The position numbers and the translations under genes were made by a program. Source: Pseudogemmobacter lacusdianii (GTDB lineage: Bacteria; Pseudomonadota; Alphaproteobacteria; Rhodobacterales; Rhodobacteraceae). Taken from it: DNA of 64,000 bases. The notes beneath the pieces are model-generated. The model was not told where the DNA came from. It did not search any database and saw nothing but the letters and a program-made list of their open reading frames with translations. This document shows positions 1 through 64,000 of the stretch, one piece after another. Every line of letters starts with the position of its first letter. Positions within the stretch are counted from its first letter, which is position 1. The stretch lies in the NCBI RefSeq assembly GCF_030848395.1, contig NZ_JAVDBT010000004.1, positions 62,001 through 126,000 on the forward strand. Reading direction: 5' to 3'.

Positions 1-386
1 CTGTTGTTCACGGTGGTGTTGGTCAGCTGTGCCATCCGATTGCCGGGCGAGCGCGAAAAGAGCACGGCATAACGCTCGCTGTTCTCGTCATATTTCAACG
101 AGGTGATGCGCATTTCAACATTGGTTGAGTTCTGCACCAGATAGGTCAGCAGGGTCTGCATGCCATTGATATAAGTGGTGTTCACCTCGCGTTGACGCGA
201 CAGCGTATCGGCAATCGCGTAAGAGCCCTTTTGCGCGTGGTTGAGCGTGCGGAAAGTGTCCCAATAGATAAACATGGCCATAAAGGTCCAGATCAGCAGC
301 GGCAGCACGATCAGGAATTCGGTCATGACCAGACCATCTTCGCTGTCTTTGAAGCGGCGGATCTGGCGGGTGAGGGGGCGCATCAT
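1..386 (-). CDS. TadE-like pilus assembly protein (partial, C-terminus off the window)
   Basis: The reading frame starts at ATG 386 (ATGATG; an AAGG ribosome site lies just upstream) and stays open to base 1, so the C-terminus is missing. The N-terminus reads MMRPLTRQIRRFKDSEDGLV, followed by a hydrophobic segment (about residues 20-40) that begins MTEFLIVLPLLIW. This is the TadE-type pattern of a short basic leader, a Gly/Glu signature and one transmembrane helix. TadE-like proteins are minor pseudopilins of the Tad/Flp pilus. It is the third of three same-strand genes, 24 bases behind the next TadE-like gene, so it is probably in one operon with tadG. Its exact role among Tad minor pilins is inferred. 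Confidence 0.75.
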   Translation of the reverse strand, partial: MMRPLTRQIRRFKDSEDGLVMTEFLIVLPLLIWTFMAMFIYWDTFRTLNHAQKGSYAIADTLSRQREVNTTYINGMQTLLTYLVQNSTNVEMRITSLKYDENSERYAVLFSRSPGNRMAQLTNTTVNN

Positions 387-410
387 GGCAATACCTTGGT
401 TCTCAAGCTC

Positions 411-959
411 TTAGCGTGGCTCGTTCACGAAAATGGAGTTGGAGACCATCTGATAGCCACCGCCGCTGGCCGGCCGCAGCCGCAAGCCAAGCCCGGTCGA
501 GGGGAAAATCGGATCCTGCACCACGCAAATGCGCACGATGATGATCTCATGCGCGCCGCCGGGCGTAAAAGTGGTCAGCGCCTCGGTCTCTTCGCCGCGA
601 TCGATACAGGTGGCCGGCATGGTCGGTAAAGCGAAAGTGGCGGTCGAGACAGGACGCATCTCGACCTTGAGCAGGCTGTTACAATCCACCAAAACCACGG
701 TGCGCGCGCAGATCAAGCGGCGCAGTTCATTGTGGTCAAAGGTGCCAAGCCGACCCAGACGCACGTCGCGCATCACCAGATCCAAGCCGCGCTCCATCAT
801 CACATGGCGAACCATGTAAAGCCCGGCCTCAACCGAGGCCATGAAGATGGTGCACAGGATCGGCACAACGAAAATAAATTCGATCGTGGCGGTGCCTTCC
901 TCATCGCGCGCCCGGTCTCGGGCGCGATGGAAGAGTTTTGACAGCAGGCGGCGCATCAT
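411..959 (-). CDS. TadE/TadF-like pseudopilin
   Basis: A 182-residue protein with an Arg-rich cytoplasmic start, then EEGTATIEF at about residues 20-28, and a hydrophobic helix (about 28-50) with FVVPIL. This is the TadE/TadF family signature, including the Glu typical of pilin-like cleavage and assembly regions. The remainder would be periplasmic and contains four Cys residues that could form disulfides. Its ATG overlaps the tadG stop by four bases, which implies translational coupling. It would be a minor pseudopilin of the Tad adhesion pilus. TadE versus TadF cannot be settled by reading alone. Confidence 0.8.
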   Translation of the reverse strand: MMRRLLSKLFHRARDRARDEEGTATIEFIFVVPILCTIFMASVEAGLYMVRHVMMERGLDLVMRDVRLGRLGTFDHNELRRLICARTVVLVDCNSLLKVEMRPVSTATFALPTMPATCIDRGEETEALTTFTPGGAHEIIIVRICVVQDPIFPSTGLGLRLRPASGGGYQMVSNSIFVNEPR

Positions 960-2746
960 TGGGTTAGCCTCAACTGACTGAGGTTCGAGGCAATGGCGCG
1001 GAAGGCGGTGCGGATCTCAAGGCCGCTTGCGTCGAAGTAATAGGTGCCTTCTTCCGCCGATTGGCCCTCACGGCCGGTGGCGCATCTGCGGATGGCGGTT
1101 GCGCCCCCCTGCGGCGCCTCAAAGGCGATGCCATAGATCCAGACGCCCTGAGCCTTGGCGGCAGAGCACATTTGGTTCAGGCGTGTGTTCATCTCAGCGG
1201 GCTGGGTGAAGCTGCGGAAGTTGGCTTTCCAAGTGTTGTAATGACTGGTGCGCGAACTGGAGCTGGTGCCGCCCAAAGCGCGGCCGTAAAGCTGCCATGC
1301 GACCCAATCCGAACGCGCCTCGGCCCAGACATCTTGCCAATTGAGCCGGTTGGCCCCGATCCGCGCTCTGGTGGCGAGATCGCTGGTGTCGGCGGTGCTG
1401 GTCGAGACCTGATAGCATTCCGAATTTGCCGGCGTGGTGCCGTTATAGGGCCGCGAATGCCAAGCGTTCAGGCTAGGCACATAATAGGGTTTGCTGCGGC
1501 ACAGGTCGTCTGCGTCATCGTTCACACCGTTGTTCACCCGGCTGGCATGGAAGACGGACCAAGGGTTGCCGCGCGAGGTGCTGCGCCAGATCGGCGAAGG
1601 ACCTGCGCGATAAAGATCGTTGGTCTCTTCCTTTTGGAAGTTTTCACCATCGGTCATCAGCACGATGATTTTCAGCGTCTCGGGGTCGCGGAATTGGGCC
1701 GGACGATCGGCGAAATAGGTCGGCACCGGGCCACCACCGCGCGCCATTTCTTCGGTGATCGAGCGGCTGCTGGGGTCAAGAAACAGCATGCCCCATTTCA
1801 TGCCAAGGTCGATCGAGGTCGCGCCCACGGCGATCAAATTATTGATATGGGCTTTGAGCTTGGCGGGGTCATTCTCATGCACCATCACATAGGTGGCGGC
1901 ATTGGGTTGGCACCACATATTAACATAGAGCCCGTCGTCATCCGGCTCGGGCTTGACGGCATCGGTGCTGCTATTGGGGCGATCAACGGAGCTCCAATGG
2001 TCGACAAAGGGGGTCTGTGGCAGCGGCGTTGTGCGCGACAGCTCGGTCGTGGCGAAGGTAGAGCTGGGCAGGTCAAGGCAATAGGAATTGGCACGGGTGC
2101 CAGTATTGCCGTGTCTTGCGACAACATTGAATTTGGAAAACAGCGTCGGGCCGATATTCACTTGACCATTATAAGGCACGATGGAGATCGAGATCTTATT
2201 TTCGTTGTCATTGGCCAAAACCGTGTCGATGAACTCGGAGGCGGCAGATTTCAGGTTGGCAATTTTGCTGCCCGTGTCCATCGAGCCGGAAATGTCCAAA
2301 ACCAGCGAAATTTCGACATTGGTAATGCGCTGTTCCGCTTCAGAGCGGTTGTTGGCGTCAAGATGCGGGGTTTCCATCATCGACATGAAGTAGTTTTTCG
2401 ACCGCACGGAGGCGCGGGCCTCAACGATGCGGGCGTTCATTGCGGTGACGACACGGACGTTGTCGAGCACGCCATCGACGCCAGAAGTGTCCATATAGCT
2501 GCGCACGACATCTTCGGGAGCCAAGGAGTTCTCAAGGCTGGCCGCAGCGAGGGTGGCGCGGTCCATCGTTTGCTGCAACGCGACGCGTTTGGTCTCAAAC
2601 CGCATAAGGTCAACGGCGAGGCCGCCGATCAGCAGCATCAAGAAGAAAAAAACCAGCATAAGCGGCGCAACAACGCCGCTTTCATCGCGTGTGAAGGACT
2701 GGACCCGGCTTGCGCAGGTCGCTCTTAGGGTCTGGCGGTCGCTCAT
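956..2746 (-). CDS. TadG-like pilus assembly protein with von Willebrand factor A domain
   Basis: 596 residues. The N-terminal TadE/TadG-like segment has a transmembrane helix at about 25-48 (VVAPLMLVFFFLMLLIGGLA). A vWA domain starts near residue 145 with a MIDAS motif, DISGSMDTGSK (Asp151). Later segments include LMTDGENF, a typical vWA strand-loop. The length suits TadG, the largest Tad minor component, which anchors or caps the pilus. It is first in the three-gene minus-strand cluster and is preceded by an AAGGGCC ribosome site. The 397 bases between its start and gdhA hold the divergent promoters. The long opposite-strand frame through it is a composition shadow. Confidence 0.85.
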   Translation of the reverse strand: MSDRQTLRATCASRVQSFTRDESGVVAPLMLVFFFLMLLIGGLAVDLMRFETKRVALQQTMDRATLAAASLENSLAPEDVVRSYMDTSGVDGVLDNVRVVTAMNARIVEARASVRSKNYFMSMMETPHLDANNRSEAEQRITNVEISLVLDISGSMDTGSKIANLKSAASEFIDTVLANDNENKISISIVPYNGQVNIGPTLFSKFNVVARHGNTGTRANSYCLDLPSSTFATTELSRTTPLPQTPFVDHWSSVDRPNSSTDAVKPEPDDDGLYVNMWCQPNAATYVMVHENDPAKLKAHINNLIAVGATSIDLGMKWGMLFLDPSSRSITEEMARGGGPVPTYFADRPAQFRDPETLKIIVLMTDGENFQKEETNDLYRAGPSPIWRSTSRGNPWSVFHASRVNNGVNDDADDLCRSKPYYVPSLNAWHSRPYNGTTPANSECYQVSTSTADTSDLATRARIGANRLNWQDVWAEARSDWVAWQLYGRALGGTSSSSRTSHYNTWKANFRSFTQPAEMNTRLNQMCSAAKAQGVWIYGIAFEAPQGGATAIRRCATGREGQSAEEGTYYFDASGLEIRTAFRAIASNLSQLRLTQ

Positions 2747-3143
2747 GTCTAAGGCCCTTTGTCGTGAAGTGGTTCGGCTGCTGCCTTACAGGGTTTCCCA
2801 AAGGGCAGATAGCCGGTCGCATCAGGCGGAATTGTGGCACCTTGTGGTCAGAGGCGGGAAATTAAGGGGGCAAGGAAACGGCGGCCGGTTTGGCGCAAGG
2901 ATTGTTGCTAATTTATGAACGCAAGTTGCGGGGTTTTGCCGCAGCCTGGCGCCATCGGTTTTGCCCTGCGAATCGGGGTGGCAGTGCAGGGGCCGGCAGA
3001 TTGCCGGAGGTTTCGTTAATAAATTGCTGATAACGGCTGTGTGTCCAGTCAAATCTAGCGGTGGCAAACGGGGGCGGACGGACTAGACTGTGGCTGCGCC
3101 GTGACCGGGGTTCACCTGGCGCGGGCGTTTGGAGGGATAGTGT
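2747..3143. other. Intergenic region between divergent tadG and gdhA
   Basis: This 397-base gap separates two divergent genes and must carry both promoters. The gdhA side ends in a strong GGAGGG ribosome site seven bases before the ATG. An AT-richer patch (about 3010-3030, GTTAATAAATTGCTGATAAC) resembles one half of a CtrA-type TTAA-N7-TTAA site, but the second half does not match. No protein or RNA gene is convincing here. Confidence 0.5.
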
Positions 3144-4577
3144 ATGCAAACCGCCGGCGAACCCAGCTTTCGGGATTCTGTAGATTTGATGTTCAATCGG
3201 GCGGTGCGCCTGATGGATCTGAGCCCCGGGCTTGAAGAGAAAATCCGCGTCTGCAACTCGACCTATACGGTGCGTTTCGGCGTACGGCTGCGCGGCAAGA
3301 TGCAGACCTTCACCGGCTACCGCTCGGTGCATTCGGAACATATGGAGCCTGTGAAGGGCGGTATCCGCTATGCGATGAACGTCGATCAAGACGAGGTTGA
3401 GGCGCTGGCGGCGCTGATGACCTATAAATGCGCCTTGGTGGAGACGCCGTTTGGCGGCTCGAAAGGCGGGCTTTGCATCGATCCTCGGCAATGGGAAGAG
3501 CATGAGCTGGAGCTGATCACCCGCCGCTTCGCCTATGAGCTGATCAAGCGCGACCTGATCCATCCGGCGCAAAACGTGCCGGCGCCAGATATGGGCACCG
3601 GTGAGCGTGAGATGGCTTGGATCGCCGATCAATATGCGCGGATGAACACCACCGATATCAACGCCAAGGCTTGCGTCACCGGCAAGCCGCCGCATGCGGG
3701 GGGCATCCAAGGCCGGGTCGAGGCCACCGGGCGCGGCGTGCAATATGCGTTGCGCGAGTTTTTCCGCCATCCCGAAGATGTGGCGATCGCCAATCTTTCC
3801 GGCGGGCTTGCGGGCAAGCGCATCATCGTCCAAGGCCTTGGCAATGTGGGCTATCACGCCGCCAAATTCTTGGCCGAGGAAGATGGCGCCAAGATCATCG
3901 CGGTGATCGAGCGCGATGGCGCGGTGGTCAATCCCGATGGCGTGGATATTGACGATCTGAAGCAATGGCTTGTCGGCCATGACGGGCTGAGCGCGGGCTA
4001 CCCGAACGGTACGCATGTGCCCGATGGCGCCTCGGTGCTGGAAGCGGAATGCGACATCCTGATCCCGGCGGCGATGGAAGGCGTGATCCACAAGGGCAAT
4101 GCCGATCGGATCAAGGCGCCCTTGATCATCGAGGCGGCGAATGGCCCGGTCACCTATAGCGCCGATGAGATCCTGCGCAAAAAGGGCGTGGTGATCATCC
4201 CCGACATGTATGCCAATGCGGGCGGCGTGACGGTGTCTTACTTCGAATGGGTGAAGAACCTCAGCCATATCCGCTTTGGCCGAATGCAGCGGCGGGCCGA
4301 GGAATCGCGCTCGCGGCTTTTGGTCGAAGAGTTGGAGCGGCTGTCGGCAGATCGCGGCCTTGGCTGGACGCTGGCCGATGATTTCAAGCAGCGCTTCTTG
4401 CAAGGCTCGGATGAATTGGCGCTGGTGCGCTCGGGCCTCGATGACACGATGCGCACGGCGTATCAGTCGATGCGGGCCGTCTGGCACAGCCGCGACGATG
4501 TCGAGGATCTGCGGATGGCGGCCTATCTGGTGGCGATCGGCCGGGTGGCGCAAAGCTACCGCTCGAAAGGCTTGTAA
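3144..4577 (+). CDS. gdhA: Glutamate dehydrogenase (Glu/Leu/Phe/Val family)
   Basis: 477 residues, a normal length for NAD(P)-dependent glutamate dehydrogenase, which interconverts glutamate with 2-oxoglutarate and ammonium. The N-terminal domain has PVKGGIRY (69-76), the catalytic Lys107 in GGSKGG, and PAPDMGT (146-152, Asp149). The C-terminal Rossmann domain has GLGNVG at 231-236. A GGAGGG ribosome site supports the ATG. It stands alone on the plus strand and is followed by a GC-rich inverted repeat. Cofactor preference cannot be read with certainty. Being next to sarcosine oxidase fits a region handling amino nitrogen, but that link is inferred. Confidence 0.93.
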   Translation: MQTAGEPSFRDSVDLMFNRAVRLMDLSPGLEEKIRVCNSTYTVRFGVRLRGKMQTFTGYRSVHSEHMEPVKGGIRYAMNVDQDEVEALAALMTYKCALVETPFGGSKGGLCIDPRQWEEHELELITRRFAYELIKRDLIHPAQNVPAPDMGTGEREMAWIADQYARMNTTDINAKACVTGKPPHAGGIQGRVEATGRGVQYALREFFRHPEDVAIANLSGGLAGKRIIVQGLGNVGYHAAKFLAEEDGAKIIAVIERDGAVVNPDGVDIDDLKQWLVGHDGLSAGYPNGTHVPDGASVLEAECDILIPAAMEGVIHKGNADRIKAPLIIEAANGPVTYSADEILRKKGVVIIPDMYANAGGVTVSYFEWVKNLSHIRFGRMQRRAEESRSRLLVEELERLSADRGLGWTLADDFKQRFLQGSDELALVRSGLDDTMRTAYQSMRAVWHSRDDVEDLRMAAYLVAIGRVAQSYRSKGL

Positions 4578-4580
4578 CAG

Positions 4581-4612
4581 GGGCTGCGCCCCCCATTTGC
4601 GGGGGCGCGCCC
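4581..4612 (+). terminator. GC-rich inverted repeat after gdhA
   Basis: GGGCTGCGCCCCC pairs with CGGGGGCGCGCCC across a short CATTTG loop, with one bulge, three bases after the gdhA stop codon. No T-run follows, so it may be a processing or stability hairpin rather than a classical intrinsic terminator. Confidence 0.5.
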
Positions 4613-4719
4613 TATCGCCTGTGACTTGGGGCAGGGCGGGGCCTTGCCTTTCGTTCCTTAGGGTTGAGGCGCCGCTTGGCGGACCTTGCGTCAGGTTGCG
4701 CGCCTGAAGATTGAGCATT

Positions 4720-4736
4720 GCGACAATTTTTGTCGT
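4720..4736. promoter_or_regulatory. Palindrome upstream of soxB, possible operator
   Basis: CGACAA-TTT-TTGTCG (4721-4735) is a symmetric short palindrome about 125 bases upstream of the soxB start, in the only upstream region of the sarcosine oxidase operon. Its size and symmetry suit a dimeric regulator such as a GntR-type protein, but none is encoded next to it. Assignment as an operator is inference. Confidence 0.35.
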
Positions 4737-4860
4737 CGCTGGGCATGGTTTTGCCGCGAAACCCTTGATAAGGGCTGCGAACCGGATCAGATGGGATCCC
4801 AGTAGCTGCGGGCGGCATGGGCTTTGTCCGCGGCGTAACAGGCCCAAAACGAGGCAGGCG

Positions 4861-6111
4861 ATGCGTTATTCTGGCTTGAAGGTAATCACCGAAGGGCTGT
4901 TCGGGAACAAGGGTTGGAAGCCGGCATGGCGCAACCCCGCTCCCAAGGCCGAATATGATGCGATTATCATCGGCGGCGGCGGTCATGGTCTTTCGACCGC
5001 CTATTATTTGGCCAAGAACCACGGGATGACCAATATCGCCGTGCTGGAGAAGGGCTATCTCGGCGGCGGCAACGTCGGGCGCAACACCACGATCGTGCGC
5101 GCCAACTACTTCCTGCCGGGCAATACGGAATTCTACAGCCACAGCCTGAAGCTTTGGGAAGGGCTGGAATCCGAGTTGAATTACAACGTAATGCATTCGC
5201 AGCGCGGCTTGATCAACCTTTTCCACTCGGACGGTCAGCGCGACGCTTTCGCGCGGCGCGGCAATGCGATGATCAACCACGGCGATGATGCGGTGCTGTT
5301 GGACCGCGACGGCGTGCGCGAAATGCTGCCTTATCTCGATTTCGAGCAGACCCGCTTCCCGATCTATGGCGGGCTTTTGCACGCCCGTGGCGGCTCGGCC
5401 CGGCATGATGCGGTGGCTTGGGGCTATGCGCGCGGCGCCGATATGCGCGGCGTGGATTTGATCCAGAACTGCGAAGTTACTGGAATCGATATCGAAAACG
5501 GCAAGGTCGTGGGGGTGCAAACCACCCGCGGCGCGATCAAGGCCAAGAAGGTTGGCATGATCGCTGCGGGCCGTTCGGGCCAAGTGGCGGCGATGGCTGG
5601 GATGCGGCTGCCGATCGAAAGCCATGTCTTGCAAGCCTTCGTGACCGAGGGTCTGAAGCCGGTGATCGACCATGTGATCAGCTTCGGCATGGGCCATTTC
5701 TACATCAGCCAATCCGACAAGGGCGGCTTGGTCTTTGGTGGCGATCTCGATTTCTACGCCTCCTATGCGGCGCGCGGCAACCTGCCGATGGTCGAGCATG
5801 TGATGGAAGCCGGCATGACGCTGATGCCGATGATCGGCCGCGCCAAGGTTCTGCGCAGCTGGGGCGGCATCATGGATATGACGCCCGATGGCTCTCCGAT
5901 CATCGATAAGACCCATATCGAAGGGCTCTATATCGACTGCGGTTGGAACTATGGCGGCTTCAAAGCCGTGCCGGCCTCGGGCTGGTGCATGTCGCATCTG
6001 ATGGCGACCGACACCACACATGAGCTGGCCAAGCGCTTCCGTCTGGACCGTTTCGCCACCGGCCATCTTCTCGATGAAGAGGGCACCGGCTCTCAGCACA
6101 ACCAGCATTGA
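4861..6111 (+). CDS. soxB: Sarcosine oxidase beta subunit
   Basis: 416 residues from ATG 4861, chosen because GAGGCAGGCG sits before it and the product starts MRYSGLKVI like other beta subunits; the frame is open further upstream. A FAD-binding GGGGHG motif is at 38-43. His173 (LLHARGG) sits at the position where the characterised heterotetrameric enzyme binds FMN covalently. The C-terminal GWNYGGFKAVPASGW is typical of the family. It oxidatively demethylates sarcosine to glycine in the cytoplasm, and the tetrahydrofolate-dependent step is on the alpha subunit. First gene of soxBDAG, with a 191-base gap before soxD. Confidence 0.95.
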   Translation: MRYSGLKVITEGLFGNKGWKPAWRNPAPKAEYDAIIIGGGGHGLSTAYYLAKNHGMTNIAVLEKGYLGGGNVGRNTTIVRANYFLPGNTEFYSHSLKLWEGLESELNYNVMHSQRGLINLFHSDGQRDAFARRGNAMINHGDDAVLLDRDGVREMLPYLDFEQTRFPIYGGLLHARGGSARHDAVAWGYARGADMRGVDLIQNCEVTGIDIENGKVVGVQTTRGAIKAKKVGMIAAGRSGQVAAMAGMRLPIESHVLQAFVTEGLKPVIDHVISFGMGHFYISQSDKGGLVFGGDLDFYASYAARGNLPMVEHVMEAGMTLMPMIGRAKVLRSWGGIMDMTPDGSPIIDKTHIEGLYIDCGWNYGGFKAVPASGWCMSHLMATDTTHELAKRFRLDRFATGHLLDEEGTGSQHNQH

Positions 6112-6302
6112 TGTGGCTGCACTGATATGTCGCTGATGCTGCGCAACTTTTGCCCCGCCGTGCCACCCTCGGCTACTGGCGGGGAGAGCTTCAGACCGAT
6201 GATACGCTCTGCGTTATTTTCTGTCGTCAAATATCCCGGGGTGAGGCCGCAGGCCGAGGGGCAGCGCCCCTTCGCCTCCCCCGCCGAGAAGGAGACCGCC
6301 CG
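6112..6302 (+). other. Spacer within the sox operon with GC-rich hairpin
   Basis: 191 bases separate soxB and soxD, although soxD, soxA and soxG overlap. The spacer contains ATATCCCGGGGTGAGGC followed by GGGG-CAGC-GCCCC (about 6258-6272), a compact hairpin close to the soxD ribosome site (GGAG near 6291). It may modulate downstream expression or stabilise the soxB message. No coding potential is convincing. Confidence 0.4.
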
Positions 6303-6587
6303 ATGCGTCTGACTTGCCCCCTTTGCGGATCCCGCGACCGGCGCGAATTTTATTATTACGGCGCCGACACTTACCTTAACCGCCCCGCACCCGATGCGCC
6401 GATGGCGGCTTGGGATGATTACCTCCACTTGCGCGACAACCCCGCCGGGGTGACGCGCGATTTGTGGTATCACGAACAGGGCTGCGCTCAGTGGCTGAAG
6501 GTCACACGCAACACCGTCACGCATGAGATTTCGGCTGTTGAGCTGGTGGCGGGTCCGGCAGCTGGCGGGAAAGGAGCCTCGGAATGA
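6303..6587 (+). CDS. soxD: Sarcosine oxidase delta subunit
   Basis: 94 residues from ATG 6303, preceded by AAGGAGA. It starts MRLTCPLCGSRDRREFYYYG. Cys5, Cys8, His57 and Cys61 give the C-x2-C...H-x3-C zinc site seen in delta subunits of heterotetrameric sarcosine oxidase. The protein is a small structural subunit. Its stop overlaps the soxA start (ATGA), so the two are translationally coupled. An upstream in-frame extension lacks family similarity and was not used. Confidence 0.95.
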   Translation: MRLTCPLCGSRDRREFYYYGADTYLNRPAPDAPMAAWDDYLHLRDNPAGVTRDLWYHEQGCAQWLKVTRNTVTHEISAVELVAGPAAGGKGASE

Positions 6588-9496
6588 GGATCGACGGCAA
6601 AGGCATTATCGACCGCACGCGCCCGGTCAGCTTCCGCTTCGATGGCCGCGAATATGGCGGCTATAAGGGCGACACTTTGGCCTCGGCACTGCTGGCCAAT
6701 GACGTGCGTCTGGTCGGCCGCAGCTTCAAATATCACCGCCCGCGCGGGATTTTGACCGCTGGTTCGGAAGAGCCGAATGCGATGGTGGAAATCCACGGCC
6801 GCACCAACCAGACCCCGAACGTCCGCGCCACGGTGCAAGAGATCTTCGACGGGATGGACGCACGCAGCCAAAACCGCATGGGCACATTGCGCCATGACCT
6901 GTTGGCGGTGAACGATTATGTCTCGCCCTTCCTGTCGGCGGGCTTCTATTACAAGACCTTCATGTGGCCGCGCGCCTTCTGGGAGCGGGTCTATGAGCCG
7001 ATCATCCGCCGTGCGGCGGGGCTTGGCAGCCTTTCGGGCAAGCATGATGATGGCAGCTATGAGAAGGCCTTTGCCTTCTGCGATCTGTTGGTCATCGGCG
7101 CTGGGCCGACGGGCCTGATGGCCGCTTTGGTTGCAGCGCGCTCGGGCGCGGATGTGATCTTGGCGGAAGAAAACCCGCATCTGGGCGGGCGTTTGATCGA
7201 TGACGCGGGCCAGATCGATGGCGAGCCGGCGGCGCTTTGGGTGGCACGGGTCGAGGCCGAGCTGCGGTCCTTGCCGAATGTGCGGATCATGACCCGCACC
7301 GCGGTGACCGGCGCTTATGACAATGGCACCTTTGGTGCTTTGGAGCGGGTGGGCCTGCACAAGTCGGCGCGTCCGAACCTGCCGCGCGAATGCTTCTGGC
7401 GCATCGTCGCCAAACGCTCGGTGCTGGCGGCAGGCGCTTTGGAGCGGCCGATTGCCTTCCCGATGAACGACCGTCCGGGCATCATGATGGCAAGCGCCGT
7501 GCGCAGCTATATGAACCGTTACGGCGTCGTGCCGGGCAAGCGCGTGACGCTCTTTGCCAATACCGATGCTGCCCGCGACACCGCGCGCCAGCTGATTGCG
7601 GCAGGCGTTTCGGTGGCCGCGATCATCGATCCGCGCGCCGATGCCTCCAGCGTCGAAGACTGCCCGGTCTATACCGGGGCCGAGGTGATCGACACCCGTG
7701 GCCGTCTTGGCCTGCGCGAAATCACCATCCGTCAGGGCGGTGAAGAGAAGCGGATCGAAACCGATTGCCTGGCGATGTCAGGCGGTTGGAACCCGACGAT
7801 CCACCTCACCTGCCATATGAATGGCCGCCCGCAATGGAACGAAGAGCTTGCCGCCTTCGTGCCGGTTGAGGGCGCTGTGCCGGGGCTCAGCGCTGCCGGT
7901 GCGGCCAATGGCACCATGTCCACCCACGGCGCCTTGGCCGCGGGCAAGGCAGCGGCCGAGGCGGCCTTGCGTCATCTGGAGCGCAACGTCGCTGAGGTGG
8001 CTGTGCCGGGGGCGGAAGATGCACCCTATGCGGTCCGCGCGACTTGGGCCGTGGAGGGCAAGGGCCGGGCTTGGCTCGACTTCGCCAATGACGTGACCGT
8101 CAAGGACGTGCGCCTTGCCGCGCATGAAAACTATGCCTCGGTCGAGCATATGAAGCGCTACACCACGCAAGGGATGGCGCCGGATCAAGGCAAAAACTCG
8201 AACGTTGGCGCTTTGGCCGTGCTGGCCGATGCGACGGGGCGCGGCATCCCGGAGACCGGGACCACCACCTTCCGTCCGCCTTATGTGCCGGTTTCGATCG
8301 CTTCGATGGGCGCTGGTGGGCGTGGCATGGGCTTTGCGCCGCAGCGCTTCCTGACCTCGGACCAAGCCAGCCGCGACCGCGGCGCGCCGATGGTTGAGGC
8401 GGGGCTTTGGTATCGCCCGAGCTACTTCCCCAAACCGGGTGAGACCACCTGGAAGGAAGCTTGCGACCGCGAGACCACGATGGTGCGGACCTCGGTCGGC
8501 GTTTGCGACGTGTCGACTTTGGGCAAAGTGGATATTCAAGGCAAGGATGCCGCGCGCTTCCTCGACTTCGTTTATACCAATATGTTCAGCACCTTGGGTC
8601 TTGGTAAGGTCCGCTACGGTCTGATGCTGCGCGAAGATGGAACTGTCTTGGACGATGGCACCACCGCGCGTCTGGGCGAGAACCACTATCTGATGACCAC
8701 CACCACCGCCGGGGCTGGCGTGGTGATGCGGCACCTTGATTTCGTGCAGCAAGCCTTCTGTGCCGATTGGGATGTGCGGTTCATCTCGGTGACCGAATCT
8801 TGGGCGCAGTTTGCGGTTGCGGGGCCAATGGCGCGGCAATTGTTGGCGGGCTACCTTGGCCAGCCGGTGGAGCTGCCGTTCATGGGCGTTGCTCCGGTGC
8901 AAATCGGTGATGTGCAGGGACGTCTTTTCCGGATCTCGTTCTCGGGCGAAGAAGGCTACGAGATTGCAGTGCCGACCCGCTATGGTGAAGCGCTCTTCCG
9001 TGACCTGCTGGCGCGGGCCGAGACGATGGGCGGCGGTGCTTACGGTATGGAAGCGCTGAACGTGCTGCGGATCGAGAAAGGGTTCATCACCCATGCCGAG
9101 ATCCACGGCCGCACCAATGCTTTCGACATTGGCATGGTCAAAATGATCTCGGCCAAGAAAGATTGCATCGGCAAAGCGGCAGCGCAGCGCCCGGGCCTGC
9201 TGGGGCCAGAGCGTGAGCAACTGGTCGGTCTGCGCGCAGCTGCGCCGATCACCGCTGGCGCGCATCTCTTCCGCCCGAATGACAAGGTCGAGCTGAAGAA
9301 TGACCAAGGCTATGTCACCAGCGTGGGCTATTCGCCGACGCTCTCGGCTTGGCTGGGGATGGGCTTTGTGGTGAACGGGCGTGCCCGCCACGGCGAGACC
9401 ATTCGCTTGGTCGATCATTTGCGCGGCATCGATGTGCTGTGTGAAATCTGTGACCCGGTCTTCTTTGACCCGGAGGGAGGGAAGCTCCGTGCCTGA
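6584..9496 (+). CDS. soxA: Sarcosine oxidase alpha subunit
   Basis: 970 residues, normal for the family. The N-terminal part (about 1-100) is a Fer2_4-like fold with FKYHRPRGI. A nucleotide-binding domain follows with VIGAGPTGLMAA (about 168-179), and the C-terminal half (about 590-970) is a glycine cleavage T-protein type tetrahydrofolate domain, seen in GEEGYEIAVP and EIHGRTNAFDIG. It binds NAD and folate and passes the methyl carbon of sarcosine to 5,10-methylene-tetrahydrofolate. It overlaps soxD by four bases and soxG by eight. Confidence 0.95.
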   Translation: MRIDGKGIIDRTRPVSFRFDGREYGGYKGDTLASALLANDVRLVGRSFKYHRPRGILTAGSEEPNAMVEIHGRTNQTPNVRATVQEIFDGMDARSQNRMGTLRHDLLAVNDYVSPFLSAGFYYKTFMWPRAFWERVYEPIIRRAAGLGSLSGKHDDGSYEKAFAFCDLLVIGAGPTGLMAALVAARSGADVILAEENPHLGGRLIDDAGQIDGEPAALWVARVEAELRSLPNVRIMTRTAVTGAYDNGTFGALERVGLHKSARPNLPRECFWRIVAKRSVLAAGALERPIAFPMNDRPGIMMASAVRSYMNRYGVVPGKRVTLFANTDAARDTARQLIAAGVSVAAIIDPRADASSVEDCPVYTGAEVIDTRGRLGLREITIRQGGEEKRIETDCLAMSGGWNPTIHLTCHMNGRPQWNEELAAFVPVEGAVPGLSAAGAANGTMSTHGALAAGKAAAEAALRHLERNVAEVAVPGAEDAPYAVRATWAVEGKGRAWLDFANDVTVKDVRLAAHENYASVEHMKRYTTQGMAPDQGKNSNVGALAVLADATGRGIPETGTTTFRPPYVPVSIASMGAGGRGMGFAPQRFLTSDQASRDRGAPMVEAGLWYRPSYFPKPGETTWKEACDRETTMVRTSVGVCDVSTLGKVDIQGKDAARFLDFVYTNMFSTLGLGKVRYGLMLREDGTVLDDGTTARLGENHYLMTTTTAGAGVVMRHLDFVQQAFCADWDVRFISVTESWAQFAVAGPMARQLLAGYLGQPVELPFMGVAPVQIGDVQGRLFRISFSGEEGYEIAVPTRYGEALFRDLLARAETMGGGAYGMEALNVLRIEKGFITHAEIHGRTNAFDIGMVKMISAKKDCIGKAAAQRPGLLGPEREQLVGLRAAAPITAGAHLFRPNDKVELKNDQGYVTSVGYSPTLSAWLGMGFVVNGRARHGETIRLVDHLRGIDVLCEICDPVFFDPEGGKLRA

Positions 9497-10034
9497 ACTG
9501 ATTGCAAAATCCGCGATTGATGCTGGTCCTGTGACCAAGGGCGGGGCCAGCTTGGCCCTCATGGAGCCGGGCCCGATCTCCTCGATTGCGCTTTATGCGC
9601 ATGGGGCGGAAGCGGGGGCTAAGGGTTTGGAAACGCTTGGCCTGTCCTTCCCTGCTCCGGGCCAGTCGCAAGAAAATGGCGCGGCACGCATCCTGTGGAC
9701 GGGCCGCGATCAGGCCTTTCTGATCGGGGCCGAGGCGCCTGCAATGGAAGGCGCTGCCATCACCGATCAAAGCGATGGTTGGGCTGCCTTCAGCCTCTCG
9801 GGCGCTGGGGTCGAGGATGTGCTGTCGCGACTGGTCGCCGTCGATGTACGGCTGTCGGCCTTCGCGCCGGGGCAGGTTGTCCGCACCGGGCTGAACCACA
9901 TGCCGATGATCCTGCGCCGCGCTTCGGCTGAGGCGTTTGAGATTTACACCTTCCGCTCGATGGCGCGCAGCGCTTGGCATGAGTTGGAAGAGGTGATGGG
10001 CCAACTGGCCGCACGCGGGACGCTGAAAAGCTAA
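9489..10034 (+). CDS. soxG: Sarcosine oxidase gamma subunit
   Basis: 181 residues from GTG 9489, which overlaps the soxA stop by eight bases and is preceded by GGAGGGAAG. The product starts VPELIAKSAIDAG. PVTKGGASLALMEPGPISS and the late MARSAWHELEEVMGQLAARG segment are typical of SoxG. The family is related to the T-protein fold and completes the alpha-beta-gamma-delta tetramer. An earlier ATG in frame lies wholly inside soxA and would not give a family-like N-terminus. A strong terminator follows. Confidence 0.93.
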   Translation: MPELIAKSAIDAGPVTKGGASLALMEPGPISSIALYAHGAEAGAKGLETLGLSFPAPGQSQENGAARILWTGRDQAFLIGAEAPAMEGAAITDQSDGWAAFSLSGAGVEDVLSRLVAVDVRLSAFAPGQVVRTGLNHMPMILRRASAEAFEIYTFRSMARSAWHELEEVMGQLAARGTLKS

Positions 10035-10067
10035 GGCCAGCGCTGCCAAAACTCAGCAGATAAAGTG

Positions 10068-10103
10068 GATCCTGTGGCGAAAGTCACAGGATCTTGTCAT
10101 TTT
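10068..10103 (+). terminator. Rho-independent terminator of the sox operon
   Basis: A perfect 9-base stem GATCCTGTG / CACAGGATC (10068-10076 and 10085-10093) with loop GCGAAAGT is followed by TTGTCATTTT. It lies 33 bases after the soxG stop. Confidence 0.85.
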
Positions 10104-10210
10104 ACGCAACGAAAACCGGCGGATTTCTGTCTAGAGAATATTTTACCACTGGAACGGGAGCAAAGGGAAGATTACACCCTTCCTGAAGCATAGTTTCAGG
10201 AAAGCTGAAT

Positions 10211-11398
10211 ATGGCACCCGATGGTCAGGTTCTTGCCCCCAATCTCCACGAGTCTGAATCCATCCCCGAAGCCGCAAGGGCCGAGATTGATCGGCTGCTA
10301 AGCTCGGGCGATTTGTTCCGTTACACCGCGCCTTCGGATGCGCCGGTGGCCTTGTTGGAAAAAGAGTTCGCCGAACTTTTGGGCGCGCGCTTTGCGCTGG
10401 CGGTTTCGTCCTGCTCGGCGGCTTTGTTCTTGTGTCTCAAGGCTTTGGATCTGCCGAAAGGCGCCAAAGTGCTGATCCCGGCCTTCACCTTTGCCGCGGT
10501 GCCGTCCTCGGTTGTCCATGCGGAATGTGAGCCGGTCTTGGTTGAGGTTGGTGCGAATTACCGCGTGGATATGGCTGATTTTGCAGCGAAATTGCCGCAA
10601 GCCTCGGCCGTTTTGATCAGCCATATGCGCGGCCATACCTCGGATATGGATGCGATCATGGCGCTTTGCGATGCTGCTGGCGTGCCGGTGATCGAAGATG
10701 CGGCGCATTCTTTGGGCACGTTGTGGAGCGGTCGCCAGATCGGCACGATCGGCAAGGCGGGCTGTTTCAGCTTCCAATCCTATAAGCTGGTGAATGCCGG
10801 TGAGGGCGGGATCATGGTCACCGATGATCCTGAGATCGCGGCGCGGGCCATCATCATGTCCGGCGCTTATGAGGAAAACTGGAAGAAACATCCGGGGCTT
10901 AGCAATTCCTGCGCGCATTGGCAGAATAAGCTGCCGCTTTATAATTTGCGGATGCAGAACCTTTCGGCGGCGGTGATCCGGCCGCAGCTGCCCTTGGTGG
11001 CGGACCGCGTGACCAAGGGCCGGGCGAATTACGACCATGTCGCGGCGCAGCTGAATGATTGCCCGCATCTGGTGGTGCCGCCGGCCTTGCCGGGCGAAGA
11101 GCGCGCGCCGGATTCGATCCAGTTCAACCTGAAGGGCGAATGGAGCGATGATGAGGCGCGGGCGTTGCAGGCGGCGGCCAAGGCGCGTGGCGTGACGGTG
11201 CAGGTCTTTGGCCTCAGCGACGGCAATGCGCGGGCGTTTTGGAACTGGCAGTTCCTTGGCGATGTGCCCGAGCTGCCGCAGACCCGTGCGATGCTGATGC
11301 GGGCTTGCGATGTGCGGCTGCCGACGCGGCTTTCGCAAGCCGAGCTCGACTTTGTGGCAGGGGTGATCTTGGACGCTGTGGCCGAAGTTAAGGGCTAA
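10211..11398 (+). CDS. DegT/DnrJ/EryC1/StrS family PLP aminotransferase
   Basis: 395 residues with the family layout. SSCSAALFLCLKAL (66-79) would bind the PLP phosphate, Asp163 lies in VIEDAAHSLG, and the Schiff-base Lys192 lies in FQSYKLVNAGEGG. Family members transaminate sugar-linked ketones or, in some branches, amino acids or inositols. No nucleotide-sugar genes are nearby, so the substrate is unknown. Its 3' end overlaps the convergent LysR gene by four bases, and that regulator may control it, although convergent arrangement makes this weak. The 176 bases upstream hold the sox terminator and its promoter. Confidence 0.85.
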   Translation: MAPDGQVLAPNLHESESIPEAARAEIDRLLSSGDLFRYTAPSDAPVALLEKEFAELLGARFALAVSSCSAALFLCLKALDLPKGAKVLIPAFTFAAVPSSVVHAECEPVLVEVGANYRVDMADFAAKLPQASAVLISHMRGHTSDMDAIMALCDAAGVPVIEDAAHSLGTLWSGRQIGTIGKAGCFSFQSYKLVNAGEGGIMVTDDPEIAARAIIMSGAYEENWKKHPGLSNSCAHWQNKLPLYNLRMQNLSAAVIRPQLPLVADRVTKGRANYDHVAAQLNDCPHLVVPPALPGEERAPDSIQFNLKGEWSDDEARALQAAAKARGVTVQVFGLSDGNARAFWNWQFLGDVPELPQTRAMLMRACDVRLPTRLSQAELDFVAGVILDAVAEVKG

Positions 11399-12333
11399 AG
11401 CACCCGCAGCTCGGACCCAAGGAAGGGCAGAGCTGCGCACATCGGGTCGATCACGTCGCTTTGGATAAGTCCCTTGAGGCGTTGCGAAATCTGCGCGGGA
11501 ACCCCGCGCAGAACCCCATTGCGCGCTGAAAGTGACAGCGTGCGCGACATCGGCGCGAAGGGCAGGGGGGTGACCTCAACCTCGGCCCGGAAGCGGCGGG
11601 CTTGATGCAAAGCCAGCGGCGTCAGGATCGCCCAACCCTCTCCAGCCGCGACCATGGCAAGGATGGCGTGATAGCTGTCGAGTTCGAACCGCGAGGCGGG
11701 GTTCAGGCCAAGCTGCGCCAGATGCGCGGCGATTTGGCGGCCCATCAGATGGCGCGCGGTGTAGCGGATCAGCGGTAGATCGGCGGGCGTACGGCCCTTG
11801 GGGCAGACGGCAAGGAAGGGCTCACGCAGGATCGGATGCAGCTCACGCCCTTCGCCTTCGCTGCCGCTGTCGGCGGCGACGACCACGTCTAAGGCACGGG
11901 AATCCAGAAGGTCGAGCAGGCGATGCGAGGGGCCGGTTTCCAGAAGGAAGCGGCAGGATTTCAGCTCTTGCGACAAAGCCGAGAGCAGCCGCGGCGTCAC
12001 GTCCGCGTCAAAATCCTCAATCATTCCAAGGCGTAGCGTAGTGAGGCCCGCAAGGTCGGCCTGAGCCAGCTCGGCCCGCGCCTCTTCTGCGGCATTAAGC
12101 ATGGTCTGGGCATGACGACGGAACATCGCCCCCGCTGGCGTGATCGCCATCGGCCTTGTGCTGCGGTCCAGCAAAGCCGCGCCAAGGGCCTGCTCCAGCC
12201 CGCTTAATTGCTGCGAGACGGCCGAGGGGCTGACGCCCAGACGCCGCGCCGCAGCAGAGATTGCGCCCTCTTCTGCAGCGGCGAGAAAGATCTCAATGCC
12301 CCAAAGAGTGACGCGGCCCTCCGGCTCGGGCAT
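11395..12333 (-). CDS. LysR-family transcriptional regulator
   Basis: 312 residues. A winged helix-turn-helix at about 10-70 includes AAEEGAISAAARRLGVSPSA and VSQQLSGLEQALG, typical of LysR. It is followed by a linker helix and a periplasmic-binding-like effector domain (about 95-300). LysR proteins bind small effectors and usually regulate divergent genes; here the upstream neighbour is phaR on the same strand, so its target is not obvious. It ends head-on against the DegT aminotransferase and starts four bases from the phaR stop codon. Confidence 0.9.
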   Translation of the reverse strand: MPEPEGRVTLWGIEIFLAAAEEGAISAAARRLGVSPSAVSQQLSGLEQALGAALLDRSTRPMAITPAGAMFRRHAQTMLNAAEEARAELAQADLAGLTTLRLGMIEDFDADVTPRLLSALSQELKSCRFLLETGPSHRLLDLLDSRALDVVVAADSGSEGEGRELHPILREPFLAVCPKGRTPADLPLIRYTARHLMGRQIAAHLAQLGLNPASRFELDSYHAILAMVAAGEGWAILTPLALHQARRFRAEVEVTPLPFAPMSRTLSLSARNGVLRGVPAQISQRLKGLIQSDVIDPMCAALPFLGSELRVL

Positions 12334-12336
12334 GGC

Positions 12337-12900
12337 TTAAAGCTTCGACAGTTTGGACTGCAATTCAGCCAACTGACGCTTGATATCGGCGATATCATCT
12401 TCCTTTGCCGGGGCTTCGCCCTCAGGCTCTGCCGCAGTGCCGGGCCAGCCGGGCATTGCACCGGCACCGCCCATCATCGACTTTAGGAAGGCTTCTTGCT
12501 GCTTGCGCAGCGCCTCAAACCCCGGGATCGACGCCATCGGGTTTTGGATTTTCGTGAGGTTTTCCATAACCTTGGACTGTTTGCCGCGCAGCATCTCAAA
12601 AGAGGCTGCAAGGAATTGCGGCATCACCGACTGCATGCCGGACGCATAGCTGCGCACAAGATCGGTGAGCACATCGACGGGCAGAACGTTCTCGCCCTTC
12701 GATTCATGTTCCGCCACGATCTGCAACAGATATTGGCGCGTCAGGTCATCGCCGGTCTTGAGGTCGATGATCTGCACCTCACGCCCCTGACGGATGAAAC
12801 CGGCAATATCCTCAAGCGTGACGTAATCCGAGGTCTCGGTGTTGTAGAGCCGCCGACTGGCGTAGCGCTTGATCAAAAGCGGCTTGTCGGTCTCAGCCAT
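12337..12900 (-). CDS. phaR: Polyhydroxyalkanoate synthesis repressor PhaR
   Basis: 187 residues. The conserved N-terminal domain starts LLIKRYASRRLYNTETSDYV and continues with LEDIAGFIRQG and IIDLKTGDDLTRQYLLQI, the PHB/PHA accumulation regulator domain. The C-terminus is a Pro/Glu-rich tail ending in a coiled segment, LKRQLAELQSKLSKL. PhaR represses phasin and synthase genes and leaves DNA when it binds nascent PHA. Candidate binding sites (CTGC-N3-GCAG) lie before phaP and between phaC and phaZ in this window. It is downstream of phaP on the same strand but separated from it by a terminator. Confidence 0.95.
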   Translation of the reverse strand: MAETDKPLLIKRYASRRLYNTETSDYVTLEDIAGFIRQGREVQIIDLKTGDDLTRQYLLQIVAEHESKGENVLPVDVLTDLVRSYASGMQSVMPQFLAASFEMLRGKQSKVMENLTKIQNPMASIPGFEALRKQQEAFLKSMMGGAGAMPGWPGTAAEPEGEAPAKEDDIADIKRQLAELQSKLSKL

Positions 12901-12956
12901 CGCGGGTCCCCCAGAGCATTATGCGCATGCAGAGAAGCTTAGGGCGGGTGGGGGCC

Positions 12957-12989
12957 AAAAAGCAAGGGCGGGCCGCAATGGACCCGCCC
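12957..12989 (-). terminator. Rho-independent terminator after phaP
   Basis: On the minus strand a GGGCGGGTCC / GGCCCGCCC stem with one bulge is followed by TTGCTTTTT. It lies about 85 bases after the phaP stop and isolates phaP from phaR. Confidence 0.75.
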
Positions 12990-13073
12990 GCCAGATGATA
13001 TTCTTTGGTCTACTTGCCGGGATGCGGCATAAAAGACCTTGATCGCAAAGGCTTACTTCGCGGCCGAAGCGGC

Positions 13074-13502
13074 TTACTTGGCGGCAGCGGTCACCTCGGC
13101 GGTGGCTTTCTGCACAACAGCGGAAGCGTCTTGCGAGGCTTCTTTGCCAGCAGCCAACATCAGCTCAACCGTTTCAGCTTGGACTTTTTTCGCAACTTCA
13201 GCGAAGGCGGCAAAGTTCTCAGCGGCGATTTCGGCCGAGGCGGAAGCGAAGTCGCTCACCGATTTCGAATAATCGGTCGGCTCGGTCTTGGCTTTGGCAA
13301 CATCGCCCAAACGTGCCAGAGCGTCTTTGGCCCATTTGGCGCTGATCTCGGTCGATTTTTCAGCGGCATCCAGAGCAACTTTGGCCAGCTTCTCGCCAAA
13401 AGCAGCTTGGGTTTTGAAGGCGGTTTGCAGCGCCGAGGAGTCAACCGGGAACTGAGCCAGCATGTCCTGGAAGACCTTGGTGTAGTCCTGAGTCTTGTTC
13501 AT
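13074..13502 (-). CDS. phaP: Phasin (PHA granule-associated protein)
   Basis: 142 residues from ATG 13502, chosen for an AGGAG ribosome site eight bases upstream; a longer in-frame extension runs through the operator region and is not family-like. The protein is almost entirely helical and rich in Ala, Lys and Glu (DALARLGDVAKAKTEPTDYS, KKVQAETVELMLAAGKEA). This is the phasin_2 type pattern of amphipathic helices that coat PHA granules. Two CTGC-N3-GCAG motifs lie 72-109 bases upstream of the start. It is a separate transcription unit with its own terminator. Confidence 0.93.
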   Translation of the reverse strand: MNKTQDYTKVFQDMLAQFPVDSSALQTAFKTQAAFGEKLAKVALDAAEKSTEISAKWAKDALARLGDVAKAKTEPTDYSKSVSDFASASAEIAAENFAAFAEVAKKVQAETVELMLAAGKEASQDASAVVQKATAEVTAAAK

Positions 13503-13573
13503 GTCATCATCTCCTGTGTCCGGGTGCCATCGGTCCAGCCGCGGGGCCCGTTTCATGAACAGAGATATAGATG

Positions 13574-13584
13574 CTGCAGTGCAG
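13574..13584. promoter_or_regulatory. Candidate PhaR operator 1 upstream of phaP
   Basis: CTGCAGTGCAG matches CTGC-N3-GCAG, the motif reported for PhaR proteins of Paracoccus and Rhodobacter. It is 72-82 bases upstream of the phaP ATG and 27 bases from operator 2. A further partial copy (GCAGCAATGCA) follows directly. Confidence 0.75.
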
Positions 13585-13600
13585 CAATGCAAGGCTCTTT

Positions 13601-13611
13601 CTGCATTGCAG
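13601..13611. promoter_or_regulatory. Candidate PhaR operator 2 upstream of phaP
   Basis: CTGCATTGCAG is an exact CTGC-N3-GCAG match, 99-109 bases upstream of the phaP ATG. Paired sites with this spacing before a phasin gene resemble the arrangement known in Rhodobacter. Confidence 0.75.
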
Positions 13612-13711
13612 CAATCGTCTGGGTGCATGGCTGGCGCTAACGCACACGTCACGGGGGAGTTGGGGCGCGACTAAGAACCGATTGATCTGCTTCACGAAAG
13701 CTGCGGGTCGG

Positions 13712-13745
13712 GGTGGATTTGGCGGTGTTGCGGGCCAAATCCACC
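13712..13745 (-). terminator. Distal hairpin downstream of phaC
   Basis: A perfect 12-base inverted repeat, GGTGGATTTGGC / GCCAAATCCACC, with a 10-base loop. It lies about 83-116 bases after the phaC stop. No T-run follows on the minus strand, so termination would be weak or the hairpin may protect the 3' end. Confidence 0.55.
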
Positions 13746-13749
13746 GATC

Positions 13750-13775
13750 AACCTCGCTGCAATGGCAGCGAGGTT
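13750..13775 (-). terminator. Proximal hairpin downstream of phaC
   Basis: A perfect 11-base inverted repeat, AACCTCGCTGC / GCAGCGAGGTT, with a 4-base loop. It sits five bases from the distal hairpin. Its core also reads CTGC-N4-GCAG, so a PhaR contact is possible but less likely than an RNA role. Confidence 0.6.
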
Positions 13776-13827
13776 ATTTGGGCTTCTTGGGGGAAGGCGC
13801 CGAATCGCTGCGCTGCGGCGGAGGCGT

Positions 13828-15633
13828 TTAGCTGGCCTCGTTTTGCAGCTGCAGCGGCAGCACATAGGTGCCAGGGGCTGGGGCAAGTGTGCCGTCTTTG
13901 CCGCCGGGCGGACGTGCCTTCACCATGCCGCCTGACCGCTCGGCCAGCCAAGCGCCCCAGCGCGGCCACCAGCTGGCATGGGTTTTCTCGGCCCCAGCGC
14001 GCCAGTCTTCAGGACTGCCCTCGATGGGGGCAGGGCTGCTGTAATGGCCGTATTTGCCCTTGGAGGGCGGGTTGATGATCCCGGCGATATGGCCAGATTC
14101 GGCAAGGATAAAGGTTTTATCCTTTGATCCCATTTGCTTGATGCCGTTGAACGAGCCTTTCCAATGGGCGATGTGGTCGGTCTCGCAAGCCACGGCGCAG
14201 AGCGGCAGTTGGATGTCCGCAAGCGAGACCGGCTCACCGAAGACCGGGAATTGGCCGGTGGCGAAGCCATTTTTTTGGCACAGGGCACGCAGATATTCGA
14301 CGGCCATCGCGGCGGGCAGGTTGGTGCCGTCGCCGTTCCAATAGAGCAGATCGAAGGCGGGCGGGCGCTCTCCCATCATATAGCTTTTGATCGCCGGGGC
14401 GTAGATCAGGTCGTTTGAACGCAGGAAAGAGAAGGTGCGCGACATGAAAAAGGAGGAGAGAATCCCGTCTTGCGCGGTCTGACGCTCGATCCCGTCGACG
14501 AAGTCGTTGGCAAGAAAGACGCCCACCTCGCCCGGGTCGGAGAAATCGGTGAGGGTGGTGAAGAAGGTCGCGCTTTTGGCCGAGGTATCTCCCGCTTTTT
14601 GCAGATGCGCGAGGGTGAGGCCCAAGGTGGTGCCGGCGATGCAATAGCCAACGACGTTGATCTGTTTCTCGCCGGTGATGCGGCGCGTTTCGGCCATCGC
14701 GCGGATGAAACCGTCGCGGATATAATCATCCATGCCGACGCCCGCGTAAGAAGCATCGGGGTTGACCCAAGAGACCACGAAGACGGTGAAGCCCTGATCC
14801 ACGATCCATTTGATCAGGGAATTCTGCGGCTTAAGGTCCATGATGTAGAATTTGTTGATCCAAGGCGGGAAGATCAGCAGCGGGGTTTTGTGCACCTTTT
14901 CGGTGCTGGGCGCATATTGGATAAGCTCCAACATACGGTTGCGGTAGACGACCGCGCCGGGGGTGGTGGCGAGGTTGCGCCCGACTTGGAAGGCAGATTT
15001 ATCGGCAAGGTTGACCAGAAGATCGCCCTGATTTGCCTCAATATCGCGGATCAGGTTCTCAAGGCCTTGGACCAAGCTTTCGCCATCGGTCTGCATCGCC
15101 TTTTCCAAAGCATCGGGGTTGGTGCCAAGAAAATTGGTGGGGGCGAAGAGGTCGATGATTTGACGGATGAAGTAATCGGCGCGGCGGTGGTCCACCGGAT
15201 CAAGGCCTTCCTGTCCGGCGACTGCCGTCGTCAAAGCCTCGGAGTTAAAGAGGTATTGCTGCTTTAAGTAGTTGAAGAACGGGTGGTTGTCCCAAAGCGG
15301 ATTGGCAAAGCGGCGGTCAGTGGGGCCTTTGTCGGCGGGGGCTTCAAAGGTTCCCTTGGCCAAGGTGGCTTGGGCATCGGCGTAATGTTTCAGCGTTTTG
15401 CCCCAATAACCGACCTGCTGCTCAATCACCTTGCCGGGATTTTGCATCATTTCCGCAAGATAGGCGGCGGTGGCTTTGACGTAGACCTCTTGGCTGGGGC
15501 CGGCGAGGGCGGGGTCGGAGGTGCGGCGGTTGGCAAGGGCTGTGGTCAGGCGGGTCGAAAGCTCTTCCATACGGGCCAAATTGGCGCTGAGGCGGTCTTG
15601 CCGGGCGGTGATTTCGTCGGATTCTGTTGCCAT
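13828..15633 (-). CDS. phaC: Class I polyhydroxyalkanoate synthase
   Basis: 601 residues, a normal class I length. The N-terminal PhaC_N region (about 105-275) has NPLWDNHPFFNYLKQQYLF, followed by an alpha/beta hydrolase-like core. The catalytic nucleophile Cys331 lies in the lipase-like box VVGYCIAGT, the Asp in CETDHIAHW and the His in ESGHIAGIINPP. It polymerises (R)-3-hydroxyacyl-CoA into PHA on the granule surface. It diverges from phaZ, with a PhaR-type site 25 bases upstream of its start. Confidence 0.96.
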   Translation of the reverse strand: MATESDEITARQDRLSANLARMEELSTRLTTALANRRTSDPALAGPSQEVYVKATAAYLAEMMQNPGKVIEQQVGYWGKTLKHYADAQATLAKGTFEAPADKGPTDRRFANPLWDNHPFFNYLKQQYLFNSEALTTAVAGQEGLDPVDHRRADYFIRQIIDLFAPTNFLGTNPDALEKAMQTDGESLVQGLENLIRDIEANQGDLLVNLADKSAFQVGRNLATTPGAVVYRNRMLELIQYAPSTEKVHKTPLLIFPPWINKFYIMDLKPQNSLIKWIVDQGFTVFVVSWVNPDASYAGVGMDDYIRDGFIRAMAETRRITGEKQINVVGYCIAGTTLGLTLAHLQKAGDTSAKSATFFTTLTDFSDPGEVGVFLANDFVDGIERQTAQDGILSSFFMSRTFSFLRSNDLIYAPAIKSYMMGERPPAFDLLYWNGDGTNLPAAMAVEYLRALCQKNGFATGQFPVFGEPVSLADIQLPLCAVACETDHIAHWKGSFNGIKQMGSKDKTFILAESGHIAGIINPPSKGKYGHYSSPAPIEGSPEDWRAGAEKTHASWWPRWGAWLAERSGGMVKARPPGGKDGTLAPAPGTYVLPLQLQNEAS

Positions 15634-15657
15634 GCTTCTCGATCCCCCCTATCTTTG

Positions 15658-15668
15658 CTGCTGTGCAG
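15658..15668. promoter_or_regulatory. Candidate PhaR operator between phaC and phaZ
   Basis: CTGCTGTGCAG is an exact CTGC-N3-GCAG match in the 98-base divergent region between phaC (start 15633) and phaZ (start 15732), so it could control both. Confidence 0.7.
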
Positions 15669-15731
15669 CATAAGTCGCCGACCTTGGGAGGGGTCGCGGC
15701 ACCGATGCCAGACCCTTCCTTAGGAGACGTC

Positions 15732-17012
15732 ATGAAGTATATGGCCACCTACGACCTTATGGAAAGTGCGCGAAACACCCATGAATGGTTGGGAGCCTCG
15801 GCCCGAGCTTTTGCGAGTTATCCGCTTTTTGCAATGTCTATGAACCCGATGCTGCCGATGATGGCGGCTTGGGGCGATGTGGCAGAGCGCAGTTTCAGCC
15901 GGATGATTGCCAAGCCCGATTGGGGCATCCGCTCGATCGCGATGCCGGATGGGCAGGACCATTTGGTTGATGAAAAGATCGTGGTGGAACGGCCCTTTGG
16001 CAATCTGGTGCAGTTCTTCGTGCGCCGCCGGGCGCCGATGGCGCGGCGGGTGCTGCTGGTGGCGCCGATGTCGGGGCATTATGCGACATTGCTGCGCTCG
16101 ACTGTGGCGAGCTTGCTGCCGGATGCTGATGTTTTCGTCACCGATTGGCACAATGCGCGCGACATTCCGGTGAGTGCCGGCAAGTTCGACGTGGAAGATT
16201 ACACGCTTTATCTTGTTGATTTTATGCGGGAGCTCGGGCCGGACACCCATGTGATCGCCATTTGCCAGCCGGTGCCTTTGGCGCTTGCCGCAACGGCCTA
16301 TCTCGCGGCGGAAGCGCCCGAAGCGCAGCCTCGGTCTTTGACCTTGATCGGTGGCCCGGTCGATCCCGATGCCGCCCCGACCGAGGTGACGGATTTTGGC
16401 CACCGGGTCACCATGGGCCAGCTGGAGCATATGGCGATCCAGCGCGTCGGCTTTAAGCACAAGGGCGCGGGGCGGTTGGTCTATCCGGGCCTGCTGCAAC
16501 TCGCCGGCTTCATCTCGATGAATGCCGAGCGGCATTCGCGGGCTTTTGCCGAGCAAATTCTGCGCGTCGCCCAAGGTGAGGCGGGCGATCATGATGCGCA
16601 TAATCGCTTCTATGATGAATATTTGGCCGTGATGGATATGACGGCCGAGTTCTATCTGACCACGGTCGAGCGGATTTTTAAGAATCGCGAGATTGCGCGC
16701 AATGTCTTCACCGTGGCGGGCAAGCGGGTGGATATTGGCGCGATCAGTGATGTTGCGGTGATGGTGGTCGAGGGCGAGAAGGATGACATCTCGGCCCCTG
16801 GGCAATGTATCGCGGCTTTGGATCTTTTGACCGGGGTGGATGAGGGCAAGAAGGCCAGCCATCTGGAGCCCGGCGCGGGGCATTACGGGATTTTCGCGGG
16901 CAAGAGCTGGCGGTTGAACATTCGGCCCTTGGTGCTGAACTTCATCGATGCCAATGCGGGCGGGCCGAAGGCGGGCAAAAAGCCTGCAGTGCGGTTGGCG
17001 GCCTCGAAATAA
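15732..17012 (+). CDS. phaZ: Intracellular PHA depolymerase
   Basis: 426 residues from ATG 15732, preceded by TTAGGAGACGTC; earlier in-frame ATGs would run into the phaC start and operator. The sequence fits intracellular PHB depolymerases. The N-terminus holds ESARNTHEWLGASARAFA, and VIAICQPVPLALAA (174-187) carries Cys178 at the expected nucleophile position in place of the lipase-box Ser. The C-terminal depolymerase domain includes MVVEGEKDDISAPGQ and the late His in EPGAGHYGIFAG. It mobilises stored PHA. It is divergent from phaC over a shared PhaR-type site and has a strong terminator. Confidence 0.93.
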   Translation: MKYMATYDLMESARNTHEWLGASARAFASYPLFAMSMNPMLPMMAAWGDVAERSFSRMIAKPDWGIRSIAMPDGQDHLVDEKIVVERPFGNLVQFFVRRRAPMARRVLLVAPMSGHYATLLRSTVASLLPDADVFVTDWHNARDIPVSAGKFDVEDYTLYLVDFMRELGPDTHVIAICQPVPLALAATAYLAAEAPEAQPRSLTLIGGPVDPDAAPTEVTDFGHRVTMGQLEHMAIQRVGFKHKGAGRLVYPGLLQLAGFISMNAERHSRAFAEQILRVAQGEAGDHDAHNRFYDEYLAVMDMTAEFYLTTVERIFKNREIARNVFTVAGKRVDIGAISDVAVMVVEGEKDDISAPGQCIAALDLLTGVDEGKKASHLEPGAGHYGIFAGKSWRLNIRPLVLNFIDANAGGPKAGKKPAVRLAASK

Positions 17013-17031
17013 GGTTTTGGCTTTGTGCGAG

Positions 17032-17062
17032 CGGCCCCCTTTTCCGGGGGCCGTTTGCATTT
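17032..17062. terminator. Terminator after phaZ
   Basis: CGGCCCCC / GGGGGCCG (17032-17039, 17046-17053) with a TTTTCC loop is followed by TTTGCATTT. It lies between convergent phaZ and the hydrolase gene. Confidence 0.8.
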
Positions 17063-17069
17063 CAAGGGG

Positions 17070-17828
17070 TTAGGATGCGGATTGGCGCTGCAGAACCTCA
17101 TCAATCGCGGTGGCGATGAGGGCAAGGCAATCGGGCGTTGAGAAGCGGTGATCGGCGCCTTTGACCAAGGTCAGACGGATGTCGGACCCGCTGGCATGGT
17201 TGAGGAGCCGGGTCGCCACCTGCGGCAGCACATCTTTGTCAGCGGTGCCTTGCAGAAGGCGGGTCGGCATCGGCAGCGGCAGGGGCTGGTCGAAGACCCG
17301 CTGCTTGGCCCCATCATCGAAAAGCTTCTCGGTGAAGATATAGGGGTTATCGGCATATTCCGAAGGGATCTCAACCCGGCCCTTGGCGCGAACCTCGGTG
17401 CGCTGCGCCTCGGTCAGTTCTTCGTCCCAAGTGGTGGTGGTGAAATCAGGCGCGGCGGCAATGGTGACAAGGCCCGCGACACGCTGGGGCATTTCACGCG
17501 CAAGAAGAAGCGAGATCCAGCCGCCCATGGAAGAGCCGACCAGCACTTGCGGGCCTGTGGTCAAAGCGGTGATGACAGCGCGGGCATCGTCGCGCCAATC
17601 GCCGATGGAGCCGTCTTCGAAGGCGCCGTCCGAGACGCCATGACCGGAATAATCAAAGCGCAGGAAGCTGAGGCCTTTGCCGCGCGCCCAGTCCTCCAAG
17701 AACAGGGCCTTTGAGCCCTGCATGTCGGATTTAAAGCCGCCAAGGAAGACGACGCCGGGCGCTCCGGCTTGGGGGCTATGGTTATAGGCCAGACGGCGGC
17801 CCTGCGGCGAGGTGAGGTATTGGGTCAT
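17070..17828 (-). CDS. Alpha/beta hydrolase (ABHD10-like esterase family)
   Basis: 252 residues from ATG 17828, chosen for AGAGGAAA upstream. The nucleophile Ser100 lies in [19 protein letters not shown] (58-68) precedes it, and the likely catalytic His is in KGADHRFS near the C-terminus. The pattern resembles small carboxylesterases/thioesterases of the ABHD10 group, whose members deacylate proteins or glucuronides. The substrate here is unknown. Its position beside PHA genes, tail-to-tail with phaZ, makes a role in PHA oligomer hydrolysis conceivable but unproven. Confidence 0.8.
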
Positions 17829-18022
17829 GGCTGGTTTCCTCTCTTGGTCCAAACCTAGCGGGGCGCGCTGCATTCTACCAGCGGGCAAGACTGGGGGCGC
17901 AGCGGGCGAGGTTTACCAAGCAGGGCAGGGGCTTGACGGCGCGTTACAGGCATCGCAAGACAGGTGCACATAACCCGCAACCGGGCGTTCAGTGGGCGCC
18001 AAACCGACGAGGATCCAGGCAT

Positions 18023-19969
18023 ATGGCCCAGATTTCCCTTACATTCCCCGATGGTAATATCCGCCACTATGAGGCGGGCGTCACCGCTGCTGAGGTGGCC
18101 GCTTCCATCGCGCCCTCTTTGGCCAAAGCCGCGATCTCGGCCCAGTTGAATGGCCAGCATTACGATCTGCAATGGCCGATCACGGCGGATGCCACGCTGT
18201 CGATCAATACGATGAAAGACGAAGGCCCGGCTTTGGAGCTGATCCGGCATGACTGCGCCCATATCATGGCGCGCGCCGTGCAAGAGATTTGGCCGGACGT
18301 GAAAGTCACCATCGGGCCGGTGCGCGATTACGGCTGGTTTTATGACTTTGACCGGGCGGAGCCTTTCACCCCGGAAGACCTTGGCCAGATTGAAGCCAAG
18401 ATGAAGCAGATCATCAATGCCCGTGACCCGGTCCGCACCGAGGTTTGGGACCGCGCCCGCGCCATCGCCTATTACGAAGAGCGCGGCGAGCCCTATAAGG
18501 TTGAGCTGATCAACAAGATCCCCGAGGGCGAGGATCTGCGGATGTATTGGCATGGCGACTGGCAAGACCTTTGCCGGGGCCCGCATTTCCAGCACACCGG
18601 GCAAGTGCCGGCAGATGGGTTCAAGCTGACCCATGTCGCCGGGGCCTATTGGCTGGGCGATGCCTCGCGTCCGATGTTGCAACGGATCTATGGTCTGGCC
18701 TTCAAGAACCGCGAGGATCTTAAGGCGCATATGCATATGCTGGAAGAGGCCGCCAAGCGCGACCACCGCAGGCTGGGCCGGGAGATGAACCTCTTCCATA
18801 TGCAAGAAGAGGCGCCGGGCCAGATCTTCTGGCATCCGAATGGCTGGACCATCTACACCACGCTGCAAGACTATATGCGCCGTCGCCAGCGCGCCGACGG
18901 CTATGTTGAGGTCAATACGCCTCAGGTGGTGAACCGGGTGCTGTGGGAGAAATCCGGGCATTGGGACAACTACCAAGACCATATGTTCATCGTCGAAGTG
19001 GATGAGGAGCATGCCCGCGAGAAGACGGTTAACGCGCTGAAGCCGATGAACTGCCCCTGCCATGTGCAGGTCTTCAACGTCGGCCTGAAGTCTTATCGCG
19101 ATCTGCCGCTGCGGATGGCCGAGTTCGGCTCGTGCAGCCGTTATGAGCCTTCGGGCGCGCTGCATGGCATCATGCGGGTGCGCGGCTTCACGCAAGATGA
19201 CGCGCATATCTTCTGCACCGAGGCGCAGATTGAGGCGGAATCGCTGAAGTTCATCACCTTCCTGTCGAAGGTCTATGCCGATCTGGGCTTCACCAAATGG
19301 CGCATCAAGCTTTCGACCCGGCCGGAAAAGCGGATCGGCAGCGATGAGTCTTGGGATTATGTCGAGGCCGCTTTGGCCAAGGCCGTCACGGCGGCGGGGC
19401 ATAGCTATGAGATCTTCGAAGGCGAGGGCGCATTCTACGGGCCGAAGCTTGAGTTCGTGCTGACGGATGCGATCGGCCGGGATTGGCAATGCGGCACCTT
19501 GCAGGTGGACCCCAACCTGCCGGAGCGTCTCGACGCAAGTTACATCGGCGAGGATGGTGCCAAGCACCGCCCGGTCATGCTGCACCGCGCCTGCCTTGGC
19601 TCGTTTGAGCGCTTCATCGGCATCTTGATCGAAGATCACGCCGGCAAGCTGCCCTTCTGGCTGGCCCCGCGTCAGGTTGTGGTCGCCTCGATCGTCTCGG
19701 ACGCTGATCCCTTCGTGGAAGAAGTGGTGACCGCGCTGACGCTGGCGGGCGTGCGGGCCGAGGCCGATATGCGCAACGAGAAGATCAACTACAAAGTGCG
19801 CGAGCATTCGGTCGGCAAAGTGCCGGTGATCTTGGCGATCGGCATGAAGGAAGTTGAAGAGCGCACGGTTTCCGTCCGTCGTCTGGGCGAGACCCGCACC
19901 GAGACGATGACTTTGGAGCAAGCCGTGGCCGAGTTTGGCCAATTGGCGCTGGCGCCTGATCTGGCCTAA
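18023..19969 (+). CDS. thrS: Threonyl-tRNA synthetase
   Basis: 648 residues from ATG 18023, with GAGGATC upstream. The TGS domain is at about 1-65. The editing domain holds H76-x3-H80 in IRHDCAHIM. The class II catalytic core includes MNCPCHVQ (zinc Cys) and [20 protein letters not shown] (motif 2), and an anticodon-binding domain covers about the last 100 residues. It charges tRNA-Thr in the cytoplasm. It is monocistronic, with its own terminator. A large antisense frame across it is a shadow. Confidence 0.97.
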
Positions 19970-19995
19970 GCTTTGGCGACGAAAGGTTAAGGATT

Positions 19996-20029
19996 GGCCG
20001 GGAAGGGTTTACCCTCTCCCGGCCTTTCT
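19996..20029 (+). terminator. Rho-independent terminator after thrS
   Basis: GGCCGGGA-AGGG / CCCT-C-TCCCGGCC with a TTTA loop and one bulge is followed by TTTCT. It starts 27 bases after the thrS stop. Confidence 0.8.
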
Positions 20030-20271
20030 ATGGAAACTTCTTTGAAGCCCGGGCGTTTGGCGCGAATTTTCTTCTGTGCTGTAGGGCTGGATAGGGCGTT
20101 TTGGGCGTTTTTCTCCAAACATCTTGATTTTGTTCTACGTTGCGGCATCATCTGTGGGTGAACCAGAGCTTAAAGCGGTGCCTTTCCTTGATCCGAAAGG
20201 CCCTGACCGGCCTGGGGGCTTTGACCTTGCGGTATGGTGCGGCAAGGCGTTCGGATGAGGGAGAAGGCGGA

Positions 20272-20478
20272 ATGCCAACGGGCACCGTGAAGTGGTTCAA
20301 CGCGACCAAAGGCTTTGGCTTTATTGCGCCGGATGACGGCGGCAACGATATCTTCGTGCATATCTCGGCGGTTGAGCGGGCCGGGCTGAAAGGCCTGAAC
20401 GACAATCAGAAAATCAAATATGAGCTGTTGTCGGGCCGCGATGGTCGATCTTCGGCGGGTGATTTGGTGCTGCTTTAA
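20272..20478 (+). CDS. Cold-shock domain protein
   Basis: 68 residues, the standard CspA length. It starts MPTGTVKWFNATKGFGFIAP, with RNP1 KGFGFI and RNP2 DIFVHI. Such proteins bind single-stranded RNA and act as RNA chaperones. The start was set at 20272 for GAGAAGGCGG just upstream; a longer in-frame frame from 20140 has no family match. About 240 bases of non-coding sequence between the thrS terminator and this start probably hold the promoter and a long leader, as is usual for csp genes. Confidence 0.95.
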   Translation: MPTGTVKWFNATKGFGFIAPDDGGNDIFVHISAVERAGLKGLNDNQKIKYELLSGRDGRSSAGDLVLL

Positions 20479-20520
20479 CCTTATACGCCCTTTGGCTGGC
20501 CATTGGGCAACAGGATAAGC

Positions 20521-20553
20521 AAACGGCGCGCAAGGGTTTTGCGCGCCGTTTTT
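20521..20553 (+). terminator. Rho-independent terminator of the csp gene
   Basis: A 13-base stem AAACGGCGCGCAA / TTGCGCGCCGTTT with a 5-base loop runs into TTTTTC. The A-rich 5' arm also makes it usable by the convergent arsC-like gene. Confidence 0.88.
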
Positions 20554-20577
20554 CATTGGGGATCTGGGGGAGGGGCC

Positions 20578-20898
20578 TTAGCTGAGCGCTGCCTCGACCG
20601 AGGCGTCCCAGCCGAGATACCAGCGATCCGCCTTGATCACCGGGCGCTTCATCACGGTGGGCTGCGCCTTGATCTGATCCTCGGGGTCCGAGGCTTTCAG
20701 GAAATCACTGAAGGCGCGATAGGTGGTGGATTGCTTGTTCACGGCCTTGTCGCCGAATTCGCCGACGATCTCGGCAATCTCCGCCTCGGAGAGCGGATCT
20801 TTGCGGATGTCACGGAAGGTAACCTCCTTGCCCGCCGCCTCAAGGGTTTTGAGCGCACGCTTGCAGGTGTCACAGGTGGGGATGCCGTAGAGGATCAT
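20578..20898 (-). CDS. ArsC/Spx-family (YffB-like) thioredoxin-fold protein
   Basis: 106 residues. It starts MILYGIPTCDTCKRALKTLE, a thioredoxin-like fold with a C9-x2-C12 pair, and continues with DIRKDPLSEAEI and QPTVMKRPVI, typical of the ArsC-like family. Members include glutaredoxin-linked arsenate reductases, YffB and Spx. No other arsenic gene is nearby, so it is better called ArsC-like than arsenate reductase. It lies 153 bases downstream of thyX on the same strand; that gap contains an imperfect palindrome, TTGAACGTGCATCAA. Confidence 0.85.
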   Translation of the reverse strand: MILYGIPTCDTCKRALKTLEAAGKEVTFRDIRKDPLSEAEIAEIVGEFGDKAVNKQSTTYRAFSDFLKASDPEDQIKAQPTVMKRPVIKADRWYLGWDASVEAALS

Positions 20899-21051
20899 AG
20901 GTTTACTCGTGCTCTTGCAATTAACTTTGAGATCGCTTGCCCGTTCCGGACGTGTAATCGCGATTGATCAGTTCATCAGTTGAACGTGCATCAACAACGG
21001 TTCCCGCTGCACAATCTTAGATACGCTTGTATCCAAGGTTTGGGCCAACCA

Positions 21052-21972
21052 TCAGCCCCATATCCCCTCAAATTCCCGCCATTCCCCTTTGGACATGCCG
21101 GAATCTTCCTGAGACACGGTCTCACCTTTAAGGCGACGCTTCAGCACTGCAATCGCCTTGGCCGAAAGCGTGGTGCCGCCCATGCGGTAATCCTCGAAGG
21201 CGGCAAAGGCCAAAGGCACCCAATCTTTCACCGTCGCCGCAATCGCATCGGCATAGACGCGGATTTCATATTGGGCATGGGCATCGGCGCGCAGGCGCAG
21301 GAAATGGAAGAGGTTGTGCAGATCGGTCTTCCAATACCATTGGGTGTAAATATTCATCGGCAGGTTCATTCGCGCCAATTCGCGCGCAAGCCCTTGTTGC
21401 GGCTCACCATCCGGGCCCTCTTGGCCCAGCATTTGCGCGTAATTGTCGTAAGAACTCGCCGCATCACGTTTGAGGGTTTCCAGCACCCGCGCCGCCTCGG
21501 CGCCTTCCAGCACCGCGCCGCGGCCTTGGTTGTTTACCGTGGATTGCGCGGCAAGCTGCGCCGGTTCGGGGATGTAGAACTCGCGATCAAGGATCGAATA
21601 GCGCGCGGAATATTCGTTCACATTGGCGGTGCGGTGGCGGATCCATTGCCGCGCCACGAAGACCGGGAGTTTGACGTGGAGCTTGACCTCGCACATCTCG
21701 AACGGGGTCGAGTGCCAGTGCCGCATCAGGTAGCGGATGAGGCCCTCGTCGTTCGACACATGTTTGGTGCCAGCGCCGTAAGAGACGCGGGCGGCCTGCA
21801 CGATGGCGCTGTCGTCGCCCATATAGTCGATGACCCGGATGAAGCCGTGGTCGAGCACCGGATGGGCGCGGTAGAGATGTGCTTCCATGCCGGGCGAGGT
21901 GGCGCGCAGGGTTTGGCGCGGGTTGGCGCGGGCGGCCTCGATCTCGGCCAGCTGGTCAGGGGTAAGGGACAT
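21052..21972 (-). CDS. thyX: FAD-dependent thymidylate synthase
   Basis: 306 residues from ATG 21972, with AAAGG upstream. The ThyX signature HR-x7-S is present in [16 protein letters not shown] (Arg112-His113-Arg114, Ser122). The enzyme makes dTMP from dUMP using methylene-tetrahydrofolate, FAD and NADPH. The length is in the range for alphaproteobacterial ThyX with a long C-terminal region. It diverges from the lipoprotein/Slam pair over a 190-base intergenic region. Confidence 0.95.
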
Positions 21973-22162
21973 GGGCTTGGCCTTTCGATGGAACACGAGT
22001 CGGAGGCGACTGTATATGGGGGGAGCGGTTAGGGAAACCAGGTGGTGATGCCGACGGGGCACGCAGCGGCAAGGAAAATTGTAAACGCCTTCTTACCTTT
22101 GACTTTTGCTGCGCCGCGCCGCAAGTTTTGCCGACATTCAATTGATCGGGTGAGGATTTCTC

Positions 22163-23035
22163 GTGCACCGCATTTTATCTGCTATCTTTTGCGCGGGCCT
22201 GCTGGCTGGATGTGGCGGTAATCCTCTGGCCGATGGCGGCGGCGGTGGAGGCGGTGGTGGGGGCGGCGGTACCTCAACTATCCCGTTGGCGATCCGTGGC
22301 AATCTGCAAAGCGTGAACTATGATCCGGCGGGCGGTGGAGGTGCTGGGACGCTGACTGCGGTGATCGTGCCCTTGGACGCCAGCCCGATCACGGCGACTT
22401 TCACCCGTAATCCAAGTTTAGATACTCCCGGATTTAGGGCTTTTACATTCCGTGAGACCACTGCAAATCGCTATTTCGTCGCACTGCTGGCGCGTTCCGT
22501 TGATGGCGGGACGACTGCAGGGGTGGTCGGAAGCGCACAGTTCGCTGAGGTGGTCTGGGGCGCTAACTACACGGGCAGCAACTTCACGAAGCCCGTCAGC
22601 GGTGGACTTGCGACCTACCACGGCAATTACGCAGGCGTTCTGAATAAAGGTGTGGTGGCACCCGGTGGTGGCGGGGGCCAATTTGATGCAGTTCAAAATG
22701 ACCGCGTGCAGGGCAAAGTCGTCGTGAACGCGGATTTCACCGACAACGCACTGGAAGGCGCGATCTACGAGCGGCAAAATGTCGATACGGGTGACACATA
22801 TAATGACCTGTTGATGACAATCACAACGATCAAAGCGGACGGCACCTTCGAGGGTGATCTTGTTCATGAGCCAAGGGGACCCAATTTAGGCAGTTTTGCA
22901 GGTGCATTCGGGGGAGCAGGCGGATCGTCGGTAGCTGGTGGCGTTGACGCTAGTCTCGGTCCTGACTTGATAGAACGGGGTGTCTTCTTGGCTGAGAAAT
23001 GCGTCATGGGCGATCCGCTGCCCTGTCCGCAGTGA
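22163..23035 (+). CDS. TbpB-like surface lipoprotein (candidate Slam substrate)
   Basis: 290 residues from GTG 22163, with GAGGA seven bases upstream. The signal sequence MHRILSAIFCAGLLAGCGGN has a lipobox LLAGC (Cys17). A tract of 12 consecutive glycines (about 25-36, mixed GGN codons) gives a flexible tether. The C-terminal half looks like the TbpB/factor-H-binding-type beta-barrel: TYHGNYAGVLN, VVVNADFTDNALEGAIYER, IKADGTFEGDLVH and a closing ERGVFLAEKC. Codon use includes runs uncommon nearby (TTA, AGG, ACA). The next gene is a Slam homologue overlapping its stop, so it is inferred to be flipped to the cell surface. The ligand is unknown. Confidence 0.8.
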   Translation: MHRILSAIFCAGLLAGCGGNPLADGGGGGGGGGGGGTSTIPLAIRGNLQSVNYDPAGGGGAGTLTAVIVPLDASPITATFTRNPSLDTPGFRAFTFRETTANRYFVALLARSVDGGTTAGVVGSAQFAEVVWGANYTGSNFTKPVSGGLATYHGNYAGVLNKGVVAPGGGGGQFDAVQNDRVQGKVVVNADFTDNALEGAIYERQNVDTGDTYNDLLMTITTIKADGTFEGDLVHEPRGPNLGSFAGAFGGAGGSSVAGGVDASLGPDLIERGVFLAEKCVMGDPLPCPQ

Positions 23036-24414
23036 TCCGCCGGTTTCTTCGCGCCGCAGCTTTCGCCTGCCTTTGTCAGCCGTTGCCGGTGTTTCCGGCG
23101 GCGGCTGAGGCGCGAAGTGGGGCGGGTGAGCGGGCCGCTTTAGCGGCGGAGGCGGAGGCGGCTCTAGCGGCCGGTGAGATTGAGCTGGCACGGCTTTTGG
23201 CGCTGGCCGTGGTCGAGGATGAACCGAGAAACAGCCGCGCCTTAGCCGTCTTGGCAGCGGTTGGTCTGAGCCAGCAAGAGGCTGAGGCCGCGCGGGTTGT
23301 GGCCAAGCGCGCCTTCCGCTTTGGCAAAACCGAGCTGGAGCGCTTCACCGCGGCGCGGCTTGCGGCTAAGGCTTCGGCGGATCTCGACCAGTTTACCGCC
23401 TCGAAATATTGGCTCCGCCGGGCGCTGCACCTGGTCCCGAGTGAAGAGGCGCGCTCCGCCACCTTGCGCGATTATCAGACCTTGCGGCAAGGGAGCCGGG
23501 TGGTCGTCGATCTGGGCTTTAGCATCAAACCCTCGAGCAATGTGAACAGCGGGGCCGAGGATGCGCTTTTGACCGTGGATGGCGTGCCGACTTGGTTCTA
23601 TTTCGACCGCAGTTCGATGGCTTTGTCGGGGGGCGAAGCGACGGCTAAGGTCGCGCTGCGCTACCGCTTGAAAGAGAGTGCCACGGCGCTGACCACGCTT
23701 GGCTTCAGCATCAGCGCCCGTGGGGTGGTTTTGTCGGATGAGGCGCGGGCGGCGGCCCCCGCGGCGCGCGGTTTGGATTTCGCGCATATGGCGGTGGATG
23801 GGCTTTTGACCCAGCAATGGCGGCTGGATGAGGGACAAGTGTTGAGCGCGGGCCTTACGGCCGGATCCATCTGGTTCGGAGGTGAGCCCTATGCCGACCG
23901 GCTGCGCGCGGAATTGGCGCTCTCGTCGCAGCATGGGCCTGCATTGCAGTCACGCATCGGCTTTTCTGTCGAGCAACAATGGCGTGCCTCGGGCGGTGCC
24001 GCCGATCGCGCCTTGGCGCTGGATCTGGGGCTGCAGAAGGCCTTGGCCTCGGGCGATGCGGTGGCATTGCGTTTGGAGCTTGGCCGGACCCTCTCGGAGG
24101 ATCCCAATCAGCAAAGCCGGATGCTGGGCGCGAGCCTGCGCTATCGCCGGGGCGAGCCGGTCGCCGGGATGCGGCTTTCGGGCGGGCTGGATCTGAAGAC
24201 GCGGGACTATCCGGTGTTTTTCAACGCGATCTTCAATGACAGCGGGCGGCAGGACCGCTCGGTCTCAGTCTCGGCGGATCTGGCGCTGCCGAAATGGGAG
24301 GTCTTTGGCTTTGAGCCGGTGCTTTCCTTGCAAGCAAGCCGGACGAAATCCAACGTCAGCCGCTACTCCGGTGATGGGGTCGGGATCGGTTTCGGGATCC
24401 AATCCTCTTTCTGA
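23032..24414 (+). CDS. Slam-type surface lipoprotein assembly modifier (TPR + DUF560 barrel)
   Basis: 460 residues from GTG 23032, which overlaps the lipoprotein stop in GTGA. An ATG at 22999 gives a longer frame but destroys the signal peptide. Residues 1-25 form a signal peptide ending FPAAA. Residues 30-150 are Ala-rich helical repeats of TPR type. From about 155 on, the protein is a beta-barrel: GFSIKPSSNVNSG (162-174) matches the start of Slam barrels, and the C-terminus ASRTKSNVSRYSGDG...GIQSSF ends in Phe like outer-membrane proteins. Slam proteins move lipoproteins across the outer membrane. The partner is almost certainly the upstream lipoprotein. Confidence 0.82.
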   Translation: MIRRFLRAAAFACLCQPLPVFPAAAEARSGAGERAALAAEAEAALAAGEIELARLLALAVVEDEPRNSRALAVLAAVGLSQQEAEAARVVAKRAFRFGKTELERFTAARLAAKASADLDQFTASKYWLRRALHLVPSEEARSATLRDYQTLRQGSRVVVDLGFSIKPSSNVNSGAEDALLTVDGVPTWFYFDRSSMALSGGEATAKVALRYRLKESATALTTLGFSISARGVVLSDEARAAAPAARGLDFAHMAVDGLLTQQWRLDEGQVLSAGLTAGSIWFGGEPYADRLRAELALSSQHGPALQSRIGFSVEQQWRASGGAADRALALDLGLQKALASGDAVALRLELGRTLSEDPNQQSRMLGASLRYRRGEPVAGMRLSGGLDLKTRDYPVFFNAIFNDSGRQDRSVSVSADLALPKWEVFGFEPVLSLQASRTKSNVSRYSGDGVGIGFGIQSSF

Positions 24415-24488
24415 GGCTTTGTTACCATGGGCGGCGGCTTTCCCTTGTCGGGTTGGCAGGCTAGTCAGGGCAAAAAAGGAGTTCGCAC

Positions 24489-24917
24489 ATGACTTTACGC
24501 TATTTGCACACGATGGTTCGGGTGAAGGATCTGGAGGCCTCGATGGCCTTTTATCGGCTCTTGGGTTTGGAAGAGACCCGGCGGATGGACAATGAGAAGG
24601 GGCGATTTTCGCTGATCTTTATGGCGCCTCCCGGGCAGCCGGACTGCCCGGTTGAGTTGACCTATAACTGGGATGGCGATGATAAATTGCCGAGCGACAG
24701 CCGGCATTTTGGCCATTTGGCCTATGAGGTCGATGACATATACGCGGTTTGCGCGCATTTGCAGGCCAATGGCGTGGTGATCAACCGCCCGCCGCGCGAC
24801 GGCTATATGGCTTTTGTGCGCTCTCCCGACAATGTCTCGATTGAGCTGTTGCAAAAGGGTGAGACTTTGGCACCGGCGGAGCCTTGGGCTTCGATGGAAA
24901 ACACCGGGCATTGGTGA
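24489..24917 (+). CDS. gloA: Lactoylglutathione lyase (glyoxalase I)
   Basis: 142 residues. Two betaalphabetabetabeta modules carry the metal ligands His7, Glu56, His76 and Glu119 (YLHTMVRV, PVELTYNWD, FGHLAYEV, VSIELLQKG). It converts the hemithioacetal of methylglyoxal and glutathione to lactoylglutathione in the cytoplasm. It follows the Slam gene by 74 bases with its own AAAGGAG ribosome site and is convergent with ribD. The downstream gap holds a copy of the GAGTATTTG element. Confidence 0.93.
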   Translation: MTLRYLHTMVRVKDLEASMAFYRLLGLEETRRMDNEKGRFSLIFMAPPGQPDCPVELTYNWDGDDKLPSDSRHFGHLAYEVDDIYAVCAHLQANGVVINRPPRDGYMAFVRSPDNVSIELLQKGETLAPAEPWASMENTGHW

Positions 24918-24961
24918 GGTAAGCGGCTGCTCTCGATGGGAGCAGCTCTCAACTGACAAGG

Positions 24962-25015
24962 AGGCCGGGGGGCAGCCCCCCGGACCCCCCGGAGTATTTG
25001 CCTCAAGATGAAAGG
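24962..25015. repeat. Dispersed intergenic element with GC-rich hairpin (copy A)
   Basis: A GGGGGGC-AG-CCCCCC palindrome and CGGACCCCCC are followed by a 21-base core at 24992-25012 (GAGTATTTG-CCT-CAAGATGAA). The core matches two copies near 32382-32429 with one to three differing bases. It lies between convergent gloA and ribD, where it could terminate both. Confidence 0.7.
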
Positions 25016-25031
25016 GGACGGGTGCTTTGGG

Positions 25032-26117
25032 TTAGAGCGACCAGAGAGTGAATTGGTCGGGGCCGAGGCTTTGGGTTTCGAGCCGCTTTAGTCTTGGGGC
25101 CTCGGATAGGGCGGTAAGGCCGAGGCGGCCCAGCGCTGCGGTGCCTTCGGCGCCGATCAGGCAACCGGCTTGGTAGAGAGCCAGTTCATCAACGAGATTG
25201 AGTGCGATGAGGCGGGCGGCGAGGGTGCCGCCGCCTTCGCAGAGGATACGGGTGACGCCTTCGGCGGCAAGGCGACGCAGCGCCTCGGTCAGGTTGAGAT
25301 GGCCGTCAGCCTCGGGGCATTCGATCAGGCGGGCACCGGTGTCTGCCCAAGATTTGCGGGCAGCGTCAGGGGCTTGTGGGCCATGCAGCAGCCAGACGGG
25401 GTGGTCTTTGGCGCTGCGGCCAAGGCGGCTGTCGGCATTGTGGCGCAACTGGCTGTCGATCAGCAGGCGCAACGGCTGGTGGCGGGCGCCAAGGCCGCGG
25501 ATGGTGAGGTCAGGGTCATCGGCGCAAGCGGTGCCGGAGCCCACGAGCACCGCATCATGCGTCATCCGCAGCATATGCACATGGGCGCGGGCCAGCGGGC
25601 CGGTAATCCAGCGGGAGTCGCCGGTGGCGGTGGCGATGCGGCCATCAAGCGTGGTGGCGAGCTTCAGCGTGACCAAGGGCAGGCCTTGGGTGACGCGTTT
25701 CAAAAAGCCCGCGTTAAGGCGTTGGGCTTCGGCGCTCAGGACGCCTTCGGCGACAGTGATCCCGGCGGCGCGCAACATGGCATGGCCGCGGCCGGCGACG
25801 CGCGCGTCAGGATCGGTGAGGGCGGTGACAACGCGGGCGACGCGGGCGCCGATCAAGCCTTTGGCGCAAGGAGGGGTTTTGCCGTGATGGGCGCAGGGCT
25901 CCAGCGTGACATAGGCGGTGGCGCCGCTCGCGTCTCCGGCTTGCGCCAAGGCCATGCGTTCGGCATGTGGGCGGCCGCCTTTTTGGGTGGTGCCACGGCC
26001 CAAAATCTGGCCGTCCTTCACGATCACGCAGCCCACCGAAGGGTTGGGCCAAGTCGTGCCCAAGCCCCGCGCGGCAAGGCGCAGGGCATGGGCCATATGG
26101 GTGATGTCGTCGCTCAC
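25032..26117 (-). CDS. ribD: Riboflavin biosynthesis bifunctional deaminase/reductase
   Basis: 361 residues. The deaminase domain (about 1-145) has zinc ligands H51-A-E53 and [11 protein letters not shown] (Cys75, Cys84). The C-terminal reductase domain (about 148-361) includes [13 protein letters not shown] and [14 protein letters not shown]. It performs two early steps of riboflavin synthesis from the GTP cyclohydrolase II product. Its start overlaps the nrdR stop by four bases (ATGA), the common alphaproteobacterial nrdR-ribD order. The rest of the rib operon is not downstream here; it ends against gloA. Confidence 0.95.
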
Positions 26118-26581
26118 TCTTCCGGCTTTTCCCCGGGGCGCAGCTCACTCACAAAGCGGTCAAAATCGTCGGCCGCCTGGAAGTTCTTGTAAACGCTAGC
26201 AAAGCGCACATAGGCCACGGTGTCGATCCGCGCGAGGCTTTCCATCACGATATCGCCGATTTGCTTCGAGGGGATATCGGTCTCGCCCAAGGATTCCAGC
26301 CGGCGCACGATGCCAGAGATCATCTGGTCGATCCGCTCGGGGTCAATCGGGCGTTTTTGCATGGCGATGCGAATGGCGCGCTCCAGCTTGTCGCGGTCAA
26401 AATCTTCGCGCTTGTTGGAGGATTTGATCACGACGAGATCGCGCAGTTGGACCCGTTCGTAGGTGGTGAAGCGTCCCCCGCAGGCCGGGCAGAAGCGCCG
26501 GCGCCGAATGGAGACATGATCCTCGGCCGGCCGAGAATCCTTCACCTGGGTGTCGATGTTGCCACAAAATGGGCAGCGCAT
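26114..26581 (-). CDS. nrdR: Transcriptional repressor NrdR
   Basis: 155 residues from ATG 26581, with GAGGAGG upstream. A zinc ribbon (Cys3, Cys6, Cys31, Cys34; [18 protein letters not shown]) is followed by an ATP-cone at about 49-139 ([16 protein letters not shown]). NrdR senses ATP/dATP and represses ribonucleotide reductase genes by binding paired NrdR boxes; none was recognised in its own upstream region. It is translationally coupled to ribD. Confidence 0.96.
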
Positions 26582-26761
26582 TCGCCCCCTCCTCGCTTGT
26601 TGTAATTGGCCTGCCTCTAAGTCCGGGTGTGCCCCCGGTTCTTTGCACTGACTATAGAGGCGTGACAAGGATATGGGGAAGAAGGAAGTTGAGCCCCCAG
26701 CATATAGAGGCACAACTGTGGCGATAGAGACTCACGCCTGAGGGGGAGAGGGCCTTGCAGC

Positions 26762-27247
26762 CTAGTCGCAGCTCCAGGCCCAGGCTTGGTCAGCAAAGCT
26801 CCAGCATTGCCCATAAGCAACTTTGACGTCGTAGATAACGTCCAAAGATTGGCTGGCGCTGCCGGGATTGCAGGTGAGCGTGGTGAGCGTGGTCTCGCCC
26901 TGCCGCACGGTGACGCCAGCGGAAAGACCGCTTTGATCTTCGGGGTCGCGTTGGACCGAGGTCCAGACCTCGTAGCTGTGGCCATCATTGTAGAAGGTGA
27001 CGTTCTCCCAAATCGCGCTGCCGACGCCGGGCCAGGGCTGGAAGTCCAGATCGGGGGTCGTCTCCCAAAGCGACAGGTCGGGTTTGCCTTTGCGGCCAAA
27101 GGTATAGGCAAAGACATCCGCGCGGTCATCGAAGCAGATTTGCAGCTGCTTTTTGCCGATCTGGCAGCTGAAAATCTCGGTATCGGCGCCGCAATCGGCA
27201 AGGGCGGCCGAGGGGAGAAGGGCCAAGGTCAGAAGCAAGGCGCGCAT
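26762..27247 (-). CDS. Hypothetical secreted protein
   Basis: 161 residues. A clear signal peptide (MRALLLTLALLPSAALA) leaves a mature protein starting DCGADTEIF. Six Cys in the mature part (DCGAD, SCQIG, ICFDD, TCNPG, QCWSF, SCD) suggest disulfides in the periplasm. Aromatic, acidic beta-rich segments (TFYNDGHSYEVWTSVQRD) follow. I do not recognise the family. It lies downstream of hlyU, separated from it by a terminator, so it is probably its own unit. Confidence 0.7.
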   Translation of the reverse strand: MRALLLTLALLPSAALADCGADTEIFSCQIGKKQLQICFDDRADVFAYTFGRKGKPDLSLWETTPDLDFQPWPGVGSAIWENVTFYNDGHSYEVWTSVQRDPEDQSGLSAGVTVRQGETTLTTLTCNPGSASQSLDVIYDVKVAYGQCWSFADQAWAWSCD

Positions 27248-27275
27248 AAAAATGCCTGATATTCGAAGAAATGTT

Positions 27276-27305
27276 GAAAAAGGCCGCCCACGAGAGGCGG
27301 CCTTT
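27276..27305 (-). terminator. Rho-independent terminator after hlyU
   Basis: A perfect 10-base stem AAAGGCCGCC / GGCGGCCTTT with a 7-base loop. On the minus strand it ends in TTTTTC, 12 bases after the hlyU stop. Confidence 0.85.
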
Positions 27306-27316
27306 GAAATGCGGAT

Positions 27317-27586
27317 CTAGCCGAAGAGGCGGTCGCCCTGCTCGTCGATGAGCTGCTTGGCTTTGGATTGCGAGATTGCGACGGCTTGATTCAAAGAGGC
27401 CATCGTGTCGGCGCGGATCAGCTCGTGGGTTTTGCCGTCTTTTTCGATCTTGGCGGCGACGCGGAAATGGCCGCCTTCCTTGATTGGGTTCGGGGTGATG
27501 GAAAAGTCTTTGTAGGTCTCGGCCGCTGTGGCAGGGGCCGAAGCCGCAGAGGATTTTGAACCGAAAAGCCATGAAAACAGAGACAT
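27317..27586 (-). CDS. HlyU-family transcriptional activator-like protein
   Basis: 89 residues from ATG 27586, with AGGAGGCC upstream. MSLFSWLFGSK leads into YKDFSITPNPIKEGGHFRV and KIEKDGKTHELIRADTMASL, typical of the short HlyU family widespread in Rhodobacterales. Vibrio HlyU (a different, ArsR-type protein) activates haemolysin; the role of this short family is unclear, so the family name should not be read as a virulence function. It follows the rpoD-linked hypothetical gene by eight bases and ends at a terminator. Confidence 0.75.
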   Translation of the reverse strand: MSLFSWLFGSKSSAASAPATAAETYKDFSITPNPIKEGGHFRVAAKIEKDGKTHELIRADTMASLNQAVAISQSKAKQLIDEQGDRLFG

Positions 27587-27594
27587 GCGGCCTC

Positions 27595-27960
27595 CTATGT
27601 CTCTTGCAGAACGAAAGCCAACCAGCGGTCGGCCATGTCGGCGTCGCTCAGGCGCAGGGTGACTTCGCCCGCTTTGGTCAGGCGGGCTTGGGCGAATTCT
27701 GCCATCGCAGCTTCCACGGTCAGCTTGCCGCGGCGCAGCTCGGGCTTGCGGATATAGGCCAGCACCCATTCGTCATTCGGCACGGCCGCGAAGCAGAACT
27801 CCTCACCGCGCAGAATGCGCAGGCTGTTGAGAAAGCCCTGCTCATGGGCGAGCAGCTCATAATCGGGATGGGCAGAGAAACGTTCGACCAAAACATCGAA
27901 GGCCGCTTGGGCCTTCGATGAAATGATTTCGTCACGCAATTCAGCGATTTGCATGGCCAC
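27595..27960 (-). CDS. Conserved hypothetical protein downstream of rpoD
   Basis: 121 residues if GTG 27960 is used (119 from ATG 27954); neither start has a good ribosome site. The start is two bases beyond the rpoD stop, so translation may be coupled. The sequence is soluble and mixed alpha/beta (ELRDEIISSKAQAAFDVLVE, EWVLAYIRKPELRRGKL). No motif is recognised. Its tight spacing with rpoD upstream and hlyU downstream suggests one operon ending at the 27276-27305 terminator. Confidence 0.65.
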   Translation of the reverse strand: MAMQIAELRDEIISSKAQAAFDVLVERFSAHPDYELLAHEQGFLNSLRILRGEEFCFAAVPNDEWVLAYIRKPELRRGKLTVEAAMAEFAQARLTKAGEVTLRLSDADMADRWLAFVLQET

Positions 27961-27962
27961 GC

Positions 27963-29963
27963 TTACTGATCAAGGAAGCTGCGCAGCTTGCGCGAGCGGG
28001 ACGGGTGTTTGAGCTTGCGCAAAGCCTTGGCTTCGATCTGGCGGATCCGTTCGCGGGTGACCGAGAACTGCTGGCCGACTTCTTCCAAAGTGTGATCGGT
28101 GTTCATGCCGATGCCGAAACGCATCCGCAGAACCCGCTCTTCGCGCGGCGTCAGCGAGGCCAGAACGCGGGTCGTGGTTTCCTTCAGGTTCTCCTGAATG
28201 GCGGAATCCAGCGGCAGGATCGCGTTTTTGTCTTCGATGAAGTCGCCGAGTTGGCTGTCTTCTTCGTCGCCGATCGGAGTTTCCAGCGAGATCGGTTCCT
28301 TGGCGATCTTCATCACCTTGCGAACCTTCTCCAGCGGCATTTGCAGCTTTTCGGCCAGTTCTTCCGGGGTCGGCTCGCGGCCGATCTCGTGCAGCATCTG
28401 GCGACCGGTACGCACCAGCTTGTTGATCGTCTCGATCATATGCACCGGAATCCGGATGGTGCGGGCCTGATCGGCGATCGAGCGGGTGATGGCCTGACGG
28501 ATCCACCATGTTGCATAAGTGCTAAACTTATAGCCGCGACGATATTCGAACTTATCCACGGCCTTCATCAGGCCGATGTTACCTTCCTGAATAAGATCAA
28601 GGAATTGCAGGCCGCGGTTCGTGTATTTCTTGGCGATGGAGATCACGAGCCGGAGGTTCGCTTCTACCATTTCCTTCTTGGCCTGACGGGCTTCTTTCTC
28701 GCCCTTCTGGACCTGATTCACGATGCGGCGGAATTCGCCGATATCCACGCCGATATATTGGCCGACCTGCGCCATCTCATTGCGCAGCTCTTCAATCGCG
28801 GGGCGCGATTTTTCCATCAGCACTTGCCAGCCGCGGCCCGATTTATCGGCCATACGGTCCAGCCAGGACGGATCCAGCTCATAGCCCTGATAGGCGTCGA
28901 TGAATTCGCGGCGGTTGATGCGGGCGTTATCGGCCAGCTTCACCATGCCCGAGTTGATCGACATGATCCGCTTGTTGATGCCGTAGAGCTGGTCGATCAG
29001 CGCCTCGATCCGGCTGTTGTTCAGGTGCAACTCGTTCACCAGCAACACGATTTCCGAACGCAGCTTTTGGTAAGCCGCCTCTTCCGTGGTGCTGAACCGG
29101 CTGGACGAAGACAAAGCGGCATTCATCCGGCTTTGCTGCATCTCGGCCAGATTGGCATAGTCGCGCGCGATGATTTCCAAGGTTTCCAGAACCTTGGGCT
29201 TCAGCGCCGCTTCCATCGCAGCCAGCGACATGTTCGAGGCTTCATCATCCTCGTCATCGCTTTCTTCGCGCATCAAAGGATTGCCGTCGGCATCCATCTC
29301 CGGCTCATCGCCGCTGGACGAGGGCCGCGGGGCAGGGCCGCCCACTGCCATCTCGTCGAGATTGGGGCCGTCCATATCTTCTTCGCCGTCCAAGGAGCGG
29401 CCGAAGGTCGCTTCCAAGTCGATGACGTCGCGCAGAAGGATGTCTTCCGACAAAAGTTCGTCGCGCCAAATGGTGATGGCTTGGAAGGTCAGCGGGCTTT
29501 CGCAAAGCCCGGCGATCATCGTATTGCGGCCGGCCTCGATCCGCTTGGCGATGGCGATCTCGCCCTCGCGGCTGAGAAGCTCAACCGAGCCCATCTCACG
29601 CAGATACATCCGCACCGGGTCATCGGTGCGGTCGAGCGTCTCGGTCGTGGCGCCAGCCAATGCGACCTCACGAGAGCCAGAGCCGGTCTCGACCAGATCG
29701 CCGGTCAGAGCGGGTTCACCCTCTTCGACCTCTTCGTCTTCGATGACGTTGATGCCCATTTCCGAGAGCATCGACATGACATCCTCGATCTGTTCCGAGG
29801 ACACCTGTTCAGGCGGCATATGCTGGTTCAGCTGGTCGTAAGTGATGTAGCCGCGCTCTTTGGCGTCGGCGATCATCTTCTTAACGGCTGCCTGGCTCAT
29901 ATCCAGCGAGACATCCGCTTCGTCGGTGTCAGGCTTGGAATCGTCGGCGTCCTTGAGGGCCAT
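27963..29963 (-). CDS. rpoD: RNA polymerase primary sigma factor (sigma-70)
   Basis: 666 residues. Region 1.1 is at the N-terminus ([20 protein letters not shown]). Region 1.2 follows ([20 protein letters not shown]). A long acidic non-conserved insert follows, with DEDDEASN. Region 2 has [20 protein letters not shown] (the 2.3/2.4 -10 recognition helix), and region 4.2 has [18 protein letters not shown]. It directs housekeeping transcription. dnaG lies 136 bases upstream on the same strand, the usual macromolecular-synthesis arrangement. Confidence 0.97.
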
Positions 29964-30099
29964 GCTTGCTCCTGCAGGTGCGAATCAGTTCGGGCTTTGG
30001 GATCAATACCGCGAATCATGGACGAGGGCATCCCGAATCACCCCCGATTACGCGGCATTCTGTTGGCTAAATGACGGAAAACTCGCGAATCATACGTTC

Positions 30100-32289
30100 T
30101 CAGTCCCTTGAGCGGCCTCCGCGGGTGAAGTCGATCTCCGCGTCCATCTTGCGTTTGCGTTCCAACTCTTCACGATCCAGCTCAATTCCATTGGAGGCGA
30201 GAATCGCCTCGGTCTTTTGTTCCTGCGGGCCGCGGGCGGCCGAGAGGCGTGCTTCGGCGGCCTTGCCAAGGCGCCAAGTCAGGCCCTCATCGACCAGACC
30301 TTCTACGTCTTTTTCGGCCTCGGCCAGTTCGGCCTGATGCGCGCGATCAGCTTGCAGCCGCGCCAGCGCCTCTTCGACGCAGGCGGCGGCGAATTCTTCA
30401 TCGGCCTGGGGGTCCGGGCGCGGTCGCAAGGCGGGGCTGATCCGGACATGGGGATTTTGCAAGAGCCGGTCAAGGGCCTCTGGACTGTCGGCACGCACAA
30501 GGTCCGAGCAATCAGGGGCATGGCCGTGGGTCAAAACAAGGCTCAGCAGACGGTTGCGGTCGTCCGAGCTGAATTCGATCCGCTCAAGGGCGGTCTCAAA
30601 ACGGGGGATCAGCTGCGGCAAGCGCAAAAGCGTGGCCAGAATGACCGCCTCGCGCAGGGCATTGGCGGGCTCGGTGGCGGTGGTGATGTAAGAGGCGCGG
30701 GCACTTTCGGTGGGCATCGGCTCGGGCGCCGCGCGCTTTTGGCCCGGCTTCCAAGGGCGCTCTTGCCGCGGCGGGCGGGCCGGGCGCTCTTGCCGCGCGG
30801 GGCGTGCAGGCTTTGCCGGCTCAAAGGACGGCATCTCAATTTCGATGTCGCGCGGATCATAGCCCCAGTCTGGGCCTTCGGCCTGCCATGCGCGGTCGTC
30901 TTCAGGATAGCTGGACGGTGGCGGCGCCCAGTCGCGATCGTCCATCGGGGCGCTGTATGGCGCATTGCGCGGAGCGGCTTGCCCCCAGCGCGGCGCATCG
31001 CCACGACGGCCAATCGTCTGATCGAGCAGGGTGGAAAGCTCGTCTGCGTAATAGCCGCGGATGACCGGATCCTTGATCTTGTCGATCGATTGGCCAAGGG
31101 CGACTTCCAAAGCCGCCTTCCGCTCGGGGCTGTCGAAGACCTTGGCTTCGGTCTCGCGCTGCCAAATCAGCCGCACCATCGGCTGTGCGGCATCCAAGAC
31201 CTGCTGCATGGCGGCGGGGCCTTGGGCTTGCAAAAGGTCATCTGGGTCTTGGCCGTCGGGCAGCAAAGCAAAGCGCAAAGCCTTGCCGGCTTCAAGCAGC
31301 GGCAGGGCCAGATCGACCACGCGGAGCCCGGCGCGAATACCGGCCTTATCGCCGTCCAAAGCGATCACGGGTTCATTCGAGATCCGCCAAATCAGCCGCA
31401 GCTGATCTTCCGTGACGGCCGTGCCCAAAGGCGCGACGGCGGCGGTGAAACCGGCCTCGGAAAGCGCGATCACATCCATATAGCCTTCGGCCACGATGAG
31501 CCGCTGGCCCTTGCCCGCCGCTTCCCGCGCGGGGGAGAGGTTAAAGAGGTTGCGGCCCTTGTCGAAAAGCTCGGTCTCGGGGCCGTTGAGGTATTTCGCC
31601 CGGGCATTGGGATCGAGACTGCGGCCGCCAAGGCTGATCGCCCGGCCCCGCGCATCGCGGATCGGAAAGATGATGCGGCTGTGGAAGCGGTCGTAAAACC
31701 GGCCAGAGTCGGTCTTGGCCACGACGCCCGAGGCGACCATGAGCTCATGGCTGATCCCCTTTGCCGCCAAAGCCTCGATCACCGCTTGTGCGTTGTCCGG
31801 GGCCCAGCCAATGCCCCAACGCTCCCAAGCGGGCTCGCCCAAGCGGCGTTTTTCGGTCAGGTATTTTCGCGCTGCCGCCCCGGCACCGGTCTTCAGCTGG
31901 AGGCGGTAGAATTTGATCGCCTCTTCGACGACCTCGGCCAGCTGCGTGCGCCGATCGGCTTTTTCCGCCGCGCGCGGATCGCGGGCGGGCATGGTCATGC
32001 CAGCCTCACGGGCCAGCTCTTCCACGGCCTCCATGAAGGAAAGGTTGCCGTTTTCCTTGATGAAGGTCAGCGCATCGCCTTTGGCCTGACAGCCAAAACA
32101 ATAGTAAAACCCCTTGCGGTCATCGACATGGAAAGAGGCGGATTTTTCCTGATGGAACGGGCAGGGTGACCACCAATCGCCTTTGGCCATATTGGATTTG
32201 CGCATGTCCCACGTGACCTTCCGACCAACAACGGCGGAAAGCGAAACGCGGCTGCGCAGCTCGTCAAGGAATCCCGGTGGCAAAGACAT
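30100..32289 (-). CDS. dnaG: DNA primase
   Basis: 729 residues. A CHC2 zinc finger (Cys43, His46, Cys64, Cys67; SPCPFHQEKSASFHV, YYCFGCQAKGD) is followed by the primase core and a Toprim domain (IVAEGYMDVIALSEAGF, VIALDGDKAG). A Pro/Arg-rich linker near 495-530 (RPARQERPARPPRQERPWKP) precedes the C-terminal DnaB-interaction region, which makes it longer than the E. coli enzyme. It makes RNA primers at the replication fork. Upstream lies an inverted pair of the intergenic element. Confidence 0.96.
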   Translation of the reverse strand: MSLPPGFLDELRSRVSLSAVVGRKVTWDMRKSNMAKGDWWSPCPFHQEKSASFHVDDRKGFYYCFGCQAKGDALTFIKENGNLSFMEAVEELAREAGMTMPARDPRAAEKADRRTQLAEVVEEAIKFYRLQLKTGAGAAARKYLTEKRRLGEPAWERWGIGWAPDNAQAVIEALAAKGISHELMVASGVVAKTDSGRFYDRFHSRIIFPIRDARGRAISLGGRSLDPNARAKYLNGPETELFDKGRNLFNLSPAREAAGKGQRLIVAEGYMDVIALSEAGFTAAVAPLGTAVTEDQLRLIWRISNEPVIALDGDKAGIRAGLRVVDLALPLLEAGKALRFALLPDGQDPDDLLQAQGPAAMQQVLDAAQPMVRLIWQRETEAKVFDSPERKAALEVALGQSIDKIKDPVIRGYYADELSTLLDQTIGRRGDAPRWGQAAPRNAPYSAPMDDRDWAPPPSSYPEDDRAWQAEGPDWGYDPRDIEIEMPSFEPAKPARPARQERPARPPRQERPWKPGQKRAAPEPMPTESARASYITTATEPANALREAVILATLLRLPQLIPRFETALERIEFSSDDRNRLLSLVLTHGHAPDCSDLVRADSPEALDRLLQNPHVRISPALRPRPDPQADEEFAAACVEEALARLQADRAHQAELAEAEKDVEGLVDEGLTWRLGKAAEARLSAARGPQEQKTEAILASNGIELDREELERKRKMDAEIDFTRGGRSRD

Positions 32290-32381
32290 GGGTCAGATAT
32301 GGGCTTTTGCGGCGCCTCTGTCGAGAGTTGACGCAAGGGGCCGTGAAGGTGGTGGCTGTGGATAGTTATGAGATGAAAGAT

Positions 32382-32429
32382 GAGTATTTAGATCAAGATG
32401 AAGGGGCTTTCATCTTGACCCAAATACTC
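32382..32429. repeat. Inverted pair of the dispersed intergenic element (copies B and C)
   Basis: The 21-base arms 32382-32402 and 32409-32429 are inverted copies with 19 matching positions and a 6-base spacer (GGGGCT). Each arm matches copy A near 24992. The pair could form a long hairpin in RNA or cruciform DNA. It lies between dnaG and the PuuB-like gene. Confidence 0.8.
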
Positions 32430-32451
32430 CGGGGGGCGTCCATTGAGTTCG

Positions 32452-32473
32452 CCATTGGTTCGAGAACCAATGG
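32452..32473. repeat. Perfect palindrome downstream of the amine oxidase gene
   Basis: CCATTGGTTC-GA-GAACCAATGG is a perfect 10-base inverted repeat 47 bases after the PuuB-like stop codon. It may fold as a 3' hairpin of the long minus-strand operon. There is no T-run. Confidence 0.55.
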
Positions 32474-32519
32474 ACGACGGGGCTGGCCCCCGCTCTTCGT
32501 TCCGGCCCTCGCCCCTTGC

Positions 32520-33830
32520 TTAAAAACCAAGCCGGTCGCGCATGGAATACCAGCTCATCGCGGCGACGAGGAGCGGCCAGCGCAAGAGGGCGCCGCCGGG
32601 GAAGCGGCTTTGCGGCAGTTGTGCCATCACATCGAACCCGGCCGAGCGGCCAGCGGCGGCTTCGGCCATCAGCTTGCCGGCAAGGCTTGCCAGCGCCACG
32701 CCGTGCCCCGAATAGCCCGAGGCGGAAAGCACATTGGGCTGAGGGCTGGTGAAGCAGGGCATGCGGTTCAGCGTGATCGCCAAAGTGCCGCCCCAAGCAT
32801 AGTCGATCTTGGTGTCTTTGAGTTGAGGATAGACCTCAAGCATCGGTTTCGACACGGTTTTCACCAAGTCAGGGAAGCGGTAGCCATAGCTTTCGCCGCC
32901 GCCGAAAAGGAGGCGATTGTCGGAAGAGAGCCGCCAGTAATTCACCACGAATTTGGTGTCATGCACCGCGATCGGGCGGGACAGCACATCTTTCGCGCGA
33001 TCCCCCAAAGGCTCGGTCGCAAGGATGAAGTTGTTGATCGGCATGACATTTGCCGCGATCTTCGGCTCTAGCCCGCCGAGATAGCCATTGCCCGCCAAAA
33101 GCACGGTGCCGCAGGTGACCACGCCCGAGGCGGTGACGACTTGCGGCTTTGGACCTTGGCGGATCTCGAGCACCTCACTGCCTTCATGGAGCCGCGCGCC
33201 CGCGGCGCTGGCCGCTTTGGCAAGGCCGATCGCATAGTTCAGCGGATGGATATGGGCCCCGCCGTGATCGATCTCGCCGCCTTTGTAGACGGGCGAGCCG
33301 ATCAGGGCGCGGATGCCGTTTTGATCCAAAGGCTCAATCTGGTCATAGCCGTAATCACGCTGAAGTTTCTCAGCATAATCATGGGTATGGCGGACCTCGG
33401 CCTCACTCCAGCAGGCATGCGCGATGCCGGGTTTCCAATCGGTGCCGGGCATAGCGTGGCGCTGGATAAGGTCATGCACCAAGGCTTTGGCGTCTTGCGC
33501 AAGGGTCCAAAGCTGCTGCGCCGCCTCGCGCCCCACGGCCTTTTCGACCCAGATCTGGTCCTGCCGCTGGCCCGATCCGACCTGCCCGCCATTGCGCCCC
33601 GAGGCGCCAAAGCCGACGCGATGCGCCTCGAGCAGGATCACCGACAGGCCCTTTTCGGCGGCATGTAACGCCGCCGAAAGCCCGGTGTAACCGCCGCCGA
33701 CGATGCAGATATCGGCCGTAGCCTCGCCCTGCAAAGGGGCGAAGCGGTGCAGCGGCTCGGCAGTCGCGGCATAGTAGCTGGGCGGGTATTCCCCCGCCCG
33801 GTCATTGGCGTGCAAAAGGTTCAATGCCAT
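32520..33830 (-). CDS. FAD-dependent amine oxidoreductase, PuuB-like (gamma-glutamyl-amine oxidase)
   Basis: 436 residues of the DAO family. The FAD-binding motif ADICIVGGGYTGLSAA is near 39-54, with GFGASGRNGGQVGSG after it and the C-terminal ASGYSGHGVALASLAG. YPPSYYAATAEP at the N-terminus is typical of gamma-glutamylputrescine oxidase. It would oxidise a gamma-glutamylated amine to an aldehyde. It overlaps the stop of a PuuA-like ligase (TGATG), which supports this role. The exact amine is unknown; no PuuC aldehyde dehydrogenase is in the window. Confidence 0.85.
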   Translation of the reverse strand: MALNLLHANDRAGEYPPSYYAATAEPLHRFAPLQGEATADICIVGGGYTGLSAALHAAEKGLSVILLEAHRVGFGASGRNGGQVGSGQRQDQIWVEKAVGREAAQQLWTLAQDAKALVHDLIQRHAMPGTDWKPGIAHACWSEAEVRHTHDYAEKLQRDYGYDQIEPLDQNGIRALIGSPVYKGGEIDHGGAHIHPLNYAIGLAKAASAAGARLHEGSEVLEIRQGPKPQVVTASGVVTCGTVLLAGNGYLGGLEPKIAANVMPINNFILATEPLGDRAKDVLSRPIAVHDTKFVVNYWRLSSDNRLLFGGGESYGYRFPDLVKTVSKPMLEVYPQLKDTKIDYAWGGTLAITLNRMPCFTSPQPNVLSASGYSGHGVALASLAGKLMAEAAAGRSAGFDVMAQLPQSRFPGGALLRWPLLVAAMSWYSMRDRLGF

Positions 33831-35185
33831 CAGACGTTCAAGAGCAGATGCTCACGCTCCCAAGGTGAGATGACTTGCAGGAACTCTTTGTATTCGTTCC
33901 GTTTTACCGAGTCGTAGACCTTGCAGAAATCGACGCCCACCACTTCTTGCAGCGCGACATCTTCTTCCAAAAGATCCAAAGCATCGCCCAAAGTCGCGGG
34001 GATATCTTCGGAGTCGATATAGGCCGATCCGGTGAACTCGGCACGCGGTTGGGTCTTATTGATCAGCCCCAAATAGCCGCAAGCCAGGGTCGAGGCGATG
34101 CCGAGATAGGGGTTGCAATCCATCCCCGGCAAGCGGTTTTCGACCCGCCGTGCGGCCGAGCCTGAGATCGGGATGCGCAGGCCGGTGGTGCGGTTGTCGC
34201 GGCCCCATTCAAGGTTAATGGGGGCGGCAAAATCCGGCACATAGCGGCGGTAGCTGTTCACGTAAGGCGCGAAGAGCGCCACGGCGGCGCCAAGGTGCTT
34301 TTGCATCCCGCCGATGAAATGGAAGAACTCTTCCGTTTCAACGCCTTTCGGCCCGGCAAAGATGTTCTTGCCAGTCTTCAGATCCACCACCGATGTATGG
34401 ATATGCATGGCCGAGCCCGGCTCATCCGCGATCGGCTTGGCCATGAAGGTGGCAAAGCAATCGTGGCGCAAAGCGGCCTCGCGGATCAGACGTTTGAAGA
34501 AGAAGACCTCATCGGCCAGACGGATCGGATCGCCATGGGCAAGGTTCAGCTCAATCTGACCGGCACCGCCTTCTTGCAAGATGCCATCGATTTCAAGGCC
34601 TTGCGCCTCGGCAAAGTCGTAGATGTCGTCGATGACCTTGCCATATTCATCCACTGCGGAAAGCGAATAGGCCTGTTTGCCCGCCGCGCGGCGGCCCGAA
34701 CGGCCCATCGGCGGGATCACCGGCTGGTTAGGGTCGATGTTGCGCGCGGTCAGGAAAAACTCCATCTCGGGCGCGACCACTGGCTTCCAGCCTTGTGCGG
34801 CGTAAAGGTCAACGATCTTGCGCAGCACGTTGCGCGGCGAGAAGGGCACCAGATTGCCCCTTTGATCCTTGGCATCATGGATCACCTGCAAGGTGATATC
34901 GGCGGTCCAAGGGGCGGCGGTGGCGGTGGTCCAATCCGGCTCAAGGATCATATCCGGTTCGGTGAACGCATCGAAGGGGCTGTCGGCCCATTCCCCGGTG
35001 ATGGTTTGCAAAAAGATCGAGTTGGGCAGGAAGTAGTTGGTTTGCTTGGCAAACTTCGCGGCCGGCATCGCCTTGCCGCGGGCCACACCGGCAATGTCGC
35101 CGATGACGCATTCCACTTCATCCACGCGGCGATCGCCGATGTAATTGCGCGCTGCCTCGGGCAGCTTGTCGGTCCATTTGGACAT
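33830..35185 (-). CDS. Glutamine synthetase family protein, PuuA-like (gamma-glutamyl-amine ligase)
   Basis: 451 residues. The glutamine synthetase fold shows VAPEMEFFLT (metal Glu), GGAGQIELNLAHGDPI, GSAMHIHTSV, and NRTTGLRIPISGSAARRVENR near the ATP/glutamate site. The short form and lack of an adenylylation Tyr motif fit PuuA/GlnT-type ligases rather than GlnA. It is inferred to attach glutamate to an amine nitrogen at ATP cost. It is coupled to the downstream oxidase and lies 47 bases after the amidotransferase gene. Confidence 0.87.
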   Translation of the reverse strand: MSKWTDKLPEAARNYIGDRRVDEVECVIGDIAGVARGKAMPAAKFAKQTNYFLPNSIFLQTITGEWADSPFDAFTEPDMILEPDWTTATAAPWTADITLQVIHDAKDQRGNLVPFSPRNVLRKIVDLYAAQGWKPVVAPEMEFFLTARNIDPNQPVIPPMGRSGRRAAGKQAYSLSAVDEYGKVIDDIYDFAEAQGLEIDGILQEGGAGQIELNLAHGDPIRLADEVFFFKRLIREAALRHDCFATFMAKPIADEPGSAMHIHTSVVDLKTGKNIFAGPKGVETEEFFHFIGGMQKHLGAAVALFAPYVNSYRRYVPDFAAPINLEWGRDNRTTGLRIPISGSAARRVENRLPGMDCNPYLGIASTLACGYLGLINKTQPRAEFTGSAYIDSEDIPATLGDALDLLEEDVALQEVVGVDFCKVYDSVKRNEYKEFLQVISPWEREHLLLNV

Positions 35186-35232
35186 GTGTCACACGTTGGT
35201 TTGGGCTGGCCCCCGGCGCTTCATGCGCGGAG

Positions 35233-35922
35233 CTACGCGGCCCGTTTCTGGTGGGTCTTAAAGAAATCGGCAATGCGGTCGGCCATCTTCGCGCGGTCCA
35301 AAGTGGCGTCAAGGCGCTGGGTTGCGGCATCCAGAATGGGCGCGGGTACAAGACCGGGGCCGCGATGGGTGATCAGGCCTTCAATGAACTCGCGCGGGAA
35401 TTCGGGATGCGGTTGGACGGTGAACATCCGGTTGTCATAAAGCAGGGCGGCATTGTCGCAAAACCCTGTAGAGGCAACCACTTGGGCCGCTTCGGGCTTC
35501 ACCACGACTTGATCTTGGTGCCAAGCGTTAAGAGTGATCTTCTCGCCGTCAAAATCATATTCGGTCGGCCCCACGGACCAGCCCCCGGCGTATTTCTCGA
35601 CCTTGCCGCCCATGGCTTGGGCGATGATCTGATGGCCAAAGCAGATGCCGACCATCGGAACATGCGCGGCGTAAGAGGCGCGGATGAAATCTTCCAGCGG
35701 CGGGATGAAGGCGTGATCCTCATAAGCGCCAAAGCGCGAGCCGGTGATCAGCCAGCCGTCACATTCGGTCACGCTTTGCGGCATCTCATTGCGCAGCACG
35801 GCGTAGCGCCGGAAGGTCAGCCCCTTATCCGCCAGCAGGCTTTCAAAGAAATCGGGGTAATCGCCCATATCGGCGCGCAGAGCGTCGGGGGATTCGCCGG
35901 TTTGAAGGATACCGATCTGCAT
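35233..35922 (-). CDS. Class I glutamine amidotransferase-like protein
   Basis: 229 residues from ATG 35922 (start MQIGILQTGESP); an ATG nine bases earlier is possible, but AGGA then touches it. The triad is visible: Cys in MVGICFGHQIIAQ, and His/Glu in VQPHPEFPREF. It resembles GMP-synthase-like GATases of the YLR126C type rather than E. coli PuuD. By context it may hydrolyse gamma-glutamyl products (the PuuD role) or liberate ammonia; this is inference. It lies between two glutamine-synthetase-like ligases. Confidence 0.8.
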   Translation of the reverse strand: MQIGILQTGESPDALRADMGDYPDFFESLLADKGLTFRRYAVLRNEMPQSVTECDGWLITGSRFGAYEDHAFIPPLEDFIRASYAAHVPMVGICFGHQIIAQAMGGKVEKYAGGWSVGPTEYDFDGEKITLNAWHQDQVVVKPEAAQVVASTGFCDNAALLYDNRMFTVQPHPEFPREFIEGLITHRGPGLVPAPILDAATQRLDATLDRAKMADRIADFFKTHQKRAA

Positions 35923-36031
35923 CTGATACATCCTAAGCTTAGCCTTAAGGTGGAAGCGGTTGGGGGCGGCGGTCAAGGGGGAACTGTGATTGCTCCCGGT
36001 GAACACCGCCCTCTAGCAAACCTATCTGCGA

Positions 36032-37372
36032 TCAAACAGTGTCGAGATAGAGTTCAAGCCGTTCCTCAGGCGTCAGCTCGGCGATGTAGTACAGCTCTTG
36101 CCGTTTGGTCTGCACCAAGTTGCGGATGATCTCACGCGGCAAGAAGCGGTAGAGCACGTCCGAATGCTCAAACGCCTCAATCGCCTCCTCCCAAGAGGAG
36201 GGGATCTGCGGCAAATCCACCGCATAGGCATTGCCGGTGATCGGCGGCGGCGGTTCAACCGCGTCCTCGATCCCGGTGAGGGCGGCGCCAAGGATGGCAG
36301 CCAGCATGAGATAGGGGTTCACATCGCCGCCCGCGACGCGGTGCTCAATCCGGCGTGCGGCCGGGTTGCCGGCGGGAATCCGGATCGCGGTGGTGCGGTT
36401 CTCATAGCCCCAAGAGATGGCGGTGGGGGCGTGTTTGTCGGGGACCAAACGCTCATAGCTGTTGAAATGCGGCGCAAAAACCAAGGCGGAATCATGCATC
36501 GCATTCAGGCAACCGGCGACGGCATGGCGCAGCGCCGCCGTGCCCTTGGGGCCACCGGAATCAAAGATATTGTCGCCTTTCTGGTCCAGCACCGAGAAAT
36601 GCGTGTGCAGGCCCGAGCCGGAATAATCGGCATAGGGTTTGGCCATGAAGCTCGCGGCAAAGCCGTGGCGGCGGGCAAGGCCCTTCACCAACATCTTGAA
36701 AAGCCAAGCATCATCGGCGGCGCGCAAAGCGTCATCGCAATGCATCAGGTTCACTTCGAATTGGCCAAGCCCGGTTTCGGAGGTGGTGGTATCGGCCGGG
36801 ATATCCATCGCCTCACAGGCGTCATAGAGGTCTGTGAAGAAGGTGTCGAAGGCGTCGAGGGCGCGGATCGACAAGGTCTCGGCCGCTTTGCGGCGCTTGC
36901 CCGAGCGCGGGCTGGCCGGCACCTGCATGGTCTTTCCGGAATCGTCGATCAGGAAGAATTCCAGCTCCATCGCGCAGACCGGAGTGAGGCCTTTTTCCTT
37001 GTAGCGATCGACCACAGCGCGCAAGGCGTGGCGGGGGTCGCCTTCGTAAGGCTGGCCGTTTTCTCGGAACATCCAGATCGGCAAAAGCGCGGTTGGCGCT
37101 TCCAGCCAAGGCATCGGCATGAAGCCACGCTCGGTGGGTTTCAACACGCCATCTTGGTCGCCCATCTCGAAAACGAGTGGGCTGTCGTCGATATCCTCGC
37201 CCCAAATGTCGAGGTTCAGTACAGAAAAGGGGAAACGCGTGCCGTCTTTTACCACTTTATCGGCAAAACGAGCCGGGACGCGCTTGCCGCGCGCTTGACC
37301 GTTCAGGTCAGCGGCTGCGACGCGGATGGTCCGCACATGCGGATGCTTTCGCAAATAATCTTTCATCGTCAT
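36032..37372 (-). CDS. Second glutamine synthetase family ligase
   Basis: 446 residues. Conserved parts are AMELEFFLID, GLGQFEVNLMHCDDALRAAD, GSGLHTHFSVLDQKGDNIFD and NRTTAIRIPAGNPAARRIEHR. It is clearly a paralogue of the ligase at 33830, but only the active-site segments are close, so a different acceptor is likely. A Met-Thr-Met start leaves ATG 37372 or 37366 possible. A 182-base leader with two hairpins separates it from the permease gene, and a TTTGATCAAA palindrome lies in that leader. Confidence 0.87.
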   Translation of the reverse strand: MTMKDYLRKHPHVRTIRVAAADLNGQARGKRVPARFADKVVKDGTRFPFSVLNLDIWGEDIDDSPLVFEMGDQDGVLKPTERGFMPMPWLEAPTALLPIWMFRENGQPYEGDPRHALRAVVDRYKEKGLTPVCAMELEFFLIDDSGKTMQVPASPRSGKRRKAAETLSIRALDAFDTFFTDLYDACEAMDIPADTTTSETGLGQFEVNLMHCDDALRAADDAWLFKMLVKGLARRHGFAASFMAKPYADYSGSGLHTHFSVLDQKGDNIFDSGGPKGTAALRHAVAGCLNAMHDSALVFAPHFNSYERLVPDKHAPTAISWGYENRTTAIRIPAGNPAARRIEHRVAGGDVNPYLMLAAILGAALTGIEDAVEPPPPITGNAYAVDLPQIPSSWEEAIEAFEHSDVLYRFLPREIIRNLVQTKRQELYYIAELTPEERLELYLDTV

Positions 37373-37404
37373 GTCAATTCAGGAAGAGCACGGACCCGGC
37401 GCCC

Positions 37405-37460
37405 CGGCCTCCAACTTCAGAGGCCGCCTGATGCGCAAGTTCGGACCATGCCCTTGGTCC
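37405..37460 (-). other. Two leader hairpins upstream of the second ligase gene
   Basis: CGGCCTC-N8-GAGGCCG (37405-37426) and GGACCA-TGCCCT-TGGTCC (37443-37460) are adjacent inverted repeats in the RNA leader of the 36032-37372 gene. Neither is followed by a T-run on the minus strand. They could be stability or translation-control elements. Confidence 0.4.
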
Positions 37461-37533
37461 TTCCCTTGGTTTGATCGCCTTCCCGCAGGGCCCGCGCGAT
37501 AGCGCTGCCGCAGGTCCGGACGGGTGTCCGAAT

Positions 37534-37544
37534 AATTTGATCAA
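37534..37544. promoter_or_regulatory. TTTGATCAAA palindrome, possible shared operator (site 2)
   Basis: AATTTGATCAA lies about 165 bases upstream of the second ligase gene and just after the permease stop. An identical 11-base string precedes the ABC ATPase gene (41723-41733), suggesting one regulator for transporter and enzymes. Confidence 0.4.
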
Positions 37545-37554
37545 AAGAAGCCTA

Positions 37555-38382
37555 CTATCGGATCAGGTTCGGGCGCAAGCGAATTCTCTGCCGTTGGTTT
37601 GAGGGCAAATGCCGGTTCAAATAGCGGTTCACCACGCCGTATAGCCCGGTCACCGCAAGGGTCAGCAGCACGAAATAGAAGGCCACGATCGGATAGGGCA
37701 CAAAGGGGTTAAAGGTCTTATCGGCGAAGTAATTGGCGTAGTAGAGCGCGTCGCCCTTCTGCGCGAAGGCCGGAAAACCCGAGAAATAAACCAAAGTGGT
37801 GGCGTGAAAGAGGAAGATCGCCTCGTTGGTATAGGCGGGCCAGCCCAACCGCAGCATGGTGGGCCATTCGATGCGACGGAACTTGGCCCAGCCCGAAAGC
37901 CCGTAAGCATCAGCGGCCTCAAGATCGCCGCGCGGGATGGTTTTCAACGCGCCATAGAAGATCTCGGCCGAATAGGCGGCGGTGTTGAGAAAGAGCGTGA
38001 GAAGCGCCCCGGCCCAAGCCCTTGTGGTCCAAGAGGTCTCAATATGCAGCCCAAAGATCTCGATCCCGGCTTTGGGCAACAGGACAAGCAGCTCATAGGC
38101 CAGAAAGAACTGGATGAAGAGCGGCGAGCCGCGGAAGAGGAAGATGTACCACTCCGCCGGTTTGCGCAGGACCGCATGGCGTGAGGCTTTTGCCAAAGCC
38201 ACGGCATTGGCCAGGAAGAAGCCAAAGAACAACGCCAAAGTGCCGAAGTAGATGTTCCAGATCAGCCCCGAGCCGATCAGGGTGAATTGTTGGCAAAGGT
38301 CAAAGCCCTCCTTCGGGAGCAGCCTTTCACCGTAGCCCAATGATCGAAAAGCATAAGCTTGTATCGTCTCCCAGCAGCTCAT
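37555..38382 (-). CDS. Polar amino acid ABC transporter permease (HisM type)
   Basis: 275 residues. Several membrane segments are visible (NIYFGTLALFFGFFLANAVAL, FLYAYELLVL-like, IVAFYFVLLTLAVTG). The EAA-type loop is present in LEAADAYGLSGWAKFRRIEWP, preceded by AYSAEIFYGALKTIPRGD, a hallmark of polar amino acid permeases. It forms the inner-membrane channel with the coupled upstream permease (four-base overlap). It is the last gene of the transporter block. Confidence 0.88.
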   Translation of the reverse strand: MSCWETIQAYAFRSLGYGERLLPKEGFDLCQQFTLIGSGLIWNIYFGTLALFFGFFLANAVALAKASRHAVLRKPAEWYIFLFRGSPLFIQFFLAYELLVLLPKAGIEIFGLHIETSWTTRAWAGALLTLFLNTAAYSAEIFYGALKTIPRGDLEAADAYGLSGWAKFRRIEWPTMLRLGWPAYTNEAIFLFHATTLVYFSGFPAFAQKGDALYYANYFADKTFNPFVPYPIVAFYFVLLTLAVTGLYGVVNRYLNRHLPSNQRQRIRLRPNLIR

Positions 38383-39269
38383 GCCTGGCCCCCCGCTTTG
38401 CGCATTTCCTCACCGCTGCGGGTGGCTTGCCCGCGCGACAGCCGGCGGGTGATCTTGCCAAGTCCGATCTCAGAGAGCCGGGTGGCCATAAGGTAGAAGA
38501 CCAAAAGGGCTAGGAAGTAAAAGAGCCGCCAATCGCCATGCGGATAGGGGTTGTTGCCCGAGGTCTTGGCCGAACCCAACTCGCGCGCCCAATAGACCGC
38601 GTCTTTGATGCCCAGCAAGAACAGGAGAGGCGTGGATTTGATCAAGATGATCCAAAGGTTCGACAGGCCAGGCAGGGCGTAGATCCACATCTGCGGCACC
38701 AGCACCCGGCGGAAGACTTGGGACTGCGACATGCCGTAAGCCTCGGCCGTCTCAAGCTGGGCGCGCGGCACGGCATTCATCGCACCGTAAAGCACATTCG
38801 CCGCGAAGGCCCCGAAAACAATGGCAAATGTGGTGACGGCAAGTGCAAAGGAATAGGCGGTGACCATGAAGGGCGAGGCATTGCCCAGCGGCACCTTCGC
38901 CGCGGGGCAGACACGAAACTCGCCATTGCTCCACACCGGCTGCGACAGGTCTTCGCAGACGAAGAGATGCTTGAACCATTCAAGCCCCTGATCCAAAGCG
39001 ATGACGAAAAACAGAAAGAACACGATGTCCGGCACACCGCGCACGCCCGCGATATAAATCCGCCCCAGCCAGCTGAGCGGCAGGAAATGCGATCGCGCCG
39101 AGGCAGCACCGGCAAAGCCAAAGGCCAGCGCCAGCGGTGCGGTGACAAGCAGCAGCAAGAGCACGGTGACGAAGGACCAGTAAAAGCTGAAATGCGTTGC
39201 TGTCGTCAGATAGCAACTTAGCCATTGCAGGCCTTCTAGCGCGCGCGGGTCATTGCAATATTCGAACAT
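38379..39269 (-). CDS. Polar amino acid ABC transporter permease (HisQ type)
   Basis: 296 residues. The EAA loop is present as LETAEAYGMSQSQVFRRVLVP, after FAANVLYGAMNAVPRAQ. A periplasmic insert of about 45 residues (WFKHLFVCEDLSQPVWSNGE...) interrupts the membrane segments, which is longer than in E. coli HisQ. It pairs with the downstream permease. A strong hairpin separates it from the binding-protein gene. Confidence 0.88.
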   Translation of the reverse strand: MFEYCNDPRALEGLQWLSCYLTTATHFSFYWSFVTVLLLLLVTAPLALAFGFAGAASARSHFLPLSWLGRIYIAGVRGVPDIVFFLFFVIALDQGLEWFKHLFVCEDLSQPVWSNGEFRVCPAAKVPLGNASPFMVTAYSFALAVTTFAIVFGAFAANVLYGAMNAVPRAQLETAEAYGMSQSQVFRRVLVPQMWIYALPGLSNLWIILIKSTPLLFLLGIKDAVYWARELGSAKTSGNNPYPHGDWRLFYFLALLVFYLMATRLSEIGLGKITRRLSRGQATRSGEEMRKAGGQA

Positions 39270-39285
39270 CTGAACCTGAAAATTG

Positions 39286-39306
39286 GGGGGCAGCAGCGCT
39301 GCCCCC
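39286..39306 (-). terminator. Attenuator-like hairpin between binding protein and permeases
   Basis: GGGGGCAGC / GCTGCCCCC with a 3-base loop, followed on the minus strand by CAATTTTC. It lies eight bases after the binding-protein stop. Such hairpins often raise binding-protein mRNA over permease mRNA in ABC operons. Confidence 0.65.
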
Positions 39307-39313
39307 TGTCAAA

Positions 39314-40045
39314 TTAGAACTTTTCAGCTTCCGGGCCGAAATACTTCTCGATCAAGGCGTTCAGACTGCCATCGGCTTTCATCGACTGGATGGCGCCGTC
39401 CAATTTCGCCTTCAGTTCAGTGTCCGACTGGCGCAGGCCAATGCCGATACCGCCGCCCAAGGCCACGTCGTTGTTCAGCATCACCAACTCACCGCCCGAG
39501 TCACCTGCGATCGGCACCAGATAGTCGAGATCGGCAAAAACGGCATCGGCTTCGCCGTTCTTCACCGCCGCAACCGTCTCATCGGGGCTGGCGAATTCCA
39601 GCAAAGTGACGCCGGCCTGTTCGGCGATATAGCCCGCCTGAATGGTTGAGACCTGCGCTGCGATCACCGCGCCATCGCCGATATTGGCTTCGGGCGAGGC
39701 GGCCATATAGGCGGACTTCGACGGCGGCGTGTAGTTTTCCGAGAAGGTGATGACCTTCTGGCGCTCTTCGGTGATCGACATGCCGGCCATGATGGCGTCG
39801 TAATTGCCCGACTGCAGGTTCGGAATGATCGAATCCCATTCGTTTTGAATGACTTCGCAGCTCAGCGCTGCGCGGGCGCAGATCTCTGCCGCCAGATCGA
39901 CCTCAAACCCAACCAGCGCACCGGTGGCCTGATCGATGTAGTTATAGGGCTCATAAGCGCCTTCGGTTGCGATTTTGATCGCGTCTTGCGCCTGAGCCGC
40001 GGCACCAAAGGCCATGAGGGCCGTGGCTAGAACCAGTTTTTTCAT
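39314..40045 (-). CDS. Periplasmic polar amino acid-binding protein 1
   Basis: 243 residues from ATG 40045, with GGGAGA upstream; nine extra codons upstream are not used. The signal peptide MKKLVLATALMAFGAAAQAQ precedes DAIKIATEGAYEPYNY, typical of family 3 solute-binding proteins. LVGFEVDLAAEICARAALSC and LQSGNYDAIMAGMSITEERQ are standard for cationic amino acid/opine binders. The Cys pair (ARAALSCEVI) resembles ArgT/HisJ. It delivers the substrate to the permeases that follow. Confidence 0.9.
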   Translation of the reverse strand: MKKLVLATALMAFGAAAQAQDAIKIATEGAYEPYNYIDQATGALVGFEVDLAAEICARAALSCEVIQNEWDSIIPNLQSGNYDAIMAGMSITEERQKVITFSENYTPPSKSAYMAASPEANIGDGAVIAAQVSTIQAGYIAEQAGVTLLEFASPDETVAAVKNGEADAVFADLDYLVPIAGDSGGELVMLNNDVALGGGIGIGLRQSDTELKAKLDGAIQSMKADGSLNALIEKYFGPEAEKF

Positions 40046-40100
40046 GATTATCTCCCGTTGGTTATTCGTCACTTAGGTAAAGTTTTACTGGCCCCTTCCG

Positions 40101-40811
40101 TCAGAACCAGCGCAGTTCTAATGCGGCAATCGTGCCATCGGCCTGCATCTGCCGGATCGCCTCGTTCAGCTGAGCCAGCAGGGGCGCGTTGCCCTTGCAA
40201 ACCGCCATCGCCGTGCCCTCATCGCCGATCGGCACCTCATAGAGCAGTTCGGTGCCGGTCTCAGAGAAATACGCGGCCAGATCCGCACGTCGCTCAAAAG
40301 GGCCAAAGGCCAAATCCGCTGCTCCCTGGCGAAGGGCAGAGAGCACATCGGCCTCGGTGCGGTAGGCGCGGAAGTCGAACCCGTTCTGGCGCAGCCAAGC
40401 CTCGTGCAAAGTGCCCGATTGCACCGCGATGCGCGCCACTTCGGGCAGGGGGGCGCTGGGCGGGCCGATGAACCATTCGGTGTCATCGGTTTGCTGGTAA
40501 GGCATTGAGAAGTCGACAAGAGCGCGGCGTTCTGGCGTGATCGCCATCCCCCCGAGAACCACGTCAAATCGGCCGTCCATTACCCCCGGCACCAGCTCTT
40601 CAAAGGCCGTGCTCTCCCAGTCGCAGCGAAACTGCTTTCGCTGGCAGATCTCTTGCATGAGCTGATATTCGAAGCCGGTCAGTGCCCCGCTGGCATCGGT
40701 CATAATATAGGGCGGAAAGGGCGCCTCGGTGCCGATGGTCAGGCGCTGATCGCCGCCCGCTGCCAGAAACAGCGACGCGCCCAGAGCTGCAACCGTGGCG
40801 AAGCAGCCCAT
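40101..40811 (-). CDS. Periplasmic polar amino acid-binding protein 2
   Basis: 236 residues. A hydrophobic N-terminus (MGCFATVAALGASLFLAAGG) acts as a signal sequence. The mature part, RLTIGTEAPFPPYIMTDASG, with ALTGFEYQLMQEICQRKQFR and MDGRFDVVLGGMAITPERRA, is a family 3 binding protein. It is clearly paralogous to the gene at 39314 but diverged. Two binding proteins for one transporter suggest two ligands or different affinities. It sits nine bases after the ATPase stop. Confidence 0.87.
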   Translation of the reverse strand: MGCFATVAALGASLFLAAGGDQRLTIGTEAPFPPYIMTDASGALTGFEYQLMQEICQRKQFRCDWESTAFEELVPGVMDGRFDVVLGGMAITPERRALVDFSMPYQQTDDTEWFIGPPSAPLPEVARIAVQSGTLHEAWLRQNGFDFRAYRTEADVLSALRQGAADLAFGPFERRADLAAYFSETGTELLYEVPIGDEGTAMAVCKGNAPLLAQLNEAIRQMQADGTIAALELRWF

Positions 40812-40820
40812 CTTAGCCCC

Positions 40821-41591
40821 CTAAGCTGCCGTAGCGGACAGGAAACCGCGCAACCGCTCGGTCTGCGGATTGCCAAAGAGCTGCGCGGGCGGCCCTTGCT
40901 CTTCGATCCGGCCTTGATGCAGAAAAATGACGTGATCGCTGCAATCGGCGGCCAGTTTCATATCATGGGTGACCAGCAGCATCGTGCGCCCCTCATCGGC
41001 CAAAGCCTTGATCACGCGCACGACTTCTTGCTCAAGCTCAGGGTCTAAGGCCGAGGTCGGCTCATCGAAAAGCAAAGCGCGCGGCTCCATGCACAAAGCG
41101 CGCGCAATGGCGGCGCGCTGTTGCTGGCCACCTGAAAGCTGCGCAGGCCAAGCATCAGCCTTTTCGGCAATGCCGACCTTGGCCAAATAATGCCGGGCTT
41201 TTTCTTCAACTTCTTTCGGATCGCGCTTCAGCACCGTCACCGGCGCCTCCATCACATTTTGCAGCACGGTCATATGTGACCAAAGGTTAAACTGCTGAAA
41301 AACCATCGAAAGGTTGGTGCGAATTCTGGTCACTTGCGCACGATCTGCCGGGTGACGGTCAAGGCCCGAGCCCTTCCATTGCACCGCCTCACCCTCAAAG
41401 CGGATCACGCCCTGCTGGCTGTCTTCCAGCAGATTGCAGCAGCGCAACAGCGTGGATTTACCTGAGCCGGAAGAGCCGATCAGCGAGATCACATTGCCGC
41501 GTTTTGCAACCAGATCAACGCCCTTAAGCACCTCAAGTTGGCCATAGGATTTATGCAGATCGTGGATTTCGATAACCGGGGTGTCCGTCAT
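40821..41591 (-). CDS. Polar amino acid ABC transporter ATP-binding protein
   Basis: 256 residues. Walker A GSSGSGKST (39-47), the signature LSGGQQQRAAIARAL, Walker B ALLFDEPTSALDPE and the switch His in LLVTHDMKLA are all present. It closely follows the HisP/GlnQ type. It is the first gene of the transporter block, with AGGGG before the ATG. Upstream lies an AATTTGATCAA palindrome that also occurs before the ligase genes. Confidence 0.93.
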   Translation of the reverse strand: MTDTPVIEIHDLHKSYGQLEVLKGVDLVAKRGNVISLIGSSGSGKSTLLRCCNLLEDSQQGVIRFEGEAVQWKGSGLDRHPADRAQVTRIRTNLSMVFQQFNLWSHMTVLQNVMEAPVTVLKRDPKEVEEKARHYLAKVGIAEKADAWPAQLSGGQQQRAAIARALCMEPRALLFDEPTSALDPELEQEVVRVIKALADEGRTMLLVTHDMKLAADCSDHVIFLHQGRIEEQGPPAQLFGNPQTERLRGFLSATAA

Positions 41592-41722
41592 GCGCCCCTA
41601 TACTTTCCCTGAGATCCGGCGGCGTTCTATGCACCTGTCCGGGTGTTCAATTTGGTTCAGTAGGGCGCAATTTTTGGGACATTGCAACGCAGATTCACCG
41701 CTGAAAGGGCGGTTGCGCTGGC

Positions 41723-41733
41723 AATTTGATCAA
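41723..41733. promoter_or_regulatory. TTTGATCAA palindrome, possible shared operator (site 1)
   Basis: AATTTGATCAA is 132-142 bases upstream of the ATPase start and overlaps the stop codon of the PhnD-like gene. It is identical over 11 bases to site 2 at 37534-37544. Confidence 0.4.
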
Positions 41734-42500
41734 TTTTTCATCCCAAAGTGCTGCGGCGGTGGCGGTGTGGGCACGGCGAGATAGGCGGCCTTTGGGATCA
41801 CCACAATGCCGCGCAGCTGCAGGGCAGCCGCATCGGCAGGCGCAAGGGCGGCAATGGCCGCGCTGAGCGCCTCACGCAAAGGCTCGGGCGGGTTTGTCTT
41901 CGCGGTGATGAAGGGAAGCACAGGGGTGGGGGCGGTTTCGGCCACCACCTTCAGCTGTGTGGCGGATGGGTCAAATCCTTGCATCAGCCGCCATGTCAGG
42001 GCGTCGAGCCCGGCCAGATCGGCGGCGCCTGCCGCAACGGCCCTGGCGGAAGCGCGGTGGCTTTCGCTGCGCAACCGCGGGCAGGGTGTCAGGCCTAGAT
42101 CCAGCAAATGCTGCGCCGGAGCGGCCCAGCCCGATTGCGACAGATCCTCATTATAAGCCATTGGCGCGCCAGAGAAATCGTGGAGATTTTGCCGGCGATC
42201 ATCGGCACGGGCGACGAAAATCGTTTTGTAATGGCCGGGCGGGCAGCCCGGCAGGCCGTAATCCGGGCTTGCCACCAAGGTCACATGCTCATGCAGGCGC
42301 GAGCGATAAGGGTAGCCGCAGGTTTGCGCCAAGATCAGATCGGGGCTTTGCCATGCTGGCCAATAGGCTGCCGCACCGCGGGTCAGATCCGCCGGCGCAG
42401 CTATGCCTCGCGCGGCCAGAGCGCGACGAATCAGCTGCCACAGACGATCATTGGCGGCTTCAGCCGGGCCAAAATCATACATGGCAAGGCTGGCAATCAT
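41730..42500 (-). CDS. PhnD-like substrate-binding-fold protein without signal peptide
   Basis: 256 residues from ATG 42500, which overlaps the TerB-like stop in ATGA. It starts MIASLAMYDFGPAEAANDRL with no signal sequence. Segments such as LILAQTCGYPYRSRLHEHVT, LVASPDYGLPGCPPGHYKTIF, and SHRASARAVAAGAADLAGLD fit the PhnD-like phosphate/phosphonate binding family (PF12974 type). No permease or ATPase of that family is nearby. It could be a cytosolic ligand sensor or be exported by another route; its function is unknown. Confidence 0.7.
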   Translation of the reverse strand: MIASLAMYDFGPAEAANDRLWQLIRRALAARGIAAPADLTRGAAAYWPAWQSPDLILAQTCGYPYRSRLHEHVTLVASPDYGLPGCPPGHYKTIFVARADDRRQNLHDFSGAPMAYNEDLSQSGWAAPAQHLLDLGLTPCPRLRSESHRASARAVAAGAADLAGLDALTWRLMQGFDPSATQLKVVAETAPTPVLPFITAKTNPPEPLREALSAAIAALAPADAAALQLRGIVVIPKAAYLAVPTPPPPQHFGMKN

Positions 42501-42946
42501 TCCTGCTGCAACCCCTGCCAAGCGGCCTGTCGGCTTTGCGCATTCTCCACATCGGAGAGACCAAGAAGATTTGCCACCAGCCGCATCAGCCGATCTTCCT
42601 CGGCATCGCGGAGCCCATCGACCAATGCGACCGACCACAAAGCCTGCATCATACCAAGACGCTCATCGAGTTCGGTTGCGTCTTTCAGCGCGCGGGTAAA
42701 GCGCACCGTATCAGGGGCTTCGGTCTCCAATTCTTCGGCCTCGGCGCGCAGTTTGGCGGCGGCGAAAGCGTCGTTGTCCATCCGGGCCATCAGCACCCGG
42801 TCGATACGCTCTACCTCTTCGGCGGCGTAAAGGCCGTCGGTACGGGCAGCGCGCACCATCAGCGCGGCAAGGGCAAGATTGGCATCCGCCTGCGGAAGGC
42901 GGGCGGGGGCGGGGGCCAGAAGGGCGCGGAGGAAGGTTTCAAACAT
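42497..42946 (-). CDS. TerB-family protein
   Basis: 149 residues, all-helical. LALAALMVRAARTDGLYAAE and LWSVALVDGLRDAEEDRLMR carry the paired D-G-x-x-x-x-E acidic motifs of the TerB/DjlA-N fold, which can bind metal ions. Many such proteins have nothing to do with tellurite. It starts at ATG 42946 with AAGG upstream and is coupled to the PhnD-like gene by four bases. Confidence 0.8.
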   Translation of the reverse strand: MFETFLRALLAPAPARLPQADANLALAALMVRAARTDGLYAAEEVERIDRVLMARMDNDAFAAAKLRAEAEELETEAPDTVRFTRALKDATELDERLGMMQALWSVALVDGLRDAEEDRLMRLVANLLGLSDVENAQSRQAAWQGLQQE

Positions 42947-43053
42947 GGACGAAGGATAGCGGCCTTACAAAGCTAGCGCCAGATGCGGCGCAAGCGTCTT
43001 GCGGGCTTGTGAAGGCGCCGCAAGAATTCGCTCGTCTGTGCCGGAAAGCTTTG

Positions 43054-43833
43054 TCAGCTTAAGGTCTTGAAAAGCGCGGTCAGCCTCGCGGCCTCGGCCT
43101 CAAGGCCCCAAGGTGGGTTGACGAAGAACATGCCCGAGCCAAGCATCCGGTGGCCTTCGCGCGCGGGCGGGAAGCGGACCTCATGCGTCAGATGGTCAGG
43201 ATGCTGCGCCTCAAGCGCGCGCAGCATTGGGCCATGCGCGCCCCCCGTGAGGATCGGATACCACAGGATCAGCGTGCCCACGTTCCACTTGCGCGCAAGC
43301 TGTGCGAAGACCCGCGGGATACGCTCATAATCCTCTTTCACTTCATATGAGGGATCGCAGAGCAAGACCCCACGGCGCGGGGTCGGGGGCGCGATGGCCA
43401 GGGCCAGATCCAGCCCATCGGCCTTGTGCAGATGCGCGCCCCAAGAGCCAAGATTTTCCGCCAGAGCCGCATGTTCTTGCGGATGCAGCTCGGCCAGATG
43501 GATCGTGTCGGTCTCGCGCAGACCCAAAGCGGCGATGAGCGGTGAGCCGGGATAGGCGGTGTCGCCATACATCGATTGGGTCTCGGCCAACCTTTGGCTG
43601 TAGGGATGCTCGGGCGCAAACCAATCGGCATGGGCCAAGATGCCCTTCGCGGCCTCACCGGTCTTTTGCGCCTCATCCGCGGTCAGGTTGTACAGTCCCC
43701 GTCCGGCATGGGTTTCGATATAGGAGAGCGGTTTGTCCTTCTGGGTCAGATAGTCAAAGACCCAAGCCAGAAGCGCGTGCTTCTGCAGATCGGCCAGATT
43801 CCCGGCGTGAAAGGCATGTTGATAAGAGAGCAT
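43054..43833 (-). CDS. rlmJ: 23S rRNA (adenine-N6)-methyltransferase RlmJ
   Basis: 259 residues. It starts MLSYQHAFHAGNLADLQKHA, typical of RlmJ. IETHAGRGLYNL (39-50) forms part of the SAM site and Asp160 in CDPSYEVKEDYERIP is the catalytic motif (DPPY-like). In E. coli the enzyme methylates A2030 of 23S rRNA. It diverges from the M24 peptidase gene. Confidence 0.93.
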   Translation of the reverse strand: MLSYQHAFHAGNLADLQKHALLAWVFDYLTQKDKPLSYIETHAGRGLYNLTADEAQKTGEAAKGILAHADWFAPEHPYSQRLAETQSMYGDTAYPGSPLIAALGLRETDTIHLAELHPQEHAALAENLGSWGAHLHKADGLDLALAIAPPTPRRGVLLCDPSYEVKEDYERIPRVFAQLARKWNVGTLILWYPILTGGAHGPMLRALEAQHPDHLTHEVRFPPAREGHRMLGSGMFFVNPPWGLEAEAARLTALFKTLS

Positions 43834-43981
43834 GACTTTGGCCTAGCAGGCGCCGAGGGGCAGGCGCAAGGGCCAGCGAGGGGGGAGGGGAGGCGCTGGG
43901 GTGGTTGAACATCTGTTAAGTAATTGACGTTGAGTTCACTTTCGCCCAACACCGGCCGTGAGGATTGTAGGAGACCCGACC

Positions 43982-45076
43982 ATGTCCACGCCCACCAACC
44001 GCCTGCCGTTGCTACAAGCCAAGATGCGCGAAAACAGCATCGACCTTGTGGCCTTGGCACCCACGGCCAATATGACTTGGGCCGTGGGTCTGCGTCCGAT
44101 GTATATGGAGCGCACCTGTATCTTGTTGGTTGGCCAAGACAATGTTGTGGCCCTGATGCCTGAGCTGGACCTGACGACCTTCCAAGAGCATCTCGATATC
44201 CCCGCGGTCACCTTGCGCGATGAGTTGGATCCAGCGGTACTTTTGGCCGAGGCGGTGGCACTGCTGGGAGCTAAAAACGTGGCGCGAGTCAGCATCGATG
44301 AAACCATGCGGGCCGATCACGCGCTTTTGGTGGTCAAAGCCTTCCCGGGCGCAGATTTCGAAAGCAGTGAAAAGCTGATGTCGCAGGTCCGGACCTGCAA
44401 AGACGCCGTCGAGCTGGCAGCTTTGGCAGCGATTGCCGAGATCAATGACAAAGCGATGGAAGCGGCCTTTGCTGCAATCGCTGTGGGCAAGTCCGAGTTC
44501 GAAGTGCTGAACGAGGTGAAGGCCGCCTTCGCCGCCGAAGGCGCTGAGCTGAACTATTACGTCGTTGGCACCGGCGCGAATGGCGCCAAGCCGCATCACC
44601 ACACCGGCACCGATCTCATCCAAGAGGGCGATGCGATCGTGATCGATATCGCGGGCAATAAGGGCGATTACTACTCGGATATGACCCGGATGGCCGTGGT
44701 CGGAACCGCGCCCGAAGGCTACGCCGAGATCCACGGCATCGTTGAGCAAGCGGTTCAGGCGGCTTTGGCGGCAGCAAAGCCGGGTGCCAAGGCGCATGAG
44801 GTGGATGATGCGGCGCGCGGCGTGATCACGGCAGCGGGCTATGGCGAATATTTCACCCATCGCACAGGCCACGGCATCGGCCTTGACGTGCATGAGGGCC
44901 CGTTCATCACCGCAAGCTCGCAAGTGGTCTTGCAGCCCGGCATGGCCTTCACCATCGAGCCGGGGATCTATCTGCCCGGCCGCTTTGGCGTGCGGCTTGA
45001 AGAGATTGCCGTCATCACCGAAACCGGCTGCCGCATCCTGTCGCGCCTGCCGCGGGATACCTATTGGGTCTCGTGA
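43982..45076 (+). CDS. M24-family metallopeptidase (Xaa-Pro peptidase-like)
   Basis: 364 residues from ATG 43982, with GTAGGAGAC upstream. The metal ligands are Asp222, Asp233 (IDIAGNKGDYYSDMTR), His297 (HRTGHGIG), Glu326 (FTIEPGIY) and Glu340 (VRLEEIAV), so the dinuclear site is intact. An N-terminal creatinase-like domain covers about 1-135. Both Xaa-Pro aminopeptidase and dipeptidase activities are possible, and the creatinase fold also allows other C-N hydrolyses. It is monocistronic with a strong terminator. Confidence 0.88.
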   Translation: MSTPTNRLPLLQAKMRENSIDLVALAPTANMTWAVGLRPMYMERTCILLVGQDNVVALMPELDLTTFQEHLDIPAVTLRDELDPAVLLAEAVALLGAKNVARVSIDETMRADHALLVVKAFPGADFESSEKLMSQVRTCKDAVELAALAAIAEINDKAMEAAFAAIAVGKSEFEVLNEVKAAFAAEGAELNYYVVGTGANGAKPHHHTGTDLIQEGDAIVIDIAGNKGDYYSDMTRMAVVGTAPEGYAEIHGIVEQAVQAALAAAKPGAKAHEVDDAARGVITAAGYGEYFTHRTGHGIGLDVHEGPFITASSQVVLQPGMAFTIEPGIYLPGRFGVRLEEIAVITETGCRILSRLPRDTYWVS

Positions 45077-45097
45077 TCCGACCTGAGGTCTGAAATG

Positions 45098-45136
45098 CGA
45101 AAAGGGGGCGAATGGACCGCCCCCTTTTCGTTTGAG
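45098..45136. terminator. Bidirectional terminator
   Basis: A perfect 13-base stem CGAAAAGGGGGCG / CGCCCCCTTTTCG with a 7-base loop and a following TTT. The A/T-rich outer part works on both strands, ending the convergent peptidase and porin-like genes. Confidence 0.9.
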
Positions 45137-45148
45137 ACCAGCCTAAGC

Positions 45149-46108
45149 TTAGAAGCTGAGGTGAGCTTGCGAAAAGGCCGAGCGCGACGGGTTCAGAATC
45201 GCATCAGCAGTGCTGTTCAGCGGCGCCTTGATCTTGCCCTTACCCAGCGGGATCGAAAGGCCGAAGCGAACCGCCTCGGTACCATAACCGGAATGGACGG
45301 AGGAGGAACTCCGAGCCAATTCGAGCGATGCAATCATGGGTACGCCGATATTGTCGGTCAAATCATAGGATGCGCCAAGACTTATGGTCCGATCTTGGTA
45401 AGTGTCAGTCCTCCACATAATGGACTCAGCGCCTGTAAGCTCGACCAGACCAGCGAAGATATTGATCTTATCGGTAGCGCTGTAGACCGCTGCAATTCCC
45501 TTGGTCGTCATCTGCTTGAGATCGGAGCCGAAAATGTCCCAGTCTGTTTTCACGACCGACACGCCGATTGTTAGCTTTTCGCCGATGCTATAGCTGGCAC
45601 GGATGCCTGAACTTCTCAGACTATAGTCACTGCCAACGTCGCCGCCGGGGCCGCCCATTTTGCTTTTGGCTGCAAAGACGGCTACATCGATACCGTCGGC
45701 TTCATAACCGATTTCGATACCCGTCGTGTCCATGGTCGAATAGTCCTTCTCCACATCCCCTTCGTCTTCGTAGTCTAGTGAGAAGCTTTCGTAGAAGGCC
45801 GCAGCTTTCATATTATTGGAGAAGGTATAGCCGAGGTCGAAGGACTTCAAATCACCCGGGGTGCTTGTTTCGGAGTAGCCGTCCTCTTTGTCGAGTTTAT
45901 TAAAGCGGGCGCCAAAGGTGAGGCCATTCTCAAATGCGAATTTGATGCGCCCGTCGAAGGTGACAGTCTTGGTGGGCACCGAATACACCGAATCCCATCC
46001 GGTCTCGCTATAGCCAAGGGTCAATGCGCCGGAATAGTCCTGAGCAAAGGCGGCGAACGGAGAGGCCAAAGCAACTGTGAAGGCAAGGGCGCCAAATTTG
46101 GTACTCAT
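45149..46108 (-). CDS. Porin-like outer-membrane beta-barrel protein
   Basis: 319 residues from ATG 46108. The signal peptide (MSTKFGALAFTVALASPFAA, cleaved after FAQ) leaves a mature protein starting DYSGALTLGYSETGWD. Alternating strands (FDGRIKFAFENGLTFGARFN, ISLGASYDLTDN) and a terminal Phe indicate an outer-membrane barrel. It resembles Rhodobacter-type porins in general pattern only. The base composition is visibly lower in GC than its neighbours, with many AAT, GAT and ATA-containing stretches. The long 5' gap to pyrG's terminator is AT-rich. Confidence 0.75.
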   Translation of the reverse strand: MSTKFGALAFTVALASPFAAFAQDYSGALTLGYSETGWDSVYSVPTKTVTFDGRIKFAFENGLTFGARFNKLDKEDGYSETSTPGDLKSFDLGYTFSNNMKAAAFYESFSLDYEDEGDVEKDYSTMDTTGIEIGYEADGIDVAVFAAKSKMGGPGGDVGSDYSLRSSGIRASYSIGEKLTIGVSVVKTDWDIFGSDLKQMTTKGIAAVYSATDKINIFAGLVELTGAESIMWRTDTYQDRTISLGASYDLTDNIGVPMIASLELARSSSSVHSGYGTEAVRFGLSIPLGKGKIKAPLNSTADAILNPSRSAFSQAHLSF

Positions 46109-46250
46109 CAGGGGAAGGCTCCATAGTAAATGCCCGGTGTGGTAAACAACCTCAGAGGGTGTATGCAACAGGTTAAATAATTAATCGGCTAGTCATATTT
46201 AAGGAATTTCAGTGTATTAGCCGTGGATCGCCTCAACTTTCCGTGAGGTG

Positions 46251-46279
46251 AAAAAAGCCCCCGCGAGGGCGGGGGCTTT
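46251..46279 (-). terminator. Rho-independent terminator after pyrG
   Basis: A stem AAAGCCCCCGC / GCGGGGGCTTT with a 4-base loop. On the minus strand it ends in TTTTTTC, 26 bases after the pyrG stop. Confidence 0.88.
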
Positions 46280-46304
46280 GGTGTATTTTCGGGCTGCGGT
46301 CCGT

Positions 46305-47948
46305 TTAGACCAGACGGCTGTTCTCAATCGCGGCGCGGATGAAATCGGCAAAAAGCGGATGCGGCGCGAAGGGCTTTGACTTCAGCTCGGGGTGGAATTG
46401 CACGCCGATGAACCACGGGTGATCTTTCACCTCGACGATCTCGGGCAGCTTGCCATCGGGCGACATGCCCGAGAACACCAGCCCCGACTTTTCCAACTGG
46501 TCGCGATACTGCGTGTCCACCTCATAGCGGTGACGGTGGCGCTCTTCGATCGTCGTCGCGCCATAGATCCGCGCGACAGCCGAGCCATCCTTGAGATGCG
46601 CGGTATAAGCGCCCAAACGCATGGTGCCGCCCTTGGCGTCATCGGCCTTGCGGCGCACGGTGTGATTGCCCTGCACCCATTCTTTCAGGTGATAGACAAC
46701 CGGGGTGAAGCGGCGCTCGCCCTTTTCATGGTCGAACTCTTCCGAGCCGGCATTGGCCAACCCCACCATGTTCCGCGCGGCTTCGACGACCGCCATTTGC
46801 ATGCCAAGGCAGATGCCAAGGTAAGGAATCTTACGCTCACGCGCGAAGCGGGCGGCGTTGATCTTGCCCTCGGTGCCGCGCTCGCCAAAGCCGCCGGGCA
46901 CCAGAATCGCGTGGAAATTGCCCAAAACCGCAGCCGGATCTTCGCGCTCAAAGATCTCGGCATCGATCCATTCCGAACGCACCTTGGTGCGATTGGCCAT
47001 GCCGCCATGGGTCAGCGCCTCGGCGATGGATTTATAGGCGTCTTCCAGTTGGGTGTATTTGCCAACAATGGCCACACGCACCTCGCCCTCGGGATGCGAG
47101 AGGCGGTCCATCACATCTTCCCAACGCCCCAGATTGGGCTTCGGTGCCGGGTTGATGCCAAAAGCGTCAAGCACGGCTTGGTCCAGACCGGCGCGGTGAT
47201 AGGCCAGCGGTGCTTCATAGATGGTTTTCAGGTCATAGGCCGGAATCACCGCCTCTTTGCGGACATTGCAGAAAAGGGCGATCTTTTCGCGCTCACGCTC
47301 GGGGATCGGATGCTCTGAGCGGCAGACCAGCACATCCGGCGCCAGACCAATGGATTGCAACTCTTTGACCGAGTGCTGCGTGGGTTTGGTCTTCAACTCA
47401 CCCGATGCCGCCAAATAGGGCAGGAGGGTAAGGTGCATCAGAATCGACTGGCCACGCGGCCGTTCGTGAATGAATTGGCGGATGGCTTCGAAGAAGGGCA
47501 GGCCTTCGATATCGCCAACGGTGCCGCCGATCTCGCACAGCATGAAATCAACCTCTTCATCGCCGACGCGAAGGAAGTCTTTGATCTCATTGGTGACATG
47601 CGGGATGACTTGGATGGTCTTGCCCAGATAATCGCCGCGGCGCTCGCGCTCGAGCACGTTGGAATAGATCCGGCCCGAGGAAATAGAATCGGTCATCCGC
47701 GCATGCACGCCGGTGAAGCGTTCATAATGTCCAAGGTCGAGGTCGGTCTCCGCGCCGTCATCGGTCACGAAGACCTCACCATGCTCGAAGGGGGACATCG
47801 TGCCGGGGTCGACGTTGAGGTAGGGATCGAGCTTGCGCAGCCGAACCGTATAGCCGCGCGCCTGCAGCAAGGCCCCCAGAGCGGCCGAGGCCAAGCCCTT
47901 GCCAAGAGAGGATACGACGCCACCGGTGATGAAAATATAACGCGCCAC
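46305..47948 (-). CDS. pyrG: CTP synthase
   Basis: 547 residues, the expected length. The N-terminal amidoligase domain starts [20 protein letters not shown] (P-loop). The C-terminal glutaminase domain has the nucleophile Cys in [11 protein letters not shown] and the His/Glu pair in [12 protein letters not shown]. It makes CTP from UTP, ATP and glutamine. It is separated from secG by 153 bases that hold a hairpin, although secG-pyrG order is common in this group. Confidence 0.97.
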
Positions 47949-48044
47949 GCCGGGCCCCCCGTGTTCAGTTCAACATGCGATTCGGGCAGGTGGAATCGCA
48001 GCACCACGGGAGATGGGATATACCCTCTCCCGGTCATGTTCACA

Positions 48045-48080
48045 ACCCGCTCCCCGCAACATGATGTTTGCGGGGCGGGT
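48045..48080 (-). terminator. Hairpin after secG
   Basis: ACCCG-CT-CCCCGCAA pairs with TTGCGGGG-CGGGT with one bulge. It lies 22 bases after the secG stop on the minus strand. No T-run follows, so read-through into pyrG is likely. Confidence 0.5.
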
Positions 48081-48101
48081 AGAAAGTCAAAAGCTAGTGG
48101 A

Positions 48102-48497
48102 TCAGTTGCTGCCGGTCGCCGGAGCGGCGGTTTCGTCAGCTGCCGGAGCGGTCACAGCAGGCGGGATCAAGGCCTCATCCGCGGGGGCCGGGGGCAGCAG
48201 GCTGTCGATTTCAGCCGGTGCGCTGGTGCCATCAGCCGGCGCAGCGGGCGGCGGGACCAGATCCAGAACCGAGCCGCCGCCAGCATCGCGTGCCGCCATG
48301 ACCGCAAGGGTCATCGAGGTGCAGATGAAGGCGATCGCGAAGACCCAAGTCAGCTTGGTCAGGCCGGTCGCTTTGCCACGGGCTTGCGTGCTGCCGCCGC
48401 CAGAGAGAAGCGCGCCACCTTCATTGCGCTGCAAAAGCACGACGCCAATCAACAGAAGGGCGAGGATCAGGTGGACGGTAAGGACGACGGTTTCCAT
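48102..48497 (-). CDS. secG: Preprotein translocase subunit SecG
   Basis: 131 residues from ATG 48497. Two transmembrane helices (METVVLTVHLILALLLIGVV and WVFAIAFICTSMTLAVMA) flank the conserved LLQRNEGGALLSGGG loop. The C-terminus is a Pro/Ala-rich tail (PPPAAPADGTSAPAEIDS) typical of alphaproteobacterial SecG. It is part of the SecYEG channel. An upstream in-frame extension has no family match. Confidence 0.93.
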   Translation of the reverse strand: METVVLTVHLILALLLIGVVLLQRNEGGALLSGGGSTQARGKATGLTKLTWVFAIAFICTSMTLAVMAARDAGGGSVLDLVPPPAAPADGTSAPAEIDSLLPPAPADEALIPPAVTAPAADETAAPATGSN

Positions 48498-48827
48498 GGA
48501 GGCGTTATTCCCGGGGCCAAGTCTTGCGGGGCCATTTAGGACTATGGAGCGCGCGGCGCAAGTGAGGATGCAGTCCCCGCGCCTTTTGGATTGCATTGCG
48601 CTGCGTCGGAGCCGCGGGTTTTGCACATCTTGCACCGATCAAACCTGGCCAAAATGCCTATGCGGATGGATGATCTGGGGGGGGGTGCGGCAGGGAGATA
48701 TTTATTCTGCAAGCGGGCTTGGGCCTAGGAGGCTTTGATCGAATTGCCAAAGTCTGGGGGGTGTTCGCGACACCCAGCGTCGCTTTCGACGGGGCAGGGG
48801 GCAGCGATGCCGCCTAGTTTTCGGGGC
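48498..48827. other. Intergenic region between divergent secG and DMT transporter
   Basis: 330 bases that must hold both promoters. An eight-base G run lies near 48676-48683, followed by AGATATTTATTCTGCAAG, which is AT-rich for this genome. No gene, RNA or strong hairpin is recognised. Confidence 0.5.
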
Positions 48828-49832
48828 ATGAGTAAGCCCATGCCGAACCCTCCCGCCGCTTTTGCCCATTCCACTGTTGCGCCGGAGTTGGCCGTGCCCA
48901 CCCATGCTGCGGGCGACCGGATTTTGCCGGGCATCTTGTTGATGCTGGCCTTTTGTGTGCTGGCACCCTTGCTTGATGTCAGTTCCAAATTGGCGGCCGA
49001 GGGCGGCATCCCGGTGGGCCAGATCACCGCAGCGCGGTTCGTTGTGCAATGCGCGCTGATCCTGCCGGTGGCTTGGCTCATGCGGGTGCCCATGCGTGTA
49101 AGCCCGCGCGCCTTGGCCCTTAGCGCTTTGCGGGCGGCCCTTTTGGTCTTCTCAACTTTTGCCTTCGTCTCGGGTGTGGCGGTGATGCCCTTGGCCGACG
49201 CCTTGGCCATTGTCTTCGTCGAGCCCTTCATCTTGTTGATCTTGGGCTATATCCTCTTTGGCGAACAGGTCGGGCCGCGTCGGATTGTTGCCTGCCTTGT
49301 TGGCTTTGGTGGCGCGCTCTTTGTCATCCAGCCTTCGCTGACCGCCTTTGGCTTGATCGCGCTTTGGCCCTTGGCCACGGCTTTTTCCTTTGCTTTCTAT
49401 ATGTTGGTGACACGAGAGCTTTCAAAGGTCATGCATCCTGTGGCCATGCAGGCTCATACCAGCTGGATTGGTGTGCTGATCTCTGTGCCCGTGCTTTGGT
49501 TCATGCAAGAAGGGCCGATCCCGGCCCTGCACAGTGTGATGCCCGAGGGCTGGCAATGGCTCTGGCTCTTTGGTGTCGGTTTTTGGGCCGCTGCCAGCCA
49601 CGGTTGCATGACGCAAGCTTTGGCTTGGGCCCCGGCCGCAACATTGGCACCGCTGCACTATTTTGAAATCGTGATCGCGGTGATCTTGGGCTATCTGATC
49701 TTCGATGATCTGCCGAATGAGATGACCTTCACCGGCATCGCCATCGTGGTCGGCTCCGGCCTATATATCATCTATCGTGAGCGGCTGACCCATCGGACTC
49801 AGGCCAAAACGGCGCTGCCGCCAACGCTTTGA
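48828..49832 (+). CDS. DMT superfamily (EamA) transporter
   Basis: 334 residues from ATG 48828 (MSKPMPNPPAAF); ATG 48840 is also possible. There are ten predicted membrane helices in two EamA repeats, for example PLADALAIVFVEPFILLILG in the first and ATLAPLHYFEIVIAVILGYL in the second. Family members export amino acids, metabolites or drugs; the substrate is unknown. The last 65 bases overlap the convergent thiN gene. Confidence 0.85.
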   Translation: MSKPMPNPPAAFAHSTVAPELAVPTHAAGDRILPGILLMLAFCVLAPLLDVSSKLAAEGGIPVGQITAARFVVQCALILPVAWLMRVPMRVSPRALALSALRAALLVFSTFAFVSGVAVMPLADALAIVFVEPFILLILGYILFGEQVGPRRIVACLVGFGGALFVIQPSLTAFGLIALWPLATAFSFAFYMLVTRELSKVMHPVAMQAHTSWIGVLISVPVLWFMQEGPIPALHSVMPEGWQWLWLFGVGFWAAASHGCMTQALAWAPAATLAPLHYFEIVIAVILGYLIFDDLPNEMTFTGIAIVVGSGLYIIYRERLTHRTQAKTALPPTL

Positions 49833-50475
49833 TCGCAGCATCCAGCCGCTTGCGCGGCAGGATCGTCAGCATGCCGGGGCGGTTGAACGACATCCGCACC
49901 TCAGGGCGTGCCACCTTGTTCGAGGTGCCAATCATCGCATCCGGGGCGAACTCCAGCCCCTGTAGCGGCCAGTGCAGGCCTTCACTGCTGCCCTCCAGCC
50001 TGGTCATCGGGAAAAGCGACAGCGGATCGTCAGGGCAGAGCCGCAAGGCCAATTCTGGCGGGGCGGCAAAGGCGATATCCTTAGGGCCAATCACAATGCA
50101 GCGGTGATTGGGCAGCAGCACCAGCCCGTTCATCACCGCCAAACCATGATCCATGCGCGCGCCGGTGAAGCCGACTGCCAGCACCAGCGGCGCTTTGATC
50201 CTCTGCAAGGCTTTGACAAAATCGGTTCGATCTTGGGCCGGGGCAGGATGAAGACGGTCGGCAGGCAGTTTTCGCATCGTCTCGGACGAGATCGAATCGA
50301 AATCTCCAATCACCGCATCGGGCAGGATTCCAGCGGCCAGCAATCGGTCCGCGCCGCTGTCGGCGGCCACGGCCATCGGCGCCCGCGCCAGCGCCAAGCG
50401 CAGGTCGCGCCCCCCCAAAGCACCGCCGCCCACCAGCGTCACACCTTGGCTGTGTTGGACATTTGGCGCGATCAC
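49768..50475 (-). CDS. thiN: Thiamine diphosphokinase
   Basis: 235 residues from GTG 50475. The N-terminal domain has VTLVGGGALG and ADSGADRLLAAGILPDAVIGDFDSIS, the family's nucleotide/Mg site. QDRTDFVKALQRI follows and FTGARMDHGLAVMNGLVLL supplies the thiamine site. It converts thiamine to thiamine diphosphate. Its C-terminal about 20 codons overlap the DMT transporter gene on the other strand. The start is uncertain because no strong ribosome site precedes it. Confidence 0.9.
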   Translation of the reverse strand: MIAPNVQHSQGVTLVGGGALGGRDLRLALARAPMAVAADSGADRLLAAGILPDAVIGDFDSISSETMRKLPADRLHPAPAQDRTDFVKALQRIKAPLVLAVGFTGARMDHGLAVMNGLVLLPNHRCIVIGPKDIAFAAPPELALRLCPDDPLSLFPMTRLEGSSEGLHWPLQGLEFAPDAMIGTSNKVARPEVRMSFNRPGMLTILPRKRLDAAIKALAAAPFWPESDGSAAHDR

Positions 50476-50577
50476 AAGGATACTATTCGAATTAAGGCAA
50501 TCTGCGCGTGGTAGAACACAATCAATCCTTCAAATTACCCCGGTCTGTCCACGGATTCGGACAACGGCCGGGCCAGT

Positions 50578-53121
50578 ATGGCCGGAATGAGTAGTGCGAA
50601 AGGCAAGCATCATATGCAAGGTGCAAGCAAGATCCTGACGGTTTCCTACGGCACTTTCAGCTGCACGCTGGAAGGCTTTGATGATCCGTTCAACACGATG
50701 CGTGCGATTGCTGAATACTTCCGGGATTTGGCTGCTGGAGACCGTTATTTCGGCGCAGAACCGCCGACGCCGGATGCCGCGATGCTGCACCGGATCGCCG
50801 AGCGCGAAGTGCAGCGCCGGGTCGAAGCGCGGGTCGAAGACAACAATGTGATTCTGCGCGCGGCCGAAGAGCCGGCGGCTGCCGCGATTGCAGCGCCAAT
50901 TGTGGCAGAAAATGTGGCAAAGCCCGGCGCGGCTGAGACGCCCGTGGCAGAAGCCCCCGTGGCACAAGACCCCGTGGTTGAGCCGGCGGCTGAAACCGTT
51001 GCTGTTGAGCCGCTTGCGCCCGTAGATATTGCCGACGAGCTGCCCGAAGTGCCTGCCGCACCGGTCGAGCCTTTGGTTGCCGATGCGCCAGAGCCAGTCG
51101 AGCCGCCTGCGCGTCCCGCCTTGGCTGAGGTGATGCCAGAAGGCGTTGCGGTTAAGCTGGCACGGCTTCGTCATGCTGTGGCCCTCTCGGGCGCTGCGGC
51201 GGCGCCTGTTGCCGCAAACGGTGCGCTCCCGGTCGAGGATGCCGCCTCGGCCTTTGCGCCCAGCTTTGGCTCGGACGGCTTTGATGAAGAAGACGATGCT
51301 GATATTGGCGGCACTGCCGGCCTCGCGGAAGCTTTTGACGTTGCGAATGTTAAGCCTGAAGCTGCTTTCGTCGCGAAGGCCAGTGATGACGTGCAGGGCG
51401 ATGCGGATGCGCAGGTTCTTGCACGGCTGGGCGGCTTGATGGTGGATGAGGATGAGGTGCTGGAAAGCACTGATTCCCTCGACGAAGACGATGAAATTGC
51501 TTTGCAGGATCGGGCTGAGCCTCCGACCGCTTCACCGCTGACCTTGGGCGATGAGGGCGTTGAGCTTGCTGATCTGATCGCAGAGTTGACGGGCAAGCCC
51601 GCTGCCGCCGCAGCCGGGGCTGAACCGGCCGCGCCAGAGGTGGAGACCGCCCCGTCGCAAGCGGCTGAATTGCAAGAAGACTGGGCCAGCGAGGCCTTTG
51701 CCGAGGATATTGAGCAAGAAGACGAAGAGCTCTTCGGTCTTGCTGCAGCGCCTGCGCCGGCTTGGCAGCATGAAGGCTCGCCCGATGTCGCCGATCTGGG
51801 CGATGACCTCGAAAGCGAGCTTTCCGCCGCGCTGTTTGACGATGCGGATGACGCCGCGCCAGAAGTCGTGACGCCCGTCGAAGAAGCTGAGGAGCCGCTG
51901 GCTGCGGCTTGGTCCGATGATGCGCAAGACATCGATCTGCAAGAAGTTGCTGGCGATGATACGGCGAATGAGGTTGATGCCGAACCCCTTGCGGCGGCTC
52001 AAGTTGAACCCCAATTTGCCGAACCGGTTGAGGCTGAAGAGACCGCTACCGTTGCACCAGCTCCCCATGATGCCGCCTTGGAAAAGGCGCAGCGGGCGCG
52101 GGCGCGGGTCATCAAGATCCGCCGTGCTGATGCGATGTTGCCGGAAACCGCTGATGAGCCAACCGCCTTCGTGGCGCCTGTGGCGGATCAGCCGGTCGAA
52201 GCTGACACCACCACCACGGCGCCCGATGAGGATATGACCCGGCTTCTGCGCCAAGCGGATGACGAGATGTCTGAGCCAAGCAACCGTCGCCGCCTTTCGG
52301 CGATCCAGCATCTGAAAGCCGCCGTCGCCGCGACCGTGGCCGAGCGTTTGGCTGGCGTGAAAGAGCCCTCGGACGCCGAGCGTGCCGATCCTTATCGGGC
52401 CGATCTGGCGCGTGCGGTGCGTCCGGTGCGTCCGCGCTCGAATGAGAGCGAGCGGACCCCGCGACTTGCGGCGACCAGCGAGCAACGTCTGATGTCCAGC
52501 ACCAACCGGCCAGCGCCGCTGGTTTTGGTTTCAGAACAGCGCATTGACCGGAGCGCGGCCCCGTCGACGCCCGTGCATGTCGCCCCCGTGCATGTTGCCC
52601 CCGTGCGTCCGCGCCGGGTGGGCCGCGGTGGCGCTGTGGCGGCAGCCAGCGGTGGTGAGGCGTTGCAGGACGATTACGCTTTGGAGGCCGAACTCAGTGC
52701 GGCTTTGCTGGCGGATGAGCCCGCATTGCCCGAGCAAGCCGGCTCGGTGATGCAGGCCGATCTGGACCTCAACGCTTCGGAAGATGACGTTGAGCCTGCG
52801 CTGAATGCCGGCAATATCTTCGACGACAGCCGCGGTTTTGCCGAGTTTGCTGAACGGCTTGGCACCTCGAACCTGACGCAGATGCTTGAGGCCGCTGCCG
52901 CTTATGCAACCTGCTTTGGCAAGCGCGATCACTTCACCCGGCCCTATCTGATGCGTCAGGTCGAAGCCGGTCGGTTTGGTGACGGCTTCACCCGCGAAGA
53001 TGGGTTGCGCGGTTTCGGCACTTTGTTGCGCGAGGGCCGCTTTGCCAAGGTTGGGCGCGGGCATTTCGTGCTGACCGATGATTCGACCTATCTGGCCGAG
53101 GCGCGGAAGATGGCGCGCTAA
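50578..53121 (+). CDS. Large Ala/Glu-rich protein with conserved ends, unknown function
   Basis: 847 residues from ATG 50578; ATG 50587 or 50614 (MQGASKILTVSYGTFSC) may be the real start. Residues about 13-100 look conserved (LEGFDDPFNTMRAIAEYFRD, LHRIAEREVQRRVEARVED). The middle, about 100-740, is low-complexity, rich in Ala, Glu, Asp and Pro (LAPVDIADELPEVPAAPVEP), and probably disordered. A globular C-terminal domain of about 95 residues (FAERLGTSNLTQMLEAAAAY, YLMRQVEAGRFGDGFTREDG) ends the protein. No enzyme or membrane motif is seen. A bidirectional terminator follows. Confidence 0.8.
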   Translation: MAGMSSAKGKHHMQGASKILTVSYGTFSCTLEGFDDPFNTMRAIAEYFRDLAAGDRYFGAEPPTPDAAMLHRIAEREVQRRVEARVEDNNVILRAAEEPAAAAIAAPIVAENVAKPGAAETPVAEAPVAQDPVVEPAAETVAVEPLAPVDIADELPEVPAAPVEPLVADAPEPVEPPARPALAEVMPEGVAVKLARLRHAVALSGAAAAPVAANGALPVEDAASAFAPSFGSDGFDEEDDADIGGTAGLAEAFDVANVKPEAAFVAKASDDVQGDADAQVLARLGGLMVDEDEVLESTDSLDEDDEIALQDRAEPPTASPLTLGDEGVELADLIAELTGKPAAAAAGAEPAAPEVETAPSQAAELQEDWASEAFAEDIEQEDEELFGLAAAPAPAWQHEGSPDVADLGDDLESELSAALFDDADDAAPEVVTPVEEAEEPLAAAWSDDAQDIDLQEVAGDDTANEVDAEPLAAAQVEPQFAEPVEAEETATVAPAPHDAALEKAQRARARVIKIRRADAMLPETADEPTAFVAPVADQPVEADTTTTAPDEDMTRLLRQADDEMSEPSNRRRLSAIQHLKAAVAATVAERLAGVKEPSDAERADPYRADLARAVRPVRPRSNESERTPRLAATSEQRLMSSTNRPAPLVLVSEQRIDRSAAPSTPVHVAPVHVAPVRPRRVGRGGAVAAASGGEALQDDYALEAELSAALLADEPALPEQAGSVMQADLDLNASEDDVEPALNAGNIFDDSRGFAEFAERLGTSNLTQMLEAAAAYATCFGKRDHFTRPYLMRQVEAGRFGDGFTREDGLRGFGTLLREGRFAKVGRGHFVLTDDSTYLAEARKMAR

Positions 53122-53143
53122 GTCGCCGCGACGGGCGATAAGA

Positions 53144-53174
53144 AAAAAGGCGGGCCCGAGTGGCCCGCCTTTTT
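53144..53174. terminator. Bidirectional terminator
   Basis: A perfect 13-base stem AAAAAGGCGGGCC / GGCCCGCCTTTTT with a 5-base loop lies between the convergent 847-residue gene and the DUF2842 gene. Confidence 0.9.
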
Positions 53175-53178
53175 CGTT

Positions 53179-53418
53179 TCATTCTTTCGAAGCCTCATCA
53201 GGATCGGCCTGACCGATCCCTGTGAAAATCTTGCGGAAGGGCAGGATCCAGATCAGCCCAAGCCCGACATAGACGACCAGCTCAGCCCAGATCGGCAGCC
53301 GCCCAAAGCTGCTGCCAAGCCAGTTCATCAAGCTGACCGCTGCGACGATATAGAGCGGCATGCCGACCAAAAGGATCAGCAATGCCAGTCGCTTGCGGGT
53401 CTTGTAGCGCAATGCCAT
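53179..53418 (-). CDS. DUF2842 family membrane protein
   Basis: 79 residues from ATG 53418 (MALRYKTRKRLALLILLVG). There are two transmembrane helices (about 10-33 and 45-65) and a conserved ending, LPFRKIFTGIGQADPDE. This short family is common in Rhodobacterales and has no assigned function. It starts four bases after the purA stop, so the two are probably co-transcribed. An upstream in-frame ATG lies inside purA. Confidence 0.8.
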   Translation of the reverse strand: MALRYKTRKRLALLILLVGMPLYIVAAVSLMNWLGSSFGRLPIWAELVVYVGLGLIWILPFRKIFTGIGQADPDEASKE

Positions 53419-53422
53419 CGGC

Positions 53423-54715
53423 TCAGTCAGCGAAAGGGTCGGTGACAAGGATGGTGTCGTCGCGCTCGGGGCTCGTCGACAGCATCGCCACCGGGCATTG
53501 GATCAGCTCTTCGATGCGGCGGACATATTTGATCGCAGCACCCGGCAGATCGGCCCAAGAACGCGCGCCTTCCGTCGATTCGCTCCAGCCTTCCATCTCT
53601 TCATAGATCGGCTTGCAGCGTGCCTGCTGATCGGCAGCGGTCGGCAGATAATCGATCCGCGCACCGTCGAGCTCATAGCCAACGCAGATCTTCAGGGTTT
53701 TGAACCCGTCCAAAACGTCCAGCTTGGTCAGCGCAATGCCCGAAACGCCCGAGGTGGCACAGGTCTGGCGCACCAGCACCGCGTCGAACCAGCCGCAGCG
53801 GCGCTTACGCCCGGTCACGGTGCCAAACTCATGGCCGCGCTCGCCCAAGCGCTGACCGTCTTCGTCGTGCAACTCGGCGGCGAAGGGGCCTTCACCAACG
53901 CGGGTGGTATAGGCTTTGACGATGCCAAGGACGAAATCGATCGCAGTCGGCCCAAGGCCAACGCCGGTGGCGGCTTGGCCGGCCAAGGTGTTGGACGACG
54001 TCACGAAAGGATAGGTGCCGAAGTCGACATCCAAAAGCGCACCTTGTGCACCTTCGAAAAGAATACGTTTTCCGGCCCGGCGCGCATCGGTCAGAACCTT
54101 CCAGACCGGCTTGGCATAGGGCAGAACTTTCGGAGCGATTTCCTTCAGTTGCGCGATCAGCGCATCCCGGTCGATCGGCTCCAGCCCAAGGCCACGACGC
54201 AAAGCATCGTGATGCGCCAGCAGGCGGTCCACGCGCAGCTCAACCGTCGCCTCATCGGCCAGATCAGCCACGCGGATGGCGCGACGGCCGACTTTATCTT
54301 CATAGGCCGGGCCGATGCCGCGGCCGGTGGTGCCGATCTTGGCCACACCGACAGCACCCTCACGCGCACGGTCCAATTCGCCGTGCAGCGGCAGGATCAG
54401 CGAGGTGTTTTCGGCGATCAACAGGTTGTCTTCGTTGATCTCAACACCCTGCGCGCGCAGCTTTTCGACCTCGGTGACAAGGTGCCAAGGGTCCAAGACC
54501 ACACCATTGCCGATGACCGAAAGCTTGCCACCGCGCACGATGCCCGAGGGCAGCAGCGACAGCTTATAGACGGCGCCATCGATGACCAAAGTATGGCCAG
54601 CGTTATGGCCACCTTGGAAACGGGCAACGATATCGGCGCGCTCCGACAGCCAATCGACAATCTTGCCCTTGCCCTCATCGCCCCATTGGGCGCCCACGAC
54701 GACTACGTTGGCCAT
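53423..54715 (-). CDS. purA: Adenylosuccinate synthetase
   Basis: 430 residues. [21 protein letters not shown] opens the GTP-binding site, followed by [13 protein letters not shown] (catalytic His), [15 protein letters not shown] and TKLDVLDGF. It makes adenylosuccinate from IMP, aspartate and GTP. The upstream leader carries a short hairpin (54746-54764, GTGGGG / CCCCAC). DUF2842 follows in the same unit. Confidence 0.97.
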
Positions 54716-55073
54716 TCGGGTCCGGTCCTTCGGTCTGGAAAATGCGTGGGGGGTATAGCCCCACCTGCGACCGGGGGAAACAAGAAAAACCGTCGCAGCT
54801 GAAAGCCGCCGCCCCGAGCCCTTGCGGTCAAGGCTCAGAACGTTCCGACAGCATCGCTCTGGCCTTTGTAATCGGCAGTCTCAGCGCAGTGCCCGCGCCC
54901 AAACGTCGCGCCGATTGGCTCAGCTAAAAGGCGTTTGCCGGAGCTGATTCCGGACCTCGCCTCCGCTATCTGCGACTTTCCCGTCTTTCAGACCAATAGA
55001 TCCCCGCATGAGGCTCCCACAGTCAGACGAAGGCGCTGACGCCCTAGCCCAGCCCATCACCGCGCGCGAAAAC
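54716..55073. other. Intergenic region between purA start and ldtR stop
   Basis: 358 bases, the purA upstream region on the minus strand. GTGGGG-N7-CCCCAC (54746-54764) could form a leader hairpin 31 bases before the purA ATG. No riboswitch core or second gene is recognised. Confidence 0.5.
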
Positions 55074-55571
55074 CTAATAAATATACCGGATCTGCTCGGT
55101 CCAGAACCGCTCCATCCGCTTTAGGGCAGAGTTGATTTCATCCATCCCATTGATGCCGACCAAGGCGCGCTTTTCGATGATCTCGGCTTGGCGGGTGAAC
55201 AGTTCGCCCAGTTGCCTGCGCACCGATGCGCCTTTATCGGTCAGCCGCACCCGCACCGAACGGCGGTCAATGTCTGAGCGTTGGTGGTGCATATAGCCCA
55301 AATCCACCAGCTTTTTCAGATTATAGCTGACGTTTGAGCCTTGATAGTAACCGCGGGTTTTCAGCTCCCCGGCCGTCACCTCATTCTCGCCAATGTTGAA
55401 CAGCAAAAGCGCCTGCACCGAGTTGATCTCAAGGATATGCAGCCGCTCAAACTCATCCTTGATCACATCAAGCAACAGCCGGTGCAGCCGTTCGACCAGC
55501 GACAGGTTTTCCAAGTAACATGACAGGAACGCTTTTTGCGATCCGTCCAGAATGGTTTGATGAAGCGACAT
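55074..55571 (-). CDS. ldtR: LdtR-like MarR-family regulator
   Basis: 165 residues from ATG 55571, with GGAGAAAGAGG upstream. The winged-helix core ELKTRGYYQGSNVSYNLKKL and LVDLGYMHHQRSDIDRRSVR matches LdtR-type MarR proteins, which in Liberibacter and Rhizobiales control L,D-transpeptidase and other cell-wall genes. The C-terminus ERFWTEQIRYIY is also typical. No L,D-transpeptidase gene is next to it, so the target is elsewhere. Downstream is purA, not co-regulated as far as can be seen. Confidence 0.85.
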   Translation of the reverse strand: MSLHQTILDGSQKAFLSCYLENLSLVERLHRLLLDVIKDEFERLHILEINSVQALLLFNIGENEVTAGELKTRGYYQGSNVSYNLKKLVDLGYMHHQRSDIDRRSVRVRLTDKGASVRRQLGELFTRQAEIIEKRALVGINGMDEINSALKRMERFWTEQIRYIY

Positions 55572-55689
55572 CCTCTTTCTCCGCCAGTTGGGAACAAAGA
55601 GAGAATCAGCACAAACCACCAATATTCGGTAAACTCGCACCGGATTTGCGGCAATTTCGCAGAAACTTCCGCAGCTCTGGCGGCCAGAT

Positions 55690-57249
<1,560 letters not shown>

Positions 57250-57326
57250 GCGCGGCGCGCGCGCCCCGCGTGGCTACGGGTCAGCGCGGGGCACAGCGTA
57301 AGGCGGTGAAGAGGCAATGAGGCATA

Positions 57327-57740
57327 ATGGCTGACGATCTGCCGAACTACTATTTCCGCATCCGCGAAAACGGCGCGGCGGTGTTCAAGGTGGATACCGA
57401 GAACCGCCAGCGCCGGATCGAGCTGGATGAGATTGCGGTGGTCAACACCCGCAACGGCAATATCAAGCCGCATGGCGATGTGGCCCTAAGTCCCGAAGAC
57501 CTTGCGGTGATCGGTGACTGGCTCACTGAACGCCGCGCCCAGCTTGAAGCGCGGGATGTCGATGACATCCTGCGCGCGGTGGATCATCTCAACCTCACGG
57601 CGCATTGGGCGCAGTCGCGCGCCACCGAGGCGCAGCTTGAGGCGATCACCGATAAGCTTCTCTTGGCGATGCATGATCTGCGCTCGGTTCTGGTGCGCAA
57701 AAAGGCCGAGCGTTTGATGAAGGGCGATGCCGAGGGCTGA
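57327..57740 (+). CDS. Conserved hypothetical protein
   Basis: 137 residues from ATG 57327, with GAGG 12 bases upstream. The N-terminal half is beta-rich (YYFRIRENGAAVFKVDTENR, QRRIELDEIAVVNTRNGNIK), the C-terminal half helical (LDDILRA-like, AQLEAITDKLLLAMHDLRSV). The sequence looks like a conserved alphaproteobacterial family, but I cannot name it. It is 77 bases after the aminotransferase and may share its transcript. Confidence 0.7.
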   Translation: MADDLPNYYFRIRENGAAVFKVDTENRQRRIELDEIAVVNTRNGNIKPHGDVALSPEDLAVIGDWLTERRAQLEARDVDDILRAVDHLNLTAHWAQSRATEAQLEAITDKLLLAMHDLRSVLVRKKAERLMKGDAEG

Positions 57741-57854
57741 CCGCCGCGCCCTTGGCCGGCTGTGGATGCCTCCGGCGGGGATAATTAAGTTCTGAAAGAG
57801 AGGGCAGGGCAGTGCCCCATCTTTTGACCACGCCCCATCTCTGGCCATGAATGC

Positions 57855-57880
57855 AAAACGCGCGCCGGTCGGGGCGCGCG
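57855..57880 (-). terminator. Rho-independent terminator after the ferredoxin gene
   Basis: CGCGCGCC / GGCGCGCG with a 6-base loop is followed on the minus strand by TTTTGC. It lies 26 bases after the ferredoxin stop. Confidence 0.75.
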
Positions 57881-57905
57881 CTTTGGTCTTCGCAAGCCTT
57901 TAGGC

Positions 57906-58319
<414 letters not shown>

Positions 58320-58484
58320 TTACGGTGCGGCGCATCCTGCAAGAGGGGCGGCGCGTGCCCGGAATGCCACGCGGTCCGCTTCGCAAGGGCGGTGGGGCTA
58401 TCGTCCTTTGCGGGTTGGCGGTAGGATGGAGGCCATTGGTCTGGCAAACGCTTGGCCCCCCTTAAAGAGCCCGGCACGCGGCAG

Positions 58485-59015
58485 ATGTTCAAATCACTCC
58501 TGACCGCAAGCGTGCTGGCTTTGGCCTTGGCTGGTTGCATCGACACCGCCGGACCTTTGCCGGTGGCCGATTTCTCGGCCGAGATGATAAGTCGCAAAGA
58601 CCCCGGGCCCCCGCCTGGCCCCAAAGGGGCTTGCTGGCAGGCAGACATCCGCCCTGCGGTGATCGAAACCGTGACCGAGCAGGTCATGGTCAAGCCCGAG
58701 AGGGTGCTTGCGGATGGCCGCATCGAACCTGCCGTCTATGGCAGCTCAACCCGCCAGCGCATCGTCTCGGACCGCGGCACGGTCTGGTTCCGCGCGCCCT
58801 GCGCGGCCGAAATGACGCCCGAGTTCATTGCGACGCTGCAACGGGCGCTCAAGGCGCGTGGCTTCTATCTTCTGCCTTTGACCGGCGTGATGGACCGGCC
58901 CACGCGCGACGCTTTGGGCCGCTATCAGCGCAGCCGCGGCCTCGACAGCGACCACCTCTCCTTGGCAGGGGCGCGCGAATTGGGGCTGATCGCGGTGGAT
59001 CGGAGCAGCCTGTGA
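58485..59015 (+). CDS. Lipoprotein with peptidoglycan-binding domain
   Basis: 176 residues from ATG 58485. MFKSLLTASVLALALAGC is a lipoprotein signal with lipobox ALAGC (Cys18). Residues about 115-165 form a PG_binding_1-like helical domain (TLQRALKARGFYLLPLTGVM, RPTRDALGRYQRSRGLDSDH). It would sit in the envelope attached to peptidoglycan. Its stop overlaps the GTG start of the HD-domain gene (GTGA), so the two are coupled. The ribosome site is weak. Confidence 0.8.
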   Translation: MFKSLLTASVLALALAGCIDTAGPLPVADFSAEMISRKDPGPPPGPKGACWQADIRPAVIETVTEQVMVKPERVLADGRIEPAVYGSSTRQRIVSDRGTVWFRAPCAAEMTPEFIATLQRALKARGFYLLPLTGVMDRPTRDALGRYQRSRGLDSDHLSLAGARELGLIAVDRSSL

Positions 59016-59653
59016 GCCTTGCACTCCAGCAGGCGGGCTATGAGACCGCGATCACGCAGCTTTGGGCGGGTCAGGCCGATGCCGCTCATGACATGGGGCA
59101 TCTGCGTCGGGTCTGGGCCAATGCCCAAGCCATTGCCGCCTCCGAGCCGGGCGCCGATCTTGAGGTGCTTTTGGCCGCCGCCTATTTCCATGATGCGGTG
59201 AACCTGCCGAAGAATGCGCCCAACCGCGCCGCAGCCTCGCAACTTTCGGCCGATTGGGCGCGGGAGTATCTGAGCGGCACCGATTTCCCGGCCAAAAAGC
59301 TCGATGCTGTGGCGCATACCATTGCCGCACATAGCTTTTCCGCTGGGATCACACCCGAAACGCTTGAGGCGCAGATCTTGCAAGATGCCGACCGGCTTGA
59401 GGCTTTGGGCGCGATTGGCATGGCCCGGATGTTCGCGGTGACCGGCCAAATGGGCGGCGCGCTCTTTGACGCGGAAGACCCTTTGGCGACTGCCCGGCCC
59501 TTGGATGACAAGGCCTTTGCCTTGGACCATCTGGAGGTCAAACTTTTTCCCGTCGCCGCAGCCATGCAGACGGAAACGGGGCGGCGCATGGCTGCCGAGC
59601 GGGCTGATTTTATGCGCGGCTTTCGCGATCAACTTCTGACCGAAATCGGCTAG
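59012..59653 (+). CDS. HD-domain phosphohydrolase
   Basis: 213 residues from GTG 59012, overlapping the lipoprotein stop in GTGA. The metal motif is His30 (AAHDMGHLRR), His60-Asp61 (AAYFHDAVNL) and a late Asp in ILQDADRLEALG. The family acts on nucleotides or other phosphate esters; the substrate is not predictable here. The long frame that starts further upstream at 58535 runs in another phase of the lipoprotein gene and is not real. A terminator lies beyond its stop. Confidence 0.85.
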   Translation: MSLALQQAGYETAITQLWAGQADAAHDMGHLRRVWANAQAIAASEPGADLEVLLAAAYFHDAVNLPKNAPNRAAASQLSADWAREYLSGTDFPAKKLDAVAHTIAAHSFSAGITPETLEAQILQDADRLEALGAIGMARMFAVTGQMGGALFDAEDPLATARPLDDKAFALDHLEVKLFPVAAAMQTETGRRMAAERADFMRGFRDQLLTEIG

Positions 59654-59689
59654 GGGCCGAGGGCCAGTCGCCCCCCGCGTTAGACCATG

Positions 59690-59723
59690 AAAAAAGGGCG
59701 GTCAGAATGCCCTGCCGCCCTTT
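59690..59723. terminator. Terminator between HD hydrolase and Do-like protease
   Basis: AAAGGGCGG / CCGCCCTTT (59693-59701, 59715-59723) with a 13-base loop. On the minus strand it ends in a TTTTTT run, 22 bases after the protease stop. The plus-strand side is weaker. Confidence 0.75.
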
Positions 59724-59744
59724 ATAACGCCCTGAACTCAGGCC

Positions 59745-61199
<1,455 letters not shown>

Positions 61200-61460
61200 G
61201 GGAAAAACTCCTCTTACATCCGTTGAGGCGGTTGCTCTGTCTGACAAAATTCAGCGCAGGAGTCGCCGTTGGCTGACAGAACAATTGGGCATTGAAAGAG
61301 GCAATGCAAACCCCCTCGCGCAGAATCAAGGCCTTGTGAAGGCATTTGTCATCTGGGGGAGGGGGATTGCCTCTAAGATCAAGGGCGACGGCGGTTGGTC
61401 CGTTGCAGGCGGTCAGAGGCCAAGTTCTAAATCGGGAAAGATAAAAAAGGGGCTGACGTG

Positions 61461-61883
61461 ATGAATACCTTGCCACAGCACCATAAGGCAGCTTGCCATT
61501 GCGGCGCAGTGCAGTTTGAAATCCGCCTGACGGATGGGTTCAACACGATCCGGCGGTGCACATGCTCTTATTGCCGGATGCGCGGCGCCATTGCCGCCTC
61601 GGTGCAACTGGCAGATATCACCTTCGTAAAAGGTGAAGACAATCTGACGCTTTATCAGTTCAATACGAGAACCGCTCAGCATTACTTCTGCAAGACATGC
61701 GGGATCTATACCCACCATCAGCGGCGCTCAAACCCCAACCAATTTGGGGTTAACGTTGCCTGTATTGAAGGTGTCAGCCCGTTTGATTTTCCTGAAGTTC
61801 CGGTGATGGATGGCGTCTCGCACCCTTCAGATAGCACGGCTGGGCCTAAGATCGCTGGGGTCTTAAGGTTCAGCCCATCTTGA
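61461..61883 (+). CDS. GFA-family zinc protein (CENP-V/glutathione-dependent formaldehyde-activating enzyme fold)
   Basis: 140 residues from ATG 61461 (GTG 61458 is also possible; AAAAGGGG lies upstream). The zinc-binding clusters are CHCG (12-15), CTCSYC (33-38) and CKTCG. AQHYFCKTCGIYTHHQRRSN is a GFA signature. The fold is known from Gfa, but most members lack the proven formaldehyde activity. It lies alone, divergent from the protease gene. Confidence 0.85.
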   Translation: MNTLPQHHKAACHCGAVQFEIRLTDGFNTIRRCTCSYCRMRGAIAASVQLADITFVKGEDNLTLYQFNTRTAQHYFCKTCGIYTHHQRRSNPNQFGVNVACIEGVSPFDFPEVPVMDGVSHPSDSTAGPKIAGVLRFSPS

Positions 61884-61935
61884 TGGCAAGGGCTCCACGG
61901 CCTTCGGTCGATGGCCCGCCGGGGGCAGAAGCGCT

Positions 61936-62136
61936 CTAGATTGGCGTTCCAAAACTCCGCGCGGCCCAGATCAGGGCCACCCCGATCGCCAAGGAAACCA
62001 AGCCCAGCACCCGGCGGCGGTCGCGCGAGAGCGAAGCGAAGAAGCGCAGCACCTCTTCCATACGCGAAGGGGCCAGCGCAAGCGCCAGCCCCTCCACCAC
62101 TAAGACCAGCCCAAAGGCCAGGATGACCCAAGTCAC
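61936..62136 (-). CDS. DUF2065 family membrane protein
   Basis: 66 residues. Two hydrophobic helices (MTWVILAFGLVLVVEGLALA and VLGLVSLAIGVALIWAAR) flank a cytoplasmic loop (SRMEEVLRFFASLSRDRRR). This small family is often found after hflC. Its ATG overlaps the hflC stop by four bases, which supports the start and membership of the hflK-hflC operon. Function unknown. Confidence 0.85.
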   Translation of the reverse strand: MTWVILAFGLVLVVEGLALALAPSRMEEVLRFFASLSRDRRRVLGLVSLAIGVALIWAARSFGTPI

Positions 62137-63026
62137 GGCGCGGTTGCCGGGGCAGGGGCGGCGCGGCCGCTTTCGCTGTTCAGATAGTCAAAGAACTCGC
62201 TGTCGGGCTGCATGACCATCGTCGAATTGCTGCCATTCAGCGACCGGCGATAAGCGTCGAGCGAGCGCATGAAGGCAAAGAACTCAGGGTCTTGGCCAAA
62301 GGCTTCCGCCAGCACCCGGTTGCGCTCTGCATCCGCCTCACCGCGCACCACTTCCGCGGTCCGACGGGCTTTCGAGGTTTCTTCCACCACGGTCCGGTCT
62401 GCCGCAGCGCGGACACGTTGCGCCGCTTCGCCACCGCGCGCCACTTCGTCTGCGGCTTCGCGTTCACGCTCGGCGCGCATCCGTGCATAGGTCGCGTTCA
62501 AGTTCTGCTCGGGCAAATCGGTGCGGGTCAGGCGCACGTCGATCACCGTCACACCCAGAGCCTCGGCCTCGCGGCGGGCGATGTCGCGGATCTGGTTGGT
62601 GAGGCCGGCACGGTCTTGGCTCAGCACGCGGTCTTGCGTGGTGTTGCCCAAAACCTCGGGGATGGCCTGCTGCAAGATGTTGCCCAAAAGCGTCTGCGCG
62701 CGTTCTTCGCCGCCCGAGCCGGTGGCCTGACGGAAGGCCTTCAGATCGGTGATGCGCCAGCGCGCAAAAGCGTCAACCACCAAGCGACGCTCACCCAGAA
62801 GAGTAACCTCGATCGGCGCGGTTTGCAGGCCCAAGATGCGGTCTTCGTAATAGACAACCTCTTGGATGAACGGGATTTTCCACCCCAGACCGGGGGTTTC
62901 TTTCTCCTGCACAATCTCACCGAATTGCAGCACGAGGCCCTTTTTCCGCTCATCCACGATGAAGACGGAGGACAGGAACAGCACCAAGACCACGAAGAGG
63001 GCCGGAAGAATATAGAACGCGCGCAT
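62133..63026 (-). CDS. hflC: HflC, SPFH/Band 7 protease modulator subunit
   Basis: 297 residues. An N-terminal transmembrane anchor (MRAFYILPALFVVLVLFLSS) precedes a Band 7 (SPFH) domain with KGLVLQFGEIVQEKETPGLG and EVLGNTTQDRVLSQDRAGLT. A long coiled coil (ERAEREREAADEVARGGEAA) follows. With HflK it forms a large periplasmic-side cage around FtsH and tunes its proteolysis. It is coupled to hflK (TGATG). Confidence 0.95.
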   Translation of the reverse strand: MRAFYILPALFVVLVLFLSSVFIVDERKKGLVLQFGEIVQEKETPGLGWKIPFIQEVVYYEDRILGLQTAPIEVTLLGERRLVVDAFARWRITDLKAFRQATGSGGEERAQTLLGNILQQAIPEVLGNTTQDRVLSQDRAGLTNQIRDIARREAEALGVTVIDVRLTRTDLPEQNLNATYARMRAEREREAADEVARGGEAAQRVRAAADRTVVEETSKARRTAEVVRGEADAERNRVLAEAFGQDPEFFAFMRSLDAYRRSLNGSNSTMVMQPDSEFFDYLNSESGRAAPAPATAP

Positions 63027-64000
63027 CAGTTGCCCCCTTCGCTGGCCGAGCCACTGCCGCGGTTGCCCAGACGGTCAAGCGGCAGATAGGGCAGCACGCC
63101 GCCTTCGCCGGTCACCCCGTCCAAAATCACCTTGTCGACGCCGCTCAGCACCGTCTCCATCGCCTCAAGATACAGCCGCTTGCGGGTGATCTCGGGGGCT
63201 TTGACATATTCGGCATAGACCGAGTTGAAGCGGGCCGCTTCACCCTCGGCCGAGTTGATGGCTTGGGCGCGATAGGCTTCAGCCTCTTCCACCAGACGCG
63301 CGGCTTCACCGCGGGCGCCTGCGGTCACACGGTTGGCATAGCCATCCGCTTCTTTCTCAAGCCGGTCGCGCTCTTGCTGCGCATCTTGCACGGCGCGGAA
63401 GGCGGCGGCCACATCGGCCGGGGGCTGCGCACGGCGCAAGTTGACCCGGATCACTTGGATGCCAGCATTATACTGGTCCAAAGTGGTCTGCACTTGGGCG
63501 CGCAGATCGGCGGCAATCGTGCCGCGGTCCCGGTTCAAAATCGGCGAAAGCTCCGAGCGCGCGATGATGTCGCGCATCGCGCTTTCGCTGACCGCGCGGA
63601 TGGTTTCCTCGGGGTCGGCGATGTTGAAGAGATAGGCTTCAGGATCGGCCACGTTCCAGACCACTTGGAAGCCGATATCCACGATGTTTTGATCGCGGGT
63701 CAGCATCAAAGCGCCGGTATTGCCATCGGCCGAGCCGATGTCGGTGGTCCGCTCGCCGGTGACTTGCACCTTTTCATAAGACACAACCGGCCAAGGCGCG
63801 AAGTTCAGACCCGGCTCACCCATGCCCGAGGCGCGGCCAAGCGTCAGCTCAACGCTGCGCTCTTCCGGGCGGACCGAGTAGAAGGACATGAACGCCCAAC
63901 CGGCGATCAAAGCCAGCGCTGCCAGACCAAGGCCTTGCTTGGTGAACATCGGCCCCGGAGCCGGGCCGCGCCCGCCACCATTGCCACCGCCGTTGCGGTC
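63026..64000 (-). CDS. hflK: HflK, SPFH/Band 7 protease modulator subunit (partial, N-terminus off the window)
   Basis: The frame continues to base 64000, so the N-terminus is missing. The 17 codons before ATG 63949 encode a glycine-rich leader (DRNGGGNGGGRGPAPGP), as in HflK, so 63949 is an internal Met. After it come a transmembrane helix (LGLAALALIAGWAFMSFY) and a Band 7 domain (EERSVELTLGRASGMGEPGL). The coiled-coil end includes ERDRLEKEADGYANRVTAGA. It partners with HflC in regulating FtsH. Confidence 0.93.
   Translation of the reverse strand, partial: DRNGGGNGGGRGPAPGPMFTKQGLGLAALALIAGWAFMSFYSVRPEERSVELTLGRASGMGEPGLNFAPWPVVSYEKVQVTGERTTDIGSADGNTGALMLTRDQNIVDIGFQVVWNVADPEAYLFNIADPEETIRAVSESAMRDIIARSELSPILNRDRGTIAADLRAQVQTTLDQYNAGIQVIRVNLRRAQPPADVAAAFRAVQDAQQERDRLEKEADGYANRVTAGARGEAARLVEEAEAYRAQAINSAEGEAARFNSVYAEYVKAPEITRKRLYLEAMETVLSGVDKVILDGVTGEGGVLPYLPLDRLGNRGSGSASEGGN

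Follow-up and report, generated by a model that had tools for sequence, protein, structure and literature searches.

The locus analyzed here raises the question of what a lipoprotein gene and an overlapping outer-membrane exporter gene do between two core genes of the Rhodobacteraceae, and how they come to be there. It lies in a 64,000-nt stretch of Pseudogemmobacter lacusdianii (NZ_JAVDBT010000004.1, positions 62,001-126,000), hereafter the window, whose positions serve as coordinates throughout. A preliminary description had proposed a two-gene module in which a TbpB-like lipoprotein overlaps a Slam homologue through a GTGA stop/start. Both frames are present on the forward strand. The lipoprotein gene (22163-23035, GTG start, 290 aa) ends with a TGA at 23033-23035 and the exporter gene (23032-24414, GTG start, 460 aa) begins at 23032, so the overlap is real. 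Judging from profile matches and predicted structures, the protein pair is a Slam (type 11 secretion) exporter with its cargo.

The profile PF04575 (SlipAM, formerly DUF560) scored 24.1 bits on the exporter against a cut-off of 22, covering only residues 396-446 (51 residues), and it matched 12 of 23 Slam homologues at E<=0.01; an NCBIfam search of the Slam protein gave no match. The AlphaFold2 model, which was built from 23 sequences (pLDDT 90.9, pTM 0.77), contains seven helices in residues 31-154 and 14 long strands in residues 157-458, where 14 is the number of strands read off the DSSP line, leaving out two short strands at 179-190. The helices form a predicted TPR-like domain (23122-23493, forward strand), in agreement with profile matches to solved TPR chains, and the strands form a predicted outer-membrane barrel region (23500-24405, forward strand). 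The best solved-structure matches of the model were BcsC and PelBC, which also combine TPR and barrel, followed mostly by porins; no Slam was among the 50 PDB matches listed. The sequence motifs flagged beforehand (SIKPSSNVN, RTKSN, and the terminal Phe) proved to be conserved: in 16 aligned sequences P167, N170, N172, S440, and F460 do not vary, and G174 hardly does. The Slam-type exporter of the preliminary description is thus upheld as a prediction.

The cargo carries a lipobox, LAGC (22202-22213, forward strand), whose Cys17 is invariant in 21 of 21 aligned cargos, and a Gly-rich linker. Its AlphaFold2 model (mean pLDDT 86.1, pTM 0.81), built from an alignment of 21 cargos with strands counted from the DSSP line, predicts an N-terminal seven-strand handle domain (residues 48-138; 22304-22576) and a C-terminal eight-strand domain (residues 149-279; 22607-22999), both on the forward strand. 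In a Foldseek search against the PDB, the 50 matches listed were all TbpB, factor H binding protein (fHbp), hemophilins, or NHBA, some of the fHbp entries being chimeras or antibody complexes. The best match reached E 1.5e-6 at probability 1.00, and the fold match is partial, because TM-scores are low (0.31-0.47 by query length, rmsd 7-16 A). At the sequence level, TbpB_B_D (PF01298) scored 15.4 bits, below its cut-off of 26, and NCBIfam slam_lipo scored 17.8 bits, below its cut-off of 80; in all, TbpB_B_D matched just two of 21 cargos at E<=0.01. The label "TbpB-like" therefore holds for the predicted fold and fails for the sequence, and of the two proteins only the exporter scored above a family cut-off. 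The two features of a Slam-dependent surface lipoprotein, a lipobox and eight C-terminal strands of the SLP fold, are both predicted here, the latter with the low TM-scores given above; as far as tested, both the DUF560 match with a barrel in the exporter and the SLP-type barrel in the cargo were found. Translocation of lipoproteins with such eight-strand barrels is established for the Slam family, and by analogy the Slam of the window probably exports the neighboring lipoprotein.

According to the mechanism we propose, the lipoprotein would carry a lipoprotein signal peptide and be routed to the outer membrane, where the TPR domain and the 14-strand barrel of Slam would recognize the C-terminal eight-strand barrel of the cargo and move the cargo to the outer leaflet; the N-terminal handle domain would then face outward and bind a ligand. 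The cassette, with its own probable promoter, would occupy a fixed slot flanked by two divergent core genes, thyX and glyoxalase. Since cargo and Slam would be cognate, they would be inherited and exchanged as one unit, and close relatives would have the slot empty or filled with one of several very different cassettes. The simplest and most likely route of exchange would be homologous recombination in the flanking core genes.

The left border of the slot is a flavin-dependent thymidylate synthase gene, thyX (21052-22062, reverse strand; PF02511, 189.5 bits), whose start is probably further in, and the right border is a glyoxalase or lactoylglutathione-lyase-like gene (24489-24917, forward strand; PF00903, 69.5 bits). 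A second, divergent ThyX-like match of 85 bits is present elsewhere in the window genome (C48:115148-115762). Between thyX and the cargo gene lies a probable cassette promoter, TTGACT, 17 nt, CAAGTT (22099-22127, forward strand), which was taken from a comparison of TTGAC across loci, the second hexamer being read by eye. In all 21 loci compared (the window and 20 of 23), TTGAC stands 54-81 nt ahead of the cargo start, against a mean of 1.8 loci in shuffles preserving base content only. A simple sigma-70 scan did not report this promoter, nor any other site ahead of the cargo gene; the one site it gave is within that gene. The recurrence of TTGAC before the cargo start in all 21 loci suggests that the cassette has its own sigma-70-type promoter.

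In a set of 60 genomes that includes the window genome, Slam was matched (E<=0.001) in 18 genomes at 19 places. Compared by eye, 17 of the 19 are within ~400 bp of the glyoxalase gene, and the lipoprotein is present in all 17 of these slot loci, the window included; two weaker Slam-like places are elsewhere (G013 C12, G014 C4). Within the window genus the cassette was found in six of 13 genomes, and in two others (G010, G011) the ThyX domain and the glyoxalase gene are within ~330 bp of each other. In Pseudotabrizicola, the empty locus L035 has 14 bp in place of the 2376 bp of the filled locus L038, so that the L038 cassette begins 42 nt ahead of the cargo start and ends 6 nt past the Slam stop. 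The 17 remaining filled-empty comparisons involve more divergent loci, and in them similarity returns 29-125 nt downstream of the Slam stop. A repeat search of the L038 and window cassettes returned repeats that are inside genes or do not pair the borders, none spanning both borders. Other genes may also use the slot, because the thyX-glyoxalase interval of G027 (L025), ~2.1-2.6 kb long, matches neither the Slam nor the cargo profile. In G030 (L024:4127-6520), the Slam reading frame stays open over 798 codons and shares a long overlap with the cargo frame, and the Slam match falls into two pieces in the same frame.

The history of the cassette was compared with that of its flanks on 40 loci, whose tree rows are all different and whose cargos split into type A, with a C-terminal Cys pair, and type B; L005 has no such pair and was placed in type A by its sequence, which clusters there. 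On the Slam tree, cargo type changes two times (shuffled mean 13.2; none of 500 shuffles as low). On the glyoxalase tree it changes 12 times, which is near random (shuffled mean 13.2; 153 of 500 as low) and weakly placed, since that tree has no starred branch, and on the thyX tree of 18 rows it changes five times (shuffled mean 5.8; 173 of 500 as low). Distances gave the same picture. The Slam-cargo correlation is 0.52 on 31 loci, a set that takes in cut ThyX pieces, 0.48 when redone on 18 loci, and 0.46 on 40; Slam-glyoxalase distances are uncorrelated (-0.01, 40 loci), and thyX-glyoxalase distances correlate at 0.65 (18 loci). Weak correlations exist between cargo and thyX (0.24; nine of 500 permutations as high) and between cargo and glyoxalase (0.12; 11 of 500 as high). 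Slam and cargo thus share a phylogeny that the flanks hardly follow. Apart from this division, the Cys pair of type A cargos directly follows the last barrel strand (window residues 280 and 288; 23000-23026) and possibly closes a C-terminal loop by a disulphide; type B cargos have no C-terminal Cys pair.

Individual pairs of close relatives point in the same direction. UBA1943 (L041, type A) and Fuscibacter oryzae (L043, type B) are 98% identical in ThyX and 95% in glyoxalase, and they are 31% identical in Slam and 32% in cargo. They are joined by the thyX tree (99%), and sisterhood of their Slams was rejected (AU p 9.5e-58), as it was for L081 and L111 of Tateyamaria, also joined by the thyX tree (AU p 2e-4), and for L009 and L019 of one genus, with glyoxalases 93% identical (AU p 1.4e-5), all three pairs having been chosen after identities and quick trees had been viewed. 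Not every close pair differs, as L038 and L048 retain related cassettes (60%). The DNA similarity of L041 and L043 (91%) stops at the cargo signal peptide, 64 nt into the gene and about five codons past the lipobox Cys, and returns at the Slam stop, 6 nt before that codon ends. As read from these sequences, related bacteria appear to exchange the pair as a single unit at one fixed chromosomal position, and the thyX-glyoxalase interval is best regarded as a slot in which cassettes are gained, lost, or replaced by others.

On the predicted folds, the pairing, the fixed slot, the shared phylogeny, and the breakpoints computed here, we consider it likely that the locus is a two-gene Slam cassette of cognate cargo and exporter that is exchanged as a unit in the thyX-glyoxalase slot. 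A rival reading is that exporter and lipoprotein diverge very fast in place, without exchange, and Slam homologues are 24-58% identical to the window Slam. However, the L043 Slam shares 58% identity with the Slam of L054 and 31% with that of L041, its sister in thyX, L041 and L043 carry different cargo types, and the AU tests reject Slam sisterhood; divergence in place is therefore very improbable, and we reject it. Differential loss of several ancient cassettes may also have shaped the pattern. As to function, the TbpB and hemophilin structures among the fold matches would suit a co-receptor for iron, haem, or another TonB-linked ligand, comparable to TbpB or HpuA of Neisseria. The cargo fold does not indicate the ligand, because fHbp and NHBA match too, and the cassette is missing from many close relatives. 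The preliminary description had seen no TonB-dependent receptor nearby, and this was confirmed: the genome has three Plug matches, none beside the cassette and the nearest ~65 kb away on the same contig. This distance makes an iron co-receptor unlikely, and it was dropped as the leading idea.

PMC12282271 raises, in its text, possible ties of such loci to one-carbon, thymidylate, or aldehyde metabolism or to DUF1194 proteins, for example in metal or cofactor uptake, and ThyX and glyoxalase flank the Slam cassette both here and in the published loci. This reading was weighed in a census anchored on the glyoxalase protein, an anchor chosen because it does not select for Slam. The 80 loci fetched are the best 80 of 587 confirmed places, nearest by glyoxalase and hence a non-random sample near the window genome; six were not evaluable upstream, among them L085 and L093 with Slam cut by a contig end, which left 74. 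Counts from this census and from the 60 genomes were not summed, because the two sets overlap. Slam is present in 23 of these 74 loci, and in every one of the 23 a lipoprotein lies just upstream. For L042, L082, L083, L094, and L113 the cargo start was set by eye; alignment A5 leaves out L048, L053, and L111, and alignment A6 leaves out L053. ThyX was found in 18 of 23 loci with Slam and in 37 of 51 without it (Fisher p 0.78), and DUF1194 in eight of 22 with and 14 of 48 without, the off-frame row of L117 being left out (Fisher p 0.59), with both p values serving as a guide only, because the loci are related and sampled near the window genome. Moreover, five of the 23 Slam loci have no ThyX within ~6 kb upstream, 14 of 22 evaluable Slam loci have no DUF1194 inside the examined flanks, G008 and G014 have Slam and no ThyX match in the genome, and the window genome has no DUF1194 match. 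Since both neighbors are about as common without Slam, their co-occurrence looks like synteny, and ThyX and DUF1194 look to belong to the glyoxalase locus rather than to Slam in particular. A functional link of Slam to either was therefore rejected, and the metabolic tie as a whole is quite improbable.

Returning to exchange of the cassette as a unit, we favor with moderate confidence a broader reading, in which the thyX-glyoxalase slot of Rhodobacteraceae would be dedicated to variable surface proteins. Complete exporter-plus-cargo cassettes would enter, leave, or replace one another there through homologous recombination in the core genes on either side, because each cargo type would work only with its own Slam clade. 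The slot would then be the protein equivalent of a capsule or O-antigen locus, with changing ligands, phages, or grazers as the driving force; escape from phages or grazers may be the selective cause. The cassettes give natural matched and mismatched Slam-cargo pairs, and Slam-cargo specificity is therefore directly testable in environmental bacteria.

The window genome also contains a second PF04575 exporter (40.7 bits) on contig C18 (L023:4606-8123), whose best match is 21% identical in the 59 other genomes and 24% in plasmids. Immediately after it comes a 734-aa protein that has a signal-peptide-like start, a long GGGDN-type linker, no visible lipobox, and an S-layer homology domain (24.9 bits against a cut-off of 20.8), which is a possible non-lipidated SLH cargo type.

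The closest known system is cluster 3 of PMC12282271 (2025), which, according to its text and Fig. 8 legend, is a Rhodobacteraceae/Roseobacteraceae locus of ThyX, cargo, T11SS outer-membrane protein, and glyoxalase, the cargo being an SPII lipoprotein, 282-375 aa long, whose barrel has eight strands. The preliminary description had held that the cargo function looks new; as a claim to a new kind of system this does not stand, since the published locus matches. The window shares with it ThyX, the T11SS protein, the lactoylglutathione lyase, a cargo within the size range, and the bacterial group, and differs in DUF1194, which belongs to the published locus and has no match in the window genome. 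Given the ThyX and glyoxalase flanks, we regard the window locus as a further cluster 3 member, as synteny and taxon suggest. The text of that paper speculates that cluster 3 is a transitional locus and gives the barrel domain as rare (eight of 145 loci), missed detection being one option its authors name, whereas every evaluable Slam locus has a cargo here. With cargos in 23 of 23 loci and TbpB_B_D finding two of 21, the published rarity is probably a matter of detection, and we suggest that the scarce cargo and the one-carbon co-occurrence, both published, largely reflect weak profile detection and conserved gene order. PMC12282271 does not use the terms recombination, swap, or allel in its main text, and "horizontal" appears there twice, for cluster 1; our literature search, with most subscription papers outside its reach, returned no title on exchange of a ThyX/glyoxalase Slam locus. 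The kind of locus has thus been known since 2025, and what this analysis adds is its apparent exchange as a unit together with the synteny and detection readings.

Compared with the Neisseria Slam1 and Slam2 systems (for TbpB, fHbp, and HpuA), some of whose features are given in PMC12282271 and PMC8406197, the window pair has the same TPR domain with a 14-strand PF04575 barrel and the same lipidated eight-strand type of cargo. Unlike them, it has no TonB receptor partner nearby, its cargo is single-lobed and below the TbpB_B_D cut-off, and the cassette sits in a core-gene slot. The polysaccharide exporters BcsC, PelB, and PgaA likewise join TPR and barrel; however, PgaA has a 16-strand barrel (PMC8406197) and carries a polysaccharide, whereas the predicted Slam of the window has 14 strands and a lipoprotein partner.
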